Shown here: piece after piece, positions 1 to 64,000 of the stretch
Layout of the letters: each line of letters opens with the position of its first letter
How positions within the stretch are numbered: the stretch's first letter is position 1
Source of the DNA: Bifidobacterium choladohabitans
GTDB taxonomy: Bacteria; Actinomycetota; Actinomycetes; Actinomycetales; Bifidobacteriaceae
Direction: 5' to 3'
Length of the DNA: 64,000 nt
Assembly: GCF_016102005.1 (NCBI RefSeq)
Contig: NZ_JACFPL010000002.1
Location: forward strand, 310,001 to 374,000
Notes under the pieces: model-generated
Databases searched by the model: none
The model's input: only the letters and a program-made list of their open reading frames with translations
What the model was told of the DNA's origin: nothing
Translations under genes and position numbers: made by a program

Positions 1-33
1 TCTGCGCCAGCGTCCGAAGAAGGAAAGGAATAG
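1..33 (+). CDS. 3' end of an unidentified upstream gene (partial)
   Basis: Frame 1 is open from the first base and closes with TAG at 31-33, giving the tail SAPASEEGKE. The stop lies 4 nt before the ABC ATPase start, and the ATPase ribosome-binding site lies inside this tail, as expected for an operon. In related ATPase/ABC-2 permease pairs the preceding gene is often a GntR-family regulator. That identity is inference only, because ten residues cannot identify a family. Confidence 0.5.
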   Translation, partial: SAPASEEGKE

Positions 34-37
34 CAGC

Positions 38-1012
38 ATGTGTGCATCACCGCCGATGACGACTTCTGGTGAAGATGTCGACTATGCCCTGCGCGTCAGC
101 GACCTTGGGAAAAGCTACGTCAAGGCTGACGGCACAGGTTTCCGCCTGCACCAGGTCACCATGGACCTGCCCATGGGCTACATCATGGGATTGATAGGCC
201 CCAACGGTGCAGGTAAATCCACCCTGATCCGGCTCTTGCTGAATATGACTCGCCGAGACAGCGGAGAAATCAGCATTCTGGGCCGTGATCCCTTGAGTCA
301 GGAGGAGGAGGTCAAAGCAGACCTGGGTGTGGTCTTCGATTCCATTTATTTCCTTGAGGCGTGGAAGGTCAAGGCCGTCGAGCCAGTGATGGCACCCATG
401 TATCCCTCTTGGGACAGTGATCGCTATCATGACTATCTGCGTCGGTTCGGTCTGCAGGAAAACCGCAGAATCGGCAAGCTTTCCCGTGGCATGCAGATGA
501 AACTGATGCTGGCCGTCGCCCTCAGCCACGATGCAAGGCTCTTGATTCTGGATGAGCCCACCAGTGGTCTGGATGTCCTGGCCAGGGACGAGCTCATGGA
601 TATTCTGCTGGACTACATCGGCGACGGTCGTCACTCGGTGCTTTTCTCCACGCACATCACCGCGGATCTTGAACGGGTGGCTGACTTCGTCACCTACATC
701 AATCGAGGATCTGTCTTCTACACCGGCCCCAAGGACGAGTTGATGGAGGCTTTTCATATAGTGAGAGGAGGGCCGGACGATCTGTCTAGAGCACAAATGC
801 CGCATCTGATGGGCTTGCAGCGTTCCGCCACGGGTTTCGAGGCTTTGGTGCCCACTGAACACTTGAAGGATTTTCTGGCATCGGCTTCCCCTGCCGCCGT
901 GGAGCCTTCGGATGGCCGCTACCTGGTGGAGTGGGCCGACTTTGACAACATCATCAGACTGACCGCGGGCTCACCTGCCGCGACCGACAGGAATAAGGAG
1001 GTGGAGTCATGA
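38..1012 (+). CDS. ABC transporter ATP-binding protein
   Basis: 324 aa ATPase that would energise the membrane protein encoded next to it. Visible motifs are Walker A GPNGAGKST at residues 54-62, an ABC signature variant LSRGMQMKL near 148-156 and Walker B LLILDEP at 168-174. The last 100 residues are a family-variable C-terminal region. The start at 38 follows AAGGAAAGGA; a second in-frame ATG at 56 is less well placed. The stop overlaps the permease start by 4 nt (ATGA). The layout resembles YtrB/bacitracin-type exporters with one ATPase and one ABC-2 permease. The substrate cannot be read from the sequence. Confidence 0.9.
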   Translation: MCASPPMTTSGEDVDYALRVSDLGKSYVKADGTGFRLHQVTMDLPMGYIMGLIGPNGAGKSTLIRLLLNMTRRDSGEISILGRDPLSQEEEVKADLGVVFDSIYFLEAWKVKAVEPVMAPMYPSWDSDRYHDYLRRFGLQENRRIGKLSRGMQMKLMLAVALSHDARLLILDEPTSGLDVLARDELMDILLDYIGDGRHSVLFSTHITADLERVADFVTYINRGSVFYTGPKDELMEAFHIVRGGPDDLSRAQMPHLMGLQRSATGFEALVPTEHLKDFLASASPAAVEPSDGRYLVEWADFDNIIRLTAGSPAATDRNKEVES

Positions 1013-1725
1013 AGGCGATAGCCAAGCAGATCAGGTTGGACATGCAACGTTTCTCAGGAGCAGGGAGAACCTGTGTCGGTGTGCTGATTTTCATGTCCGT
1101 GCCCCTCATCGGAATCCTGTTGAACCTAGTCATGGCCCTGACAGGCAATGACGGGGAAGATGCACGGACTGCGTTGACGGGGGCAGTAACCAGCATGGGA
1201 ATCGGACTGCTTGTAGGCCTGGTATTCGGTATGTTCGTCGATTTCAGCAATACGGCAATTCGCTTGAACGGTCTGCTGCCCATAACACGTGATCACCAGG
1301 TATTCGGACGCTATGCTGCTGTAATTCTGCTGGTCCTAGTTCAGTCTTGCGGCTATGCAATATTCTTCTTCTACGCTACTGATTCATTTTTGCATGGTCA
1401 GGACCATTGGCGCGACACTGTCTTGTTTGCTTCGGGGTTGTTCCTGTTGGAGTCTTTGCTCTTTGCGGTAGCTACACCCTTGTTTTATTGGCTGGAGCCA
1501 GTTAAGGCAATGATAGTCTTCCTGGCGCTTCTTGGTTTGGTGCCAATCATGGCCCTTATCGGCAGTTTGCTGCCCTTGGACTGGGGGACCCTCTGGAATT
1601 CAATCATGCGATCTTTGACTTCCGACCTGTGGCGGCCGATGGTCCTCGGGCTGGCCTTGATTCTGGCGGTTGATATGGTTTCGATAGTCATATCTCGCAA
1701 GGTCTATGCCAGGAAGGAGATCTGA
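1009..1725 (+). CDS. ABC-2 type transporter permease
   Basis: 238 aa integral membrane protein with about six hydrophobic segments, starting near residues 23-45 (VGVLIFMSVPLIGILLNLVM) and ending with a short basic tail. It is translationally coupled to the upstream ATPase through an ATGA overlap, so the two probably form one transporter. No substrate motif is visible. The gene ends only 17 nt from the convergent thrC, with no clear hairpin between them. Confidence 0.8.
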   Translation: MKAIAKQIRLDMQRFSGAGRTCVGVLIFMSVPLIGILLNLVMALTGNDGEDARTALTGAVTSMGIGLLVGLVFGMFVDFSNTAIRLNGLLPITRDHQVFGRYAAVILLVLVQSCGYAIFFFYATDSFLHGQDHWRDTVLFASGLFLLESLLFAVATPLFYWLEPVKAMIVFLALLGLVPIMALIGSLLPLDWGTLWNSIMRSLTSDLWRPMVLGLALILAVDMVSIVISRKVYARKEI

Positions 1726-1742
1726 GCCAATTTGTCCAGGTT

Positions 1743-3224
1743 TCAGGACTGCATGACCGCGTGGCGGACGTAGTCGGACATCTCCCTGGGATCGATGCAG
1801 TCCTGAAAGCGCACAGGTGCGCTTTCCAGGGCGCGCAGAGCCTTGGGAGGCCTGGTGTTGGTGGCCTCGGCCAGGATGTCCATGCAGCCGAAATCGCTGT
1901 CCGGGGTCTCCAGACCCAGGGATTGGCAGACCACCCGGGGGAACTTGTAGGGGCTGGCCGTGGACAGCAGCACCCGGGGTACGGCAGGATTCCTGTCGGT
2001 CTGCCCGGTCATGACCTGGTAGCCGCAGGCCGTGTGCGGATCGATCAGGTATCCACGGTCCTCCCAGCAGCCGCTGATGGCTGAGGCCACCTGGTCCTCG
2101 TCGGCCCAGCCACAGGAGAAGAGCTCGCGGATTCTGGTCATCAGGGCTTTGGGCACCTGGTAGCGTCCAGTGGACTCCAAATCGGCCATAAGCGAGGCAA
2201 TCAGTTTGGTGTCGCCGTCGGCCATGTAGTAGAGCATCCGTTCCAGGTTGGAGGAAATCAGGATGTCCATGCTGGGGGAGGTGGTGGTGTAGAAGGGGCG
2301 GTTGCGGTCATAGACGCCTGTGGTCAGGAAGTCGTTGAGGACCCGGTTGCGGTCCGAGGCCACGGTCAGGCGGGCCACCGGAAGCCCCATCATCTTGGCG
2401 TAGTATCCGGCCAGCACATCGCCGAAGTTGCCGGTGGGCACGCAGAATTCGACCGGATCCCCGGGTCTGATCACCCCTCGTTCCATCAGGGACCCGTAGG
2501 CCCGGAAGTAGTAGACGACCTGCGGAGCCAGGCGGCCCACGTTGATGGAGTTGGCCGAGGAGAGGACGGTCGAGGCCTTCTCCTCCAGTTCACGAGCCAG
2601 ATCGGTGTCGGCGAAGATGGACTTGACTGCGGACTGGGCATCGTCGAAATTGCCCCGAACCGCACAGACCTGCAGGTTGCCGCCCTGCTGGGTGACCATC
2701 TGCAGGCGCTGAATCTGACTGACCTTGCCCTGAGGATAGAAAACAGTGATGCCCGTGCCCGGCGCGTCTGCGAATCCGGCCAGCGCCGCCTTGCCCGTGT
2801 CTCCGGAGGTGGCGGTGAGCACCATGATCCGTTCGCCATCCTCCCCGGCCAGGGCCATCAGTCTCGGCAGAAGCTGCAAGGCCACATCCTTGAAGGCCGA
2901 GGTGGGCCCGCGGAAGAGCTCCAGTACGAAGTCGTTGCCGCCCAGGTCCACCAGAGGGGTTATTGCCGGATCGGACCACTGTTCTCCGTAGGCTGCGTCC
3001 AGGCAGGAGTCCAGCTGAGCGGAAGAGTAATCGCTCAGCAGTCCCGAAAGGACCAGTTTGGCCGTGCCCCTGTAGTCCAGGCCGGCAACCGTGGCAGGGT
3101 CGATGGTCAGTGCGTCCAGTCCATCGCTGACGTAGAGTCCGCCGTCAGGGGCCAGGCCCCGTCTGATGGCCTGCTTGGACTGCAGCTGCTCCCTGTCGCC
3201 TCGGGTGCTGTGGTATGTGCTCAT
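1743..3224 (-). CDS. thrC: threonine synthase
   Basis: 493 aa PLP enzyme converting O-phosphohomoserine to threonine, the last step of threonine synthesis in the cytoplasm. The PLP lysine lies in [17 protein letters not shown] (K112), with the N-terminal STRG and [10 protein letters not shown] signatures of the family. The ATG at 3224 is preferred because GGAGGGG lies about 10 nt upstream and the protein then begins MSTYHSTRG as family members do. The frame extends 27 codons further upstream without support. The gene is transcribed divergently from glyA across about 200 nt. Confidence 0.95.
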
Positions 3225-3426
3225 GGTTGCCTGCCCCTCCGCCATGTCGCCGAACTCATCATTACCAAGGCATTCTACCCCGTGCAGGGGTCCGAACCAT
3301 TGCACTGCTCGGCTCGCGGAGGAAACTGTCTGTGGACGTCAGGGCCTGCCAGGGGCCGGCATGGCGTACAGTATTGCCCACCAGCCCTGTATCCGAGGCT
3401 GTATGTCAAAGACAAAGGAGCGACCC

Positions 3427-4734
3427 ATGGTCGAAGAGAACCCGGTACAGCAATCCTACGATGTCCTGAACTCTTCGATCTCGCAGGTGGATCCGGAGAT
3501 CGCCGCACTGCTGGATGGGGAGTTGGAGCGTCAGCGCGGCGGCCTGGAGATGATCGCCTCTGAGAACTTCGTGCCCAAGGCCGTCCTGCAGGCCCAGGGA
3601 TCCGTGCTGACCAACAAGTACGCCGAGGGCTATCCCGGCAGACGCTACTACGGCGGATGCGAGTGGGTGGACCAGGTCGAGAACCTGGCCCGGGACCGTG
3701 CCAAGGCCCTGTTCGGCGCCGAATATGCCAACGTCCAGCCCCATTCGGGCGCCCAGGCCAATGCCGCCGTTTACCAGGCCCTGATTAAGCCCGGCGACAC
3801 CGTGCTGGGACTGGCCCTGGACCATGGCGGCCACCTGACTCACGGAATGAAGATCAACTTCTCCGGACGCTTTTATCATGCCGAATCCTACGGGGTCGAT
3901 CCGGACACCTTCCGCATCGAGCCCGAGATTATCCGTCAACGGGCCCTGGAGACCCATCCGGCCTTAATCATCGGCGGGTGGAGCGCCTATCCGCGCATTG
4001 AGGACTTTGCAGCCATGAAGGAGATCGCTGACGAGGTGGGGGCCAAGTTCTGGGTGGATATGGCCCACTTCGCGGGTATGGTGGCAGCCGGTCTGCATCC
4101 CAGCCCAGTGCCCTATGCCGATGTGGTCTCCTCCACGGCCCACAAGACCCTGGGCGGACCCAGGTCCGGGTTCATCCTGGCTCGTCAGGAGTATGCCAAG
4201 AAGCTCAACTCCTCGGTCTTCCCCGGCAACCAGGGCGGACCGCTCATGCATGTGATCGCCGCCAAGGCCGTGGCTTTCAAGCTGGCCGGCACGCCTGAAT
4301 TCAAGGAAAGGATGGAGCGCACCCTGGAGGGCGCCAAGATTCTGGCCGAGCGTCTGATGGCCAAGGATGTGGCCGACAACGGCATCACCGTGCTCACTGG
4401 AGGTACGGACGTCCACCTGGTCATGGTGGATCTGCGCAACAGCGAGATGGACGGCCGTCAGGGGGAGGACCTGCTGGCCAGGATCGGCATCACCGTCAAC
4501 CGCAATACGGTGCCCTTCGATCCGCGCCCGGCATCTGTGGCCTCCGGTCTGCGCATCGGAACCTCCGCCCTGGCCACACGCGGATTCGGCCCGGCTCAGT
4601 ATGAGGAGGTGGCCGACGTGATCGGCACTGCGCTGGCCCAGGGTCCCCAGGCGGATCTGGATGCCCTCAAGGCCCGGGTGGACCGGCTGGTCGAGGCCTT
4701 CCCGCTCTATCCTGAGCTGGACCAGACCCACTGA
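3427..4734 (+). CDS. glyA: serine hydroxymethyltransferase
   Basis: 435 aa PLP enzyme interconverting serine and glycine with tetrahydrofolate; it supplies one-carbon units. The PLP lysine is K240 in [14 protein letters not shown], with the N-terminal family signature [10 protein letters not shown] and the substrate motif [13 protein letters not shown]. The start at 3427 has AAAGGAG six nt upstream. An ATG at 3403 and a longer open frame exist but are poorly supported. Length is normal for the family. A strong hairpin follows the stop, so glyA is probably transcribed alone. Confidence 0.96.
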
Positions 4735-4745
4735 ACGGCCCTTAT

Positions 4746-4776
4746 AGGAGGGAGGCGCAGCAATGCCCTCCCTCCT
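4746..4776 (+). terminator. hairpin after glyA, possible terminator
   Basis: A perfect 10 bp stem (AGGAGGGAGG with CCTCCCTCCT) and an 11 nt loop lie 12 nt after the glyA stop. No long T tract follows, so termination may be weak or assisted. Confidence 0.6.
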
Positions 4777-4862
4777 CCTGTCGTCATTGCCCCCGCAGAG
4801 GGTTACAATCGGTACAGAATATGGGTCTGGCGGACACGCCAGGGCGAAAGGATCTGACGAAC

Positions 4863-6167
4863 ATGAGTGAAAACGAGAACTCCGATCGTCAGGATGTGTT
4901 CGATCGGGTCTGTGCCATGGCTGATGCGGCGGCCGCCGCACAGGCAGGTCTGGCGGGCATGACCGGTCAGGCCAGGAATGCCCTCCTGCTGGCCCTGGCC
5001 GATGCGTTGATCGACCAGGCCGATCAGATTGCCGCAGTCAATGAACAGGACTGCACCCAGGCTTTTGAAGAAGGGATGAGCGCCGGTCTGATCGACCGTC
5101 TGCGCCTGGACAAGGTTCGTATCGCTGATGCCGCCCGGGGCGTGCGCATGGTGGCCGGGCTGACCGATCCCCTGGGCGAGGTGGTTCGCGGCCATGACAT
5201 GCCCAACGGCATGCGGCTCAATCAGGTGCGGGTTCCCCTGGGCGTGGTGGCCATGATCTACGAGGCCCGGCCCAATGTCACCATCGATGTGGTGGCCCTC
5301 TGCCTCAAGTCCGGCAATGCGGCCCTCCTGCGAGGGGGTCACGCGGCCCAGCGCACCAATCGCGCCCTGGTGGAGCTGATAGGCGGGGTGCTTCGTGAGC
5401 AGGGGTTGGATTCGGCTCTGGTGGCTTCCGTGGACCGATACGGTCGCGAGGGGGCCCAGGCCCTGATGAAGGCACGCGGCCACGTCGATCTGCTGGTGCC
5501 CAGGGGTGGCCGAGGGCTGATCCGCAGCGTAATCGAGCAGGCCACCGTACCCACCATCGAGACCGGGGCTGGCAATGTCCATATTTATGTGGACCGCTCG
5601 GTGGACATGGATCAGGCCATTCCCATCATCGTCAACGCCAAGACCCAGCGGGTGGGCGTCTGCAACGCCGCCGAAAAACTGATCGTCCACCGGGATGTGG
5701 CCGATGAATTCCTGCCACGTGTGGCGCAAGCGCTGACCCAGGCCCAGGTCGAGCTGCACCTGGATGCGGTCTCCATGGACATCCTTGCCGGACATGGTCT
5801 GCCCGAAGAGCTGCTGGTCCGCGCAGAAGAGGATGACTGGGATCGTGAGTATCTGGACCTGAAGATGGGGGTACGTGTGGTGGACTCCCTGGATCAGGCC
5901 ATCGAGCACATCAACCGTCACTCCACCGGCCATACCGAGGCCATCCTGGCCCGGGACTACGAGGCTGTGGAGGAGTTCTCCCGCCGGGTGGATTCGGCTG
6001 TGATCATGGTCAATGCCTCAACCAGATTCACCGATGGTGGCATGTTCGGCATGGGCGCGGAGCTGGGCATCTCCACCCAGAAGCTGCATGCCCGAGGACC
6101 CATGGGTCTGCAGGAGCTTACCACCACCAAATGGATCGGCTACGGCAGGGGGCAGGTGCGGCCGTGA
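4863..6167 (+). CDS. proA: gamma-glutamyl phosphate reductase
   Basis: 434 aa NADPH-dependent enzyme making glutamate-5-semialdehyde for proline synthesis. The active-site cysteine is C267 in [14 protein letters not shown], and the C-terminal half carries the [21 protein letters not shown] family motif. The start at 4863 follows GAAAGGA by 11 nt. An upstream ATG at 4821 lies just after a TACAAT element that looks like a promoter -10 box, so it is less likely. proB is not in the window. The stop overlaps the next gene by 4 nt. Confidence 0.95.
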
Positions 6168-6721
6168 ACGAGAAGATCGAAGAGCTCTTCCAACGCGAGC
6201 ACGACAATCCGCGTATCTGGCTGAGGGTGGCTTCAGAGCGGCTGAGCCTGCTGCGGTACGTCTTTCTGGTCCAAATCGAGGACGGCATCCCGGATGCGGA
6301 CCAGCGTTCCTGCCTGGAGTACGCCGATGCGGTCCTGATTGGCTGGCCTGATGAACATGCCGATGATGTGCATGACCTGGACCAGGACCAGCTCAACCAG
6401 GTCAGGCAGGACATCACCGTCATGGAGGAGCGTGTGCCGGTCTTCCGCAAACAGGAGCAGGAGGGTCGCATCGCCGACCTGTCCGATTCATTGGTAGCCA
6501 TCACCGGATGCGTGGCCCAGGTCCGTCGGGCCTACCAGCCGGGCTTCCCCCTGCCCACCTACTCCGAGATCCGCCGCGTGGTCCAGGAGGAGTGGAATGC
6601 CGACATGGAGCGGATCGATCCTGACCGGGTCAACCCCAGCGCCGAGCAGATGCGCCAGGAGGCCGAGTCCGAGAACGAGGAGAACGCCTCGGAAGCCAGA
6701 CGGGAGGGCGAGCAGGCGTGA
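6164..6721 (+). CDS. conserved hypothetical acidic protein
   Basis: 185 aa protein starting at a GTG that overlaps the proA stop (GTGA), and itself overlapping nadD by 4 nt. It is helical in character and strongly acidic, with a tail dominated by Glu, Ala, Asn and Arg from about residue 145. No signal peptide, membrane segment or catalytic motif is visible. I do not recognise a family. The tight coupling between proA and nadD suggests a real, translated gene of cytoplasmic location. Confidence 0.75.
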
Positions 6722-7407
6722 ACCGGATGATGTCTGAACTGTCCAAGGAGGGAGAAACCGGACAGGAGCCATCGGATATTGACGGGTCCTGTAGGCCTGC
6801 CCACCATAACCGCCGACCCCGGGTGGGGATCATGGGCGGCACCTTCGACCCCATTCACAATGGCCACTTGGTGGCTGCCTCGGAGGTGGCCTGGGTCTAC
6901 GACCTGGATGAGGTCATCTTTGTGCCCACCGGCCGCCCGGCCTTCAAACTGAACAAGACGGTGACCAATGCCGAGGACCGCTATCTGATGACCGTGATCG
7001 CCACGGCCTCCAACCCCAAGTTCACGGTCTCCCGGGTGGACATCGAGCGTCCTGGCATCACCTATACGGTGGACACCCTGCGCGACATCAAGCGGATGCG
7101 CCCCGACAGCGACCTCTTCTTCATCACCGGGGCGGATGCCGTGGCCGAGATCATGCGCTGGAAGGATGCCAACCGGATGTGGGATCTGGCCAAGTTCGTG
7201 GCCGTCTCCCGACCCGGCTACTCTTCCAGCCTGGACGACCTTCAGGTGCCTGCCCAGCGGGTGGATACCCTGGAGATTCCGGCCCTGTCCATCTCGTCCA
7301 CGGACGTGCGGCGTCGTTCGGCCCGGGGCATGCCGGTCTGGTACCTGGTCCCGGACGGGGTGGTGCAGTACATCAACAAGCACGGGCTCTATCGCTCGGC
7401 TTCCTGA
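6718..7407 (+). CDS. nadD: nicotinate-nucleotide adenylyltransferase
   Basis: 229 aa enzyme adenylating nicotinate mononucleotide in NAD synthesis. The nucleotidyltransferase motif [11 protein letters not shown] is at residues 40-50 and ISSTDVR at 192-198. The GTG start overlaps the previous stop (GTGA) with GGGAGGG upstream. This gives an unusual 37-residue N-terminal extension before the core. In many genomes nadD sits beside rsfS; here rsfS is 3.5 kb away after glmU. The true start could be further inside, but no better ribosome-binding site was seen. Confidence 0.93.
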
Positions 7408-7466
7408 GCTTCGCATACCGTCGGACTCGCCAACACGGACTGTCCGGCTGTGTCAGCGCGCGCCAT

Positions 7467-7472
7467 TATTAT
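7467..7472 (+). promoter_or_regulatory. possible -10 element before prs
   Basis: TATTAT lies about 40 nt before the prs start in the 103 nt gap after nadD. No convincing -35 element is paired with it. Confidence 0.3.
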
Positions 7473-7510
7473 GGGGGCTGTCCGCTTCAGCGAAAACAAC
7501 GTTTGGAGAT

Positions 7511-8527
7511 ATGGTGAGCGCGATACTCAAAGGCAGACCAGGAAAAAATCTCATACTTGTCACAGGCCGGGCCCATCCCAGACTCGCGGCGGACGTGGCC
7601 GATCAACTCGGCATTGACGTCCTCGAGACGACAGCCTACGACTTTGCCAACGGTGAGATGTATGTGCGTTACACGGAGTCGGTGCGCGGTGCGGATGTCT
7701 TCGTCCTGCAGACCCACTCGGACCCGGTCAACAAGTCCATCATGGAACAGCTGATCATGATCGACGCCCTCAAGAGGGCTTCGGCGCGATCCATCACCGC
7801 TGTCTGCCCGCTCCTGGGCTACTCCCGTCAGGACAAGAAGCACCTGGGCCGCGAGCCCATCTCCTGCCGGCTCATGTTCGACCTGCTCAAGGCGGCCGGT
7901 GCGGACCGGATCATGTCGGTCGACCTGCACGCCGCCCAGTCCCAGGGCTTCTTCGACGGGCCTGTGGACCACCTGATCGCCATGCCGGTGCTGGTGGACT
8001 ATGTGCGCGACCGTATGGACCTGTCCAAGGTGGCCGTGGTCTCGCCAGATGCCGGCCGCATCCGGGTGGCCGAGCAGTGGGCCCAGCGCCTGGGAGGCGT
8101 GCCCCTGGCCTTCATCCACAAGACCCGTGACATCACCCAGCCAAACAAGGCTGTGGCCCACCGGGTGGTGGGCGACGTGCGCGGCCTGGACTGCGTGCTG
8201 GTGGACGACCTGATCGACACCGGCGGCACCATTGCCGAGGCCTGCAATGTGCTGGATGAGGCCGGCGCCAACTCCATCACCATCGTGGCCACCCATGGCG
8301 TCATGTCCGGGCCTGCCGTGGAACGGCTCAAGTCCTGCAAGGCCAAGGAGGTCATCCTGACCGACACGGTCCCCATCCCCCAGGAGAAGCGTTGGGATGG
8401 CCTGACCGTGCTGTCCATCGCGCCCCTGCTGGCCTCGGCCATCAAGGCGGTCTTCGAGGACGGTTCGGTGGCCCGGCTCTTCGACACCTATCCGGCCCAT
8501 CACGGCCAGGGCTTCCTCTTCGCTTGA
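7511..8527 (+). CDS. prs: ribose-phosphate pyrophosphokinase
   Basis: 338 aa enzyme making PRPP from ribose 5-phosphate and ATP, feeding purine, pyrimidine, NAD, His and Trp synthesis. Diagnostic motifs are the catalytic-site VDLHAAQSQGFFDG and the PRPP-binding loop CVLVDDLIDTGGT. The ATG at 7511 and a GTG at 7514 are both possible; GGAG at 7505-7508 is slightly better spaced for the GTG. Length fits class I enzymes. prs commonly neighbours glmU, and here only a tRNA and a HAD gene separate them. Confidence 0.95.
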   Translation: MVSAILKGRPGKNLILVTGRAHPRLAADVADQLGIDVLETTAYDFANGEMYVRYTESVRGADVFVLQTHSDPVNKSIMEQLIMIDALKRASARSITAVCPLLGYSRQDKKHLGREPISCRLMFDLLKAAGADRIMSVDLHAAQSQGFFDGPVDHLIAMPVLVDYVRDRMDLSKVAVVSPDAGRIRVAEQWAQRLGGVPLAFIHKTRDITQPNKAVAHRVVGDVRGLDCVLVDDLIDTGGTIAEACNVLDEAGANSITIVATHGVMSGPAVERLKSCKAKEVILTDTVPIPQEKRWDGLTVLSIAPLLASAIKAVFEDGSVARLFDTYPAHHGQGFLFA

Positions 8528-8550
8528 CGCCCTGCCTGCGCGGCATGGCG

Positions 8551-8578
8551 TGGCGTAATCGTCCGGCTGTGGCATAAT
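8551..8578 (+). promoter_or_regulatory. candidate promoter of tRNA-Gln
   Basis: TGGCGT at 8551-8556 and CATAAT at 8573-8578 are separated by 16 bp and end 31 nt before the tRNA. The -35 match is weak. Confidence 0.45.
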
Positions 8579-8609
8579 GAACCTGGCGGTGCCTGAAGGG
8601 TTCCGCCTT

Positions 8610-8680
8610 TCCCCCATGGTGTAAAGGCAGCACACGGGTCTTTGGAACCCTTAGTCTTGGTTCGAATCCAGGTGGGGGAG
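8610..8680 (+). tRNA. tRNA-Gln (anticodon TTG)
   Basis: Cloverleaf of 71 nt. The acceptor stem pairs TCCCCCA with TGGGGGA, the T loop is TTCGAAT, and the seven-base anticodon loop CTTTGGA at 8640-8646 places TTG at 8642-8644. The bottom pair of the anticodon stem is a C-T mismatch. CCA is not encoded. Confidence 0.93.
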
Positions 8681-8747
8681 CTTACGCTCGCCGATTCCGG
8701 TCGGAGACGGCCTCCTTGGGGTCGGTGACCAACCGAAAGGAACTGTC

Positions 8748-9545
8748 TTGGCAGTCAAGAAGATCGAAACCTGGCTCACCGACATGGACGGCGTGCTGGT
8801 GCACGAGAACACGGCCCTGCCCGGAGCTGCCGAATTCATCGACACCCTCAAGCGCAACAACCGCCAGTATCTGGTACTGACCAACAACCCCATCTACACT
8901 CCTCGTGACCTTTCGGCCCGCCTTGGCCGTTCGGGCATCGACGTGCCCGAGGATCGGATCTGGACCTCTGCGCTGGCCACTGCCGACTTCGTATCCCGGA
9001 CCATGCCCCGGGGATCGGCCTATGTGATCGGCGAGGCCGGACTGACCACGGCCCTGCACGAGGCCGGCTTCATTCTTTCCGACATCAAACCGGACTACGT
9101 GATCCTGGGGGAGACCCGGACATACTCCTTTGAGTCCATCACCACAGCCATCCGCTTGATTCTGGGTGGCGCTCGCTTCATCTGCACCAACCCTGACGCC
9201 ACCGGTCCCAGCGAGAACGGCGTCCTGCCGGCAGCCGGCGCGGTGGCGGCCCTGGTGACCAAGGCCACCAACCGCGAGCCCTACTTTGTGGGCAAGCCCA
9301 ATCCCATCATGTTCCGCACGGCCCTGAACAGGGTGGGCGGCCACTCCGAGACAACGGCCATGATCGGCGATCGGATGGACACCGACGTGGTGGCCGGAGT
9401 CGAGGCCGGCCTGAACACCTTCCTGGTGCTGACTGGCATCACCACACGACCCGAGGTGGAAACCTTCCCCTACCGTCCTGACCAGGTGGTGGACTCCATT
9501 CAGGACCTGATCGGCATCGCCGAGAGCGGGGTGGTGGAGTTTTGA
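8748..9545 (+). CDS. HAD-superfamily hydrolase, NagD-like (IIA)
   Basis: 265 aa phosphatase-type protein of the NagD/p-nitrophenylphosphatase group. The nucleophile motif DMDGVL is at residues 12-17, the conserved VLTNNP segment follows, and GDRMDTD is at 207-213. It starts at a TTG six nt after GAAAGGA; no ATG is available nearby and the HAD motif would be lost with a later start. Substrate is unknown; family members hydrolyse sugar phosphates or nucleotides. The stop overlaps glmU by 4 nt, so co-translation with cell-wall precursor synthesis is likely. Confidence 0.88.
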   Translation: MAVKKIETWLTDMDGVLVHENTALPGAAEFIDTLKRNNRQYLVLTNNPIYTPRDLSARLGRSGIDVPEDRIWTSALATADFVSRTMPRGSAYVIGEAGLTTALHEAGFILSDIKPDYVILGETRTYSFESITTAIRLILGGARFICTNPDATGPSENGVLPAAGAVAALVTKATNREPYFVGKPNPIMFRTALNRVGGHSETTAMIGDRMDTDVVAGVEAGLNTFLVLTGITTRPEVETFPYRPDQVVDSIQDLIGIAESGVVEF

Positions 9546-10936
9546 GCGGCGGGCAGACGCTGACCGCCGGCATCATTCTGGCCGCAGGCGAGGGCACCCG
9601 CATGCACTCGGCCCATCCCAAGGTTCTGCACACCCTGGCAGGCAAGACCTTCCTGCAGAGGGTCATGACTTCGGTTACCGCCCTCAATCCCGAGCTGACG
9701 GCCGTGGTGGTTCATCATCAGGCCGATCTGGTGGCACAGGCTGCACGCTCCTATGATCCCCAGGTGCGCATCGTGCGTCAGGATAGCCGACCGGGAACGG
9801 GGCGTGCGGTCCAGTGCGCCGTAGACCAGCTGGACGGGGAGCTCCGGCACGACGGCCAGGTGCTGATCGTCGCCTCGGACATGCCCCTGCTGGATGCGGA
9901 CACACTGCACAGTCTGCTCGACTACCATGTCAGCTCCGGCGACGGGGCCACCGTGCTGACCGTCAATCTGGACGACCCCACTGGATATGGCCGCATCATC
10001 CGTGACCAGGATGGACGGGTACTGCGCATCGTCGAACAGCGGGACGCCACCGGTACCGAGCTGGCCGTCAAGGAGGTCAACACCTCCGTCTACGTCTTCG
10101 AGACTGATCTGCTGCGACAGGCGGTCCGCGGTCTGGACGACAGCAACGCCCAGGGGGAGTTCTATCTGACCGATGCCCTGGAGACGGCCCGCCGTCTGGG
10201 TAGGGTGGGGGCCTTCGCCGCGCCTGATCCGCTCAAGGTCGAAGGCGTCAACGACAGGATTCAGTTGGCTGATCTGGCCAAGGCCCACAACCTGAGGGTC
10301 TGCCAGGAGTTCATGCGCCAGGGCGTGACCATCCTGGACCCGGCCACCACCTGGATCGAGGACGACGTGGTCATCCAGCAGGATGCCGTCATTCTGCCCG
10401 GATGCTTCCTGCAGGGTCATACCGAGATCGCCTCGGACGCGGTCATCGGCCCCTATACCACCCTGATTGACGCCATCGTCGAGCCGCAGGCCAAGGTGGA
10501 GCGTTCCCGCGTGCAGGAGACCCGAATCGGGGCCAGGGCCAACATCGGTCCCTGGACCTACCTGAGGGCTGGCAACATCCTTGCCGAGGACACCAAGGCC
10601 GGGGCCTTCGTGGAGATGAAGAAGGCCACCATCGACCATGGGACCAAGGTGCCCCATCTTTCCTATGTGGGGGATGCCCATATAGGCCACGACAGCAACG
10701 TGGGAGGCGGGTCCATCACGGCCAACTATGACGGCGTGCACAAGAACCGCACCGAGATCGGCTCGGAAGTGCATGTGGGCGCAGGGAACCTCTTCGTGGC
10801 ACCCGTCCAGGTGGGCGACGGGGTTACGACCGGAGCAGGATCGGTCATCCGCCATCCGGTCGAGGACGGGGCCATGGTCTATTCCACCAACGACCAGCAT
10901 GAGGTTCCGGACTGGAAGCCCGCCTGGGAGCGGTAA
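9542..10936 (+). CDS. glmU: bifunctional GlcNAc-1-P uridyltransferase / GlcN-1-P acetyltransferase
   Basis: 464 aa enzyme making UDP-GlcNAc for peptidoglycan. The N-terminal pyrophosphorylase domain opens with LAAGEGTRM (13-21). The C-terminal half is a left-handed beta-helix acetyltransferase with hexapeptide repeats and the motif GGGSITANYDG. The start is a TTG overlapping the HAD stop (TTGA). No alternative ATG, GTG or TTG start with a better site was found before the nucleotide-binding loop. Length is typical. Confidence 0.95.
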   Translation: MSGGQTLTAGIILAAGEGTRMHSAHPKVLHTLAGKTFLQRVMTSVTALNPELTAVVVHHQADLVAQAARSYDPQVRIVRQDSRPGTGRAVQCAVDQLDGELRHDGQVLIVASDMPLLDADTLHSLLDYHVSSGDGATVLTVNLDDPTGYGRIIRDQDGRVLRIVEQRDATGTELAVKEVNTSVYVFETDLLRQAVRGLDDSNAQGEFYLTDALETARRLGRVGAFAAPDPLKVEGVNDRIQLADLAKAHNLRVCQEFMRQGVTILDPATTWIEDDVVIQQDAVILPGCFLQGHTEIASDAVIGPYTTLIDAIVEPQAKVERSRVQETRIGARANIGPWTYLRAGNILAEDTKAGAFVEMKKATIDHGTKVPHLSYVGDAHIGHDSNVGGGSITANYDGVHKNRTEIGSEVHVGAGNLFVAPVQVGDGVTTGAGSVIRHPVEDGAMVYSTNDQHEVPDWKPAWER

Positions 10937-10977
10937 CCTTGACAGCATCTGCTTCACAACAAGGAAAGGCGTGACAA

Positions 10978-11454
10978 GTGCCAGCATTGCAGGAATCCAT
11001 CGACGCGGTCCGGGTGGCCGCTCGGGCCGCCAACGATGTCAAGGCCATGGACGTAGTGGCCTTCGACGTCTCCCAGCCCATTGCCATCACCGACATCTTC
11101 ATGGTGGCCACGGGCAGCAACGAACGCCAGGTCCTGGCCATAGCCGAGGAGGTGGAGAAGCAGCTCCATCTGCAGAAAAACCTGGATCCGCGCTCGCGGG
11201 AGGGCGTCCAGGAGGCCCAGTGGGTTCTGCTGGACTACGGTGACTTCGTCATCCACATCATGCACAAGCAGGCCCGGGCCTACTACGACCTGGAACGGCT
11301 TTGGAAGGACTGCCCCCAGATCGACCTGCAGCTGGAGCACCCCTTCACCCTTAAGGATGATTACCCGGACGGCCAGCTGGCCTCCAAGGCGGACGATCTG
11401 AATGGGGATGATCTGCGCAGCCGTTTCGTTGACCCACAGGAAAACCATGACTGA
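10978..11454 (+). CDS. rsfS: ribosomal silencing factor RsfS
   Basis: 158 aa protein of the Iojap/YbeB/RsfS family, which binds ribosomal protein uL14 and blocks subunit joining under starvation. The family core DVVAFDVSQPIAITDIFMVA and the tail DYGDFVIHIMH are present. The C-terminal 40 residues (Asp-rich, ending NGDDLRSRFVDPQENHD) are longer than in many homologues. Start is GTG at 10978 with AAGGAAAGG upstream. It overlaps the phosphatase gene by 8 nt. Confidence 0.92.
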   Translation: MPALQESIDAVRVAARAANDVKAMDVVAFDVSQPIAITDIFMVATGSNERQVLAIAEEVEKQLHLQKNLDPRSREGVQEAQWVLLDYGDFVIHIMHKQARAYYDLERLWKDCPQIDLQLEHPFTLKDDYPDGQLASKADDLNGDDLRSRFVDPQENHD

Positions 11455-12187
11455 CTCGGATACAGCCGTGCAGGATGGACGGCATGTGCGCTCCATGACC
11501 GTGGTCCGCCATGGGCAGACCTCATACAACGCAGGGCACCGGATGCAGGGTCAGATCGACATCCCCCTGAACAGCGTTGGCCGCTGGCAGGTGGAGAGGA
11601 CAGCCGAAGAGCTCCGCGCTGAGTATGTGGACGGCGCACCCCAAGACCGTCACCTGCTGGTGGTCTCCTCCGACCTGGGCCGGGCCGCAGCTACCGCTCA
11701 TGCCTTCGCCGACCCCTTGGGCCAGACGGTCCATCTTGATCCCGGGCTGCGTGAACGCGGCTTCGGCGAGTGGGAGGGAGCCAGCGCCGAGGAGGTTCGT
11801 CAACGTTGGCCTGAGGATTACGAATCCTGGTCCCGGGGCGCCGGGGGAGAGCTGCTCCACGGTGCCGAGACCAAGGCCCAGGTGGGCAAACGAGGCCTGG
11901 AAGCCCTGAACCGGTGGATCCACCGTGCTGGCCCGGACACGGATCTCATGGTCTTCACCCATGGGTCCTTCATCGCTGAGGCTCTCCAGGCCTTGCTGGG
12001 CATGGCCAACGCATATCCTGAATATCTGGGCCTGGTCACCATGCGCAACGCCCACTGGGCGCGATTGATGCCACGGGATCTGCCGGACGGCGGTCTGCGC
12101 TGGTCCATGATTGATTACAATCGCGGTCCGGCCATCGCCATGCGGGGGGACTGGGACAATCCCCGGGGGGTGGTCCAGACCGACTGA
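11447..12187 (+). CDS. histidine phosphatase (phosphoglycerate mutase-like)
   Basis: 246 aa member of the histidine phosphatase superfamily. The catalytic RHG is in VVRHGQT (R21 H22 G23), followed by ERGFGEWEG and the second histidine in FTHGSFIAEAL. The start at 11447 has CAGGAAA six nt upstream and overlaps rsfS by 8 nt. The same rsfS-phosphatase adjacency is common in actinobacteria. Substrate is uncertain: it could be a small-molecule phosphatase such as a glucosyl-3-phosphoglycerate or alpha-ribazole phosphatase relative. Nothing in the sequence decides this. Confidence 0.88.
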   Translation: MTDSDTAVQDGRHVRSMTVVRHGQTSYNAGHRMQGQIDIPLNSVGRWQVERTAEELRAEYVDGAPQDRHLLVVSSDLGRAAATAHAFADPLGQTVHLDPGLRERGFGEWEGASAEEVRQRWPEDYESWSRGAGGELLHGAETKAQVGKRGLEALNRWIHRAGPDTDLMVFTHGSFIAEALQALLGMANAYPEYLGLVTMRNAHWARLMPRDLPDGGLRWSMIDYNRGPAIAMRGDWDNPRGVVQTD

Positions 12188-12282
12188 GGTCCTTGGGCGG
12201 TCGGACGACCATCACAGTATCGCCATGACCACCAGCTACCATAAGAGCGCAGCAACCAGCCGTTGGATCAAAAGGGGTCGGA

Positions 12283-13209
12283 GTGAAGCAGTTCTTTCAT
12301 GACATTTCCTGGGCGCAGATCATCGCCGGCGCTCTTGCAGCCATGACCTCCTTCTGGCTTGCCGCCAAGATCGGAGTGGCGGGATCCATCATCGGCGTGG
12401 CCATCGGTTCCATCGTCTCTGCCGTGGCCTCGCAGATCTACAAGAATGTTCTGGAAGCCTCTGGCCAGAAGCTGCAGGAGTCCGTGGTCGGCGGTGCTGA
12501 CCAGGACGATGACGACTCCAGGGCTGACTCGGATGCCGATTCGGGCGCCGATGGGCAGACCACCACCTTGCCTGCCCAGGGTAAGGGTCATTCGGACAAA
12601 TCCAGCGATGCTGCCGACGGATCCACCCAGGTCATGGCCCCGGTGGATGGATCCACCCAGGTCATGCCCCCTGTCGGTGACGAAAAGTCGGCAGCCAAGA
12701 CCGGCAGGACCGTTTCGTCCAGCAATGGTCCACGGACCCATGCGGCCTCCATGACGGCAAACAGTAGGAAGAAGCTGGATCAGCGCCGTCGCAACGTCAT
12801 CATCGTCTCCGTGGTCAGCGCCCTGGTGGCCGTACTGCTTTCCGCTCTGGCCATCAATGCCCTGACCAAGGGCGAAGGCACCGACAAGGTGGTTCGCAAC
12901 GTGGTCAGCCCGCCGACCAGCCAGACGGTAACCCCCAGCGAGGAGGAGACCCCCTCCAAGCCAGCGCGGCGCACAGAGGAGCCTGAATATCAGACGACCC
13001 CGAGTGCCCCTCAGAACCAGCCCTCTGGCTCGAATCAGAACCAAGGCAGCGAACAGGGATCCGGGCAGAGTCAACCGCAGGGAGGGAACCCCACGAGCTC
13101 GCCTTCGCCGTCTGCCGACGCGACCAGCTCCACGCCAAGTCCCTCAAGCACGGCTCCTACGCCACAGTCGTCACCGACGAGCACGACCAGTCCATCTCCT
13201 CGTAACTGA
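12283..13209 (+). CDS. two-TM membrane protein with tandem STQVM motif
   Basis: 308 aa protein of unknown function. A Gly/Ala-rich hydrophobic stretch covers about residues 11-50, a second membrane segment covers 171-193, and a 108-residue tail is made almost only of Pro, Ser, Thr, Gln, Asn and Gly. Between the segments an acidic linker holds two copies of DGSTQVM (112-118 and 122-128), encoded by an 18 nt direct repeat at 12619 and 12649. The GTG start follows AAAAGGGG. The low-complexity tail probably sits at or in the cell wall; the side on which the linker lies is not certain. Confidence 0.7.
   Translation: MKQFFHDISWAQIIAGALAAMTSFWLAAKIGVAGSIIGVAIGSIVSAVASQIYKNVLEASGQKLQESVVGGADQDDDDSRADSDADSGADGQTTTLPAQGKGHSDKSSDAADGSTQVMAPVDGSTQVMPPVGDEKSAAKTGRTVSSSNGPRTHAASMTANSRKKLDQRRRNVIIVSVVSALVAVLLSALAINALTKGEGTDKVVRNVVSPPTSQTVTPSEEETPSKPARRTEEPEYQTTPSAPQNQPSGSNQNQGSEQGSGQSQPQGGNPTSSPSPSADATSSTPSPSSTAPTPQSSPTSTTSPSPRN
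12619..12666 (+). repeat. 18 nt direct repeat, two copies 30 nt apart
   Basis: GGATCCACCCAGGTCATG occurs at 12619-12636 and 12649-12666, encoding GSTQVM twice within the two-TM protein. The 12 nt between the copies encodes APVD, so the duplicated unit is ten residues. Confidence 0.9.
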
Positions 13210-13248
13210 CCTGTCAGTCGGCGCGGCACACCCATCCCACCATGTAAT

Positions 13249-13262
13249 GTGACTAGGGTCAC
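13249..13262. promoter_or_regulatory. palindrome before gldA, possible operator
   Basis: GTGAC-TAGG-GTCAC is a perfect 5 bp inverted repeat 76 nt before the gldA start. Position and symmetry suit a dimeric regulator site, but no regulator gene is adjacent. Confidence 0.35.
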
Positions 13263-13337
13263 TTTCGGGCGGTCCAAGAGGCCCGTCCCTAAGGATCTGG
13301 TCCCGAAGGCGGGATCAGCGATGAGAAAGGTGTGTAT

Positions 13338-14423
13338 ATGCGTAAGGTTCTGTGCTCTCCAGGCTCCTATGTTCAGCAGGAGGGCGCCATGGGAAAGCTG
13401 GCCGGAGAATACGCGGCTCTGGGCACCAAGGGCGCCCATCTGATCGTCGATCCGGTCATCGACGGGCTCTACCACGACGACATCGTCGCCTCCTTTGAGC
13501 ACGATGGGATCCCCTACGAACTGATGAAATTCGGCGGCGAGTGCTCCATGGAGGAGATTGACCGTCATCGTGACCATTTGGGCGGCAGTGACGCGGTGAT
13601 CGGCATCGGCGGCGGCAAGACCCTGGATACCGCCAAGGCTGTGGCCCACTTCGCCCACCTGCCGGTCATGATTGTGCCCACGGCGGCCTCCTCGGATGCG
13701 CCTTGCTCAAGGCTGTCCGTACTCTACACGCCTGAGGGTGTCTTCGACCGTTACCTGCCCCTGCCCGCCAATCCCAACGTGGTCCTTATGGATACCGACG
13801 TGATCGCCAAGGCTCCGGTGCGCTTCCTGGTATCAGGGCTGGGCGATGCCTTCGCCACCTATTATGAGGCGGCCGCCTGCGTCCAGTCGAACGCGGTGAC
13901 CATGACCGGGGGGCACGCCACCATGGCCGCCTTCGCCCTGGCCCGTCTCTGCCGCGACACCCTGCTGGAGGATGGGGTCAAGGCCGTGGCCGCTGCCAAG
14001 GCCGGTGTGCGCACAGCCGCCCTGGAGAAGATCATCGAGGCCAACACACTGCTGAGCGGTCTGGGCTTCGAGAGCTCCGGCCTGGCTGCAGCCCACGCCA
14101 TTCATGACGGAATGACCGCCCTGGAGGGCACCCACTCCATGTTGCACGGCGAAAAGGTGGCCTTCGGTACCCTGGCCCAGCTGGTCCTTGAGGATCGGCC
14201 CCTGGAGGAGACCCGCAAGGTCTACGACTTCTTCCGGAGCGTGGGTCTGCCCACCTCCCTGGAGCAGATCGGCATCGGTCAGGCCAGCGAGGAGGATCTG
14301 CTCAAGGTCGGCGAGCATGCCTGCGGTCCTGACGAGACCATGGGCAACATGCCCTTCGAGGTGACTCCGACTGATGTGGCTCACGCGCTGCGTGCAGCCG
14401 ATCAGCTGGGCAAGCAGATCTGA
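13338..14423 (+). CDS. gldA: glycerol dehydrogenase
   Basis: 361 aa NAD-dependent, Zn-type iron-containing-alcohol-dehydrogenase-family enzyme oxidising glycerol to dihydroxyacetone. The NAD-binding GGGKTLDTAK is at 91-100. Metal ligands are visible as the aspartate in SGLGDAFATYYEA (D170) and histidines in AHAIHDGM and THSMLHGEKV, at positions matching E. coli GldA. The start at 13338 follows GAAAGG by 8 nt; a GTG six nt earlier is too close to that site. No dihydroxyacetone kinase is nearby. It could act on another diol or hydroxyketone. Confidence 0.93.
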   Translation: MRKVLCSPGSYVQQEGAMGKLAGEYAALGTKGAHLIVDPVIDGLYHDDIVASFEHDGIPYELMKFGGECSMEEIDRHRDHLGGSDAVIGIGGGKTLDTAKAVAHFAHLPVMIVPTAASSDAPCSRLSVLYTPEGVFDRYLPLPANPNVVLMDTDVIAKAPVRFLVSGLGDAFATYYEAAACVQSNAVTMTGGHATMAAFALARLCRDTLLEDGVKAVAAAKAGVRTAALEKIIEANTLLSGLGFESSGLAAAHAIHDGMTALEGTHSMLHGEKVAFGTLAQLVLEDRPLEETRKVYDFFRSVGLPTSLEQIGIGQASEEDLLKVGEHACGPDETMGNMPFEVTPTDVAHALRAADQLGKQI

Positions 14424-14454
14424 ATTCTCTTGCTCTGATCCCTCTTCGAGATGC

Positions 14455-14495
14455 CAGGCGACCGTCGGCATGCAGTCGGCGGTCGCCTGTATTTG
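14455..14495. terminator. bidirectional terminator between gldA and PfkB kinase
   Basis: CAGGCGACCG at 14455-14464 pairs perfectly with CGGTCGCCTG at 14480-14489 around a 15 nt loop. It lies between two convergent genes, and a T-rich stretch follows on the plus side. Confidence 0.75.
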
Positions 14496-14502
14496 GCTTG
14501 GT

Positions 14503-15480
14503 TTACATTGGCCCCTCCTGCAGGGAGGCAGCAGCCTTTCGTATGGCTTGTTCATCTGGGCATGTGGCTGGACCTGGCTGCGTAGTGGAAAGGGCCCCTG
14601 CGCAGTTGGCCAGTGTCAGCGCCTCTTCGATGGGCAGGCCCTGGAATATGCCCGCACAGAGGACGCCCGAGTGTGCATCGCCGGCACCGTTGGTGTCTAT
14701 GGCCTGGACCTGTGGGGTGGGAATGTACTTGATTTGCCTCGCATCCTTGGGCTGGCAGTACCAGGCACCACGGGCGCCGGCCCTGAGAACCACCGGACTG
14801 TCCAGTCTCAGCGAAAGCGAACGGCAGACGGATTCCAGCCCGGTTGTGTCGCCGGTTTCGGGTTGGCATCCCAGACGTTGCGCCAGGATTGGTCCCTCGC
14901 GTTCATTCAGCGACCAAATCGGATGCAGTCCGTTGACAGCATCAAGCACATCCAGTGCAATATCGGCCACCATGGGTCCCAGGTCGAAGAGCACAGGGAA
15001 TCCTTCGTCCTGGTGCAAGTGCGCGAATCCGACCAGGCTCCGGGTGTTGTCCTTGTGGCAGAAGGAATACCCGCTCAGGTAGACGACATCGCCGGGAACC
15101 AGGTCCATGCCTTCGTAGGTGCCCTCCGGTACGCGGGTCTCTGCGCCCCTTGCCGACACAAAGGTGCGTTCGCCCGAGGGCTCGATCATGGCTACCGAGT
15201 ATCCGGTATCACAGTCATCCAGCACAGGCCCCTGGGCGGGGACCCGCAGGGCTGCAAGGGCTCCACGGGCCATGTCCGCCATCGGACCTGTGCCGATCGC
15301 CCCCATATAGGCTATCGGCGCCCCCATCTGCCTGGCTGCGCGAATCACGTTGTACCCGCCGCCGACGTTTATGGCGCTTCGCCTGGCGAAAATATCCCCT
15401 CCGCGCTCCGGTAGATGGTCGATGTCCATGCTCAGGTCAACCACCACCTGACCGAGATGGAGGATCCTTGGCTCAGTCAT
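14503..15480 (-). CDS. PfkB-family carbohydrate/nucleoside kinase (YegV-like)
   Basis: 325 aa ribokinase-fold kinase. The substrate-side glycine motif GGGYNVIRAARQMG is near 40-53, and the catalytic base and anion hole lie in DTNGAGD (262-268). The ATG at 15480 is preferred over a GTG at 15486 because GAGGAG is 8 nt upstream of it. The start overlaps the permease stop by 8 nt, so the two are co-translated. With an ADP-ribosylglycohydrolase-family protein and a nucleobase/nucleoside permease next to it, phosphorylation of ribose or of an imported nucleoside is the likely job. Which one is not visible. Confidence 0.85.
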   Translation of the reverse strand: MTEPRILHLGQVVVDLSMDIDHLPERGGDIFARRSAINVGGGYNVIRAARQMGAPIAYMGAIGTGPMADMARGALAALRVPAQGPVLDDCDTGYSVAMIEPSGERTFVSARGAETRVPEGTYEGMDLVPGDVVYLSGYSFCHKDNTRSLVGFAHLHQDEGFPVLFDLGPMVADIALDVLDAVNGLHPIWSLNEREGPILAQRLGCQPETGDTTGLESVCRSLSLRLDSPVVLRAGARGAWYCQPKDARQIKYIPTPQVQAIDTNGAGDAHSGVLCAGIFQGLPIEEALTLANCAGALSTTQPGPATCPDEQAIRKAAASLQEGPM

Positions 15481-16939
15481 CGCCACTGCTCCTCACCGCC
15501 ATGGAATCCTTGGAGAGGACGTGCAGAATGGCGTAGAGAATTCCTCCCAGCAGGAGGGAAACCAGCCATGCCAGGCCGTTCCTGCCCAGGAAGCTGTCGG
15601 CCAGCGGTCCCGAGAACCAGACCTCGTCCTTGGAGACCTGGGCCGTCACGAACAGGAAGCCGACGACTATTCCGACCAGCCAGCTGATGATGGCTGGGAG
15701 GTTGACGCCGTGCCAGTACCAGTAGGGGGAGTCGGCTCGAAGGTTCAGAAGGCCGTCGGAATCGTAGCGCTTGCGGAAGATCATGTCTGACAGGAAGATG
15801 CCTGCCCAGGTGCTCAGCGGCACTGCCAAGAGGGAGATGAAGGTGACGAAGGGGCCGTAGAACCCGTCGGAACCCAGTGTGAAGTACAGGGCACCGCAGG
15901 TTGTCACCACCACGTCGACCACGACCGCGTAGACGCGGGGGATTCTGATGCCCAGGGTGATGGTGGTCAGGCCGGCAGAATATACGGAAAGGTTGTTGGA
16001 CATGAGCAGCCCGGCGAATGCGGCAATCAGATAGGGGATTGAGACCCAGGCGGGTAGGGCGCTTCGAACCGCGGCGACCGGATCGGCGGCGGAGGCAATG
16101 GTGGAGTTGCCAGCTGTAAGGACCGACCCCAGGCCGATGACGACCACCAGTGGAATGCCGGCGCCCGCCGCTGCAGTCAGGACCAGAGAGCCGGATTTCA
16201 CCGAGGTCTTCTGGTAGCGGGCCATGTCTGCGCCGGAGTTGACCCAGCCGATGCCCGTCCCCGCGGCTATGGTGCCGACACCGATCAGGAAGGCGCTGGC
16301 TGAGCCGGGGGCATTGCCGATGAAGGAGGACCAGTCGACGGTCGTGGCCAGATAGATGGCCACCAGGAGGGTGAGGGCGCCGAATATCCAGGTGGCCCAC
16401 TTCTGCACGGTGAGAATAAAGGCGTGACCGGCGGCCGAGACCACCACGGTCAGGGCCACGAAGACGGCGATGCAGACGAAGGTCAGGAAGGGGGAGCGCC
16501 TGGCATCGGCCGAGGTGCCGAAGATGATGGCGATCAGGGAGAGCAGCGCAAAGGCGCCGGTCATCGTGTTCACCGTCTCCCAGCCCAGTCTGGACAGCAG
16601 GGCCACCAGGGTGGGGCCCGCATTGCCTCTGACGCCGAAAATGGCCCTGGACAGGGTCAGCGTGGGGGCGCCGCCCCTTCTGCCGGCTATGGAGATGATG
16701 CCGACCAGGGCGAAGGATCCGAAGGCTCCGATGGTCGTGGCGAGCACGGCCTGCCAGAGGTTGAGGCCCTGGGCAATCAGGGTAGCTCCCAGAGGGATCC
16801 CCAGAATCGAGATGTTGGCGGCGAACCAGACCCAGAAGAGCTGGCCGGGCGACCCGTTCCTCTGGTCCTCGGGCACGGGCTCGATGCCCCTTTGCTCCAC
16901 CCTGGAGAGGATGGTGCCCTCTTTTGGCGCAGTTGACAT
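15473..16939 (-). CDS. NCS1-family purine/cytosine-type permease
   Basis: 488 aa inner-membrane transporter with about twelve hydrophobic segments. The family signature near the start is visible (FWVWFAANISILGIPLGATL), as is a TM6 segment with IGWVNSGADMARYQK. NCS1 proteins take up nucleobases, nucleosides, hydantoins or related vitamins with protons or sodium. The ATG at 16939 has AAAGGAG seven to eight nt upstream; a longer frame begins seven codons earlier without support. It is coupled to the PfkB kinase downstream and lies 102 nt after the ADP-ribosylglycohydrolase-like gene. Confidence 0.88.
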   Translation of the reverse strand: MSTAPKEGTILSRVEQRGIEPVPEDQRNGSPGQLFWVWFAANISILGIPLGATLIAQGLNLWQAVLATTIGAFGSFALVGIISIAGRRGGAPTLTLSRAIFGVRGNAGPTLVALLSRLGWETVNTMTGAFALLSLIAIIFGTSADARRSPFLTFVCIAVFVALTVVVSAAGHAFILTVQKWATWIFGALTLLVAIYLATTVDWSSFIGNAPGSASAFLIGVGTIAAGTGIGWVNSGADMARYQKTSVKSGSLVLTAAAGAGIPLVVVIGLGSVLTAGNSTIASAADPVAAVRSALPAWVSIPYLIAAFAGLLMSNNLSVYSAGLTTITLGIRIPRVYAVVVDVVVTTCGALYFTLGSDGFYGPFVTFISLLAVPLSTWAGIFLSDMIFRKRYDSDGLLNLRADSPYWYWHGVNLPAIISWLVGIVVGFLFVTAQVSKDEVWFSGPLADSFLGRNGLAWLVSLLLGGILYAILHVLSKDSMAVRSSGDD

Positions 16940-16969
16940 GGATTGTCTCCTTTGACTCAAGATGTACCG

Positions 16970-17025
16970 AATGTAGTGATGGATTGCCTGGACTCTACAT
17001 TTTTGTATTCCCGACTGATTCAGTC
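16970..17025. promoter_or_regulatory. inverted repeats in the gap before the NCS1 permease
   Basis: The 102 nt gap holds a 7 bp inverted repeat (AATGTAG at 16970-16976 with CTACATT at 16995-17001) and a 13 nt palindrome GACTGATTCAGTC at 17013-17025. The motif GTAG..ATGGATTGC at 16973-16987 recurs upstream of the glycohydrolase gene. These suggest a regulated internal promoter. Confidence 0.4.
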
Positions 17026-17041
17026 TTATCAGTTTTACGCT

Positions 17042-18040
17042 TTACTGCCTTAGGGCAATCAGGCCTCGAGCTGTATGTTGCAGGTCGAGGTGGGATACCG
17101 AAGCCACCTGGGAGCAGAGTGCAGGGTCGAAGACCTCAAGGCCGCTGCATGCGCCGGTCATTGCTCCGGTCATGGCAGCGATCGTGTCCGTATCGCCGCC
17201 AAGGTTGACTGCGGCCAACAAAGCCGATTGCGGATCGTCGGCAAACCTCCAGGCCAGGGCAAAGGCGGCTGCCACAGACTCATTGGCCTCGACCGAGGTA
17301 CCACAGTCCTCAATGAGGTGGTGTTCGAAGTCGGTCTCATCGCTGAATTCTTCGGACAACTGTATTGCCTGGCGGGCGCGTGCGGGAACCGATGCCTTAG
17401 GAGTCCAAGCCCCTGAGGTCTCCATGGCGGGTACCAAGCGCAGGGACTCTTTCAACGCCTGGCGAACGGTCATTCCTTCAAGTCCTAGACTGACTGTCGT
17501 GGCGATCAGCGCGGCACTTTGGAAGCCTGCGACTGTGTCGTGGGTGACCTGACAGGACTCGTAGATGCGATTGGCCAGTAGTCCGGCGTCCTCGGGCCTG
17601 TTGGCTATGCCAACCGGAGTGACTCGCATGGCGGCCCCATTGGTGGTGCCGGTCCTTCCCGTGGTCATGATGTCTGCGCCGCGGCGAACCTGTTCCAGGG
17701 CCAGCTTGGTGGAGGGCCCCAGCAAGTCCAGCGATCCGCGCGACTTCATGTCGTCCTCCCAGGACAGAAGGCGCTTGGCGAATTCCTTCGGATCAATGTG
17801 TCCCTTGCCCTCGATGATCAGTTCCGCCACGATCAGTGCCTGCTCGGTGTCGTCGGTCACAGACCCCGCAGGCATACCGGGGGCTATGGGCTGTTCCGCA
17901 ATGGCATCACGAAGGGTGTCAACCCTGCCGTAGACCTTATGGATGGCTGCTGGACTCATGCTCTGCGTGGGCATGCCCAGCGCGTCCCCTAAGGACAGCC
18001 CGGTAAGCGCGCCCAGTGCGCCCCTTTCAGTTCTGGTCAT
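17042..18040 (-). CDS. ADP-ribosylglycohydrolase-family protein (YegU-like)
   Basis: 332 aa alpha-helical, two-metal glycohydrolase-family protein. The conserved GDALGMP (18-24), the metal motif VTDDTEQ (61-67) and the second metal motif GGDTDT (281-286) are all intact, so it should bind Mg2+ or Mn2+. Family members cleave N-ribosyl bonds of ADP-ribosylated proteins or small molecules. No DraT/ADP-ribosyltransferase partner is nearby; instead a permease and a PfkB kinase follow on the same strand. A catabolic role on a ribosylated small molecule is therefore more likely than protein de-modification. Start ATG has GGAGG about 11 nt upstream. Confidence 0.88.
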   Translation of the reverse strand: MTRTERGALGALTGLSLGDALGMPTQSMSPAAIHKVYGRVDTLRDAIAEQPIAPGMPAGSVTDDTEQALIVAELIIEGKGHIDPKEFAKRLLSWEDDMKSRGSLDLLGPSTKLALEQVRRGADIMTTGRTGTTNGAAMRVTPVGIANRPEDAGLLANRIYESCQVTHDTVAGFQSAALIATTVSLGLEGMTVRQALKESLRLVPAMETSGAWTPKASVPARARQAIQLSEEFSDETDFEHHLIEDCGTSVEANESVAAAFALAWRFADDPQSALLAAVNLGGDTDTIAAMTGAMTGACSGLEVFDPALCSQVASVSHLDLQHTARGLIALRQ

Positions 18041-18352
18041 TGTTGTGCAAGCCTCCGGAGTCGTTGCGATGGGTCTATCAATCTGTCTGTAGATGGATTG
18101 CGAAATTTTTGATCAGAATCATTGTATGCCCTTGGAACATTGTCGGCACAGGCGGTGAAAGATGCCTAACTTGCAACGGAGAATGAGAATCTGATTGAGT
18201 TCCACCTCTGTGAAGTGGGAGATAAAACAGTGCAGGCACATCAAGGTTACAGACTTGATCAAGGCATGGGTTCTATAGAGCGTGACGACAATTGGCTGAG
18301 TTTGCCGCTGTGTCTTAGCCCAGACCCTCGCGGCTGCAGAGGCGCTGGATAT
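18041..18352. other. intergenic region upstream of the ADP-ribosylglycohydrolase-like gene
   Basis: About 310 nt without a gene. On the minus strand TACAAT (complement of 18122-18127) could be a -10 box. GTAGATGGATTGC at 18089-18101 is shared with the region before the permease. CTTGATCAAG at 18254-18263 is a perfect 10 nt palindrome of unknown role. Confidence 0.4.
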
Positions 18353-18383
18353 AAAAAAGAATCCCGAGGTGACCTCGGGATTC
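18353..18383 (-). terminator. Rho-independent terminator of tRNA-Ala
   Basis: Read on the minus strand, an 11 bp perfect stem (GAATCCCGAGG with CCTCGGGATTC) around a 3 nt loop is followed by six T residues. It lies just after the tRNA. Confidence 0.92.
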
Positions 18384-18389
18384 TACCTG

Positions 18390-18462
18390 TGGAGCTAGGG
18401 GGATTCGAACCCCCGACCTTCTCCATGCCATGGAGACGCGCTACCAGCTGCGCCATAGCCCC
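18390..18462 (-). tRNA. tRNA-Ala (anticodon GGC)
   Basis: Cloverleaf of 73 nt on the minus strand. The acceptor stem pairs GGGGCTA with TAGCTCC (one G-T), and the T arm is GGGGG-TTCGAAT-CCCCC. The anticodon stem TCTCC/GGAGA encloses ATGGCAT, giving GGC. CCA is not encoded. Confidence 0.95.
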
Positions 18463-18492
18463 GTGCTTGCCTTGCTTGGTGAAGCCTTGCTT

Positions 18493-18522
18493 ATAGTACA
18501 CCGGGATTGGCGAATGGAGCAA
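18493..18522 (-). promoter_or_regulatory. promoter of tRNA-Ala
   Basis: On the minus strand TTGCTC (complement of 18517-18522) and TACTAT (complement of 18493-18498) are separated by 18 bp and lie about 30 nt before the tRNA. Confidence 0.6.
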
Positions 18523-18675
18523 CTCAGTGTGTTGCACCGGAATTGCAGGGATTGTGAGCTAATTGATGGATTTTATCCTCGAATGGTCTTGAGTCATTCC
18601 TGAGCTTGCAAGTGCGCTAGCATGATGAACAAGGGGCGACCAAGGGGGTCGGCAGCAACGGAAAGGCGGCGGACC

Positions 18676-19701
18676 ATGACCGGCAAAAACGATGTCGAAG
18701 TACGGGCTGAAAAGCGGAACGAGAACCATCCTGGGGACCAGCTCATCATCAACTGCCTGCCCTTGGACCAGAGCGAACGACAGGAATTCCTCCAGGCGGC
18801 TCCAGGCGTTCATCAGGAGTTCATTGTCGACACGGACATGCGGCAGAGCATGCATTGGCTCATCGATGTCCCTCAATCCCTCCGATCGGAGGCTACGATC
18901 ATTTTGGGTAATCCGCCGGCCGAGCAGGTGGTTGCCTGCAGTAACCTGGTCTGGCTGCAGACCAGCAGCGCGGGTGTGGATGCCTACATGAAACCGGGGA
19001 TTCTGCCTCCGGACGCCATATTGACCAGTGCCTCAGGCGCTTATGGGCAGTCGGTCTCCGAGCACATGTTCGCCATGATGTGGGCTCTGATGAAGGACCT
19101 GCCGGCCTATCGGGACAATCAGCGTTTGGGCCGTTGGGAACCTCGCGGGGCTGTCCTTTCACCGCGCGGTTGCCAGGTTCTGGTTTTGGGCACGGGGGAT
19201 ATCGGAGCCTCCTTCGCTCGTCTGGCCAAGGCTGTAGGCGCTCGGACCATCGGTATCAGGCGGCATCCCGACCAGCCGGTGGAGGGGTTCGACCGTCTGG
19301 CTGGTTTTGACGATCTGGATGCCCTGCTGCCTGAGATGGATGTAGTGGCTCTGGCCCTGCCTTCAACGCCGCAGACCAGACACATCATCGACGGCCGCCG
19401 TCTCGAGATGATGAAGTCCACCGCCGTGCTGATCAACGCGGGCAGGGGAGATGCCGTGGACTGCATGGCTCTGGCCCAAGCCCTGGATAAGGATGGCATT
19501 TTCGGTGCAGGGCTGGATGTGACCGAACCGGAACCTCTGCCTGAAGACCACCCACTCTGGAGGCAACCACGCTGCCTGCTCACCCCGCATGTGGCCGGGG
19601 GAGCCTATCTACCCTCCAACATGGACAAGGTTCGGGAAATTTGCCTGGATAATCTTCGTCGGTTCATGGATGGCAGACCCCTTCGCAACCGGATGAGGTG
19701 A
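18676..19701 (+). CDS. D-isomer-specific 2-hydroxyacid dehydrogenase
   Basis: 341 aa NAD(P)-dependent oxidoreductase of the D-2-hydroxyacid dehydrogenase family. The Rossmann motif GTGDIG is at 172-177. The catalytic triad is present as R257 in INAGRGD, E284 in DVTEPEPLP and H305 in LTPHVAG. The ATG at 18676 follows GGAAAGGCGGCGGA; in-frame ATGs at 18622 and 18625 lack a site. The substrate is not evident; the short N-terminal domain and the missing ACT domain argue against SerA. Its stop overlaps the DUF1287 gene start (GTGA). Confidence 0.9.
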   Translation: MTGKNDVEVRAEKRNENHPGDQLIINCLPLDQSERQEFLQAAPGVHQEFIVDTDMRQSMHWLIDVPQSLRSEATIILGNPPAEQVVACSNLVWLQTSSAGVDAYMKPGILPPDAILTSASGAYGQSVSEHMFAMMWALMKDLPAYRDNQRLGRWEPRGAVLSPRGCQVLVLGTGDIGASFARLAKAVGARTIGIRRHPDQPVEGFDRLAGFDDLDALLPEMDVVALALPSTPQTRHIIDGRRLEMMKSTAVLINAGRGDAVDCMALAQALDKDGIFGAGLDVTEPEPLPEDHPLWRQPRCLLTPHVAGGAYLPSNMDKVREICLDNLRRFMDGRPLRNRMR

Positions 19702-20519
19702 CCGCCGTGCCGACAGAGCAAAGCCGTAGCGGCAACAGTCGTGGGCGGACGACTGTTCTGCGGTGGGTGGCCGTTCTGCTGGCGCTTGCTTTGATTGTGG
19801 CGGGCTCCTTGGCCTTGGCTGGCAGGTTGATGGGTGTCGGATCTGCTCGCCATGATAATCAAAGTTCCTCTGCAAACGGCCGCAAGACCGCTTCCCATAG
19901 CCCTCCCGGGTATTCTCCTGAGCAGACTGCGGCCCATTCGCTTCTGATCTCGTCTGTGGACTACAACCACGACGGTGTGGACGATTACACGGCTATGGTG
20001 CGTGGAGCCCATCAGGAGGCACGCATCCATCCACGTTATGACAGCGGCTACTATCAGGGCGGCTATCCGCCCGATGACCGGGGTGCCTGTACCGATGAGA
20101 TCTGGAGGGCTTTCCGACAGGCCGGCTACGATCTCAAAGCCATGGTCGACGCTGACATCGCCTCGTCTCCTGGGGCCTATGCCGGAGTCATCAGCAGGCC
20201 CGATCCGAACATCGACTTCAGACGCACCAATGTCCTCGGCGTATTCCTGTCCCGGCACGCCCAGCGTCTGACCAACGACACCGCGGCCACCGACCAGTGG
20301 CAGCAGGGCGACATCGTCATCTTCGACACCTCCTGGCATATCGGCATGGCCTCGGATAAAAGGGACAGCCGGGGCATCCCTCTGCTTCTGCACAACATGG
20401 GTCAGCGCGCCAGGGAGAACGACTACCTGGGATCGCCCGGTCATCGTCCCATCACCGGCCATTTCCGATTCGATGCCTCCAAAATCCAACCCGCCGTCCT
20501 GCGCCCATGGAGGGGGTGA
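19698..20519 (+). CDS. DUF1287 exported/membrane-anchored protein
   Basis: 273 aa protein with a short basic N-terminus, one membrane segment at about 20-43, a Ser/Asn-rich linker, and a DUF1287 domain from about 75. Family hallmarks are DDRGACTDEIWRAFR (C131), RPDPNIDFRR, QGDIVIFD, HIGM (H214) and LLHNMG. The Cys/His arrangement resembles NlpC/P60-type amidases, so cell-wall peptide hydrolysis is plausible but unproven for this family. GTG start overlaps the dehydrogenase stop, with GGATGAG upstream. It probably acts outside the membrane. Confidence 0.82.
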   Translation: MTAVPTEQSRSGNSRGRTTVLRWVAVLLALALIVAGSLALAGRLMGVGSARHDNQSSSANGRKTASHSPPGYSPEQTAAHSLLISSVDYNHDGVDDYTAMVRGAHQEARIHPRYDSGYYQGGYPPDDRGACTDEIWRAFRQAGYDLKAMVDADIASSPGAYAGVISRPDPNIDFRRTNVLGVFLSRHAQRLTNDTAATDQWQQGDIVIFDTSWHIGMASDKRDSRGIPLLLHNMGQRARENDYLGSPGHRPITGHFRFDASKIQPAVLRPWRG

Positions 20520-20619
20520 CCCGGGACTACCCTGCGAAATTGAGCACGGCGGCAACTGGTTATCTGCTACTATCGGTTCGGCCAGACACGTCGGCCAGAT
20601 TCGAGCACGAGAGGCGGTG

Positions 20620-21576
20620 ATGGCGATGATGAGAGTATTCAGCACCATGAACGGGCAGATCGAGCAGATCGGCAAGGCTTCCAAGGGCTCATGGATATGC
20701 TTATCGGCGCCCACCGATGTCGAGCTGGCCAACGTCTCGCAGACCACGGGCATAGACCTGGCTGACCTGCGTGCCCCCTTGGACGATGAGGAGCGCTCGC
20801 GTGTGGACGTGGAGGACGAATACACCATGGTCATCGTCGATATTCCCCGGGCCGAGGAGCGCGACGGCCGGGACTACTACGAGACCATCCCTCTGTCCAT
20901 CATCGTCACCGAGGATCTGATCGTCACCGTCTGCATGCAGGACACCGTCCTGCTCCATCCCTTCATGGAGGGCACCATCCGGGGGTTCAACACCTTCATG
21001 AAGTCACGCTTCATCCTGCAGATCCTTTACCGCAACGCCACCCTCTACCTGCGCTATCTGCGCATCATCGACCGCGAGTCGGACCGGCTGGAGCTCAAGC
21101 TGCGCCATTCCATGCAGAACCGGGAGATCCTCATGCTGCTGGAGCTCAACAAGACCTTGGTCTACTTCGCCACCAGCCTCAAGTCCAACGAGATCGTCCT
21201 GGAGAAGCTGACCGGGCTGGAGCGGATCAAGCGCTATCCGGACGACGAGGACCTACTGGGCGATGTGATCACGGAAAACAAGCAGGCCATCGAGATGGCC
21301 AACATCTACTCAAGCGTGCTTTCGAACATGACCGACGCCTTCGCCTCCATCGTCTCCAACAACGTCAACAACGTCATGAGGATCTTCACCATCATCTCCA
21401 TCAGCCTGTCGGTGCCCACGCTGATCTTCTCCATGTATGGCATGAACTTCAACCAGGGCATGTTCGGCATGCCTTTCACCGACAAGCCCTGGGGCTTCGC
21501 GGTCGTGGTGATTCTGTCAGGCCTGGTGACCGCCCTGGTGACCTGGTTCCTGACGCGTTCGAGAATGTTCAAGTAG
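20620..21576 (+). CDS. corA: CorA-family divalent cation channel
   Basis: 318 aa inner-membrane Mg2+/Co2+ channel of the CorA/MIT family. A large soluble N-terminal domain is followed by two C-terminal membrane segments, and the gate motif GMN is intact in SMYGMNF. The start at 20620 follows GAGAGG; further ATGs at 20626 and 20629 and a GTG at 20617 are close alternatives. It is slightly shorter at the N-terminus than many CorA proteins. The lipoprotein gene begins 10 nt after its stop, suggesting co-transcription. Confidence 0.9.
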   Translation: MAMMRVFSTMNGQIEQIGKASKGSWICLSAPTDVELANVSQTTGIDLADLRAPLDDEERSRVDVEDEYTMVIVDIPRAEERDGRDYYETIPLSIIVTEDLIVTVCMQDTVLLHPFMEGTIRGFNTFMKSRFILQILYRNATLYLRYLRIIDRESDRLELKLRHSMQNREILMLLELNKTLVYFATSLKSNEIVLEKLTGLERIKRYPDDEDLLGDVITENKQAIEMANIYSSVLSNMTDAFASIVSNNVNNVMRIFTIISISLSVPTLIFSMYGMNFNQGMFGMPFTDKPWGFAVVVILSGLVTALVTWFLTRSRMFK

Positions 21577-21585
21577 GGGCCGATC

Positions 21586-22416
21586 ATGTTTGCACGCAGG
21601 ATTGCGGCGGCTCTGCTGGCACTGGTTCTGGCGGTGCCCCTGAGCGGGTGCGGCCGCCAGGAGGATCGCTACCGGGCGGGTTCCATCGGGCCCAAGATCA
21701 GTGTGGGCATCTCCTTCGACCAACCCGGGCTTGGATTCGCCCAGTCCGGACAGTACCGGGGGCTGGATGTGGATGTGGCCCAGTACGTGGTCCACGAGCT
21801 TGGATACGCCGAGTCGCAGATCGTCTTCCGCCAGGTGAAGCCTGCGGATCGCGAGCGCATGCTCGAACAGGGCCAGGTGGACATGGTCGTGGCCGGCTAC
21901 TCCATCACCCAGGATCGGCAGAAGCTGGTGGATTTCGCCGGGCCTTATCTGGCTGCCGGGCAGGATCTGCTGGTTCGCCGCACCCAGAACGATATCGCCG
22001 GGGTGGAGGATCTGGCCCAAAAGCGGGTCTGCGTGGCAGCTGGGTCCACCTCCGGGGCCCTGGTGCGCTCGCTGGCCCCCCAGGCCCAGGTCCAGGAGCG
22101 GGAGGAGTTCCCCGAGTGCATCACGGCCCTGCTCAGCGGGGACACTGATGCCGCCAGCGGCGACGACTTCGCCCTGGCCGGCCTGGCTCATGTTCGCGGC
22201 GGCGGCCAGCTGCGCCTGGTCGGCAATCCCTTCTCCCATGAGCGGTATGGCATAGGCGTGCCCCGCGGGGATCCGGAGCTGGTGGGCGTCATCGACCAGG
22301 CCCTGAAGAGGATGATGCGGGACGGATCCTTCAAGGCCGCCCTGGGCCGGGCTTCCCGCTCAATCGGCTTCTCCATCGATGCCGCCGCCCGCACCCTGCA
22401 CCCCGGCGACCACTGA
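21586..22416 (+). CDS. orphan amino-acid-type ABC solute-binding lipoprotein
   Basis: 276 aa extracellular solute-binding protein of family 3. A signal peptide ends in the lipobox PLSGC with lipidated C22. The SBP_bac_3 pattern is visible in FDQPGLGFAQSGQYRGLDVDVA, the VVAGYSITQDRQKLVDFAGPY segment and VCVAAGSTSGA. No permease or ATPase gene is next to it, so it either shares a transporter encoded elsewhere or acts as a sensor. Start has TAGGGG nine nt upstream. It lies downstream of corA and upstream of leuS. Confidence 0.85.
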   Translation: MFARRIAAALLALVLAVPLSGCGRQEDRYRAGSIGPKISVGISFDQPGLGFAQSGQYRGLDVDVAQYVVHELGYAESQIVFRQVKPADRERMLEQGQVDMVVAGYSITQDRQKLVDFAGPYLAAGQDLLVRRTQNDIAGVEDLAQKRVCVAAGSTSGALVRSLAPQAQVQEREEFPECITALLSGDTDAASGDDFALAGLAHVRGGGQLRLVGNPFSHERYGIGVPRGDPELVGVIDQALKRMMRDGSFKAALGRASRSIGFSIDAAARTLHPGDH

Positions 22417-22478
22417 GCACGGCTCCCGTAAGGACGACGGATGCTGGACATCGGCCCGGCCGTGTCCATGTGAATGGC

Positions 22479-22484
22479 GATAAT
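22479..22484 (+). promoter_or_regulatory. possible -10 element giving a leaderless leuS mRNA
   Basis: GATAAT ends 7 nt before the ATG at 22492, the spacing expected if transcription starts at or next to the start codon. No Shine-Dalgarno sequence precedes that ATG. No clear -35 element is seen. Confidence 0.35.
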
Positions 22485-22491
22485 TCACCAT

Positions 22492-25461
22492 ATGAACGCG
22501 AACGAAGACAGGGATCATCAGCAGACCCAGGAATCCGATCAGCCTCAATTCCGCTACGATGCCGCCATGGCGCAGACCATCGAGGAGCACTGGCAGCAGC
22601 GCTGGGACAAGGAGGGCACCTTCTGGGCCGCCAACACCAAGGGTGACTTGACGGATGCCCACGGAGATCACGCTGGAGGCCGCAGTCCCTACTTCGTCAT
22701 CGACATGTTCCCCTATCCTTCGGGCAAGGGCCTGCATGTGGGCCACCCCCTGGGCTACATCGCCACCGACGTGGTCAGCCGCTACCACCGGATGAAGGGC
22801 GAGAACGTCCTGCACGCCATGGGCTACGATGCCTTCGGTCTACCCGCCGAGCAGTATGCCGTCCAGACCGGCCAGCACCCCCGGGTCACCACCGAGCAGA
22901 ACATCGCCAACATGCGCTGGCAGCTGCACCGGCTGGGACTCAGCTTCGACGACCGTCGCTCCTTCGCCACCATCGATACCGACTACGTGCGCTGGACCCA
23001 GTGGATCTTCTCGCGCATCTACGAGTCCTGGTACGACCCTGACTATCGCCGTGCCGACGGGGGGACGGGTTCTGCCAGGCCCATCAGCGAGCTTGTCGAG
23101 GCCTTCAAGTCCGGAAGCAGGCCCATCCCCGGCCATGCCGACGCCTCCTGGGAGGACCTGGACGAGGCCGAGCGCTCCGAGGTGCTCAACGACTTCCGCC
23201 TGGCCTACATCTCGCGTTCGCCGGTCAACTGGTGCCCCGGACTGGGTACGGTCCTGGCCAACGAGGAGGTGACCGCCGAAGGACGCTCCGAGCGTGGCAA
23301 CTACCCGGTCTACCAGCGTGAGCTCAAGCAGTGGTCCATGCGCATCACCGCCTACGGCCACCGGCTTCTGGAGGATCTGGACATCCTGGATTGGCCCGAA
23401 AAGGTCAAGCTCATGCAGCGCAACTGGATCGGGGAGTCGCACGGGGCCTCGGTGGAATTCACCGTGCCCGGCCCCGACGGGGACCAGACCATGGAGGTCT
23501 ACACCACCCGTCCCGACACGCTTTTCGGTGCCACCTTCGCCGTGGTTTCCCCCGAGCATGACCTGCTCCAGCACCTGCCCCAGGAGTGGCCTGAGGATGT
23601 GCCTGATCAGTGGAAGGGCGGCTATGCCAATCCTGCGGAGGGTGTGCAGGCCTATCGCAGGGCCGCCGAGGCCAAGACCGCCAAGGATCGCGTGGATGAA
23701 GGCGGGGCCAAGACCGGCCTGTTTACCGGGCTGTACGCTCTCAACCCCATCACCGGGGCCAAGCTGCCCATCTTCACCGCCGACTATGTGCTGATGGACT
23801 ACGGCACCGGAGCCATCATGGCTGTGCCCGGCGGCGATCAGCGTGATTACGACTTCGCCGTCAAGTATGGCCTGCCCGTCGTCTACACGGTCAGCCCTCT
23901 GCCTGAGTCCGGGCAGACATTGGACGATTACCGGGGCAAGGCGCCTTTTGTCTCACACGACGGCATTGTGGTCGACTCTTCGGTCCAGGCCACCCAGGCC
24001 GCCGGCGATCCTCTCAGCCTGGACGGCCTGCGGGTTGACCAGGCCATCGAGAAGGTCACTGCCTGGCTGGAGTCGGCCGGGGTGGGCCATGGGACGGTCT
24101 CCTACCGGCTGCGCGACTGGCTCTTCTCCCGTCAGCGTTACTGGGGCGAGCCCTTCCCGGTGGTCTATGACGACCAGGGCCTGCCCCACCTGCTGCCCGA
24201 CGACCAGCTGCCGGTGGCCCTGCCGGACGTGCCCGACTACTCGCCCAAGACCTTCGACCCCGAGGATGCCCAGTCCAGCCCGGAAGCACCGCTGAGCCGC
24301 AACCAGGACTGGGTGAACGTGACCCTGGACCTGGGCGACGGCCCCAAGGTCTACCACAGGGACACCAACACCATGCCCAACTGGGCCGGCTCCTGCTGGT
24401 ACTACATGCGCTACATCGACCCCAAGGACGACCGGCACATGGTTGATCCGGAGGAATACAACTACTGGCTTGGGCCCAAGCACAATGCCACGGCCGGGGA
24501 GTCGGGCGGTGTCGACCTCTACGTGGGCGGCGTGGAGCACGCGGTGCTGCACCTGCTCTATGCCCGCTTCTGGCACAAGGTCCTCTACGATCTGGGATAC
24601 GTCTCGTCCAAGGAGCCCTTCCACAAGCTTTTCAACCAGGGGATGATCCAGGCCTACGCCTACACGGACCAGCGCGGTCAGTACGTGCCTGCCGCCGAGG
24701 TGGAGGAGCATGAGGAGGGCGGCAAGGTCAGCTACACCTGGCAGGGGCAGTCGGTCAACCGCGAGTTCGGCAAGATGGGCAAGAGCCTCAAGAACATCAT
24801 CACCCCGGACGATATGTACCGCACCTATGGGGCCGACACCTTCCGCCTCTACGAGATGAGCATGGGTCCCCTGGACGAGTCCAGGCCCTGGAACACGCGC
24901 AACGTGGTGGGTGGCATGCGCTTCCTGCAGCGGCTCTGGCGCAACGTGGTGGACGAGCAGACCGGCGAGGTGGTCCTGGACGAGGGCGAACCCGACCAGA
25001 AGACCCTGAAGCTGCTCAACACCACCATCCACGATGTGACCGTGGAGATGGAGGCCATGCGGCCCAACACGGCCATCGCCCGGATGATCGTGCTCAACAA
25101 CCATCTGACCGGACTGGATCCGACGCCCAGGGCAGCCATCGAGCCCCTGGTGCTCATGCTCTCGCCCATCGCCCCCCATATTTGCGAGGAGCTCTGGAGT
25201 CGTCTGGGCCACAAGGAGTCCCTGGCACATGCCCAGTGGCCGACCTGGGATGATCGTTATCTTGGCGAGGACACGGTCACCGCCGTCGTCCAGGTCAAGG
25301 GCAAGGTCCGCGGCAAGTTGCAGGTCAGCCCCGACATTGCGCCCGACCAGCTCAAGGCCATGGCTCTGGCACTGCCCGCCGTCCAGGAGCGGCTGGGCGG
25401 CAAGGAGCCACGGAAGGTCATTGTCAAGGCCCCTAAAATCGTTTCGGTCGTGCCAGCCTGA
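22492..25461 (+). CDS. leuS: leucyl-tRNA synthetase
   Basis: 989 aa class I synthetase. The HIGH motif is HVGH at 82-85 and the KMSKS motif is KMGKS at 761-765. Between them lie the editing insertion with its threonine-rich TTRPDTLFG motif and the zinc-like insert. The protein ends in the KVIVKAPKIVSVVP tail expected of actinobacterial LeuS. Starts at 22474 and 22492 are both open; 22492 gives an N-terminal extension (MNANEDRD) like that of bifidobacterial homologues. Neither start has a clear ribosome-binding site. Confidence 0.95.
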   Translation: MNANEDRDHQQTQESDQPQFRYDAAMAQTIEEHWQQRWDKEGTFWAANTKGDLTDAHGDHAGGRSPYFVIDMFPYPSGKGLHVGHPLGYIATDVVSRYHRMKGENVLHAMGYDAFGLPAEQYAVQTGQHPRVTTEQNIANMRWQLHRLGLSFDDRRSFATIDTDYVRWTQWIFSRIYESWYDPDYRRADGGTGSARPISELVEAFKSGSRPIPGHADASWEDLDEAERSEVLNDFRLAYISRSPVNWCPGLGTVLANEEVTAEGRSERGNYPVYQRELKQWSMRITAYGHRLLEDLDILDWPEKVKLMQRNWIGESHGASVEFTVPGPDGDQTMEVYTTRPDTLFGATFAVVSPEHDLLQHLPQEWPEDVPDQWKGGYANPAEGVQAYRRAAEAKTAKDRVDEGGAKTGLFTGLYALNPITGAKLPIFTADYVLMDYGTGAIMAVPGGDQRDYDFAVKYGLPVVYTVSPLPESGQTLDDYRGKAPFVSHDGIVVDSSVQATQAAGDPLSLDGLRVDQAIEKVTAWLESAGVGHGTVSYRLRDWLFSRQRYWGEPFPVVYDDQGLPHLLPDDQLPVALPDVPDYSPKTFDPEDAQSSPEAPLSRNQDWVNVTLDLGDGPKVYHRDTNTMPNWAGSCWYYMRYIDPKDDRHMVDPEEYNYWLGPKHNATAGESGGVDLYVGGVEHAVLHLLYARFWHKVLYDLGYVSSKEPFHKLFNQGMIQAYAYTDQRGQYVPAAEVEEHEEGGKVSYTWQGQSVNREFGKMGKSLKNIITPDDMYRTYGADTFRLYEMSMGPLDESRPWNTRNVVGGMRFLQRLWRNVVDEQTGEVVLDEGEPDQKTLKLLNTTIHDVTVEMEAMRPNTAIARMIVLNNHLTGLDPTPRAAIEPLVLMLSPIAPHICEELWSRLGHKESLAHAQWPTWDDRYLGEDTVTAVVQVKGKVRGKLQVSPDIAPDQLKAMALALPAVQERLGGKEPRKVIVKAPKIVSVVPA

Positions 25462-25566
25462 CACTGCACTGACCGCAGCCAGGCCAGGCTGTGGACAGGC
25501 GGTGACCTTCGACCACATAGCCCTCCGACCTCATATCGGGGGGCTCTTTCGTGTCAGGCTGGGCTC

Positions 25567-26247
25567 ATGAGCATCAACATCACCCAGCCGCCGGCGCCGC
25601 CCCTCCAGGCACTGGCCATGAATCAATCGCTGAATCAATCGATTCGGTCGGAGCAATCAGCCGAAGGCACGGCCAAGTTACAGGTCCGACGGAATCGGCC
25701 TGTCTGGTCGTTTACGCCACTTCAGGCCTTGACGGCCATCCTTATTCTGGTTGCTGCTCTTGCCCTAAGTCTGACCCTGCTGGCCCAGCAGGGACGTGCC
25801 CTGGCCACAGGAGTGGCTGTCGACGGATCCGAGGCCAGGTCGTCGGCTTCGGCGGGCAGTAATGTGAACAGCGCTGCACACCATGGCAAGCAGGCCTCGG
25901 GAAACGATCACAGTCGTGATACTCAGGGTGAAGCGGGCAGTGAGCAGGCCGGTCCTGCGGTTTCTGGCTCAGCCCGATCTGCCGAAAAGGCCGGTAACGT
26001 CCCTGCTGCTCCGTCCTCCAGTGCCTCCTCGGGGACGGCTGATCAGGCGGGGCGCGTGAATCTCAACAGCGCCAGCCAGCAGGATCTGGAGAATGTCAAG
26101 GGGATCGGTCCGGTCAAGGCTGCGAAAATATTGGAACATCGGCGAGCCATCGGCGGCCGCTACACCTCGGTAGACCAGCTCCTGGATGTCCCCGGCATCG
26201 GTGCCAAGACCCTGGCCCGATTACGCCCATATCTGGTGGCGCAATGA
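25567..26247 (+). CDS. comEA: ComEA-like helix-hairpin-helix DNA-binding protein
   Basis: 226 aa membrane-anchored protein. A membrane segment lies at about 53-73, then a long Ser/Ala/Gly linker, then a C-terminal ComEA domain with tandem HhH motifs (VNLNSASQQDLENVKGIG and LDVPGIGAKTLARLRPYL). In competent bacteria ComEA binds incoming DNA outside the membrane. Many actinobacterial ComEA proteins have an SLBB domain before the HhH; here only low-complexity linker is seen. The start lacks a strong site; ATG at 25618 is an alternative. It overlaps comEC by 4 nt. Confidence 0.85.
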   Translation: MSINITQPPAPPLQALAMNQSLNQSIRSEQSAEGTAKLQVRRNRPVWSFTPLQALTAILILVAALALSLTLLAQQGRALATGVAVDGSEARSSASAGSNVNSAAHHGKQASGNDHSRDTQGEAGSEQAGPAVSGSARSAEKAGNVPAAPSSSASSGTADQAGRVNLNSASQQDLENVKGIGPVKAAKILEHRRAIGGRYTSVDQLLDVPGIGAKTLARLRPYLVAQ

Positions 26248-28190
26248 TGGCCGGTCGTTCAAGAGCCCACAATGGGGCTCACGATGAGGTTGATCGGGAG
26301 AACGGCAGCCGCAATTTTCGGATGCTCCCCGCTGCTTGTCTGGCCTGGGCGGTTGCCCTGCTGGTCCCCTGGCTTCTGGACCTAAGCATGGGCGGATCGG
26401 CTGCAGGATCAGCCAAGGACGGTGACTGGGCCAAATCGGTGGGAGAATCCAGAGGCGGCATGGCCGGTGGAAGTACGGCCGGTGGAGGCATGGGTATGAC
26501 GGTCTGGATGATGCCGCTTGTCCTGGCGCTTCCATTACTCCTTGCAATGATCCTGCTTGCCGTCAAGCTCGTCTGCTTGGTCGCCAGAGAGGTCCCCAAT
26601 CGCAGGAGTCAGTTTTTTCGTCGGCCCCATCGCTTGGTGTCCACCTGGTTTGATTCTCGTAGGCTGCCGACGCTGGCCGTCCTGGCTGCCGTGGCTCTGA
26701 CTGCAGCATTGTCTGCCGCGGTAGGTCATGAGTCGGTGCGCAGCGGGCCGGCAGCACGTCAGATCCGTCAGGGAAAGGCGATGGCCGAGGTGCGTGGTCT
26801 GGCTCTAGGACCTATGAGCGCATCCTCTCGGCGAGGATGGGACTGTCAGGTGGAATTAAGGCTGCACCGGGTGACTGTGGCCGGTGTGCGCATGCCTTCC
26901 GATGAACGGATTGTACTCTTCGCCCGTGGCCGGTCATGTCTGCTGCAGCAGGGCGGACTGTATCGTGCGCGTGGCCTCTTGGGACCCTCCGTTTACGGTC
27001 GTCCCATGCCCTGGCTGACCGTGGAGGATGGCTTGAAACAAGTCAGGCCGCCAGGACCTGGTAGACGCTTGATAGTTCGTATGCAAAATGCCTTTCTCGA
27101 ACAGACCGGCAAGCTGGACGACCAGGGGCGGATCCTGGTGCCGGGATTGACCATGGGCATCCTGGGCAACCAGGCCCTGCCCGGTTCGGGCGGGTCCCTT
27201 GGCAGACCTGCAGTGGAGCCCGCCTATGCCACCCGTCTGATCCAGGATTTCCGTGCATCGGGCATCCTTCATCTGATGGCTGTCTCCGGTGGGCACTTCA
27301 TGATCCTGGCCTCGCTGCTGGTTTCAATCATGCGGGCCCTGCGCTCGCCGCCCCTGCTGATGGCCCTGGTTTTGTCCGCCGCCTATCTGGGCTTGGGCAT
27401 GCTGATGGTCCCAGGGGATTCGGTCTTGCGAGCCCAGGCCATGGGGCTTCTTTCAGCTTTGGCTCTGGCTGCCTGCCGGCCTGCCCAGTCCTTGAATTCC
27501 CTGTCCTGGTGTGTGCTGTTGGTCCTGATTCTGCGGCCTTCCATGGCCGCAAGCTTCGGCTTCGCGCTCTCCTGTGGTGCTGTGCTTGGCATAGGTCTGG
27601 GAAACCGGCGGTTGACGGTCCTCCTTGAAGACCATCTTCCGGCATTTCTGGCACGTCCATTGGCCACGACCCTGTGTGCTCAGGCTGGCACGCTGCCCGT
27701 GCAGGTGCTGATGAGTCCCGGACTGCCTCTGCTGGCACCGTTGGCCAATTTGCTCGTCACTCCTGTGGTCGACGTTGCCACCGTGACCGGCCTGCTGGCC
27801 CTGCTCACCTCCTGGCTCTGGCCGCCATTGGGGCTCTTGCTGGCCCGGTTGACCTCCCTGGGTACTGCAGTCATGGCTTTCGCCGCCACATGGCTGGGCG
27901 AGGCGGCTGCTCCGGCGGGCTGGCCTTCGGGGCCAGTCGGCAGCGCCTGCCTTGTAGGCCTGGGTCTCATGGCCGTGATTGACCATCGGTTGGTTCGACT
28001 GATTCGTGCCCGGAGTCGGGACCCTTTATGGCCGGCTGTGACAGCCCAGGATTCGGGGGTTCCCTTTCGGCCATCCGCTTGGGGGTCAATCAAGGTCTGG
28101 TTGCAGCAGACCTATGGCCTTCTAGCCCAGTTGGTCTTCAAAAAACGACCGAGGTTAATGTCCAGTGATGAAGGGAGATTTGAGTCATGA
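26244..28190 (+). CDS. comEC: ComEC/Rec2-type membrane protein lacking the metallo-beta-lactamase domain
   Basis: 648 aa multi-spanning protein. The N-terminal third has several hydrophobic segments and a Gly-rich loop (about residues 65-90). The Competence domain follows, with the hallmark HLMAVSGGHFMILA. Full-length ComEC proteins carry a C-terminal metallo-beta-lactamase-like domain; here the sequence ends in a basic tail after the last membrane segments with no HxHxDH motif. If functional it would form the DNA uptake pore without the extracellular nuclease-like module. It is coupled to comEA and holA by ATGA-type overlaps. Confidence 0.88.
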   Translation: MMAGRSRAHNGAHDEVDRENGSRNFRMLPAACLAWAVALLVPWLLDLSMGGSAAGSAKDGDWAKSVGESRGGMAGGSTAGGGMGMTVWMMPLVLALPLLLAMILLAVKLVCLVAREVPNRRSQFFRRPHRLVSTWFDSRRLPTLAVLAAVALTAALSAAVGHESVRSGPAARQIRQGKAMAEVRGLALGPMSASSRRGWDCQVELRLHRVTVAGVRMPSDERIVLFARGRSCLLQQGGLYRARGLLGPSVYGRPMPWLTVEDGLKQVRPPGPGRRLIVRMQNAFLEQTGKLDDQGRILVPGLTMGILGNQALPGSGGSLGRPAVEPAYATRLIQDFRASGILHLMAVSGGHFMILASLLVSIMRALRSPPLLMALVLSAAYLGLGMLMVPGDSVLRAQAMGLLSALALAACRPAQSLNSLSWCVLLVLILRPSMAASFGFALSCGAVLGIGLGNRRLTVLLEDHLPAFLARPLATTLCAQAGTLPVQVLMSPGLPLLAPLANLLVTPVVDVATVTGLLALLTSWLWPPLGLLLARLTSLGTAVMAFAATWLGEAAAPAGWPSGPVGSACLVGLGLMAVIDHRLVRLIRARSRDPLWPAVTAQDSGVPFRPSAWGSIKVWLQQTYGLLAQLVFKKRPRLMSSDEGRFES

Positions 28191-29164
28191 CCAAAGCTCA
28201 GCAGGAGAACCCTTCCGTCCATCTGGTGGTCGGCGGCGATCCCTTCCTCAACGGTCAGCGCGTCAAGGACCTGTGCGCACAGGCATGTGCCGCCCACCCG
28301 GACAGCGAATACATAGAGATGGATGCGGCAGACTGCGACGCTTATGCCTTTCAGGAGGCGGTCGGACCCTCCCTGCTCAGTCAGACGGCCGTGGTTCTTC
28401 TGGATGATTTGCAGGCGGCCGATGAGGCCTTGACTCAGGCCTTGGTGGACTTCTGCCACGAGCCGGTAGGTTCCGAATCCAGCATTGTCATCGCGCGTCA
28501 TGACGGAGGCAACCGGGGCCGCAGGCTTCTGGACCAGATGGAACGTGCCGGGGCAGTCATGGAGCGTATGCCGGATCTGAAGAAGTTTGATGACAAGGTC
28601 GATTTCGTCTATGGGCAATTCAAAGCTCATCAGCGTCACATCCAGCCGAGGGCGGCCCAGCGTCTGGTGGATGTCCTGGGTGAGCGCACTCCGGAACTTG
28701 CCGCCATGTGCTCCCAGCTCTGCTTCGATTTTGACCAGGATCCCATGACCTTGGGGATTGTCAACCGATATTTGACCGATAACCCGGCTGTGTCGGGATT
28801 CGCCGTGGCGGACAGGGCCCTTGCCGGCAGGCCGGCCCAAGCCGTCGTCGCCCTACGTTCAGCTCTGGAACAGGGCAACGAACCAGTATCCCTTATCGGA
28901 GTATTGGCCCTGAAGCTACGGACACTGGGTAAGGAGGCGGCCATCGAATCGGGATCCATCACGACAGCCGAGGCCAAGGCCGCCTACTGGCAGTTGCGTG
29001 AGGCAAAGCGACAACTGCATGGATGGACCTCCTCCGGTCTGGCGGCCTGCATCGAGGCCTTGGCACACGCTGATGAGGTCAGCAAGACCAGCAGCGGCGA
29101 CGCCCGCTATGCTCTGGAACGGGCAGTGGAGCTGATCGCCGCCAAGGGAAGGACGTTGGCATGA
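28187..29164 (+). CDS. holA: DNA polymerase III subunit delta
   Basis: 325 aa clamp-loader subunit with the N-terminal AAA-like fold (VHLVVGGDPFLNGQRVKDL), the DLKKFDDKVDFVYGQF mid-region and a helical collar domain near the C-terminus. It opens the beta clamp during loading. The start overlaps the comEC stop (ATGA) and the stop overlaps tsaE (ATGA). comEC-holA adjacency is very common across bacteria and supports the assignment. Confidence 0.93.
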   Translation: MTKAQQENPSVHLVVGGDPFLNGQRVKDLCAQACAAHPDSEYIEMDAADCDAYAFQEAVGPSLLSQTAVVLLDDLQAADEALTQALVDFCHEPVGSESSIVIARHDGGNRGRRLLDQMERAGAVMERMPDLKKFDDKVDFVYGQFKAHQRHIQPRAAQRLVDVLGERTPELAAMCSQLCFDFDQDPMTLGIVNRYLTDNPAVSGFAVADRALAGRPAQAVVALRSALEQGNEPVSLIGVLALKLRTLGKEAAIESGSITTAEAKAAYWQLREAKRQLHGWTSSGLAACIEALAHADEVSKTSSGDARYALERAVELIAAKGRTLA

Positions 29165-29763
29165 GCCTGCAGGACAGTGCCGGGCAAAAGGATGGATTTG
29201 AGCTGGCCGTGCCAACGGGCGAGGACATGCGGCGCCTGGGCAGAAACCTGGCCTCAAGTCTGCAAGGCGGGGATGTGATCCTCCTGTCCGGACCTCTGGG
29301 GGCGGGCAAGACCACGCTGGCCCAGGGGCTGGGCAGCGGACTTGGAGTGGACGGTCCTGTGGTCTCGCCCACGTTCACCATCGCAAGAGAGCTGCATGGC
29401 CATCTGTCCGACGGCTCGCCGGTCACCCTGATCCACGTGGATGCCTATCGGTTGGGCGGACAGGACTATCTGCCTGGCGAGGATGCTGTGGATCGGCTCC
29501 TGGACGAGCTGGAGTCCCTCGGTCTGGACGAGGAGTTGGAGGATCCGGGCCAAAGCACCATCATCCTGATGGAATGGGGTGAGCAGATGGCCTCGGCACT
29601 GGCCGATCAACGTCTGGAAGTGAGCATCTCCCGACCTGTGGATCCTCGGGAAGATCCTTACGCGCCACCCAGCTCCCAGGGTCAGCGTATGGTACGTCTG
29701 CGTGGAGTGGGTCCTTGGTGGGCCACCAGACTGGAGCAGTTGAGAAAGGCGATGACGGCATGA
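29161..29763 (+). CDS. tsaE: tRNA t6A synthesis ATPase TsaE
   Basis: 200 aa P-loop protein required for N6-threonylcarbamoyladenosine formation at A37 of ANN-decoding tRNAs, acting with TsaB and TsaD. Walker A GPLGAGKTT is at 44-52, followed by VSPTFTIARE and VDAYRL motifs and IILMEWGE. It is longer than the usual 150-160 residues because of insertions and a C-terminal extension after VEISRP-like sequence. Overlaps holA and tsaB by 4 nt each. Confidence 0.92.
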   Translation: MSLQDSAGQKDGFELAVPTGEDMRRLGRNLASSLQGGDVILLSGPLGAGKTTLAQGLGSGLGVDGPVVSPTFTIARELHGHLSDGSPVTLIHVDAYRLGGQDYLPGEDAVDRLLDELESLGLDEELEDPGQSTIILMEWGEQMASALADQRLEVSISRPVDPREDPYAPPSSQGQRMVRLRGVGPWWATRLEQLRKAMTA

Positions 29764-30548
29764 GCGGGAGCGATACGCCCCTTTTGGTGATCGATACCTC
29801 ATATGGCTCGACTGTGGGATTGCCGGGGCGGGAGCCTTGTATCGAGACCGACTCGCGCTCGCATGTGGAACGTCTCCAGGTCAACATCGCCAAGGTCATG
29901 GACCAGGCCGGGCTGTCTGCAGACGATCTGAGGACCATCGTGGTGGGACTGGGCCCTGCACCTTTCACCGGTCTGCGGGCAGGCATCGTAACCGCCAAAG
30001 CCCTGGCCTTTGCCACCGGTGCCCGTCTGCTGGGACAGGACATCCTGGAACCACAGGCCCGCTATGCCTACAGCCGGTTCAATCTGCAGGAACAAGGCCA
30101 TACCCGGTTGCTGGTTCTGGCCGTCAATGATGCTCGACGTCGGCAGCTCTATTACCGTCTGTTCGGCGACTTTGGAGACGTGGAAGCCCCGGCCCGGCCG
30201 CTGACCGAAATGAGCATCGACTATCCAGCTGCTATCTGTGAGAGAATCACGGCCGTTGCAGAGGAGAGTGGGTCTGTGGATCAGGGCCCTGTCACTCTGG
30301 TCATCAGCGGCCACGGAGCCGGTCGCTACGCTGACCAGTGGGAGCGTCTGGATAAGCATCCGGAAATACGGGTGATACTGGACGAAGGATCCTTCCTGGA
30401 GGATCGGACCCAGGGGACAGCTCTGATGGCGGCTTGTGCATGCAGACGTGCCCGGCAGGGGCTGATCGACCCGGTGGAACCGCTTTACCTTCGTCGGCCG
30501 GACGTCTCGGTGCCCAATCCGCTCAAGCACGTGGCTGTCCAGTCATGA
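29760..30548 (+). CDS. tsaB: tRNA t6A synthesis protein TsaB
   Basis: 262 aa inactive ASKHA-fold partner that stabilises TsaD in the t6A complex. The N-terminal LLVIDTSYGSTVGL and the GLGPAPFTGLRAGIVTAKALAF segment are typical. The start at 29760 overlaps the tsaE stop (ATGA) and the stop overlaps rimI (ATGA). Length is slightly above the family norm, with an extended C-terminal half. Confidence 0.92.
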   Translation: MSGSDTPLLVIDTSYGSTVGLPGREPCIETDSRSHVERLQVNIAKVMDQAGLSADDLRTIVVGLGPAPFTGLRAGIVTAKALAFATGARLLGQDILEPQARYAYSRFNLQEQGHTRLLVLAVNDARRRQLYYRLFGDFGDVEAPARPLTEMSIDYPAAICERITAVAEESGSVDQGPVTLVISGHGAGRYADQWERLDKHPEIRVILDEGSFLEDRTQGTALMAACACRRARQGLIDPVEPLYLRRPDVSVPNPLKHVAVQS

Positions 30549-31057
30549 TTCGCAGGGCGGCCTTGGGGGACCTGGACCAGCTTGTCAATCTGGAGAAGTG
30601 CGTCTTCGGCGACCAGGCCTGGAGCCGGCAGGAGCTGCGGTTTGAGTTGTCTGCGCCCTCCCGCACCTACCTGGTTTGGGAGGACCAGGGAACCGTCCTG
30701 GGCTACGGAGGTTATTGGTCGGGCGAAAGGGATGCCGAGCTGATGACCATCGGGGTGCTGCCGGAAGCCCGGCATCGCGGTATTGCAGGATCCCTGCTGG
30801 CCAGGCTTATCGCCGGAGCAGATCGCAAGGGTCTGCAAGGCATGAACCTGAAAGTGCGCATAGACAACCCGGCGGCCATTGGCCTCTACAAAAAATTCGG
30901 TTTCTCAAGGACGGGTCTGTGCAGGGGCTACTATCAGCCTCAAGACGTGGATGCCTGGGCCATGACCAGACCTTTGAGCTCGGTCGGGCCGGGTCCGGTG
31001 GGATTTGTCGGCAGCAACTTTTTAGAAGGACAGGAAAGGATCATCGACCATGAGTGA
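30545..31057 (+). CDS. rimI: GNAT acetyltransferase RimI-like
   Basis: 170 aa N-acetyltransferase, in E. coli acetylating ribosomal protein S18, with broader N-terminal acetylation known in actinobacteria. The acetyl-CoA loop is in LPEARHRGIAGSLLARL, and NPAAIGLYKKFGF is the typical C-terminal signature. The ~25-residue tail after the domain is not conserved in character. It sits between tsaB and tsaD, as in many genomes, with 4 and 8 nt overlaps. Confidence 0.92.
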   Translation: MIRRAALGDLDQLVNLEKCVFGDQAWSRQELRFELSAPSRTYLVWEDQGTVLGYGGYWSGERDAELMTIGVLPEARHRGIAGSLLARLIAGADRKGLQGMNLKVRIDNPAAIGLYKKFGFSRTGLCRGYYQPQDVDAWAMTRPLSSVGPGPVGFVGSNFLEGQERIIDHE

Positions 31058-32093
31058 GCCTCTGGTGCTTGGCATCGAATCCACCTGCGACGAGACCGCG
31101 GCCGCCCTGGTGCAGGGCAACCGGCTGCTGTCCAACGTGGTGGCCTCCTCCATGAACGAGCACGCCCGCTATGGGGGCGTCATCCCTGAGATCGCCTCGC
31201 GGGCACACGCTGAGTCCTTTGTACCGGTCGTCTCCAAGGCCCTGAATGATGCGGATATGGACTTGTCCCAAGTGGATGCCATAGCGGTCTCGGCTGGTCC
31301 CGGACTGGCTGGTTGCCTGGCCGTAGGCGTTTCCGGTGCCAAGGCGCTGGCCTGGGCAGCGAAAAAGCCCTTGTATGGTATCAACCACGTCATCGGCCAT
31401 ATAGCGGTCACCCAGCTCCAATTCGGACCTTTCCCTAAAAATGCCCTGGCCCTGATAGTCTCCGGCGGCCACACCTCATTGCTGCATGTGGATGATCTGG
31501 CGAAATCGGTCCAGGTGGTGGGCACCACCCTGGATGACGCGGCGGGGGAGTGCTTCGACAAGATCGCACGTCTGCTGGGCTTCCCCTATCCCGGCGGCCC
31601 CCACATCGACCGCCACGCCCGGGTGGGCGACCCTCACGCCATCGCCGTGCCCCAGGGGCTGACCAAGGGCCGGGCCGGAGCAGAGCATCCCTATGATTTC
31701 AGCTTTTCCGGGGTCAAGACCGCCGTGGCTCGATGGGTCGAGCGCAGACAGCAGGCCGGGCTCGACATTCCCGTGGATGATGTCTGCGCCTCCCTGGCTG
31801 ATTCCGTGGCCACCGTCCTCTCCCGCAAGGCCATGGCCGCCTGCCACAGATTCGACACGGGTACCCTGATTGTCGGCGGCGGGTTCTCGGCCAACTCGCA
31901 GCTGCGCGGCAAGCTTGAAGAGTTCGGCGAGCAGGATGGCGTCAAGGTTCGCATTCCGAAAATCAACCTGTGCACGGACAACGGCGCCATGGTGGCCATG
32001 CTGGGCGTCAATCTGGTCCAGGCGGGACGGGCTCCCTCTGCTCCCGACTTCTCCATTGATTCGGCCATGCCCCTGGACAGGATCCTCATGTAA
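31050..32093 (+). CDS. tsaD: tRNA N6-adenosine threonylcarbamoyltransferase TsaD
   Basis: 347 aa ASKHA-fold enzyme transferring the threonylcarbamoyl group to A37. The start motif LGIESTCDETAAAL is present; metal ligands are H113 and H117 in NHVIGH, with the SGGHTSL and IVGGGFSANSQL motifs. Start has AGGAAAGGA upstream and overlaps rimI by 8 nt. It is last in the comEA-to-tsaD run. A tRNA-Asn, itself a t6A substrate class, follows with its own promoter. Confidence 0.95.
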   Translation: MSEPLVLGIESTCDETAAALVQGNRLLSNVVASSMNEHARYGGVIPEIASRAHAESFVPVVSKALNDADMDLSQVDAIAVSAGPGLAGCLAVGVSGAKALAWAAKKPLYGINHVIGHIAVTQLQFGPFPKNALALIVSGGHTSLLHVDDLAKSVQVVGTTLDDAAGECFDKIARLLGFPYPGGPHIDRHARVGDPHAIAVPQGLTKGRAGAEHPYDFSFSGVKTAVARWVERRQQAGLDIPVDDVCASLADSVATVLSRKAMAACHRFDTGTLIVGGGFSANSQLRGKLEEFGEQDGVKVRIPKINLCTDNGAMVAMLGVNLVQAGRAPSAPDFSIDSAMPLDRILM

Positions 32094-32106
32094 TCGACAC
32101 GCCAAG

Positions 32107-32135
32107 TTGTCGGATACGAGAGTTCTGACTATAGT
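32107..32135 (+). promoter_or_regulatory. promoter of tRNA-Asn
   Basis: TTGTCG at 32107-32112 and TATAGT at 32130-32135 are separated by exactly 17 bp. The -10 box ends 36 nt before the tRNA. Confidence 0.78.
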
Positions 32136-32171
32136 ATGGTAATTGTGTTCAGCGAGAGTTGAACGGGACAT

Positions 32172-32244
32172 TCCCGCATAGCTCAGTTGGCAGAGCGTTC
32201 GACTGTTAATCGAAATGTCGCTGGTTCAAGCCCAGCTGCGGGAG
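32172..32244 (+). tRNA. tRNA-Asn (anticodon GTT)
   Basis: Cloverleaf of 73 nt: acceptor TCCCGCA/TGCGGGA, D arm GCTCAGTTGGCAGAGC, anticodon stem TTCGA/TCGAA around CTGTTAA giving GTT with A at position 37, and T arm GCTGG-TTCAAGC-CCAGC. CCA is not encoded. Confidence 0.95.
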
Positions 32245-32249
32245 CTCTC

Positions 32250-32277
32250 AACCGCCGGTCCTCCGGCGGTTTTCTTT
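32250..32277 (+). terminator. Rho-independent terminator after tRNA-Asn
   Basis: AACCGCCGG pairs perfectly with CCGGCGGTT around a 4 nt loop, followed by TTCTTT. Confidence 0.9.
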
Positions 32278-32639
32278 ATCTGCCAGGTTTCTTTGCATTG
32301 TGCAATCTGCCAAGCAACCCCCCCCCCTCCACCTATCTCGAATGCTCCCGGTTGTTGCAAATATGGGTGTCGGGATGCTCAACCGACTGAATTGATGAGA
32401 TGTTCCTGGCTCAAGGACTGATGCTGTCGGCTTGTTTTGAATATTCTCATCTCTCGTGTGAGGTGATTATGCAGCCTGTCGTTGGATACTGGGACAAGCA
32501 TATTTGTGATTGCTCTGTGCCGCATGGGGCGACAGACGGGTGGCTTGCCGAATTCACAACGTTGTACTATTCAGATGTTCCATAGTTTCAACATGGACGA
32601 GAATCATGGACGATACAGTCAGAACGAAGGAGTCGGACA
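32278..32639. other. intergenic region before the arabinofuranosidase gene
   Basis: About 360 nt without a convincing gene and visibly less GC-rich than its surroundings. It holds a run of ten C at 32318-32327, an imperfect inverted repeat at 32447-32466 (TCATCTC with GAGGTGA), and a 10 nt palindrome close to a TACTAT element just before abfA. It probably contains the regulated promoter of that gene. Confidence 0.5.
32556..32570 (+). promoter_or_regulatory. palindrome and -10-like box before abfA
   Basis: ACAACGTTGT at 32556-32565 is a perfect palindrome with the CG centre usual for LacI-family operators. It abuts TACTAT at 32565-32570, 69 nt before the start. Repression of the arabinofuranosidase by a LacI-type sugar regulator is inferred. 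Confidence 0.4.
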
Positions 32640-34175
32640 GTGACGCAAGGGCAGCAGAATCACAGGGGCAGGGCACAGTTCAGGGTGGATGAGGAGCAGG
32701 AGTCCACGCCCATTGACGATCGCCTCTTCGGATCCTTCGTGGAGCACCTGGGCAGGGGAATCTACTCGGGCATCTATGAGCCGGGTCATCCGACAGCAGA
32801 CGAACAGGGTTTTCGCCGGGATGTCATGGATCTGGTCAAGGAACTGGGCGTGACCACCATCCGATACCCGGGCGGCAACTTCGTCTCGGGCTATCGCTGG
32901 GAGGATGGCGTGGGACCGCGCGAGAGCCGTCCCCGTCGTCTCGATCTGGCCTGGCACTCCGGCGAAAGCAACGAGTTCGGCCTGCACGAGATGCGCGACT
33001 GGCTGGACAAGCTGGGCGGCAACGAGCTCATGGAGGCCGTCAACCTGGGCACCAGGGGTATGCAGGAGGCCCTGGACCTGCTCGAATACTGCAATGTCCC
33101 CTCGGGCACCGAGCTGTCGGAACGCCGTCGTGCCAACGGCCATGATCGCCCCTTCGACATCAGGATGTGGTGCCTGGGCAACGAGATGGACGGCGACTGG
33201 CAGATCGGCCATAAAAGTGCTGAGGAATACGCCGATCTGGCCAACCGGACGGCTGTGGCCATGCGGATGATCGACCCGGACTTGGATCTGGTTGTCTGCG
33301 GATCCTCCTCACACACCATGCCCACCTTCGGCCTCTGGGAGCGCACCGTACTGGAGCGCTGCTTCGAAAATGTGAACTTCCTCTCATGCCATGCCTATTA
33401 CGCGCCCAGGGATGGGGACATGGCCAGCTTCCTGGCTTCAGGCGTGGACATGGACAGTTTCATCACCGACGTGGCGGCCTCCATCGCCGCCTCGCGTGCC
33501 CGGCTGGGCAGTGATCATCAGGTTTTCATCTCCTTCGACGAGTGGAATGTCTGGTACCAGGATGCGGAGGCCAGCAGATCGCCCGAAGGCATCGGCAATT
33601 GGCCTGTAGGCGCGCCGCTCCTGGAGGATGTCTATTCGGCGGCGGATGCCGTGGTGGTGGGCGACCTGCTGATCACCCTGCTCAGGCATGCCGACGTCGT
33701 TCATGCGGCCAGCCTGGCCCAGCTGGTCAACGTCATTGCCCCCATCATGACCGAGCCCGGCGGCCCGGCATGGAGGCAGACCATTTTCTACCCCTTCGCT
33801 CTGACCGCCCGTTATGCGCGGGGAGCCAGCGTGCTCAAGAGCCTGCAGAGCGGCGACACCTATGAGACATCCCGCTATGGCCAGGTGCCGATGACCGATT
33901 CGGTGGCCGTCAGAGGTGCCGATGGCTCCCTCAGCATTTTCGCGGTCAACCGCAGCCTTGACCGTTCTGTTGATTTCAGCATCGCCCTGCCCGAGCAGGA
34001 TCGACATCGGCAGGCCACGGTCAGTACCCTGCACGAGGACAACCCCTCGGCACGCAACACGCTTGAAGACCAGGAACGAGTCGTCATGCATGCCCGGAAA
34101 GACTTCAGGATGGATGGGGACGCCTTGGACCTTCAACTGCCTCCCGTCTCCTGGACGGTCATACATCTGGCTTAA
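32640..34175 (+). CDS. abfA: alpha-L-arabinofuranosidase, GH51
   Basis: 511 aa intracellular glycoside hydrolase releasing terminal alpha-L-arabinofuranose from arabinan or arabinoxylan oligosaccharides. The acid/base is E182 in WCLGNEMDG and the nucleophile is E301 in SFDEWNVWY. The FVEHLGRGIYSGIYEPGH and TIRYPGGNF motifs and the C-terminal beta-domain complete the GH51 architecture. No signal peptide is seen, so substrates must be imported. GTG start has AAGGAG seven nt upstream. No sugar transporter is adjacent. Confidence 0.94.
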   Translation: MTQGQQNHRGRAQFRVDEEQESTPIDDRLFGSFVEHLGRGIYSGIYEPGHPTADEQGFRRDVMDLVKELGVTTIRYPGGNFVSGYRWEDGVGPRESRPRRLDLAWHSGESNEFGLHEMRDWLDKLGGNELMEAVNLGTRGMQEALDLLEYCNVPSGTELSERRRANGHDRPFDIRMWCLGNEMDGDWQIGHKSAEEYADLANRTAVAMRMIDPDLDLVVCGSSSHTMPTFGLWERTVLERCFENVNFLSCHAYYAPRDGDMASFLASGVDMDSFITDVAASIAASRARLGSDHQVFISFDEWNVWYQDAEASRSPEGIGNWPVGAPLLEDVYSAADAVVVGDLLITLLRHADVVHAASLAQLVNVIAPIMTEPGGPAWRQTIFYPFALTARYARGASVLKSLQSGDTYETSRYGQVPMTDSVAVRGADGSLSIFAVNRSLDRSVDFSIALPEQDRHRQATVSTLHEDNPSARNTLEDQERVVMHARKDFRMDGDALDLQLPPVSWTVIHLA

Positions 34176-34324
34176 ACAGGCCGCCAAAGGCATCTAGGTT
34201 GGGGAACCCATAGGGGATTTGCGATTACGGTGCCTTTACGGTCCATGTGGATGTGGACGATCACATATTCGACCACATGCCTCCTTCCGGTTCACGTGGC
34301 TTTGGCATCCAATCCATCATGATG

Positions 34325-34348
34325 GTGGACGCTCAATCGGGCGTCCAC
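34325..34348 (+). terminator. hairpin between abfA and the M23-like gene
   Basis: GTGGACGC and GCGTCCAC form a perfect 8 bp stem around an 8 nt loop, 24 nt before the next start. There is no T tract, so it could be a weak terminator or a leader structure. The rest of the gap (34176-34371) shows no gene. Confidence 0.35.
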
Positions 34349-34371
34349 GTTGACGGAATGAAGGTGCGACC

Positions 34372-35037
34372 ATGGCCTGTGCGCGTGACCATAAGAACAA
34401 GGGCATCAGGCGGGTTACCGGCCGGATGCCCATCATGCCTTCCGGCTGTCGGCCCCCATGGTTTCCCGGGACCCTGCTGGTGTTGATACTGGCACTGGTC
34501 CTGTCGGTTGCGGGGCCTACGGCAACCGTCACGGCTCAGCCTGCGCCGATCCTGCCTTCGGCTGCAGCTCCGGCGCAGAAGGGTCGAGTTGCCTCGTCGA
34601 TCACAGCCTGTCGCCGGGGTTGGCTGTGGCCCCTTGAACCTCTGCCTGGCGGTAAGACCGCACCGCAGGTTACGAGTCCCTTTGATCCTCCGGATCGTCC
34701 ATGGCTGAGCGGTCATCGCGGGATGGATTTGGCGGCGGAGCAAGGCAGCAGTATCCGTGCACCGGCAGACGGTGTCATCGACTTTGCAGGCTCCGTAGCA
34801 GGCAAGGACGTGGTCTCCATACGTCACGGCGACCTGGTCTCCACCTATGAACCTGCACAGAGCTCTCTGCCGGTAGGGACCCGGCTGCAGACCGGTACAG
34901 TCTGGGGAAGGGTGCAGGGAGCCTCCGACCACTGTGCCCAGGAGTGTCTGCACTGGGGCCTGAAAGACGGTCAAGGCCGTTATCTGGATCCCGGTGCCAG
35001 GGTCGGATGGCATCGTATTCGTCTCAAGCCCCTGTAG
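34372..35037 (+). CDS. exported M23-type (LytM) peptidase-like protein
   Basis: 221 aa protein with a basic N-terminus and a hydrophobic signal or anchor at about 33-50, then a LytM/M23 domain. The first metal motif is intact (H115 and D119 in GHRGMDLA). In the second motif C192 stands where the first His of HxH is usual (ECLHWGL, H194 present). This variant is also common in related actinobacterial proteins, so it may be a cell-wall binding or regulatory member rather than an active peptidase. The start at 34372 has a moderate GAAGGTG site. Confidence 0.78.
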   Translation: MACARDHKNKGIRRVTGRMPIMPSGCRPPWFPGTLLVLILALVLSVAGPTATVTAQPAPILPSAAAPAQKGRVASSITACRRGWLWPLEPLPGGKTAPQVTSPFDPPDRPWLSGHRGMDLAAEQGSSIRAPADGVIDFAGSVAGKDVVSIRHGDLVSTYEPAQSSLPVGTRLQTGTVWGRVQGASDHCAQECLHWGLKDGQGRYLDPGARVGWHRIRLKPL

Positions 35038-35147
35038 GAATGTGGGGTTTGCTTGCAGGACTCGCGCGTTTGCAGACCGGGTATATCGCCAGCCCGGGGG
35101 AGCGGTTAGAATCGTTATGCATAACGCCGTTTCAGCAGGGAGTGGTC

Positions 35148-36983
35148 ATGCAGAACATGCAGCAAGAATTCACGCGTCCGCTTGAGGAGCCGATAGATGC
35201 TGATGCCAGCGTCTTTTCCCTGCTTGAGGACAGGGTGGAGCGCCTCGGCGACGACCCTTTGATCGAATACCGGAGCGGACGTGAGTGGAAGGCCATCACG
35301 GCTTGTGAGTTCCGGGACCGCGTTGTCTCGTTGGCCAAGGGGCTTATGGCCCGGGGTGTCGGGCGTGGGGATTCGGTGGCCATCGTCTCGCACACCCGAT
35401 GGGAGTGGACTGCCCTGGACATGGCCATCCTGTCCATCGGAGCGGTGACGGTGCCGGTCTACGAAACAGATTCTCCAGATCAGATCCGGCGCATCTTCAA
35501 CGACTCCCACGTAGGCATGGCCTTTTTGGAGGATGACAACATGAGGGCGCGTGTGGACGCGGTTCGTTCCCAGTGCGCCTATCTGAACGACCTGTATGTG
35601 ATCACCAGGGGAGCGCTAACCACCATGACCGCCTACGGACGGGCGGTGGACCAGGCGGACTTCCAAGTCCGGGCCGACTCGGTGCAAGGCTCCGACCTGG
35701 CCACCATCGTCTACACTTCAGGCTCCACTGGCAAGCCCAAGGGCATAGAGCTCAGCCACAGCAACATCGTATTCACTGTGCGGTCGGGCGCTCAGGCAGT
35801 CCCTGACATCTGCCTTGGTGGGGGCAGACGGCTTCTGCTCTGCCTGCCCCTGGCCCACGCATTCGCCCGTTGCCTGCAGTTCTTCGCCATCGCCACGGAT
35901 CTCACCCTGGGGCTTACCGGGTCCATCCGCAATCTGCTGCAGGACATGCAGACCTTCAAGCCCACCTTCATCCTGGCTGTCCCGCGAATCTTCGAGAAGA
36001 TCTACAACGCCGCCTCCCAGCGGGCCGGCACAGGCGCCAGGGGCAGGATTTTCCTGGATGCTGCAGGTGTGGCCAGGCAGTGGTCCCGTCATCAGCAGAC
36101 CGGCAGCCGGGTTCCCATGTCGCTGAAGACCAAGCACCTCATGTACACGGGCACCGTCTACGACCCCATCCTGGAGGCCTTGGGTGGCCGGGTCAAGTAT
36201 GCCATTTCGGGCGGCGCCCCCCTGGACAGGGACATTGCGGACTTCTTCAATGGCATAGGCCTGCCCCTGCTGGAGGGTTACGGCATGACCGAGACCATGG
36301 GTCCTGTGACGGTCAACCCCACCGAGGGCTATCGGCTGGGCACCATCGGCCTGCCCATGCCCGGCATCACCGTGGGCATCGACCAGGAGGGCCAGCTATG
36401 TGTCAAGGGCCCCGACGTCTGCATGGGCTACCACAACCATCCAGAAATCACCACCAGGCAGATTCGTGACGGCTGGCTCCTGACCGGCGATCTGGGCAGC
36501 CTGGACGAGGACGGGTTCGTCCGGCTGACCGGCCGACGCAAGGAGATCATCATCACTGCCGGTGGCAAGAACATCTCGCCGGCGCTGCTGGAGACGGCTG
36601 TAGAGCGTTCGCCCCTCATCAGCCACTGCATGGTCATCGGGGACCGCAGGCCATTCATCTCGGCCCTGATCACCCTCAATCCCGATGAGGTCGACCGATG
36701 GCTGCGGGACCAGGGCGCCGAGCCCTTGAAGGATGCCGCTGCGGCCGGGGAGAACCCCATCATCCGCACCGAGGTCGACCGTGCCGTGGACGCGGCCAAC
36801 GCTCAGGTATCCCGGGCCGAGGGCATCCGCCGCTATCTGATTCTGGACCAGGACTTCACTCGTGAAAACGGATTGCTGACCGCATCATACAAGCCCCGCC
36901 GTCAGGAGGTTCTCAAGCGGTACGAGGACCGGATCGAGCAGGAGATCTATGCTCAGAGACCCGCGTCGGCTGGCTTGATGTAG
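35148..36983 (+). CDS. long-chain acyl-CoA synthetase (AMP-binding), copy 1
   Basis: 611 aa adenylate-forming enzyme of the FadD15-like group, activating fatty acids to acyl-CoA. The AMP-binding P-loop YTSGSTGKPKG is at 189-199, and the later motifs GYGMTETMGPVTVN and GWLLTGDLGSLDEDGFVRLTGR-type segments are in order. ATG at 35148 follows AGGGAG. A TAGAAT box lies 35 nt upstream. The 3' end overlaps the convergent lipoprotein gene by 31 nt. Bifidobacteria lack beta-oxidation, so lipid synthesis or uptake of exogenous fatty acids is more likely than degradation. Confidence 0.9.
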   Translation: MQNMQQEFTRPLEEPIDADASVFSLLEDRVERLGDDPLIEYRSGREWKAITACEFRDRVVSLAKGLMARGVGRGDSVAIVSHTRWEWTALDMAILSIGAVTVPVYETDSPDQIRRIFNDSHVGMAFLEDDNMRARVDAVRSQCAYLNDLYVITRGALTTMTAYGRAVDQADFQVRADSVQGSDLATIVYTSGSTGKPKGIELSHSNIVFTVRSGAQAVPDICLGGGRRLLLCLPLAHAFARCLQFFAIATDLTLGLTGSIRNLLQDMQTFKPTFILAVPRIFEKIYNAASQRAGTGARGRIFLDAAGVARQWSRHQQTGSRVPMSLKTKHLMYTGTVYDPILEALGGRVKYAISGGAPLDRDIADFFNGIGLPLLEGYGMTETMGPVTVNPTEGYRLGTIGLPMPGITVGIDQEGQLCVKGPDVCMGYHNHPEITTRQIRDGWLLTGDLGSLDEDGFVRLTGRRKEIIITAGGKNISPALLETAVERSPLISHCMVIGDRRPFISALITLNPDEVDRWLRDQGAEPLKDAAAAGENPIIRTEVDRAVDAANAQVSRAEGIRRYLILDQDFTRENGLLTASYKPRRQEVLKRYEDRIEQEIYAQRPASAGLM

Positions 36984-38584
36984 CCTGTATCGATCAGCGC
37001 CGCTTTGAGGTTGGAGGCCGAGACCGCGACCAGGGGTCTTGATAGGCGACGCAACTGTTTGCCGTTCTGGTCGATGGTCTGGACCGTATCCATGGCCGGC
37101 ACCTTGCCTTGGCTGTTGAGGCCGACGCAGGCCTTGGCGATATCAGCTGCGATCCCCAGCCTGTCCTCCAGACCGGTCATCCACTGACGTCCGTCAACGA
37201 TTTGAGGGATGTTGTCTACGTAGGCGCCATATCCGCTGATGATGGGCCAGGCAGGGTGGTCGTCCGAGGGCGTGGAACCTTCGGTCTTGCCCGTGGTCTG
37301 CTGTGAAGGATCCGCATCCGACCCTGTCGGATTCTGGGTTGCAGGGCTCTGGGCGGGTTTGGGCACCCGCTGCCGATGCAGATCCTGGCGTCCGGCCATG
37401 GACCCGACAATTCCAGATATGGAGATCTCCGGGTTGACGTCCGCTGACGTACCCCGATAACCCAGATCCCCGAGCTCGGAGACCACACCGGAAACAATGA
37501 AGTCGTTCATGGCCAGAATGCCGTCCACCTCGGTATGGGTCTTGGTGTCATCGTTCATGGACAGGCGGGTCGCCAGCTCTTTGCCTGTAGCCGAGGCATC
37601 CTTGCCTGGGTCAAAGGCGACCGCCTGCCAGTCCTTCTCGGTGCTGTCCGCCTTCAGACGCCCCGAGGGGCTGACAGCCCGCCCATCCTTGAAGTAGGGA
37701 CCCAGCACCTGCCAGATTCCGACGAAGGACTGCGCGGGGAAAGAACTCTGCTCATCCTGTTCCTCATGTCGTTCCTGATTGGCCTGGCCGGTTTCAGCAT
37801 CCTCGTCAGCAGAGGATGTATCCGAGGATGACGCATCAGAGGAGGATGTCTCGGCTGTGCGGTTCGGCAGCAGAACCTCGATGCGGCAGGGGTTGTTCTT
37901 GCTGGCCTTGTCCAGCTCCAACTTGCTGGCCAACTTGTTCGCCTGCATCTGCCCAATGGCCCGAGCATCGGACAACTGCACGAACAGATCCGGGTGAATG
38001 CCCGGCACCTGATTGGCCAGCAGCACCACATGCATGCCCGCGCCCGCAGCAAGGCGCAGAGACGAGACCAGGCGTGCGCTCGCCTTGTCTTCGGCATCGG
38101 CATCCAGTGACTTGCTGATGTAGTCGCCATACTGGCGGGTAATGGAGTCTGGCGAGGTCATGGGTGCCACCACCAGTGTGGTCGGCTCTGAGGTCTTCCC
38201 GGCCTTGCGCTCCGAAAGGCGGTTGACCACATAATCCTGCAGTTCCTTGCTTTGGTCCTCCAGATTCCCGCTGGTGTAGGCATCGATGCGCTTACCGGAA
38301 AGATGCTCCTTGGTCAGTGCCGCCTTGAGCTCTGGAACCAGGGCGGCCCACTTGTTGATGGGCGTGTGCTGGGAGAGGGTGATGCCGTCAGAGGGAGTGA
38401 AAATGGCCACCCGACCGGGCACTTCGGCAGCTGTCGTGGAGGTCGCCGGGCTCTGCGGGGCGCTCGGGTATTGTTTCCCCCCGCCCATGGCCGGATCGCA
38501 GGCGCCTGCCGATGCCACCATGACCAGGCATGCCAGCAGGGCCAGCAAGCCGGACAGATGCCGTGCAAAGCCGGTCTTCTTCAC
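36953..38584 (-). CDS. periplasmic-binding-protein-like lipoprotein with low-complexity inserts
   Basis: 543 aa exported lipoprotein: signal sequence then a lipobox-like AGAC with C29. The rest resembles a type 1 periplasmic sugar-binding protein (VAIFTPSDG start, LAMNDFIVSGVVSELGDLGY, late ISGYGAYVDNI). Two disordered inserts interrupt the fold: an acidic Ser/Asp/Glu stretch (about 235-275) and a Pro/Ser/Thr stretch (about 400-440). No ABC permease or ATPase is adjacent. The GTG at 38584 has AAGGAG six to seven nt upstream; an ATG 18 codons earlier has no support. Confidence 0.75.
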   Translation of the reverse strand: MKKTGFARHLSGLLALLACLVMVASAGACDPAMGGGKQYPSAPQSPATSTTAAEVPGRVAIFTPSDGITLSQHTPINKWAALVPELKAALTKEHLSGKRIDAYTSGNLEDQSKELQDYVVNRLSERKAGKTSEPTTLVVAPMTSPDSITRQYGDYISKSLDADAEDKASARLVSSLRLAAGAGMHVVLLANQVPGIHPDLFVQLSDARAIGQMQANKLASKLELDKASKNNPCRIEVLLPNRTAETSSSDASSSDTSSADEDAETGQANQERHEEQDEQSSFPAQSFVGIWQVLGPYFKDGRAVSPSGRLKADSTEKDWQAVAFDPGKDASATGKELATRLSMNDDTKTHTEVDGILAMNDFIVSGVVSELGDLGYRGTSADVNPEISISGIVGSMAGRQDLHRQRVPKPAQSPATQNPTGSDADPSQQTTGKTEGSTPSDDHPAWPIISGYGAYVDNIPQIVDGRQWMTGLEDRLGIAADIAKACVGLNSQGKVPAMDTVQTIDQNGKQLRRLSRPLVAVSASNLKAALIDTGYIKPADAGL

Positions 38585-38777
38585 ATTCGCTCCTTCGTTC
38601 CGACAGAGCCCGACTCTGGCCGGGTCCCGAGCAACCATTGTATGGGCTCTCGGGCAGGAGCGTATGGAGTCTCCCCGCTTTTGCGCACAAGCTTCTCGCC
38701 AAGTGGCAGACGGTCAAGGCCGAACCGGACAGATCAGCGGCCTGTTCTGGCCAGGGAATGATACCCTGTCCAATCGG

Positions 38778-40028
38778 TTAGTCCGCCTTGTGTTCTGTGG
38801 CCTCTGTCGCAGCTGAAGCCATATGCGCGGCAAGGGCCTGATCCAGGGCATCCATGAACCCTTCGGTGTCGAGCCAGGGCTGGTCAGGACCGACCAGGCT
38901 GGCCAGATCCTTGGTCATGCGGCCGGAGCGCACGGTCTCGATGACCACTGACTCCAGGGTTTGTGCGAACTGGGCCACCTTGGGCGTATCATCCAGCCGC
39001 GCCCGCTGTTTGAGTCCGCCGGTCCAGGCGAAAATGGAGGCGATCGGGTTGGTGGAGGTGGTTTCCCCCTTGAGCCAACGCCGGTAATGCCTGGTCACGG
39101 TCCCATGGGCGGCCTCGGCCTCCACCGTCTGCCCGTCGGCCGTCATCAACATGGAGGTCATGAGGCCAAGGGAGCCGAACCCTTGAGCTATCGCATCGGA
39201 CTGGACATCGCCGTCGTAGTTCTTGCAGGCCCAGACATAGCCGCCCTGCCACTTGAGCGAGGAGGCCACCATGTCATCGATCAGCCGATGCTGGTAGGTC
39301 AGCCCCTCCTGCTCGAACCGACTCCGGTACTCCTGCTCATAGACCTGGGCGAAAATATCCTTGAACCGGCCGTCGTAGGCCTTGAGGATGGTGTTCTTGG
39401 TGCTCAGGTAGACCGGGTAGCGCCTCTGCAGGGCATAGTTGAAGCAGGAGCGCGCAAAGTCGCGGATGGAGTCGTCAAGGTTGAACTGCACCTGGGCCAC
39501 GCCCGGACCTGGGTAGACGGTTACTTCCCGGGTCATCGGGTCGCCCCCGTCCCCGGGGGTGAAGGTGACGCTCAGCTTTCCCGGCCCGGGCACGGTGAAA
39601 TCGGTGGCCTGGTATTGATCGCCGAAGGCATGGCGGGCCACCACGATGGGCTTGGACCATCCGGAAACCAGCCGGGGGATGTTGTCGATGACGATGGGTT
39701 CGCGGAAGATGGTTCCGCCAAGAATGTTGCGAATGGTGCCGTTGGGCGACTTCCACATGCGCTTGAGACCGAATTCCTTCACACGGGCCTCGTCCGGGGT
39801 TATGGTGGCGCACTTGACGCCCACATGCTCGCGCTGAATGGCCTGGGCCGCCTGCACGGTTACCTTGTCGTCGGTGGCGTCCCTGTTGCGGATGCCCAGA
39901 TCGTAATAGTCCAGGTCCACATCCAGATAGGGCAGAATCAGCCGTTCCTTGATCATTTTCCAGATGACCCGGGTCATCTCGTCACCGTCGAGCTCGACGA
40001 TGCGTCCCTTCACGGCGATCTTCTCCAT
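38778..40028 (-). CDS. icd: isocitrate dehydrogenase, NADP-dependent
   Basis: 416 aa enzyme converting isocitrate to 2-oxoglutarate, supplying glutamate synthesis in organisms with a partial TCA cycle. It is of the eukaryote-like (IDH1-type) subfamily: [13 protein letters not shown] at the start, the substrate motif [19 protein letters not shown] and [21 protein letters not shown]. Start ATG has GGAGG six nt upstream. The 163 nt to guaB3 is a divergent promoter region. A 193 nt gap separates it from the downstream lipoprotein gene. Confidence 0.95.
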
Positions 40029-40191
40029 GGCGGCCTCCTAACAGTGGGCGGGTCGGGGGCCGGATCCTGCTCCCGGTGCCGCAGTTGCGCTCGCGAACAG
40101 TTCTATCCCAAGTTTGTTACTCTCTGTTCCCTGGCTCGTAACCCGTTCGTAGCAAGCCGGAGCGTCATCATGAGGCGCTAGGCTGGCAGAC

Positions 40192-41316
40192 ATGACACAG
40201 GAAATCGAAATCGGTCTCGGCAAGAAGGCCACGGTGGCCTACACGCTCGATGATGTCTCCATACTCCCATCAAGAAGGACCAGGGATCCCCAGGATGTCT
40301 CCACGGCCTGGCAGGTGGATGCCTACGAGTTCGACCTGCCCCTGCTGGCGGCGCCCATGGACTCGGTGACCAGCCCGGAGACGGCCATCGCCCTGGGTCG
40401 GTTGGGCGGACTGGGCGTGCTGGACCTGGAGGGGCTGTGGACCCGCTACGAGGATCCGCGCCCCCAGCTGGACCGGATAGCCCATGCCACGCCGGAGCAG
40501 GCGACCCAGGTCATTCAGGAGGCCTACCGGGAGCCGGTCAAGGCGGAGCTGATCACCCGCCGTCTGCAGGAGATTCGCAAGGCCGGGGTCACGGTGGCCG
40601 GGGCCCTGTCGCCCCAGCGCACCCAGGAGTTCTACACGACGGTGGTCGATGCAGGTGTGGATCTGTTCGTGATCCGCGGCACGGCGGTATCGGCCGAGCA
40701 TGTCTCCACCAGCCATGAGCCCTTGGATTTGAAGAAGTTCATCTACGACCTAGACGTTCCGGTCATCGTCGGCGGGGCCGCCACCTACCAGGCTGCCCTG
40801 CATCTGATGCGCACGGGTGCCGCCGGGGTGCTGGTCGGGTTCGGCGGGGGAGCCTCCTCTACCGACTCCGCCACCATTGGAATTCAGGCTCCTATGGCCA
40901 CGGCCATCTCGGATGTGGCGGAGGCGCGTCGTGACTACCTGGACGAATCCGGCGGCCGCTACGTTCAGGTCATCGCCGACGGGGAGACCGGCACCTCGGG
41001 GTCCTTTGTCAAGGCCTTGGCCATGGGGGCCGACGCGGTCATGCTGGGCACGCCCCTGGCCAAGGCCACGGAGGCTCCCGGTCAGGGCATGCACTGGGGG
41101 GCCGAGGCCCATCACCCTGAGCTGCCCAGGGGTCGCAGGGTCCAGGTCGGCCAGGTGGGGAGTCTGGAGCGCATACTCTTCGGACCCAGTGATCGCACCG
41201 ATGGCAGCCTGAACCTGATCGGGGCCCTGCGCCGGGCCATGGCCTCCACCGGCTACGTGGATGTCAAGAACTTCCAGAAGTGCCGCGTGGCAGTGACTCC
41301 CGCCCCTCGCTGCTGA
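40192..41316 (+). CDS. guaB3: GuaB3-type IMP dehydrogenase-related protein
   Basis: 374 aa TIM-barrel protein of the actinobacterial GuaB3 family, without CBS domains. The family start (EIEIGLGKKATVAYTLDDV, then PSRRTRDP) and the AAPMDSVTSPE segment match. In true IMP dehydrogenases the active-site loop carries a catalytic cysteine; here the equivalent segment reads GFGGGASSTDSATIG and no cysteine is present. Function is therefore uncertain: a divergent dehydrogenase, a reductase-like or a regulatory paralogue. No clear ribosome-binding site precedes ATG 40192, and a TAGGCT box seven nt upstream may give a leaderless message. Confidence 0.88.
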   Translation: MTQEIEIGLGKKATVAYTLDDVSILPSRRTRDPQDVSTAWQVDAYEFDLPLLAAPMDSVTSPETAIALGRLGGLGVLDLEGLWTRYEDPRPQLDRIAHATPEQATQVIQEAYREPVKAELITRRLQEIRKAGVTVAGALSPQRTQEFYTTVVDAGVDLFVIRGTAVSAEHVSTSHEPLDLKKFIYDLDVPVIVGGAATYQAALHLMRTGAAGVLVGFGGGASSTDSATIGIQAPMATAISDVAEARRDYLDESGGRYVQVIADGETGTSGSFVKALAMGADAVMLGTPLAKATEAPGQGMHWGAEAHHPELPRGRRVQVGQVGSLERILFGPSDRTDGSLNLIGALRRAMASTGYVDVKNFQKCRVAVTPAPRC

Positions 41317-41342
41317 GCAGGTATTTATCCACAATCCGTATC

Positions 41343-41385
41343 AAGGCCGGTTCAGGTTGACCACATTCCTGAACCGGCCTTTACA
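41343..41385 (+). terminator. terminator after guaB3
   Basis: A perfect 14 bp stem (AAGGCCGGTTCAGG with CCTGAACCGGCCTT) around an 11 nt loop starts 26 nt after the stop and runs into TTTA. Confidence 0.85.
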
Positions 41386-41503
41386 TTGCCTCAGGGCATT
41401 CTTACTCTGGACGTAATCGCTGTCGTTGCGTCGGTCACCCAGTGCACCTCGCCGGCATGAGAGGGGGAAGCAAACAAGCACATCGAAGTGCGAGGGGAGA
41501 AGT

Positions 41504-42058
41504 ATGACGGAGTATATGGATCTGGCGCCGACCTGGGATGGGGATCGTGCAATCAGGGACTCGGCAGGACAGGACGTCGGCGGCTGGTGGCCGTCCACCT
41601 GCGTTCAGGTGCCGCTGGGACTTGGGGGCATCAACCTGACAGTGCGAACCGTCAACTTCGTTCGACCGGCGGATGCGGCCGGGCATGAGGGTCTGACGGG
41701 GGATCTCAAGCGAATTCTGGTCAACCTGTGCGCCCTGGCATCCAGGGTCTTTGATGTGCTGCGGGGTCGTCTACCGATGAAGGGCCTGGACCGTGTGCTC
41801 AACCGCGTCTGCGTGGAACGGCTGGCTATGCTGGCCCGGCTTATGCGTGATCGGCATCTGGGCATGGTCCGCACGTCGGATCATGTCGGCCTGGCCTATC
41901 TGCCGCTGGTTCCTAAACTGGTCGAGCTCTACCGGGTGGACTGCGACCGTTACGAAACCACCATCGGATTCCTGGTCGGCGAGCGCACGGTGCTGGCCAA
42001 CCTGATCGTCGCCAGAAGCGGTTCGCGCTGGCTCTGTGTGCGCTTCGACATGGGCTAG
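41504..42058 (+). CDS. Rv3235-like (DUF6459-type) protein
   Basis: 184 aa protein of unknown function. The segment NLCALASRVFDVLRGRLPMK followed by a helical stretch, and the C-terminal VARSGSRWLCVRFDMG, resemble the actinobacterial Rv3235 family, which is usually encoded near secA. That assignment is from pattern memory and needs a profile search. The ATG at 41504 follows GAGGGGAGAAG; the frame is open further upstream without a better site. No membrane segment or signal is seen. Confidence 0.6.
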   Translation: MTEYMDLAPTWDGDRAIRDSAGQDVGGWWPSTCVQVPLGLGGINLTVRTVNFVRPADAAGHEGLTGDLKRILVNLCALASRVFDVLRGRLPMKGLDRVLNRVCVERLAMLARLMRDRHLGMVRTSDHVGLAYLPLVPKLVELYRVDCDRYETTIGFLVGERTVLANLIVARSGSRWLCVRFDMG

Positions 42059-42096
42059 GCGTCGGCTTTGGCGGGTTGACCCATATGATGGTGGGT

Positions 42097-44079
42097 ATGT
42101 TGCGTGAATATACGGTCGAGCTTCAACACCCGACGACGGACAAGGACACCATCTATTCACTCCTGGCAAAACGCACCGCCCGCGACCCTGAGGAGCTGGT
42201 TGCCCAGTGGCAGGATCCCATGACCAGAAACTGGCATGATGTCAAGGCCGGGCAGATGTCCGCACGGGTTCGCGCCGTGGCCAAGGGCATGATGGCCTTG
42301 GGCGTGGAAAAGGGCAGCACCGTGGTCATCTATGCCTCCACCAGCTATGACTGGGGGGTCACGGACTTCGCCTGCGCCGCCATCGGGGCGGTCTCGGTGC
42401 CCATCTACGAGACCGACTCGCCCAGCCAGGCCCAGAAGATCGTTCAGGATGTGGACTGCGTCCTGGCCTTCGCCGGCGACTCGGAGCATGCGCAGATCCT
42501 GGAGCAGGTCCGGGGATCCTCGCCCAAGCTCAAGTATGTCTTCAACTTCGAGGCCGGGGGCCTGAACGCGGTCAGCGAATTCGGCCAGGGGATCGACGAC
42601 GAGCGCCTGGATCAGGCCATTGCCCAGGTCAAGGCCGACGATCTGGCCACCATCGTCTACACTTCGGGCTCTACCGGTGAGCCCAAGGGCGCCATGCTCT
42701 CCAACCGGAATTTCGTCCACATCGTCTTCGTGGGCTGGGATGTGCTCTACCACATGCTGGCAGCGCCCTCCCGCCTGATGCTCTTCCTGCCCCTGGCCCA
42801 CTGCTTCGCCCGCTACATCCAGTACGTGGCCATCGGTGCCCAAGGTGTGGTCGGATACGTCTCCAACGCCAAGCACCTGCTGACCGACCTGCGCACCTTC
42901 CGGCCCACCTATCTGCTGGGCGTGCCCCGTGTCTTCGAGAAGGTCTACAACGCCGCCTCCCAGAAGGCGGGCACAGGTCTGGCCGGCAAGGTCTTCGCCA
43001 AGGCCACCAGGCACTTCATCAAGTGGTCCAAGGATGAGCAGGAGGGGCGCGGTCACTCGCCGCTGACCCGCCTGGCCCATGCCTTCTACACCAAGACCGT
43101 CGGCAACACAATCGAGTCCGCCCTGGGCTCCAACCTGAGTTACCTGGCCTGCGGCGGCGCGCCCATGAATGCCGACCTGGCCCACTTCTTCAACGGGATC
43201 GACGGGATCACCTTCATTCAGGGCTATGGGATGACCGAGACGGCGGCCCCCTGCATCGTCAACTTCGAGGATGCCAACGAGGTGGGGTCGGTCGGCCGAC
43301 CAGGCTCGGGCATCACGGTCAGGCTGAGCGACGACGACGAGCTTCTGGTCAAGGGCCCCAGCGTCTTCATGGGCTACTACCACCAGCCCGAGCTGGATTC
43401 CACCGTCCTTGATAAGGACGGCTGGCTGCACACCGGTGATCTGGCCCAGATCGACGACCAGGGCTTCGTCTTCATCACCGGCCGCAAGAAGGACGTCATC
43501 ATCACCGCTGGCGGCAAGAACGTCAGTCCGGCTCCCCTGGAGGATGTCATCAGCACCTGCCCGATTGTCTCCCAGGCCGTGGTCGTGGGCGACGGCAGGC
43601 CCTTCGTCGGTGCCCTGGTCACCCTGGATGCCGGTATGCTCAAGTCCTGGCTGACCTCCCAGGGTCTGGACGCTGACATGAGCATGGAGCAGGCCAGCCG
43701 TAACGATGCCATCCATGCCTTCATCCAGCAGTATGTGGACAAGGCCAACTGCAACGTCTCGCGTGCCGAGTCGGTGCGCAAGTTCCTGGTGCTGGACAAG
43801 GATTTCAGCCAGGAGGACGGCACCCTGACCCCCAGCCTGAAGGTCGTGCGCCCCGAGGTGCTCCGCCAGTACGCCGAACTCGTGGACAAGGTCCTCTATG
43901 CGCCCAGGACGCCGGCCAAGCCCGCCGCCAAGGAGAACGACATCGTCAGCAGGGCACGGACCACCATGAGTGATTCCCTGGCCAGCATGACCGGACGCAA
44001 GCGTGATGGCCGCCAGGAGGAGGAAGCGGCCCCAGAGGACGAGAAGGACGGCCGCGACGGCCGGGATGACGAGGAGTAA
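42097..44079 (+). CDS. long-chain acyl-CoA synthetase (AMP-binding), copy 2
   Basis: 660 aa adenylate-forming enzyme paralogous to the one at 35148-36983. The P-loop YTSGSTGEPKG is at 188-198, and GYGMTETAAPCIVN, GWLHTGDLAQID and GRKKDVIITAGGKN follow in order. The last 45 residues are a charged Lys/Glu/Asp-rich tail absent from copy 1. Alternative starts at 42085 and 42088 are close; none has a strong site. def begins 3 nt after the stop, with its ribosome-binding site inside this gene. Confidence 0.9.
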   Translation: MLREYTVELQHPTTDKDTIYSLLAKRTARDPEELVAQWQDPMTRNWHDVKAGQMSARVRAVAKGMMALGVEKGSTVVIYASTSYDWGVTDFACAAIGAVSVPIYETDSPSQAQKIVQDVDCVLAFAGDSEHAQILEQVRGSSPKLKYVFNFEAGGLNAVSEFGQGIDDERLDQAIAQVKADDLATIVYTSGSTGEPKGAMLSNRNFVHIVFVGWDVLYHMLAAPSRLMLFLPLAHCFARYIQYVAIGAQGVVGYVSNAKHLLTDLRTFRPTYLLGVPRVFEKVYNAASQKAGTGLAGKVFAKATRHFIKWSKDEQEGRGHSPLTRLAHAFYTKTVGNTIESALGSNLSYLACGGAPMNADLAHFFNGIDGITFIQGYGMTETAAPCIVNFEDANEVGSVGRPGSGITVRLSDDDELLVKGPSVFMGYYHQPELDSTVLDKDGWLHTGDLAQIDDQGFVFITGRKKDVIITAGGKNVSPAPLEDVISTCPIVSQAVVVGDGRPFVGALVTLDAGMLKSWLTSQGLDADMSMEQASRNDAIHAFIQQYVDKANCNVSRAESVRKFLVLDKDFSQEDGTLTPSLKVVRPEVLRQYAELVDKVLYAPRTPAKPAAKENDIVSRARTTMSDSLASMTGRKRDGRQEEEAAPEDEKDGRDGRDDEE

Positions 44080-44082
44080 GCA

Positions 44083-44565
44083 GTGGCGATTCGTACAATC
44101 AGAGTGGTTCCCGATCCGGTTTTGCGCACTCCCTGCGATCCTGTGACCAGCATCACCCCGGCTGTGCGCAGTCTGGTGCGTGATCTGGTGGACACTGTCG
44201 ACGATCCAGGCAGGGCAGGCCTGTCGGCCAACCAGATCGGCGTGGGCCTGCGCGTCTTCTCGTATAACATCGGCGGCAAGGTGGGCTACATCATCAATCC
44301 GGTCATCGACAAGACCTCAGGCGAGCAGTATGGCGAAGAGGGATGCCTGTCCCTGCCCAACCTCTGGTATCCGACCAGGCGGGCCGATTACGCCCGGGCC
44401 CACGGCATCGATCTGGATGGCAAGACGGTGACCCTCGAAGGCCATGGCATCATGGGGCGGATGATCCAGCACGAGTGCGATCATCTGGACGGCCATGTCT
44501 ATGTGGATCGGCTGGAGAGCGATGTTCGCCGTAAGGCCATGCAGCAGCTGAGATCAGCCAGGTAG
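44083..44565 (+). CDS. def: peptide deformylase
   Basis: 160 aa metalloenzyme removing formyl groups from nascent proteins. Motif 1 is GLSANQIG (46-53; most enzymes have GxGLAAxQ), motif 2 is EGCLS (86-90, metal ligand C88) and motif 3 is HECDH (130-134). The GTG start uses GAGGAG within the end of the preceding synthetase gene. It is shorter than many PDFs by about 10-20 C-terminal residues. A strong hairpin follows. Confidence 0.93.
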
Positions 44566-44577
44566 GCAGAGGGTGAA

Positions 44578-44612
44578 CATGATACCCGAGGTCATTGGGC
44601 TCGGGTATCATG
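44578..44612. terminator. hairpin between def and rpsB
   Basis: CATGATACCCGAG at 44578-44590 pairs perfectly over 13 bp with CTCGGGTATCATG at 44600-44612 around a 9 nt loop. There is no T tract, so it may terminate with help or be a leader structure of rpsB. Confidence 0.6.
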
Positions 44613-44790
44613 GTAATTCGGCGTGTCATTGCGCAGGTCCGCTGTCACGGGTGGGCAGGCGCGCCAAGAGTATTCCCGAACACACGCCGCGAATTCGCGC
44701 CATGTCCGCGACGTCCTGTGTCGGTCGGCTCCCCGGAGTTGCACGCAGGTGCACATGGCCAGGCAATAACCGACAATGAAAGGTACGGAC
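44613..44790 (+). promoter_or_regulatory. rpsB leader region
   Basis: The 178 nt after the hairpin carry no gene. They include the inverted repeat TGCAC-GCAG-GTGCA about 45 nt before rpsB. No clear -35/-10 pair was found. A ribosomal-protein leader or S2 autoregulatory element could lie here, but I cannot fold it to a known family. Confidence 0.35.
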
Positions 44791-45660
44791 ATGGCACAGA
44801 TCACCATGAGCGAAATGCTGAAGGCCGGCGTCCACTTCGGACATCAGACCCGTCGTTGGAACCCCAAGATGAAGCAGTACATCCTGATGGAGCGCAACGG
44901 CATCCACATCATCAACCTCTTCAAGTCGCTCGGTCTGATCGACCAGGCCTATGACTTCATCAAGCAGACCGTGGCCCACAACGGCACCGTGCTCTTCGTG
45001 GGGACCAAGAAGCAGGCCCAGGAGGCCATCAAGGCCCAGGCCACCCGGGTGAACATGCCCTACGTCTCCGAGCGCTGGCTGGGCGGCATGCTGACCAACT
45101 TCCAGACCGTGACCAAGCGGGTCGGCCGCTTGAAGGAGCTGGAGGAGATGGACTTCGACGACGTGCACGGCTCGGGGCTGACCAAGAAGGAGCTCCTGCT
45201 CCTGCGGCGCGAGAAGGACAAGCTGGAGCGTCAGCTGGGCGGCATCCGCAACATGAGCCGCACCCCTTCGGCCCTGTTCGTGGTCGACATCAACAAGGAG
45301 GCCCTGGCGGTCTCCGAGGCCAACAAGCTGGGCATCCCGGTGGTGGCCCTGGTGGACACCAACACGGATCCTGAGCTCGTCACCTACCCCATTCCCGCCA
45401 ACGACGATGCCATTCGCGGCGTCGAGCTGCTGACCCGGCTCATGGCCGATGCCGTGGCCGACGGTCTGCTGGAGCGCTCCGGCAAGGCCGCAAAGACCGA
45501 GGAGGCCTCCGACCAGCCCATGGCCGAGTGGGAGAAGAACCTGCTGGAGAACAAAGACGGACAGCCTCAGGAGCAGGCCCAGGATGCCGCCCAGGCTCCC
45601 CAGGCCGAGCAGCCCGCGCAAGAGCAGCAGGAGACCCCCGCTGCCGATCAGGCCGCCTGA
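44791..45660 (+). CDS. rpsB: 30S ribosomal protein S2
   Basis: 289 aa protein with the N-terminal [19 protein letters not shown] and the [11 protein letters not shown] segment diagnostic of uS2. The C-terminal 60 residues form a Gln/Ala/Glu-rich low-complexity tail, an actinobacterial extension beyond the ~230 residue core. Start 44791 has GAAAGG seven nt upstream; a longer frame from 44776 is unsupported. It is followed by tsf after 27 nt, the standard pair. Confidence 0.97.
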
Positions 45661-45687
45661 AATCTGACGTCTAGATAGGAGAGTTTC

Positions 45688-46539
45688 ATGGCAAAAATCA
45701 CCGCTGCACTGATCAAGGAGTTGCGTGATCAGACCGGCGCCGGCATGATGGACGTCAAGAAGGCCCTGACCGAGGCCGAGGGCGACATGGCCCGCGCCAA
45801 GGAGATCATCCGCGCCACCGGCATCCAGGCCGCAGGCGCCCGCGAGGGCCGCAAGGCTCAGGAGGGCCTGATCGCCTCCACCGTCGTCGAGGGCGGACAG
45901 GGCCAGATCGGCTATGCCGTCGAGCTCAACTCCGAGACCGACTTCGTGGCCAAGACCCCTCAGTTCGTCGAGTTCGGCCAGGAGGTCATCGACGACGTGG
46001 CCAAGGCTGATGCCTCCAACGTCGAGCAGGTCGATGCCGCTCCGTCCAAGTCCGGCACCGTCAAGGAGACTGTGGAGGAGGCAGGCGCGCTCTTCCATGA
46101 GCACGTCAAGGTCGGCCAGGTGGCCCGGGTCGAAGGTCCCCGTGTGGAGATTTACGCCCACCGCAAGTCCGTGGAGATGCCCCCCTCCATCGTGGCCATG
46201 ATCGCCACTGATGAGGCCGGCGCCCAGGTCGCCCATGAGGTGGCCCTGCAGATCTCCGCCATGAGCCCCAAGTGGCTCAGCCGCGAGGATGTGCCCGCCG
46301 ACGTGGTGGAGTCCGAGCGTCGTGTGGCCACCGAGAAGTCCCAGGCCGAAGGCAAGCCCGAGAAGATCATTCCCAAGATCGTCGAGGGGCGCCTGAACGC
46401 CTTCTTCAAGGAGACCGTCCTGTTGGAGCAGCAGTACGTCAAGGACAGCTCCAAGACCATTGGCGACCTCTTCAAGCAGGCTGGCGGCAAGGCTCTGGCC
46501 TTCGCCCGTCTCGAGGTCGGCAAGGGCGACGAGGAGTAG
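45688..46539 (+). CDS. tsf: elongation factor Ts
   Basis: 283 aa nucleotide-exchange factor for EF-Tu. The UBA-like N-terminal domain carries the signature LRDQTGAGMMDVKKAL, and VELNSETDFVAKT is the second family motif. ATG follows TAGGAGAG. Length and order (rpsB-tsf-pyrH-frr) are typical. Confidence 0.97.
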   Translation: MAKITAALIKELRDQTGAGMMDVKKALTEAEGDMARAKEIIRATGIQAAGAREGRKAQEGLIASTVVEGGQGQIGYAVELNSETDFVAKTPQFVEFGQEVIDDVAKADASNVEQVDAAPSKSGTVKETVEEAGALFHEHVKVGQVARVEGPRVEIYAHRKSVEMPPSIVAMIATDEAGAQVAHEVALQISAMSPKWLSREDVPADVVESERRVATEKSQAEGKPEKIIPKIVEGRLNAFFKETVLLEQQYVKDSSKTIGDLFKQAGGKALAFARLEVGKGDEE

Positions 46540-46615
46540 TGAGCAGTCCGGCAATGTCGTGGGTCGTCTCGCCCGATCCTGTCTGAGGGATGGGCAGACG
46601 GCCGGCACTGATGGC

Positions 46616-46650
46616 AGGGGAGTGGCCTTCGTGGTCGCTCCCCTTCCTTT
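46616..46650 (+). terminator. terminator after tsf
   Basis: A 12 bp stem (AGGGGAGTGGCC with GGTCGCTCCCCT, two wobble pairs) around a 5 nt loop, followed by TCCTTT. It separates rpsB-tsf from pyrH. Confidence 0.75.
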
Positions 46651-46757
46651 GTCCTGGGTCAATTCCCAGGGCCTGCTCAGGTAGGGGTTGTCGCCCAGCC
46701 CCGATACCCTATTAGCGGCGTATTCCGCCCGTCATCATGTCTGGAGAAAGGGCTTTT

Positions 46758-47513
46758 ATGACCGGATCCGATTCAGCGCAAAACCCAGCAGCGCCTCGTC
46801 GTGTGCTGCTCAAGCTCTCCGGAGAGGCCTTCGGGGGAGGCGAGGTCGGCATCGACGTGCAGGTGGTCAAGCGCGTGGCCAAGGAGATCGTCCAGGCGGT
46901 GCAGAGCGGCGTGCAGGTCGCCATCGTGGTTGGCGGAGGCAACTTCTTCCGCGGAGCCGAGCTCAGCCAGGCCGGAATCGAGCGTTCGCGCGGCGACTAC
47001 ATGGGCATGCTGGGCACGGTCATGAACTGCCTGGCCCTGCAGGACTTCCTGGAGCAGGACGGTCAGGCCACCAGGGTGCAGACAGCAATCACCATGGGCC
47101 AGGTGGCCGAGCCCTACATCCCGCTCAAGGCCATCCGCCACCTGGAGAAGGGGCGTGTGGTCATCTTCGGTGCAGGATCAGGCATGCCTTACTTCTCCAC
47201 TGACACGGTCTCCATCCAGCGGGCCTTGGAGATTCATTGTGTCGAGGTCCTGATGGGCAAGAACGGTGTGGACGGCGTGTACACGGCTGATCCGCACAAG
47301 CAGGCTTCTGCGCGCATGTTCACCAACCTGAGCTACCAGCGGGCCCTGGTCGACAATCTGGCCGTCATGGATGCGGCAGCCCTGTCCATGGCCCGTGACA
47401 ACGACATGCCCATCCGAGTCTTCGGACTGGAGGGTGAAGGCAACGTGACTGGAGCGCTCAAAGGCCAGCGCCTGGGCACCCTGGTCCACGGCGGTCCCGA
47501 TCGCACCCTGTGA
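46758..47513 (+). CDS. pyrH: UMP kinase
   Basis: 251 aa amino-acid-kinase-fold enzyme phosphorylating [16 protein letters not shown] opens the domain, [13 protein letters not shown] is the phosphate-binding loop, and [14 protein letters not shown] is the UMP-site motif. The ATG at 46758 follows GAGAAAGGG; an earlier in-frame ATG at 46737 is less well placed. Followed by frr after 115 nt. Confidence 0.96.
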
Positions 47514-47628
47514 CCGGTAGCGGGCACACCCCGCGCCGCTTGGCCCCTGTGGCCCCATGGCCGTAGAGTATAAGAATGACGGACCTCGCGCGCACAGGCG
47601 GATGGGTCCATACAGCAAGGAGCAGATC

Positions 47629-48183
47629 ATGACCACAGTGGTGGACCAGGCCGGAAGGCAGATGGACAAGAGCATCGAGGCGACCAAGGAGAACTTCTCG
47701 GGGATCAGGACCGGGCGTGCCAACCCCTCCTTCCTCAACGACATCATGGTGGAGTATTACGGCACTCCCACACCCATCAAGTCGCTGGCATCCATCGGCG
47801 TCCCAGAGCCCCGCACCCTGGCTGTCACCCCCTTCGATCCCTCACAGGCAGGCGCAGTCGAGAAGGCCATCCGCGACTCGGACCTGGGCGTCAACCCCAG
47901 CCGTGACGGCAACGTCATCAGGGTCACGATGCCCGAGCTGACCGAGGAGCGCCGCCGGGACTACGTCAAGCTGGCCAAGAACAAGGCCGAGGAGGGCAAG
48001 GTGGCCGTCCGCAACATCCGGCGCAAAGTCAAGGAGGAGCTGGAGGCCAAGGTCAAGGACGGCGACCTGGGCGAGGACGAGGGCAACCGGCTGCAGAAGG
48101 AGCTGGAGACCGTCACCAAGCAGAAGAACGACACGATCGACCAGCTCCTGGATGCCAAGGAGAAGGAGATCCTCGAGGTCTGA
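47629..48183 (+). CDS. frr: ribosome recycling factor
   Basis: 184 aa factor that with EF-G splits post-termination ribosomes. The GIRTGRANPSFLNDIMVEYYG motif and the basic, coiled-coil C-terminal half are typical. ATG at 47629 has AAGGAG seven nt upstream. A TATAAG box at 47569-47574 in the gap after pyrH may drive an additional promoter, but no -35 is evident. Confidence 0.96.
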   Translation: MTTVVDQAGRQMDKSIEATKENFSGIRTGRANPSFLNDIMVEYYGTPTPIKSLASIGVPEPRTLAVTPFDPSQAGAVEKAIRDSDLGVNPSRDGNVIRVTMPELTEERRRDYVKLAKNKAEEGKVAVRNIRRKVKEELEAKVKDGDLGEDEGNRLQKELETVTKQKNDTIDQLLDAKEKEILEV

Positions 48184-48209
48184 TCCCGCCTGGGGAGGAT
48201 CCACACTTC

Positions 48210-49199
48210 ATGAGTACCAAGGAAAGCTCTGCCGAGAATGCAAGTCAGGATGCCGTCGCAACCCTGAACAAACGAACCGGACGCAACATGCCGCAGGCGG
48301 TGGCCACCGGCGCGCTTCTGGTGGTCATCATCCTGGCCTGCATCCTGGTGCGCATCGACGCATTCATCTACCTGATCGTGATCTTCATGACCTTAGGGCT
48401 CTGGGAGCTCAGGGTGGACTTTGCCACGGCGGGCCTGCATATACCGGTGGTCGAGCTCTGGGTCTGTTCGGCGGCCACCATGCTGGCCTCCTTCTACGCG
48501 CCTGACCATGTGGCGGTCATGACCGCTGGAGTTCTGGTCACCGCCCTGGTCGGGGCTCTTGCGGCCACGCGCAACCATCATCTGGGCGATCGGCTGGCCA
48601 AGGCGGTGAACGCCAAGCTGTCGGGCAAGGACGCGCAGACCATGGCCGATGCATCCTACGGCACCGCAGAGGGGGAGCCCCGTTCAAGCAGCCTGGCCAA
48701 TGTGGGCGTCACCCTCTTGACCGTTGTCTACATCACCCTCCTGGCCTGTCTGATAACCCTGCCCACCACCTTCGGCGGGCATCCTGCCGCACACGCCTTC
48801 ATGGTGATTTTCCTGCCTGCCTTGAGCGATATCGGCGGACTGCTCTTCGGCTCGCTCTTCGGCAAGCACAAGATCTCGCCCCGTATCTCTCCCGGCAAGT
48901 CCCTGGAGGGGCTGGCAGGCTCCATGCTCTGCTGCCTGATCGGCGCCCTGGTCATCTTTGCGGCCACCTACCCCATGGCGGATTGGGGACGGATCTGGTG
49001 GGTCGCCCTGCTCATGGGCATCATGGTCGGAGCCACAGGCACCCTCGGGGACCTGAGCGCATCCTTGATCAAACGCGACCTTGGGATAAAGGACATGGGC
49101 CACCTGCTCAAGGGTCACGGCGGGGTACTGGACAGGGTGGATTCGATCCTCATGTCCGCGCCATTCATCACACTGGTGCTTTTGATCACCGGCCTGTGA
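48210..49199 (+). CDS. cdsA: phosphatidate cytidylyltransferase
   Basis: 329 aa membrane enzyme making CDP-diacylglycerol from phosphatidate. About eight hydrophobic segments follow a 30-residue polar N-terminus. The family signature is present near the C-terminus (GDLSASLIKRDLGIKDMG then GHGGVLDRVDS). Start follows GGGGAGGA. Its product feeds the PgsA-type enzyme encoded 8.7 kb downstream. Confidence 0.93.
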   Translation: MSTKESSAENASQDAVATLNKRTGRNMPQAVATGALLVVIILACILVRIDAFIYLIVIFMTLGLWELRVDFATAGLHIPVVELWVCSAATMLASFYAPDHVAVMTAGVLVTALVGALAATRNHHLGDRLAKAVNAKLSGKDAQTMADASYGTAEGEPRSSSLANVGVTLLTVVYITLLACLITLPTTFGGHPAAHAFMVIFLPALSDIGGLLFGSLFGKHKISPRISPGKSLEGLAGSMLCCLIGALVIFAATYPMADWGRIWWVALLMGIMVGATGTLGDLSASLIKRDLGIKDMGHLLKGHGGVLDRVDSILMSAPFITLVLLITGL

Positions 49200-49243
49200 C
49201 CGGAATTGATGGTCGGATGACTGATACAGGATGAGGTAGAGGT

Positions 49244-50431
49244 ATGACAGATGTCGATTTGACCGGTGTCGAGCCTGAGACCGGCATCACCCCGGGAGGC
49301 AGGGACGGCGCCTTCCGGGACGTTCTGGCGGTCGACCATGCCCGACGGGGCAAGCCGCCGCGCCACTTTACCGACATGGACCAGAAGGAGCGCCAGGAGG
49401 TCTGCGCCCAATTGGGCCTGCCTAAATTCCGGGTCTCGCAGCTGGCCAACCATTACTTCAATCATCTGTCCACCAACCCGGACGACTTCACGGACTTTCC
49501 CTCGGCCAGCCGCCAAGAGGCCGCACACCGCTTCTTCCCTGAGCTGATCACCCCGGTCACCGTTCAGAAGGCGGATCAGGGGACGACCATCAAGACCCTC
49601 TGGGAGCTCTTCGACGGGTCCAGGATCGAGTCCGTGCTCATGCGCTACCCTTCCAGGGCCACACTCTGCATCTCCAGCCAGGTCGGCTGCGGCATGGGTT
49701 GCCCCTTCTGCGCTACAGGTCAGCTTGGGTTGACCAGGAACATGTCGACCGGCGAGATTCTGGAACAGGTCAGGGCCGCCTCCCGGATGATGCGGTCCGG
49801 ACAGGTTGCCGGAGGTCCGGGGCGCCTGAGCAACATCGTCTTCATGGGGATGGGCGAGCCCATGGGCAACTACCGGGCTGTCCTGTCCGCAGTCAGGCAG
49901 ATCAGCGCCCTGCCGCCCAAGGGATTCGGCATCTCAGCCAGGAACATCACCGTCTCCACGGTCGGCGTGGTCCCCGGCATTCGCAAGCTGACCCGAGAGG
50001 GAATACCGGTCCGTCTGGCCGTCTCCCTCCATGCCCCCAGCGACAAGCTGCGCGACGAGCTGGTTCCCATGAACCGCCGCTTCAACACCACCCAGGTCCT
50101 GGACGCGGCCCACGACTACTATCTGGCCAGCGGCAGGCGGGTCAGCATCGAGTACGCCCTGATGCGCGGCATCAACGACCAGGCCGAGCATGCCCGCCTC
50201 CTGGCCAAGCGCCTCAACCACTACGGGGACGACTGGGCGCATGTCAACCCCATACCCCTGAATCCGATTGAGGGGTCTCGCTGGACTGCATCCAAGCCCG
50301 AGGACGAGCAGCGCTTCCTGGACATCCTCCACAAGGCCGGCATCACTGCAACCATGAGGGACACCCGCGGATCTGACATCGACGGTGCCTGCGGGCAGCT
50401 GGCAGCCAAGGCCGTCAAGCTTCAGGCCTGA
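49244..50431 (+). CDS. rlmN: 23S rRNA (A2503-C2)/tRNA (A37-C2) methyltransferase RlmN
   Basis: 395 aa radical-SAM enzyme. The cluster cysteines are C149, C153 and C156 in VGCGMGCPFCATG, and the C-terminal cysteine near 383 in DIDGACGQLA is the methyl-carrying residue of the mechanism. The VFMGMGEPMGNY segment is diagnostic. Start ATG is preceded by GAGGTAGAGG. Order cdsA-rlmN is common in actinobacteria. Confidence 0.94.
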   Translation: MTDVDLTGVEPETGITPGGRDGAFRDVLAVDHARRGKPPRHFTDMDQKERQEVCAQLGLPKFRVSQLANHYFNHLSTNPDDFTDFPSASRQEAAHRFFPELITPVTVQKADQGTTIKTLWELFDGSRIESVLMRYPSRATLCISSQVGCGMGCPFCATGQLGLTRNMSTGEILEQVRAASRMMRSGQVAGGPGRLSNIVFMGMGEPMGNYRAVLSAVRQISALPPKGFGISARNITVSTVGVVPGIRKLTREGIPVRLAVSLHAPSDKLRDELVPMNRRFNTTQVLDAAHDYYLASGRRVSIEYALMRGINDQAEHARLLAKRLNHYGDDWAHVNPIPLNPIEGSRWTASKPEDEQRFLDILHKAGITATMRDTRGSDIDGACGQLAAKAVKLQA

Positions 50432-50545
50432 TTCAGCGTTATGCAATGTGGTCATGCCATAGTGTGGACATGTCATGGTCTTCGGACACTGCAGAAGCTA
50501 AGGTCGTGACTCAAACAAATCGGTTCAGGCAGGAAGGCAGGTCGC

Positions 50546-51322
50546 ATGACGGTAGCGGTTCGTGTCATTCCCTGCCTTGATGTCGACCAGGGCCGTGTGG
50601 TCAAAGGCGTCCACTTCAAGAATCTGCGCGATGCGGGTGATCCGGTCGAACTGGCTTCGGCCTACTACCGCCAGGGAGCTGACGAACTGACCTTCCTGGA
50701 TGTGACCGCTTCAGGCAGCGGACGGGCCACCATGGTGGACCTGGTCAAGAGCACCGCCGACCAGATCTTCATTCCGCTGACCGTCGGCGGAGGCGTGCGC
50801 AACCCGCAGGATGTCGATACCCTCCTGCGGTCAGGCGCCGATAAGGTCGGCATCAACACGTCAGCCATCGCCAATCCGCAGGTCATCGGCGACATCGCCC
50901 AGCGGTTCGGCCGCCAGGTTCTAGTCCTTTCGGTCGATGCCCGTCGATCTGATGCGCAGGGCATTACCTCAGGATATGAGGTGACCGCCATGGGTGGCCA
51001 CCAGTCCACCGGCATCGATGCCATCGATTGGGTCAAGCAGGCCCAGGAGCTCGGGGCCGGTGAGATACTCCTCAATTCCATGGATGCGGACGGCACCCGT
51101 CAGGGCTTCGATCTGGAGATGATCGCCGACGTGCGCAAGGTCGTATCACTTCCGCTCATCGCCAGTGGAGGGGCAGGCAAGGCCGCCGATTTTCCTCCTG
51201 CTGTCAAGGCCGGGGCCGACGCGGTTCTGGCGGCTTCCGTCTTCCATTTTGGCCAGGTTTCCATCAAGGACGTCAAGCAGGCGCTTCATACGGCCGGGTA
51301 TCCGGTTCGATGGCAGGCCTGA
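50546..51322 (+). CDS. hisF: imidazole glycerol phosphate synthase subunit HisF
   Basis: 258 aa TIM-barrel cyclase producing IGP and AICAR with HisH-derived ammonia. The N-terminal [16 protein letters not shown] includes catalytic D12, and the second half has SVDARR and the phosphate motif [13 protein letters not shown] follows AGGAAGGCAGG. It stands apart from the other his genes, with hisI 139 nt downstream. Confidence 0.95.
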
Positions 51323-51344
51323 ACCAATCCCGCAGATAATTTCG

Positions 51345-51358
51345 GCACCGCACGGTGC
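51345..51358. other. short inverted repeat after hisF
   Basis: GCACCG-CA-CGGTGC forms a 6 bp inverted repeat 22 nt after hisF, followed by TTGGC. It may be a weak terminator or an operator in the gap before hisI. Confidence 0.3.
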
Positions 51359-51461
51359 TTGGCATTTGTAAGCCCTGTCGGCAGCCATCGGGGAACCATA
51401 CCCATACCATAGACAATCAACCGACAAGGTCATGTCGAACAAATCAGGAGAACGAGGATCA

Positions 51462-51875
51462 ATGTCACAGTCTTCGAAGGACCGGGAAGCACGTTTGGAT
51501 CCGAGCATAGCGACCAGGCTCAAGAAGGATGCCAAGGGACTTGTGGCCGCTGTGGTCCAGCAGTATGACAGCCGTCAGGTGCTCATGGTCGGGTACATGG
51601 ATGAGGAGGCCTTGAGACGGACCCTGACCACGGGTAGGGTCACCTTCTGGTCCCGCTCCAGGCAGGAATACTGGCGCAAGGGAGACACCTCCGGGCACGT
51701 CCAATACGTCAAGGGAGTCAGCATCGACTGCGACGGGGACGCGCTGCTTATCGAAGTAGACCAGGTGGGGGCGGCCTGCCACACCGGACACAGGTCGTGT
51801 TTCGAGGCCGGAGGACCCTTGCCGGCGGTGCAGGGCAACCGTACGCAGGCACAAATGCAGAGCGAGGAAGGGTAA
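51462..51875 (+). CDS. hisI: phosphoribosyl-AMP cyclohydrolase
   Basis: 137 aa Zn/Mg enzyme of step three of histidine synthesis. The [16 protein letters not shown] and [17 protein letters not shown] motifs and the metal cysteines (DCDGDALL and [11 protein letters not shown]) are complete. It is the single-domain form; hisE is separate at 56681. The ATG at 51462 has GAGG four to five nt upstream. It leads into the trpCB fusion gene, so histidine and tryptophan genes probably share a transcript. Confidence 0.94.
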
Positions 51876-51939
51876 TCCAGTGCAGAAAGACGCTAAGGTT
51901 GTGGCAGGGAATATACAGGAAACTGGAGGGAAGGGCTCT

Positions 51940-54045
51940 ATGACCGTCTTGGATGAACTGGTGGCCGGCGCCGTGGAGGATGCCAGGGGCCGGGTACAGA
52001 AGATTCCCTTGGAAAGCCTCAAGCAACAGGTCAGGAGTATGAAGCGCAAACCCCTGGATGCCGGCCGACTGCTCAGGGAGAGCGTCGGCATTCCGATCAT
52101 CGCGGAAATCAAGCGCGCCTCGCCCTCCAAGGGGTATCTTGCCGACATCAAAAATCCCGCCGCACTGGCCCGGCAGTATGCCAACGGGGGTGCCTCTGCC
52201 ATATCGGTGCTGACCGAGGGCAGACGCTTCCTGGGGTCCTTGGAGGATCTGCGGCAGGTCAGGCAGGCCGTGGGCATTCCCGTGCTCAACAAGAATTTCA
52301 TTGTCTCCGACTACCAGGTCTGGGAGTCCAGGGCCAATGGGGCCGATATGATCCTGTTGATTGTGGCGGCCTTGGATGACACCCGTCTCAAGCACCTGCT
52401 CGACCTGGCCGGGAGACTGGGCATGACCGCTCTGGTCGAGACGCATGATCGACAGGAGATCGAGCGGGCCATTGCGGCCGGCGCCAGGGTGATCGGCATC
52501 AACGCCCGGAATCTGAAGGACCTGAGCGTCGACATCGACCAGTATGCCCGGCTGGCCTCCAACCTGCCCAAGGACGTGGTCAAGGTGGCCGAGTCCGGAG
52601 TGTTCGGCACGGTCGAGCTGGAGCGGTACGCCCGTGCCGGGGCCGATGCGGTCCTGATAGGAGAAGGACTGGTCACCTCCCAGGACCGGGAGGGCACCGT
52701 CCGCTTGCTGGTTCAGGCCGGTCACCGCTTCAAGGCCGCCGAGGCCAGGCCCCTGTCGACCCATGACGGGCCCTATTTCGGCCCATATGGCGGACGTTTC
52801 GTACCTGAGGCCCTGGTTGGTGCCCTTGACGAGCTGGAGCGCGTCTACAAGGAGGCCAAGGCCGATCCGGCCTTCCGCGAGGAGTTGAACAGGCTCAACC
52901 GGGTCTATGTGGGGCGTCCCTCGGCTCTGACGCCGGCTCCCAGCTTCGCCAAGCTGATCAGCGATCGGGTCGGCGGCCAGGTCAGGGTATTCCTGAAGAG
53001 GGAGGATCTGAACCACACGGGCGCCCACAAGATCAACAACGCCCTGGGCCAAGGGCTCCTGGTCAAGCGTATGGGCAAGACACGCGTCATCGCGGAGACC
53101 GGAGCCGGTCAGCACGGCGTGGCCACGGCTACGGTCTGCGCCCTCCTGGGCTTCAAGTGCCGGATCTACATGGGCCAGATCGACGCCCGCAGGCAGGCCC
53201 TGAACGTGGCCAGGATGCGGATGCTGGGGGCCGAAGTAGTGGAGGTGACCACCGGGACCAGAATTCTCAAGGACGCCATCAACGAGGCCCTGCGCGACTG
53301 GGTGACCAACGTGGAGTCCACCCACTATCTGCTGGGCACGGTGGCCGGCCCCCATCCCTTCCCGACCATAGTCAGGGACTTTCAGAAGATCATCGGCGAA
53401 GAGGCCTCCGCACAGCTTTCCGCATATGGCATCGACCATCCTGACGGGGTTGTGGCCTGCGTGGGCGGAGGCTCCAACGCCATCGGCATCATGAACACCT
53501 TCCTGGACGATCCCCGGGTCTCCCTCTACGCATACGAGGCCGGTGGAGACGGCCCCAGCTCGGGCAAGCACGCCATCCGCCTGTCGCCAGACACAGGACA
53601 GGTCGGCGTCTTCCAGGGGACCAAGTCCTATCTGCTGGAGGACGACCAGGGCCAGACCATGGATACCTACTCCATCTCCGCCGGCCTGGATTACGCCTCG
53701 GTGGGGCCCGAGCACGCCTGGTTGCACGACATGGGCCGGGTCAAGTACGACTATGCGACCGACAAGGAGGCCATGCAGGCTTTCAGCGACCTCTGCCGGA
53801 CCGAGGGCATCATCCCTGCCCTGGAGTCCTCGCACGCCTTGGCCGGAGCCAGCAAGGCGGCCACGGACCTTCTGCGCAAGGGAATCAGGAATCCTGTCAT
53901 TCTGATCAACATCTCGGGCAGGGGCGACAAGGATGTGGCCACGGCGGGTAGATGGTTCGGCTACCTGTCCGAGCAGGAGGCCAGCGCTCTGGAAGCCCAG
54001 GCCGGGCACGGCAAGAGCGATCAAGCAGAAGAGGAGGCCCGTTGA
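51940..54045 (+). CDS. trpCB: indole-3-glycerol-phosphate synthase / tryptophan synthase beta fusion
   Basis: 701 aa fused protein. Residues 1 to about 265 are TrpC, with [10 protein letters not shown] (56-65) and the phosphate-binding VAESGVFG motif. Residues from about 270 are complete TrpB, starting [14 protein letters not shown], with the PLP lysine K364 in [14 protein letters not shown] and the GGGSNAIG loop. The two catalytic steps flanking indole release are thus on one chain. The ATG at 51940 has GGAGGGAAGGG upstream and gives a normal TrpC start; a GTG at 51880 would add 20 residues. trpA overlaps by 1 nt. Confidence 0.93.
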
Positions 54046-54944
54046 TGGTCAACCAGCAATGGCAATGGCAGAAAGCCCCCGTCCAGCCCGTTCAACCCGT
54101 CCAACCCAAGGGGCTCAGTCGCACGGCCAGTCCGGTGGCGTCCACGCTGCAGGCCCTCCGCCAGCAAGGCAGGCCGGCCTTCATCGGTTACTTCCCCTAT
54201 GGATTCCCCGACGTGCCCACATCGCTGGAGGCCATGCGGGTCATGGTGAAAAGCGGGGTCGACATCGTCGAGATCGGACTGCCCTACAGCGACCCGGTCA
54301 TGGATGGTCCGGTCATTCAGGCGGCCAGCAAGTGCGCCATCGACAATGGCGTCAAGGTGGAAGGCGTCTTCGATGCGGTCCGTCAGGTCCAGGCGGACGG
54401 TGCAAGGGCTCTGGTCATGAGCTATTGGAATCTGATTCTGCATCACGGCGTGGCGGATTTTGCACAGCGCATGGCCGAGGCAGGCGGGTCAGGTCTGGTC
54501 ACCCCGGATCTGATCGTCGACGAATCCGGGGAATGGATAGAGCAGTCGGACCGCTATGGCCTCGATCGGGTCTACCTGGTCTCGCCAGACTCCACCGATG
54601 CGCGTTTGCAACTCACCTCCCGAGCCGCCAGGGGCTTCGTCTACGCGACCTCCCGGATGGGCGTGACCGGCGAACGGACCAGCATGTCCAACTCGGCTCA
54701 GAACCTGGTGGCGAGAGTCAGGCATGCGGGAGCTCCGTATGTGTGCGTGGGCATCGGGGTTTCGACCGCCCAGCAGGCCTCCCAGGTCGGCGCCTACGCG
54801 GATGGGGTCATCGTCGGCTCGGCCCTGGTGCACTGTCTTCTGGATGACGAGGGCAGGCCGCGGAAGGACCGCAGAAAGGCTCTGGAGGCCCTGGCCGAGA
54901 TCTGCTCCGACCTGCGCTGGGGCATATCCCAGGCCAGGAAGTGA
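54045..54944 (+). CDS. trpA: tryptophan synthase alpha subunit
   Basis: 299 aa TIM-barrel enzyme cleaving indole-3-glycerol phosphate. Catalytic residues are visible as E76 in DIVEIGLPYSDP and D87 in VMDGPVI. A 30-residue N-terminal extension contains a Val-Gln-Pro repeat (PVQPVQPVQP). The start overlaps the trpCB stop (TGATG) with GAGGAGG seven nt upstream. With the fused TrpCB it completes the last three steps of tryptophan synthesis. Confidence 0.95.
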   Translation: MVNQQWQWQKAPVQPVQPVQPKGLSRTASPVASTLQALRQQGRPAFIGYFPYGFPDVPTSLEAMRVMVKSGVDIVEIGLPYSDPVMDGPVIQAASKCAIDNGVKVEGVFDAVRQVQADGARALVMSYWNLILHHGVADFAQRMAEAGGSGLVTPDLIVDESGEWIEQSDRYGLDRVYLVSPDSTDARLQLTSRAARGFVYATSRMGVTGERTSMSNSAQNLVARVRHAGAPYVCVGIGVSTAQQASQVGAYADGVIVGSALVHCLLDDEGRPRKDRRKALEALAEICSDLRWGISQARK

Positions 54945-54981
54945 GTGGGGCTGTAAGGCCCAGGGGCTAGATTGGAGCTTT

Positions 54982-55893
54982 ATGACGCTTGCCTACATTC
55001 CATCGCCGGGAATATCCAGCTTTCAACTGGGGCCGGTCACCATCAGGTTCTATGCGCTGACCATGCTCCTGGCCATCATCGTGGCTGCCTGGATCACGGC
55101 CAGGCGCTGGAAGAAGGAGGGTGGCCGGACCGACCAGATTCTGGACATCGCCATCTGCGCGGTACCGGCCGGCATAGTCGGCGCAAGGCTCTACCACGTC
55201 ATCACCACTCCGGAACGCTACTTCGGAGCTGATGGCAACCCAGCGGACATCCTGCGCATCTGGCGTGGGGGTCTGGGCATCTGGGGTGCCGTCCTCCTGG
55301 GAGCCCTGGCGGCCTGGGCCTGGTGCCGTCACAAGAATTATCCGACGGCCCTGCTGGCCGACAGCGTGGCTCCGGCCCTTCTGGTTGCCCAGGCCATCGG
55401 GCGACTGGGCAACTGGTTCAATCAGGAGCTCTACGGGGCTCCCACCACGCTGCCCTGGGGTCTGAAGATCGATGCGGCAGGTTCCGCCATCGGCAGCAGC
55501 GAACAGTGCTACGACGGGTCCACCTGCCCGACCGGCACCCTCTTTCAGCCCACATTCCTATACGAGATGATCTGGAACCTGATCGGCGCGGCCCTCCTGG
55601 TCTGGATCGGCCACAAGGCGGTGAATGTGCTCAAGGCCGGATCCCTCTTCGCCCTCTATGTCATGTGGTACACCCTGGGGCGCACCTGGATCGAGGCCCT
55701 TCGCATCGACTTCGCCCACGAATTCCTTGGGGTCAGGATCAACGTCTGGGTTTCCATGACGGTCTTCTTCCTGGCGGCTGCGGCCTTCGTCCTCATAATG
55801 CGCAAGGGCAAGCCGACCTCCCTGCTGTCCGAAAAGCTGAGGACCATCACCGAGCTCGAGGTGCGTCAGGAATCCGAGGCCCGGAGCAAGTAG
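54982..55893 (+). CDS. lgt: prolipoprotein diacylglyceryl transferase
   Basis: 303 aa inner-membrane enzyme attaching diacylglycerol to the lipobox cysteine of prolipoproteins such as the two lipoproteins in this window. About seven membrane segments are seen, with the signature GRLGNWFNQELYGAPT and the WRGGLGIWG motif. The ATG at 54982 follows GGAG by five nt. It begins 37 nt after trpA. The C-terminus is a short charged tail. Confidence 0.94.
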   Translation: MTLAYIPSPGISSFQLGPVTIRFYALTMLLAIIVAAWITARRWKKEGGRTDQILDIAICAVPAGIVGARLYHVITTPERYFGADGNPADILRIWRGGLGIWGAVLLGALAAWAWCRHKNYPTALLADSVAPALLVAQAIGRLGNWFNQELYGAPTTLPWGLKIDAAGSAIGSSEQCYDGSTCPTGTLFQPTFLYEMIWNLIGAALLVWIGHKAVNVLKAGSLFALYVMWYTLGRTWIEALRIDFAHEFLGVRINVWVSMTVFFLAAAAFVLIMRKGKPTSLLSEKLRTITELEVRQESEARSK

Positions 55894-55983
55894 GACAGGG
55901 GTCGGCCATCCAAGGGTCGGGACCTGTGCAATTGAGCCACAAACCGGCGCCACCGGTCTTCCGTACAACATAGAATAATCTCC

Positions 55984-56649
55984 ATGAGCATTCAGATAGC
56001 ACCCAGCATTCTTTCCGCCGATTTCGCCAACTTGGAGCGGGATCTCAAGGCTATTGCCAATGCCGATATGGTCCATGTGGATGTGATGGACCATCATTTC
56101 GTTCCCAACCTGACGCTTGGCGAGCCCGTGGTGGAGCGCATCTGCCAGGTGACCGACCTGCCGGTGGATGTGCATCTGATGATCGAGGACCCCGACCGCT
56201 GGGCCCCTGAATTCGCCAAGCTGGGTGTCGCCTCCGTCACCTTCCACACCGGAGCCGTCCATGCCCCGGTCCGTCTGGCCCGCCAGCTGCACGACATGGG
56301 GGTCAAGGCCTGCCTGGCCGTGCGCCCCGCCGAGCCTGTGGAGCCCATTTTCGATATTCTCGATGAATTTGACATGATTCTGGTCATGACCGTGGAGCCG
56401 GGCTTCGGCGGCCAGAAGTTCCTGGACAATCAGATGCCCAAGACCCGCCGCCTGCGTGACCAGATCACCGCCCGCGGCCTGAAGACCCACATTCAGGTGG
56501 ATGGCGGGGTAAGCCCCACCACGGCTCCCATAGTGGCAGAGGCTGGGGCCGATGTTCTGGTGGCGGGCTCTGCGGTCTACGGTGCTGACGACCCGGCCAA
56601 GGCCATTGACCAGATCAGGCAGGCCGCTCAGGTAAGCTACAAGGACTGA
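55984..56649 (+). CDS. rpe: ribulose-phosphate 3-epimerase
   Basis: 221 aa TIM-barrel epimerase interconverting ribulose and xylulose 5-phosphates, important in the phosphoketolase pathway of bifidobacteria. [41 protein letters not shown] and QVDGGVSP motifs are all intact. No Shine-Dalgarno is visible; TAGAAT ends 8 nt before the ATG, so the message may be leaderless. Confidence 0.95.
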
Positions 56650-56680
56650 CAGGTTTCGCAGGAAGAATGGAGATAGCCAG

Positions 56681-56944
56681 ATGAAGACCTTCGACGGGTT
56701 GTTTGAGGAGCTGACGACCAAGGCCAAGGAGCGCCCGGAAGGATCCCTGACCGTTGACGAGCTGGACAAGGGCACGCATTTCATCGGCAAGAAGATCAAT
56801 GAAGAGGCCGGAGAGACCTGGATCGCTGCTGAGTACGAGGGCAAGGAGCGGACCGCCGAGGAGATGAGCCAGCTGCTGTATCACATCCAGGTCATGATGA
56901 TCGATCGGGGCATCACCCTGGAGGATGTCTACAGGTATCTGTGA
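56681..56944 (+). CDS. hisE: phosphoribosyl-ATP pyrophosphatase
   Basis: 87 aa all-alpha NTP pyrophosphatase of histidine synthesis step two. The metal motif is in [19 protein letters not shown] and the tail [19 protein letters not shown] is typical. Start follows GGAG. It precedes hisG by 50 nt, and the pair supplies steps two and one of the pathway. Confidence 0.95.
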
Positions 56945-56994
56945 CCCCCGTTCCCATCCCGCTGTAGATTCGCTTCCGCAATTAGGAGGTTACC

Positions 56995-57846
56995 GTGTTG
57001 AAGGTCGCGGTGCCCAATAAAGGCATGTTGTCCCAGCCCGCATGGAGGCTGCTGTCAGAGTCCGGCTATCGTCTGCGTTCCAACGAACGGCAACTGGTGG
57101 TCGATGACGTCGACAACGACATCCAGCTCTTTTACTTAAGGCCCAACGACATAGCGGTCTATGTCGGCCTGGGAACCATCGATCTGGGCATCACCGGACG
57201 TGATCTTCTGCTCAACTCCGGTACCGGTGCCGTCGAGGTCACGCAGCTGGGATTCGGCGCTTCCACCTTCAGGTTCGCCGCTCCGGAGGCCAGCTCCATC
57301 AGCACCTTGTCGGACGTGGACGGCAAGCGGATCGGAACCACCTTCGACCGGCTTCTTGAGGACTACCTGACCAGCAAGGGGCTCAAGGCCGAACTGATCC
57401 ACCTGGACGGGGCGGTGGAGTCGTCGGTTCAGCTGGGAGTAGCCGACCTGATCGCCGATGTGGTCTCCACCGGCACCACCCTGCGCAACGCCGGGCTTCG
57501 GGTCTTCGGTGATCCCATTCTGAAGTCGGAAGGGATTCTCATCAGGTCGCCACGCCTGGATCCGAATGATGAACGGTTGGCAGTCATGTCCCGTAGGCTG
57601 GAGGGTGTGCTGACAGCCCGCCGCTATGTACTGATGGATTACGACATCCCGGTCGAGCGTGTAGCCATGGCTGTAGGCATCACGCCCGGGTACGAGTCGC
57701 CGACGGTCTCCTCCCTGCACGACAAGCAGTGGGCGGCTGTCAGGGCCATGGTCCCCAGGGACCAGGTGAACAACCTCATGGACCGGCTCTATGAGATTGG
57801 TGCGCGTGCCATCCTTGTAACAGCCCTTCAAGCTTCTAGAATGTAG
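56995..57846 (+). CDS. hisG: ATP phosphoribosyltransferase
   Basis: 283 aa long-form HisG with a C-terminal ACT-like regulatory domain, catalysing the committed step of histidine synthesis. [17 protein letters not shown] opens the protein, and LGITGRDLL plus the PRPP loop ([12 protein letters not shown]) are present. The GTG start lies five nt after AGGAGG. Being long-form, it should be feedback-inhibited by histidine and not need HisZ. Confidence 0.95.
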
Positions 57847-57850
57847 TCGG

Positions 57851-58465
57851 ATGGCACTGATCGATCGAATTTCACGCAGCAGGTACAGCCCTGAGCCGCG
57901 GTCCGTGATTCTCACGGTACCCAATGTGATCAGCATGCTCCGTATCCTGTCCATACCCCTTATTGCCTACCTGGTGGCCAATCGCCATCTGATCATCTCC
58001 CTGGTGGTCATGCTGATTTCGGCCCTGTCGGATGGGGTGGATGGGATCATTGCCCGTAGGTTCAACCAGGTCAGCAAGCTGGGGCAGATCCTGGATCCGG
58101 TTGCCGATCGCCTGCTCATTCTCTGCTCCGTCCTTGCCCTGAGCATCGCCTCCATACTGCCCTGGTGGCTTCTGGCCCTGGTCGGTGCGAGGGATGTGCT
58201 CATGGGCCTGCTGGTTCTGGCGCTGGCCCAGCACGGCTATGGCCCTCTGCCGGTCCACTTTGCTGGCAAGACCGGGACGGCCGTGCTCATGCTGGCTATA
58301 CCTGCCCTTATCTTTGCGGATGTGGGCACTTCGGCCTTCTTCCGCTTCTTCCATCTTGTGGCTCTTGCGGCCGTCATCTGGGGTGTGGCGCTTTACTGGC
58401 TGGCGGGGCTGATCTACGCACGTCAAGGTATTGGACTGCTTCGTCGGGACGGCCATCATGACTGA
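57851..58465 (+). CDS. pgsA: CDP-alcohol phosphatidyltransferase (PgsA-type)
   Basis: 204 aa membrane enzyme. The complete family motif is visible: DGVDGIIARRFNQ followed by LGQILDPVADR. It uses CDP-diacylglycerol with glycerol 3-phosphate or an inositol/cardiolipin acceptor. Position at the head of the DUF881-Sbp-DUF881-FHA block matches mycobacterial pgsA2. It begins 4 nt after hisG and overlaps the next gene by 8 nt. Confidence 0.88.
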   Translation: MALIDRISRSRYSPEPRSVILTVPNVISMLRILSIPLIAYLVANRHLIISLVVMLISALSDGVDGIIARRFNQVSKLGQILDPVADRLLILCSVLALSIASILPWWLLALVGARDVLMGLLVLALAQHGYGPLPVHFAGKTGTAVLMLAIPALIFADVGTSAFFRFFHLVALAAVIWGVALYWLAGLIYARQGIGLLRRDGHHD

Positions 58466-59414
58466 GCCACAGATGACGCCTGAATCCTTCCCCGTGCCGC
58501 CCGACCGTGCCCTGATTCACCGCCGGGCGGCTTTTTCACATTCCACCGCTGGTCTGGACCGTCACTATGTGGATCAGGAGAGCTCCGAACCCGCCCAGGA
58601 GTCCATTCGTCGTCGCATGGCCGATGAGTCCCTGAGGCTGATCGATGATCTGACCAACCGTCCCATGGATCCCATGTTCGAGGATGCCCGCCTGCTGCCC
58701 GCTGAGCGCAGGTCGCCCCTGAGCGTCTGGATCAACAGGATCCTGGTCTTCGTCATCTGTGTGCTGGTCGGATTGGCCGGCACGGGCATTGTTCAGGTGT
58801 TGCACCGGGACCCACGTCAGAAGGTGCGCGAAAAGCTGATAACCCAGGTGGAAGCGGTCAGCAAGCGTGCCAACGACCTTAACGGGCAGATTTCAGACCT
58901 CAACGGCAATATCGACACACTGTCGGGTCAAGTGGGCGGCCAAGGCCAGAACAGCACCCAGACCGCCGATGATCTGACCAATGGTACCAGCAAGGTGCAG
59001 GGCCAGGGCATCGTCATCACCCTGGCCAACCCGATAGCCTCCAAGGATTCCCGGGACAACGCTGATCAGATCAAACTGGTCACGGACCAGGACCTGCAGT
59101 GGTTCCTGACCAAGCTCTGGTCTGCGGGAGCCGAGGCCATCGCCATCAACGGCAATAGAATAGGAACGCAGACCTCCGTGCGCACGGCCGGTCAGACCAT
59201 CCTGGTGGGGACTGCCTCCATCGAGGCACCCTACAAGATCGAGGCCATCGGCGACCAGAGTGCTCTGTCTGATCTGATGGCTCGCAGCGATCTGCAGACT
59301 CGCCTGCGTGACCTGAAGAACGCGAACATCACCGTCAATGTGACCAAGCAGCGGCGCCTGAACCTGAACGCTGTAGGTCTGCCCAATCTGTCCTATGCCG
59401 GAAGGAGTCATTGA
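58458..59414 (+). CDS. DUF881 family membrane protein, first copy
   Basis: 318 aa protein with a 90-residue cytoplasmic N-terminus, one membrane segment at about 92-115, a coiled-coil stretch (about 120-175), then an extracellular DUF881 domain (GQGIVITLANP, AGAEAIAINGNRIG, YKIEAIGD). DUF881 proteins occur in Gram-positives near division or envelope genes; their activity is unknown. ATG at 58458 overlaps pgsA by 8 nt. Corresponds in order to mycobacterial Rv1823. Confidence 0.85.
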   Translation: MTEPQMTPESFPVPPDRALIHRRAAFSHSTAGLDRHYVDQESSEPAQESIRRRMADESLRLIDDLTNRPMDPMFEDARLLPAERRSPLSVWINRILVFVICVLVGLAGTGIVQVLHRDPRQKVREKLITQVEAVSKRANDLNGQISDLNGNIDTLSGQVGGQGQNSTQTADDLTNGTSKVQGQGIVITLANPIASKDSRDNADQIKLVTDQDLQWFLTKLWSAGAEAIAINGNRIGTQTSVRTAGQTILVGTASIEAPYKIEAIGDQSALSDLMARSDLQTRLRDLKNANITVNVTKQRRLNLNAVGLPNLSYAGRSH

Positions 59415-59415
59415 C

Positions 59416-59748
59416 ATGTCGGCAATTCTCGGCCTGATCCTAGGTGTGGTGGCGGGCATCTTCCTCAAGCCCGACATTCCCATCGTCCTGCAGCCCTACC
59501 TGCCCATCATGGTGGTGGCGGCCCTGGACGCGTTGATGGGCGCGGTCCGTTCCTACTTCGAGCGCAGCTTCTCGGACCGGGTCTTCGTGGTCTCCTTCAT
59601 CTCCAACGTGATCACCGCCACTCTTCTGGTCTTCCTCGGCAACCAGCTGGGTGTGGGCTCCCAGCTGTCCACGGCCGTCATCGTGGTCCTGGGTATCCGC
59701 ATCTTCTCCAACGTCTCCGCTATCCGACGGTTCATTTTCAAGGGGTGA
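59416..59748 (+). CDS. small basic protein Sbp (DUF1290)
   Basis: 110 aa, three-segment membrane protein. The starting LGLILGVVAGIFLKPDIP and the central ALDALMGAVRSYFE are typical of the DUF1290/Sbp family found between paired DUF881 genes. ATG has GAAGGAG eight nt upstream. Function is unknown. Confidence 0.88.
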   Translation: MSAILGLILGVVAGIFLKPDIPIVLQPYLPIMVVAALDALMGAVRSYFERSFSDRVFVVSFISNVITATLLVFLGNQLGVGSQLSTAVIVVLGIRIFSNVSAIRRFIFKG

Positions 59749-59752
59749 GCAC

Positions 59753-60586
59753 ATGAGACACACCCTCAGGAAAAAGCGCGATGAACAGATGCCCGAGAGC
59801 ATTCCGCCCAGGCGGCCTGGACGGGTCAGGGCTCCATCCGACGACACGCAGACCGGTGCTTTCCCGGTGGTTCGTCGGCGGCCTCTGCGCACACTCAACT
59901 CCAACGCCACCAGGGTCAGGCTGGTCACCAGCGTCCTGGTGGCCCTTATGTGCGCCCTGCTGGGCTTCGGGTACGCGGTCCAGGTGCGCAATAATCAGTC
60001 CTCCTACCAGAGCCTGTCCGAGGAAGAGCTGGTGCGGGTGCTGGACGAGACCAGCAACCAGGTCGACAAGCTGGAGGAGCGCAAGAGCCAGCTCAACCAG
60101 CAGCTGACCTCCATCAAGTCCGCCGCCGACAAGCAGAAGGAGGCCGCCCGCATCGCCCAGCAGAACGAACAGAGCAGCGGCATCCTGTCCGGACGGCTGC
60201 CGGCCCAGGGCAGGGGAGTGGTCGTAACGGTCACTGAGGACAGCGACCGCGTGGATGCCTCGACCATGTTCAACCTTATCGAGGAGTTGCGCAATGCCGG
60301 GGCTGAGGTCATATCCTTCAACGATGTCCGGGTAGTCACCAACACCTATCTGCTGGATACCCGCACCGGCCTGCAGTGCGACCACGCCAAGCTGCACAGC
60401 CCCTATGTCGTCAAGGCCATCGGGGATCCGGACAGCCTGCAGAATGCCATTCAGATAGCCGGGGGAGTAGGCTCGCGGATCAAGGTGCAATTCCATGCAT
60501 CCGTATCAGTGGACCAGTCCGATAGTGTCAAAATCGACCAGGTTCGACGCGTGCAGGATTATCAGTATGCAAAGCCTGTAGAATAG
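59753..60586 (+). CDS. DUF881 family membrane protein, second copy
   Basis: 277 aa protein with a basic N-terminus, a membrane segment at about 56-77, a long coiled coil (about 88-150) and a DUF881 domain (GRGVVVTVTEDSDR, NAGAEVISFNDVR). It is a paralogue of the copy at 58458. Begins 4 nt after sbp; the start follows AAGGGGTG. The pair may form an envelope complex with Sbp between them. Confidence 0.85.
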   Translation: MRHTLRKKRDEQMPESIPPRRPGRVRAPSDDTQTGAFPVVRRRPLRTLNSNATRVRLVTSVLVALMCALLGFGYAVQVRNNQSSYQSLSEEELVRVLDETSNQVDKLEERKSQLNQQLTSIKSAADKQKEAARIAQQNEQSSGILSGRLPAQGRGVVVTVTEDSDRVDASTMFNLIEELRNAGAEVISFNDVRVVTNTYLLDTRTGLQCDHAKLHSPYVVKAIGDPDSLQNAIQIAGGVGSRIKVQFHASVSVDQSDSVKIDQVRRVQDYQYAKPVE

Positions 60587-60592
60587 GCAGTT

Positions 60593-61036
60593 ATGACAGA
60601 ACCTATTCCCACTGCGGGCGAGACGACCATCATCGGCATGCCGGCCCTGAATATTCCAGTCACCTCCAACGGTGACCGTCCACTGACCAAGGACGACCTG
60701 GAGACCATGGCCCGATTGCCTGAGGGTACAGCCCTACTGATCTCTACCAGGGGAGCGGTGTCGGGATCGCGCTACCTGCTGGACGAGGATCAGGTCAGTG
60801 TGGGGCGCGATCCGAAGGCGGACATTCTGTTGGACGACTCGACGGTCTCCCGCGCGCACGCCATTTTCGTTCGGACCGATCATGGCTTCCGTGTCGAGGA
60901 CACGGGCAGTCTCAACGGCACCTACGTCAACCGTGAACGCGTGGACCAGGCCGACCTGCACAACGGCGATGAGATCATGATCGGCAAGTTCAGGCTGGTC
61001 TACTTCGATAATCGGGCAGTCATCTCCAAGAACTGA
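60593..61036 (+). CDS. garA: FHA-domain protein, GarA/OdhI-like
   Basis: 147 aa protein. The N-terminal ETT (10-12) matches the threonine motif phosphorylated by PknB/PknG in GarA and OdhI. The FHA core follows: VGRDPKADILLDDSTVSRAH and GSLNGTYVNRERV. In corynebacteria and mycobacteria the unphosphorylated form inhibits 2-oxoglutarate dehydrogenase and glutamate enzymes. Bifidobacteria lack the full TCA cycle, so the target is probably different, perhaps glutamate metabolism. No kinase gene is in the window. Confidence 0.9.
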   Translation: MTEPIPTAGETTIIGMPALNIPVTSNGDRPLTKDDLETMARLPEGTALLISTRGAVSGSRYLLDEDQVSVGRDPKADILLDDSTVSRAHAIFVRTDHGFRVEDTGSLNGTYVNRERVDQADLHNGDEIMIGKFRLVYFDNRAVISKN

Positions 61037-61049
61037 CAGGGGGCTTGAC

Positions 61050-61646
61050 ATGGCCGAAGAGGCGCCGACGCTGGTCCAGGGTGAGCTCTTTTCGCCTGAG
61101 CAGGCCGAGGGCACGACCCGGGGCTACCGAGGCACGGTCGCGGCCAAGGTTGCCGGCATCACCTATCGGCAGCTGGATTATTGGGCTCGCAAACGGATTG
61201 TAGAGCCATCCATCAAGGCCTCGCACGGTTCAGGCTCACGTAGGCTTTATTCCTTCAAGGATGTGGTCATCCTGGCTGTCCTCAAGCGCCTCCTGGATGC
61301 CGGTGTCAACCTGGTCAACGCTACGAGCACTGTGGCTTATCTTGAGCGTCGGACCGTCGGCCAGCTGGAGCACGTGACCGTGGTCTGCGACGGCGACGAG
61401 GTCACCGAATGCTCAGGCCCCGATCAGGTATTCGCCTTGATGCAGTCCGGGCGTGCCGTCTTTGCTATCTCTGTGGGCGCAATCTGGCATCGCATGGATC
61501 TGGAATTGCAGACCTGCGACCATGTGGATTTGACTACCGGACAGCTGACACCGGGAATACCTGAGCGGCCCATCGATGAACTGACGGCCATGCGCCTGCG
61601 CCAGCGTCTGGAGCACCAGCATGAGCAGCGTCAGCGGGCTGCATGA
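61050..61646 (+). CDS. MerR-family transcriptional regulator (Rv1828-like)
   Basis: 198 aa regulator with a winged helix at about 26-80 (ITYRQLDYWARKRIVEPS, then GSGSRRLYSFKDVVILAVLKRLLDAG). The C-terminal domain is the one of the Rv1828/GarA-linked MerR group rather than a metal-binding loop; no cysteine ligands are placed as in MerR itself. Position directly after the FHA gene is conserved in actinobacteria. Target genes are unknown. Confidence 0.88.
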   Translation: MAEEAPTLVQGELFSPEQAEGTTRGYRGTVAAKVAGITYRQLDYWARKRIVEPSIKASHGSGSRRLYSFKDVVILAVLKRLLDAGVNLVNATSTVAYLERRTVGQLEHVTVVCDGDEVTECSGPDQVFALMQSGRAVFAISVGAIWHRMDLELQTCDHVDLTTGQLTPGIPERPIDELTAMRLRQRLEHQHEQRQRAA

Positions 61647-61850
61647 ATCGACGAGGACAACATTGGCGAACAGCGTATGGCGAGCTAAATAGGGGAGAAA
61701 AACAATAAATAATATGACATAACGTACATTATCGGCTTACTAGGTCATGATTTCGATTTTGCCGTTTTCCGGTGATTTTCCAGCGATTTAATGGTCTCTT
61801 TATTATGGTCGTCTCGGTGACGTTGCAAGAGCATCGCTCACAATTATCAA
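61647..61850. other. AT-rich intergenic stretch after the MerR gene
   Basis: About 200 nt with markedly higher A+T than the rest of the window, including AATAAATAATATGACAT. No gene, tRNA or complete promoter was recognised. It separates the plus-strand FHA block from the minus-strand rbpA group. Confidence 0.5.
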
Positions 61851-61878
61851 GGGCCACCCGGGTGATCTCGGGTGGCCC
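61851..61878. terminator. bidirectional hairpin between convergent genes
   Basis: GGGCCACCCG pairs perfectly with CGGGTGGCCC over 10 bp around an 8 nt loop. It lies 40 nt beyond the stop of the minus-strand HAD gene. T tracts are short on both sides. Confidence 0.7.
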
Positions 61879-61917
61879 CCTGAAGCATAAATGTGGTTCT
61901 ATGCAGTTCTGGCCGAC

Positions 61918-62649
61918 TCAGTGCTGGGTATGGTCGTTGTCGAAGTAATCATCGACAGCTTGGCACAGCTGGTCAACCTGCTCGATGATTCGGTAGCATC
62001 CGTGAGATTCCAGTTCTCCGGGTTCGGCATAGCCCCAGCGGCATCCTAGGCAGTCCAGACCGGTTTCCAAGGCGCCATCGGCATCGGTCCAGCGGTCACC
62101 GACCATAAGGGCCCTGTCGCCGGGTTTTGCATTGAAGCCAAGCTGCTCAAGTGCGTAGGTGATGACCTGGGCTTTGGTGATCCGTGTGGAGTCCTTGCTG
62201 GCTCCATAGACACCATCCACCAGTGGTGTCAGCCCGAAGTGGTCGCAGACCGGCAGAGCCTGATACTCGGGTTTGCAGGTGGCCACAGCCAATGTCAGAC
62301 CGTGTTCGCGCATACGACTCAGCTGTTCGGGGATGCCGTCGAAGACCTTGGCGAGCAGTCGTCCAGGGACCTGTTGCCCAGGATGCTCGGGATCCTCGAA
62401 TGCTGCTATCTCGCTATAGTAGTGCCGGTAGATTTGAACGCCCCTGTCGACGTCTTCCTCTCTGATGCCGTTGTGGCGCAAGGACACTTCGATAGCTGGT
62501 CCGATGAATCGTCGAAGCGCGCTCTCATCGGGCACAGGATGACCAAGCTCTTTGAAAGTTTGCATCACAGAGGCGATAATGCCCGGATGAGAAGCTGTCA
62601 GGGTGCCGTCCAGATCCAACAGAACCAGGCGGCGCGGTGATTTACTCAT
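61918..62649 (-). CDS. HAD-family phosphatase, phosphoglycolate phosphatase-like
   Basis: 243 aa hydrolase. The nucleophile motif LLDLDGTLT (D12) opens the protein, the second motif is VATCKP and GDRWTDADGA ends the core; an alpha-helical cap lies between. Such enzymes act on phosphoglycolate, nucleotides or PPi; the substrate is not evident. The start overlaps the rbpA stop by 8 nt, so the two are translationally coupled. Confidence 0.88.
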   Translation of the reverse strand: MSKSPRRLVLLDLDGTLTASHPGIIASVMQTFKELGHPVPDESALRRFIGPAIEVSLRHNGIREEDVDRGVQIYRHYYSEIAAFEDPEHPGQQVPGRLLAKVFDGIPEQLSRMREHGLTLAVATCKPEYQALPVCDHFGLTPLVDGVYGASKDSTRITKAQVITYALEQLGFNAKPGDRALMVGDRWTDADGALETGLDCLGCRWGYAEPGELESHGCYRIIEQVDQLCQAVDDYFDNDHTQH

Positions 62650-62989
62650 AGTCGGGGAACCATCCTTCGCGGTGCATTTTCAGGCGCTTGTCCAGCACAG
62701 CCTTGAGCTCGTCTTCGGACCGACGCTCCAGCAGCATGTCCCAGTGGGTCCTGGTCGGCTTGCCGGTCTTGCCGGACTCCTGCTCGTCATGTCCCTCAAG
62801 GTGAGCGATCTGCCCGCAGCGGCACTCCCACTCCTGCGGCACTTCTGCACCCTCAGCCAGCGGCAGAATGGTCCGATGGCCCTTGGGGCAGATGTAGGCG
62901 ACCTCGCTGCGTGCCGCGAAGTCCACATTCTGATCGGATTCCAGGGACTTCGCCCCAATGCTCATGCCGCGAAGACTGCGCTCTGCCAT
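62642..62989 (-). CDS. rbpA: RNA polymerase-binding protein RbpA
   Basis: 115 aa actinobacterial transcription factor that binds group 1/2 sigma factors and stabilises the open complex. The N-terminal tail with SLRGMSIGAKSLES, the core zinc-type fold (CPKGH and CRCG) and the C-terminal sigma-interacting segment TRTHWDMLLERRSEDEL are all visible. Start ATG has GGAGG seven nt upstream. It is a strong taxonomic marker for Actinobacteria. Confidence 0.95.
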   Translation of the reverse strand: MAERSLRGMSIGAKSLESDQNVDFAARSEVAYICPKGHRTILPLAEGAEVPQEWECRCGQIAHLEGHDEQESGKTGKPTRTHWDMLLERRSEDELKAVLDKRLKMHREGWFPDYE

Positions 62990-63073
62990 GATTCCTCCAT
63001 ACTCGTGTCCGTCACTGCCTCCAAGCTACAGAACAGTGTTGACCTGAAACTTATTCCCTGATTGGGCCCGTGT

Positions 63074-64000
63074 TCACTCCACGCCGGTGTATGCCACAAT
63101 GCCGCGATTGACCTGGTCGGCGGCGATGCTGGCAGTCCTGGCCAGGTGATGCCCTCCCCTGCCCAGGTAGGGTTCCACCTGGACGATCTGGGTGAGCACG
63201 TCGGACAGGCGCTTGGCGTTGCGCACGAAGTCCCCCGCCGTCAGATCGCTGTCACGCAGGATGGTGGTCAGCGAGTCGCCGCAGGCCCAGTCGTAGATGG
63301 TCGGCCCCAAGCCGAAGTCGAGTTCCGGGGGCAGCTCCAATCCGGCCTGATCGCAGCGTTCCTGCACCTGGGACCACTGACGCTTCATATCCTCCATGGC
63401 TTCGACCAGTCTGGGAGCCCGGTATCCGGCCCTCTCCCCCGGCTGCTCCCCTACCCCACGGCGGGATTCGTAGACCAGTCCGGAGACTGCGGCCGCCAGC
63501 TCGGGGGGCTCCAGATCGTCGAGGATGCCCCGATCCAGAATCTCGGCAAGGCTCAGATCCTGTTCGCTGTATATTCGCCGAAGCAGTTGGCCCTTCCGGG
63601 TCAGTCGGCAGTCGTCGGGATCCACAGCCCGGGTGTAGCGCAGGTCGGCCAGAATCTGGCAGATCCTGTCGAACTGGCGTGAGACCGACCCCGTTTTGGA
63701 TTCGTACTGCTCCCGGGTGCGCTGCAGCTCCTTGTCCATGCGGATCCACCGGTTCCCCCAGCGCAGGTGCTTGGGCAGGTCCGGGCACTGGCGGCAGGGA
63801 TGGTTGCGCTCCTGCTCGCGCAGCTGGTCGATGTGCCGATCAAGGTCGCGGAATGCCCGGTCGCGGGCCTTCTCGCTGGTGAATCGCTGACGCTTCAGGC
63901 GGCGGCGATCGTTCTTCTGGGCCGAGGATAGGGCCGCACGGATGCGCATGAATTCGATCAGATCGCCACGGCTGCATTGGGCGGCTTTCCTGTAGTCCTC
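63074..64000 (-). CDS. helY: HelY-like DEAD/DEAH helicase, C-terminal part (partial)
   Basis: The frame is open from the window edge and ends at 63074, giving the last 308 residues. Visible family features are the basic linker (SAQKNDRRRLKRQRFTSEKA), CRQCPDLPKHLRWGNR, GQLLRRIYSEQDLSLAEIL and the DSHCT end (IYDWACGDSLTTIL). The catalytic helicase motifs lie outside the window. HelY/Ski2-type helicases act on RNA; in actinobacteria the gene is commonly close to tat or pafBC genes, which cannot be checked here. The 84 nt to rbpA shows no terminator. Confidence 0.88.
   Translation of the reverse strand, partial: EDYRKAAQCSRGDLIEFMRIRAALSSAQKNDRRRLKRQRFTSEKARDRAFRDLDRHIDQLREQERNHPCRQCPDLPKHLRWGNRWIRMDKELQRTREQYESKTGSVSRQFDRICQILADLRYTRAVDPDDCRLTRKGQLLRRIYSEQDLSLAEILDRGILDDLEPPELAAAVSGLVYESRRGVGEQPGERAGYRAPRLVEAMEDMKRQWSQVQERCDQAGLELPPELDFGLGPTIYDWACGDSLTTILRDSDLTAGDFVRNAKRLSDVLTQIVQVEPYLGRGGHHLARTASIAADQVNRGIVAYTGVE

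Follow-up and report, generated by a model that had tools for sequence, protein, structure and literature searches.

A candidate operon for N-riboside catabolism in Bifidobacterium choladohabitans, pairing an ADP-ribosylglycohydrolase-family protein with an NCS1 permease and a YegV-type kinase

Proteins of the ADP-ribosylglycohydrolase family are usually annotated as enzymes that strip ADP-ribose off proteins. In the window analyzed here, a stretch of 64,000 nucleotides from Bifidobacterium choladohabitans (contig NZ_JACFPL010000002.1, positions 310,001 to 374,000), a member of this family is encoded on the minus strand as the first of three genes, followed by an NCS1 permease and then a PfkB kinase. 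The question raised by the locus is what a hydrolase of this kind acts on when its partners are an importer and a sugar kinase. The features, in positions of the window, are:

17042..18040, minus strand: ADP-ribosylglycohydrolase-family hydrolase, 332 aa, first gene of the operon (PF03747)
17846..17857, minus strand: first metal motif of the hydrolase, TDDT, residues 62-65 (sequence and alignment)
17183..17200, minus strand: second metal motif of the hydrolase, GGDTDT, residues 281-286 (sequence and alignment)
15473..16939, minus strand: NCS1-family permease, 488 aa (PF02133)
14503..15480, minus strand: PfkB-family kinase of the YegV type, 325 aa (PF00294)
14671..14697, minus strand: catalytic motif of the kinase, DTNGAGDAH (from the sequence; catalytic Asp invariant)
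14455..14489, no strand assigned: stem-loop terminator, 15 bp, between the convergent kinase and glycerol dehydrogenase genes
18358..18384, minus strand: terminator of the upstream tRNA-Ala gene, parting the tRNA from the operon
18389-18462: tRNA-Ala gene, upstream of the operon

Operon layout and the three proteins

The hydrolase scored 218 bits against Pfam ADP_ribosyl_GH (cut-off 26.2), the permease 214 bits against Transp_cyt_pur (cut-off 23.5) and the kinase 115 bits against PfkB (cut-off 25.8). The kinase gene starts with the ATG at 15480, behind GAGGAG, and overlaps the permease gene, whose TGA ends at 15473, by exactly 8 nt. These scores and coordinates confirm the earlier note on this DNA, which had described three genes on one strand with intact metal motifs and an overlap of that length. 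The hydrolase and permease genes are separated by 102 nt; for the permease we prefer a start at ATG 16939, which has the ribosome site AAAGGAGA, the TTG at 16960 being an in-frame alternative. Since the kinase gene ends before a strong stem-loop terminator and the upstream tRNA-Ala has a terminator of its own, the three genes look like a single transcription unit. A search for Rfam riboswitches in the window and in 8 relatives matched only tRNAs.

No PF03747 gene other than that of the hydrolase occurs in the genome, and the permease gene is likewise its sole copy of PF02133. Two acidic metal motifs and an all-helical ARH fold place the hydrolase in the ADP-ribosylglycohydrolase family; its AlphaFold2 model has a pLDDT of 96, and the nearest PDB folds found by Foldseek are MJ1187, DraG and ARH3. 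Residues D63, D64, D283 and D285, together with T284 and T286, are invariant in an alignment of 25 sequences. The permease belongs to NCS1 by its profile score and by the stacking Trp of TM3, which is present in 22/22 permeases of the clade, but it lacks the TM6 aromatic (Phe204 of CodB, Trp220 of Mhp1): in all 22 that position is Gly, with a Trp three residues on. This substitution suggests an altered pocket.

The AlphaFold2 model of the kinase (pLDDT 92) has a fold nearest to ribokinases and not to nucleoside kinases. The protein has the ERTF, SGY and GAGDxH motifs in common with YegV, and these are absent from RbsK, PsuK and FruK. Asp16, Asn46 and Asp255 of ribokinase are kept; missing are Asn14 (24/24), Lys43 (24/24) and Glu143 (22/24). 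These three residues are ribose contacts of ribokinase (PMC9604405), and pseudouridine kinases likewise differ at two of the positions (PMC9247573). With 78 bits against an equivalog cut-off of 300, the kinase falls outside RbsK. Elsewhere the genome encodes two canonical ribokinases, in which all the ribose contacts are kept, and five IU nucleoside hydrolases.

Conservation of the module

We surveyed 80 hydrolase loci, the closest ones in named genomes. The kinase gene adjoins the hydrolase gene in 75 of these loci and is fused to it in 5, and an NCS1 gene is adjacent in 63; a GntR/UTRA regulator gene is present in 52. The proposal of a functional unit of three genes is thereby upheld, rare co-occurrence being refuted by a kinase in 80/80 loci (fusions included) and by the frequency of NCS1. 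On one point the picture given by the earlier note is modified: NCS1 is the common importer of the hydrolase clade and not an oddity in it. Synteny of the hydrolase-NCS1-kinase block extends to 12 further species of the genus, and the block also occurs outside it; for this reason the three genes are a conserved module and not a chance arrangement. The unit persists through changes of gene order between lineages, being either hydrolase-NCS1-kinase or hydrolase-kinase-NCS1. In rhizobia, Paracoccus, Burkholderia and Halomonas the importer is replaced by a PotABCD-type (PotD-type) ABC system, and in Schaalia by an MFS transporter. A plasmid search returned chromid or plasmid copies in Burkholderiales, rhizobia and Paracoccus and no staphylococcal match. 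Most lineages have no linked gene for the fate of a base, and in one locus (L095) a DJ-1/PfpI gene sits between the hydrolase and the kinase.

A candidate pathway and its alternatives

Our results are consistent with an operon for the breakdown of an N-glycoside, in which the kinase acts and then the hydrolase; the substrate would most likely be an N-riboside with a heteroaromatic base, beyond the ordinary nucleosides. We put the probability of this reading at roughly 0.5. The NCS1 permease would take up the N-riboside by cation symport, and the YegV-type PfkB kinase would phosphorylate the 5′-hydroxyl of the sugar, probably with the riboside still intact. The hydrolase would then use two metal ions to hydrolyze the N-glycosidic bond of the 5′-phosphorylated compound, yielding the base and ribose-5-phosphate, the latter of which could enter central metabolism. 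The basis of this pathway is the families of the three proteins, the layout of the operon, the coupling of the genes across phyla and the pocket changes in the kinase and permease; from these we infer that a small molecule is imported, that it is a riboside and that the kinase precedes the hydrolase. The kinase-first order is favored by analogy, as it follows the logic of PsuK and PsuG. ARH enzymes recognize ribose with a 5′-phosphoester, which a 5′-phosphoriboside would mimic, and we count this in favor of the hydrolase acting after the kinase. Whether the two enzymes are fused or encoded in an operon has no bearing on the order of steps.

The earlier note had envisaged that a ribosylated molecule is imported and cleaved and that ribose or the nucleoside is phosphorylated. 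Import, cleavage and phosphorylation remain the best reading of the genes. The parts that found no support are ordinary nucleosides and free ribose as targets. Both appear unlikely in view of the changed kinase pocket and because the same genome has two ribokinases and five nucleoside hydrolases; were free ribose the product, those enzymes would make a dedicated non-canonical kinase superfluous. A route in which the hydrolase acts first and the ribose it frees, or another freed sugar, is then phosphorylated by the PfkB kinase in the manner of a ribokinase would involve identical gene content, would match the standard pattern of a nucleoside hydrolase with a ribokinase and would suit a kinase fold nearest to ribokinases. 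The missing ribokinase pocket residues, the 78 bits against a cut-off of 300 and the two canonical ribokinases speak against it, and on balance we regard it as unlikely, though with an appreciable chance of being right. None of these objections, however, applies to a sugar other than ribose, as the pocket residues would argue solely against a canonical ribokinase and another free sugar would fit equally well.

A rival reading takes nicotinamide riboside, or a pyridine riboside akin to it, as the substrate, which would give a pyridine vitamin and ribose phosphate. In yeast, the NCS1 protein Nrt1 transports nicotinamide riboside, importers of the PotD type bind cations, the genome contains a nicotinamidase-like gene, and some Bifidobacterium and Gardnerella loci have an added gene of the isochorismatase family (nicotinamidase superfamily). 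That gene, however, is found in just 4/80 survey loci, its products score 28.8 bits against a nicotinamidase cut-off of 174 and have only weak nearest PDB matches, and the nearby riboswitch search was negative, so that we consider this substrate improbable. A role in ADP-glucose and glycogen metabolism is less probable still. It has been proposed for yegTUV, which E. coli GgaR (YegW) represses, with ADP-glucose tested as effector, and the operon kinase carries the YegV motifs; the same study, however, left the functions of the yegTUV enzymes undetermined (PMC10819704). The hydrolase, moreover, is just 31% identical to YegU. A charged nucleotide sugar would be an uncommon cargo for an NCS1 carrier. 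Removal of ADP-ribose from protein by an enzyme of the DraG, ARH or Tri1 type, to which the shared fold and metal motifs would point, is the least credible reading, because the operon partners are an importer and a kinase and not a transferase, and the hydrolase scores far below the equivalog cut-offs of DraG (82.5 vs 337 bits) and Tri1 (68 vs 490 bits). No match to DarT (PF14487) or ART (PF01129) was found in the genome, the ART result being a weak negative since control genomes gave no ART match either. The earlier view that the locus offers no context for protein de-ADP-ribosylation holds.

Relatives of the gene set and their implications

The gene set is not new: a staphylococcal SCCmec record precedes it, and a remote counterpart exists in yegTUV of E. 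coli. SCCmec J3 / vSe1 (SERP2218-2216) carries an ADP-ribosylglycohydrolase, a cytosine/purine-type permease and a ribokinase (PMC3637587, PMC3900703, PMC3321955), which by the gene tables of these papers match our operon in all three families and in their order. By the coordinates listed in PMC3637587 and PMC3900703, the permease and kinase genes overlap by 4 nt, in contrast to 8 nt here. The staphylococcal set lies on mobile cassettes, its kinase is truncated in two reports, and annotation is given for it but no function. We found no published function for the gene set; the literature gave only the GgaR paper and SCCmec gene lists, in a search largely limited to papers outside subscription journals.

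The earlier note's comparison to yegTUV holds in part. That system also combines an importer, a hydrolase and a kinase, under the GntR regulator YegW (GgaR), and kinship of the kinases is clear from the shared motifs (28% identity to YegV). Kinship of the hydrolases is weak, YegU being outside the operon clade on a long branch at 31% identity, and that of the transporters is absent, as YegT is an MFS nucleoside-type importer and the operon importer is a PF02133 NCS1 protein. Unlike in yegTUV, no GntR regulator gene is among those flanking the operon, although one is present in a relative (L046). The psuT-psuK-psuG genes for pseudouridine catabolism are alike in logic only, with an importer, a PfkB kinase whose substrate is the intact glycoside and a glycosidase for the phosphorylated compound; PsuG is not an ADP-ribosylglycohydrolase, and PsuK is 13% identical to the operon kinase.

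For a large hydrolase clade whose genes keep company with those of a sugar kinase and an importer, small-molecule catabolism is the better reading; it would correct many annotations and offers a way to find out what yegTUV and the staphylococcal cassette genes do. More tentatively, and at somewhat less than even odds, the ADP-ribosylglycohydrolase fold may have a widespread metabolic branch that cleaves small 5′-phosphorylated N-ribosides together with a YegV-type riboside kinase and interchangeable importers, forming a pathway outside known nucleoside salvage in Actinomycetota, Pseudomonadota and, by gene annotation, staphylococcal cassettes. The natural hydrolase-kinase fusions, such as a 675-aa protein of Schaalia vaccimaxillae, and an operon of just three genes make this a readily testable system. 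Other Bifidobacterium genomes contain LacI-PfkB-ADPRGH-MFS/ABC loci (L047-L053) without NCS1, in which the hydrolase gene adjoins a PfkB kinase gene, an importer gene lies alongside in the two loci inspected for it and a LacI regulator is present in L048 and L050; their hydrolases are 30-36% and their kinases about 19% identical to those of the operon.

Gene arrangement and conservation

The three genes are present on the minus strand of the window as the earlier note had described them, each assigned by Pfam with a score far over the cut-off:

17042-18040, minus, hydrolase of the ADP-ribosylglycohydrolase family (ADP_ribosyl_GH)
15473-16960, minus, NCS1 permease (Transp_cyt_pur; Pfam-assigned open reading frame)
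14503-15486, minus, PfkB kinase (Pfam-assigned open reading frame)

Both hydrolase metal motifs, TDDT and GGDTDT, are intact. The better-supported starts are ATG 16939 for the permease (AAAGGAGA upstream) and ATG 15480 for the kinase (GAGGAG upstream), which give a permease/kinase overlap of exactly 8 nt and a hydrolase-permease spacing of 102 nt. The kinase is followed by a 15-bp stem-loop terminator, and the tRNA-Ala gene upstream of the set ends in a separate terminator, so the set looks, from its sequence, like one transcription unit. At 51880-54045 the window also encodes a 721-aa frame fusing indole-3-glycerol phosphate synthase to a PLP-dependent (TrpB-like) protein.

The source genome, of 2.08 Mb, belongs to the Bifidobacteriaceae, with B. 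asteroides and B. mizhiense among its nearest named relatives. No second member of the hydrolase family or of the permease family was found in it. The block adjoins a glycerol dehydrogenase gene in 12 other species of the genus, with a 2-hydroxyacid dehydrogenase gene near its other flank in the loci where that gene was found. Among the compared genomes, G008 has lost the permease and retains only hydrolase and kinase remnants, G015 carries the triad at a different site, immediately preceded by a GntR gene, and G022 and G026 have the order hydrolase-kinase-NCS1. A decayed set in a sister species (L051:7843-8796) consists of hydrolase and kinase fragments without the permease.

When genomes were searched with the hydrolase alignment, over 561 relatives came up, of which the best 80 loci were surveyed. 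The supposed co-occurrence was borne out: the kinase is adjacent to the hydrolase in 75 of these 80 loci and fused to it in the other five, NCS1 is adjacent in 63 and a GntR regulator is present in 52, counts that speak to breadth and not to frequency, as Pseudomonas supplies 43 of the 80, all best matches. An E <= 1e-40 hydrolase match occurred in only 7 of 396 evenly drawn Actinomycetota genomes, so the set is patchily distributed. The fusions are Schaalia/Actinomyces polypeptides of 675-757 aa:

L075:7962-9986
L077:7881-10061
L081:7872-10142
L090:7878-10079
L125:7980-10073

A contig labelled Sanguibacter (L120:90-3050) encodes a 987-aa frame comprising the hydrolase, a degenerate-looking kinase and a partial second hydrolase; genes for a stand-alone kinase and an MFS carrier follow it. 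A DJ-1/PfpI-family gene lies between hydrolase and kinase in one case, an Actinomycetaceae MAG (L095:6533-7192). An isochorismatase-family gene is present in 4 of the 80 best-scoring loci. In some Bifidobacterium and Gardnerella a cysteine hydrolase of this family, not recognisable as a nicotinamidase, stands beside the set:

L044:11600-12163
L054:7-540
L071:11670-12242
L080:11778-12341

Known relatives and the importer

The module is real, conserved and probably catabolic, and its exact gene set is already on record: staphylococcal SCCmec elements and vSe1 of S. epidermidis RP62a are listed with the hydrolase-NCS1-kinase order of the window, with no function given (PMC3637587, PMC3321955, PMC3900703). 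The likeness to E. coli yegTUV proposed in the earlier note holds for the kinase. Among 24 sequences, made up of the window kinase plus 23 relatives, ERTF and SGY-like motifs occur in 24/24 and GAGDxH in 23/24, as in YegV (28% identical to the window kinase); E. coli RbsK, PsuK and FruK lack these motifs, as do three further PfkB kinases encoded in the window genome. The likeness is weaker for the hydrolase, since YegU is only 31% identical and the hydrolase tree places it outside the clade, on a long branch. GgaR (YegW) represses yegTUV, with ADP-glucose tested as effector and no enzyme functions assigned (PMC10819704). The thiM-thiD genes are near neighbours of yegTUVW in E. coli K-12 (L139:822-7302). 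Other Bifidobacterium genomes show a more distant pairing, with the hydrolase beside a different PfkB kinase (and LacI regulators with MFS or sugar-type ABC genes in two loci examined), so the coupling of hydrolase and kinase extends past the window clade.

Loci without NCS1 often carry a different importer. In Rhizobium, Mesorhizobium, Paracoccus and Burkholderia it is a PotD-type ABC transporter, and Schaalia and the contig labelled Sanguibacter have an MFS carrier; in some loci no importer was identified. A Halomonas locus has a PotD-type transporter alongside. NCS1 and ABC users interleave in the hydrolase tree, where Salinicola L087 and L089 are labelled ABC solely from a similar divergent gene arrangement. 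That hydrolase and kinase are kept while the importer is swapped points to a small imported molecule as substrate.

In NCS1 structures a TM3 Trp and a TM6 Phe/Trp sandwich the base, the TM6 residue being described as family-conserved (PMC9379551, PMC4195764). Compared with a small set (CodB, AllW, Mhp1), all 22 clade permeases align with the TM3 Trp retained and Gly at the TM6 aromatic position, with a Trp three residues later; the Mhp1 Asn318 position is also Gly. The ligand is probably still flat-ringed and the pocket reshaped, and these residues do not reveal its identity.

Kinase, hydrolase and the proposed pathway

The set very probably serves small-molecule import, glycoside cleavage and phosphorylation, in some order. 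Our preferred reading, at a probability of about 0.5, is that an unusual N-riboside would be imported and 5'-phosphorylated, and its N-glycosidic bond then cut to yield ribose-5-phosphate; the substrate, and that phosphorylation precedes cleavage, are what we infer. The AlphaFold2 model of the hydrolase (pLDDT 96) matches MJ1187, DraG and ARH3, and MJ1187, labelled hypothetical protein/ribosylglycohydrolase in the PDB, is closest. ARH enzymes bind ribose with a 5'-phosphoester, so by analogy a 5'-phosphoriboside would be a reasonable hydrolase substrate. Its scores are far under the DraG and Tri1 equivalog cut-offs.

The kinase could instead be a ribokinase-like sugar kinase, as ribokinases rank first in a Foldseek search with its model, counter to the riboside-kinase reading. 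Ribokinase contacts ribose through Asn14, Asp16, Gly42, Lys43, Asn46, Glu143 and Asp255 (PMC9604405). The clade retains Asp16, Asn46 and Asp255; in all 24 kinases Asn14 is altered, mostly to a hydrophobic residue, and the Lys43 position is a gap, and Glu143 is altered in 22, where the alignment is less sure. Since loss of the Asn14 equivalent alone cut ribose activity little in an Arabidopsis enzyme (PMC9604405 paper set), the argument against a ribokinase needs the three positions together. Pseudouridine kinases, which take an intact C-riboside, also differ at two ribokinase positions, with Ile at Asn14 in the Arabidopsis enzyme (PMC9247573) and Val at Lys43 in E. coli PsuK (PMC9247573 and our alignment). 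The window genome encodes two other proteins matching the ribokinase model (276 and 248 bits) with all ribose-contact residues present, and five nucleoside hydrolases. Together with the altered contacts these argue against free ribose and ordinary nucleosides, which the earlier note had placed in a salvage route; on these sequence grounds both appear disfavoured, and another free sugar would remain compatible. At L162:505-2394 (G000:C3) the window genome encodes a 630-aa protein in which a LacI-type regulator is fused to a canonical ribokinase.
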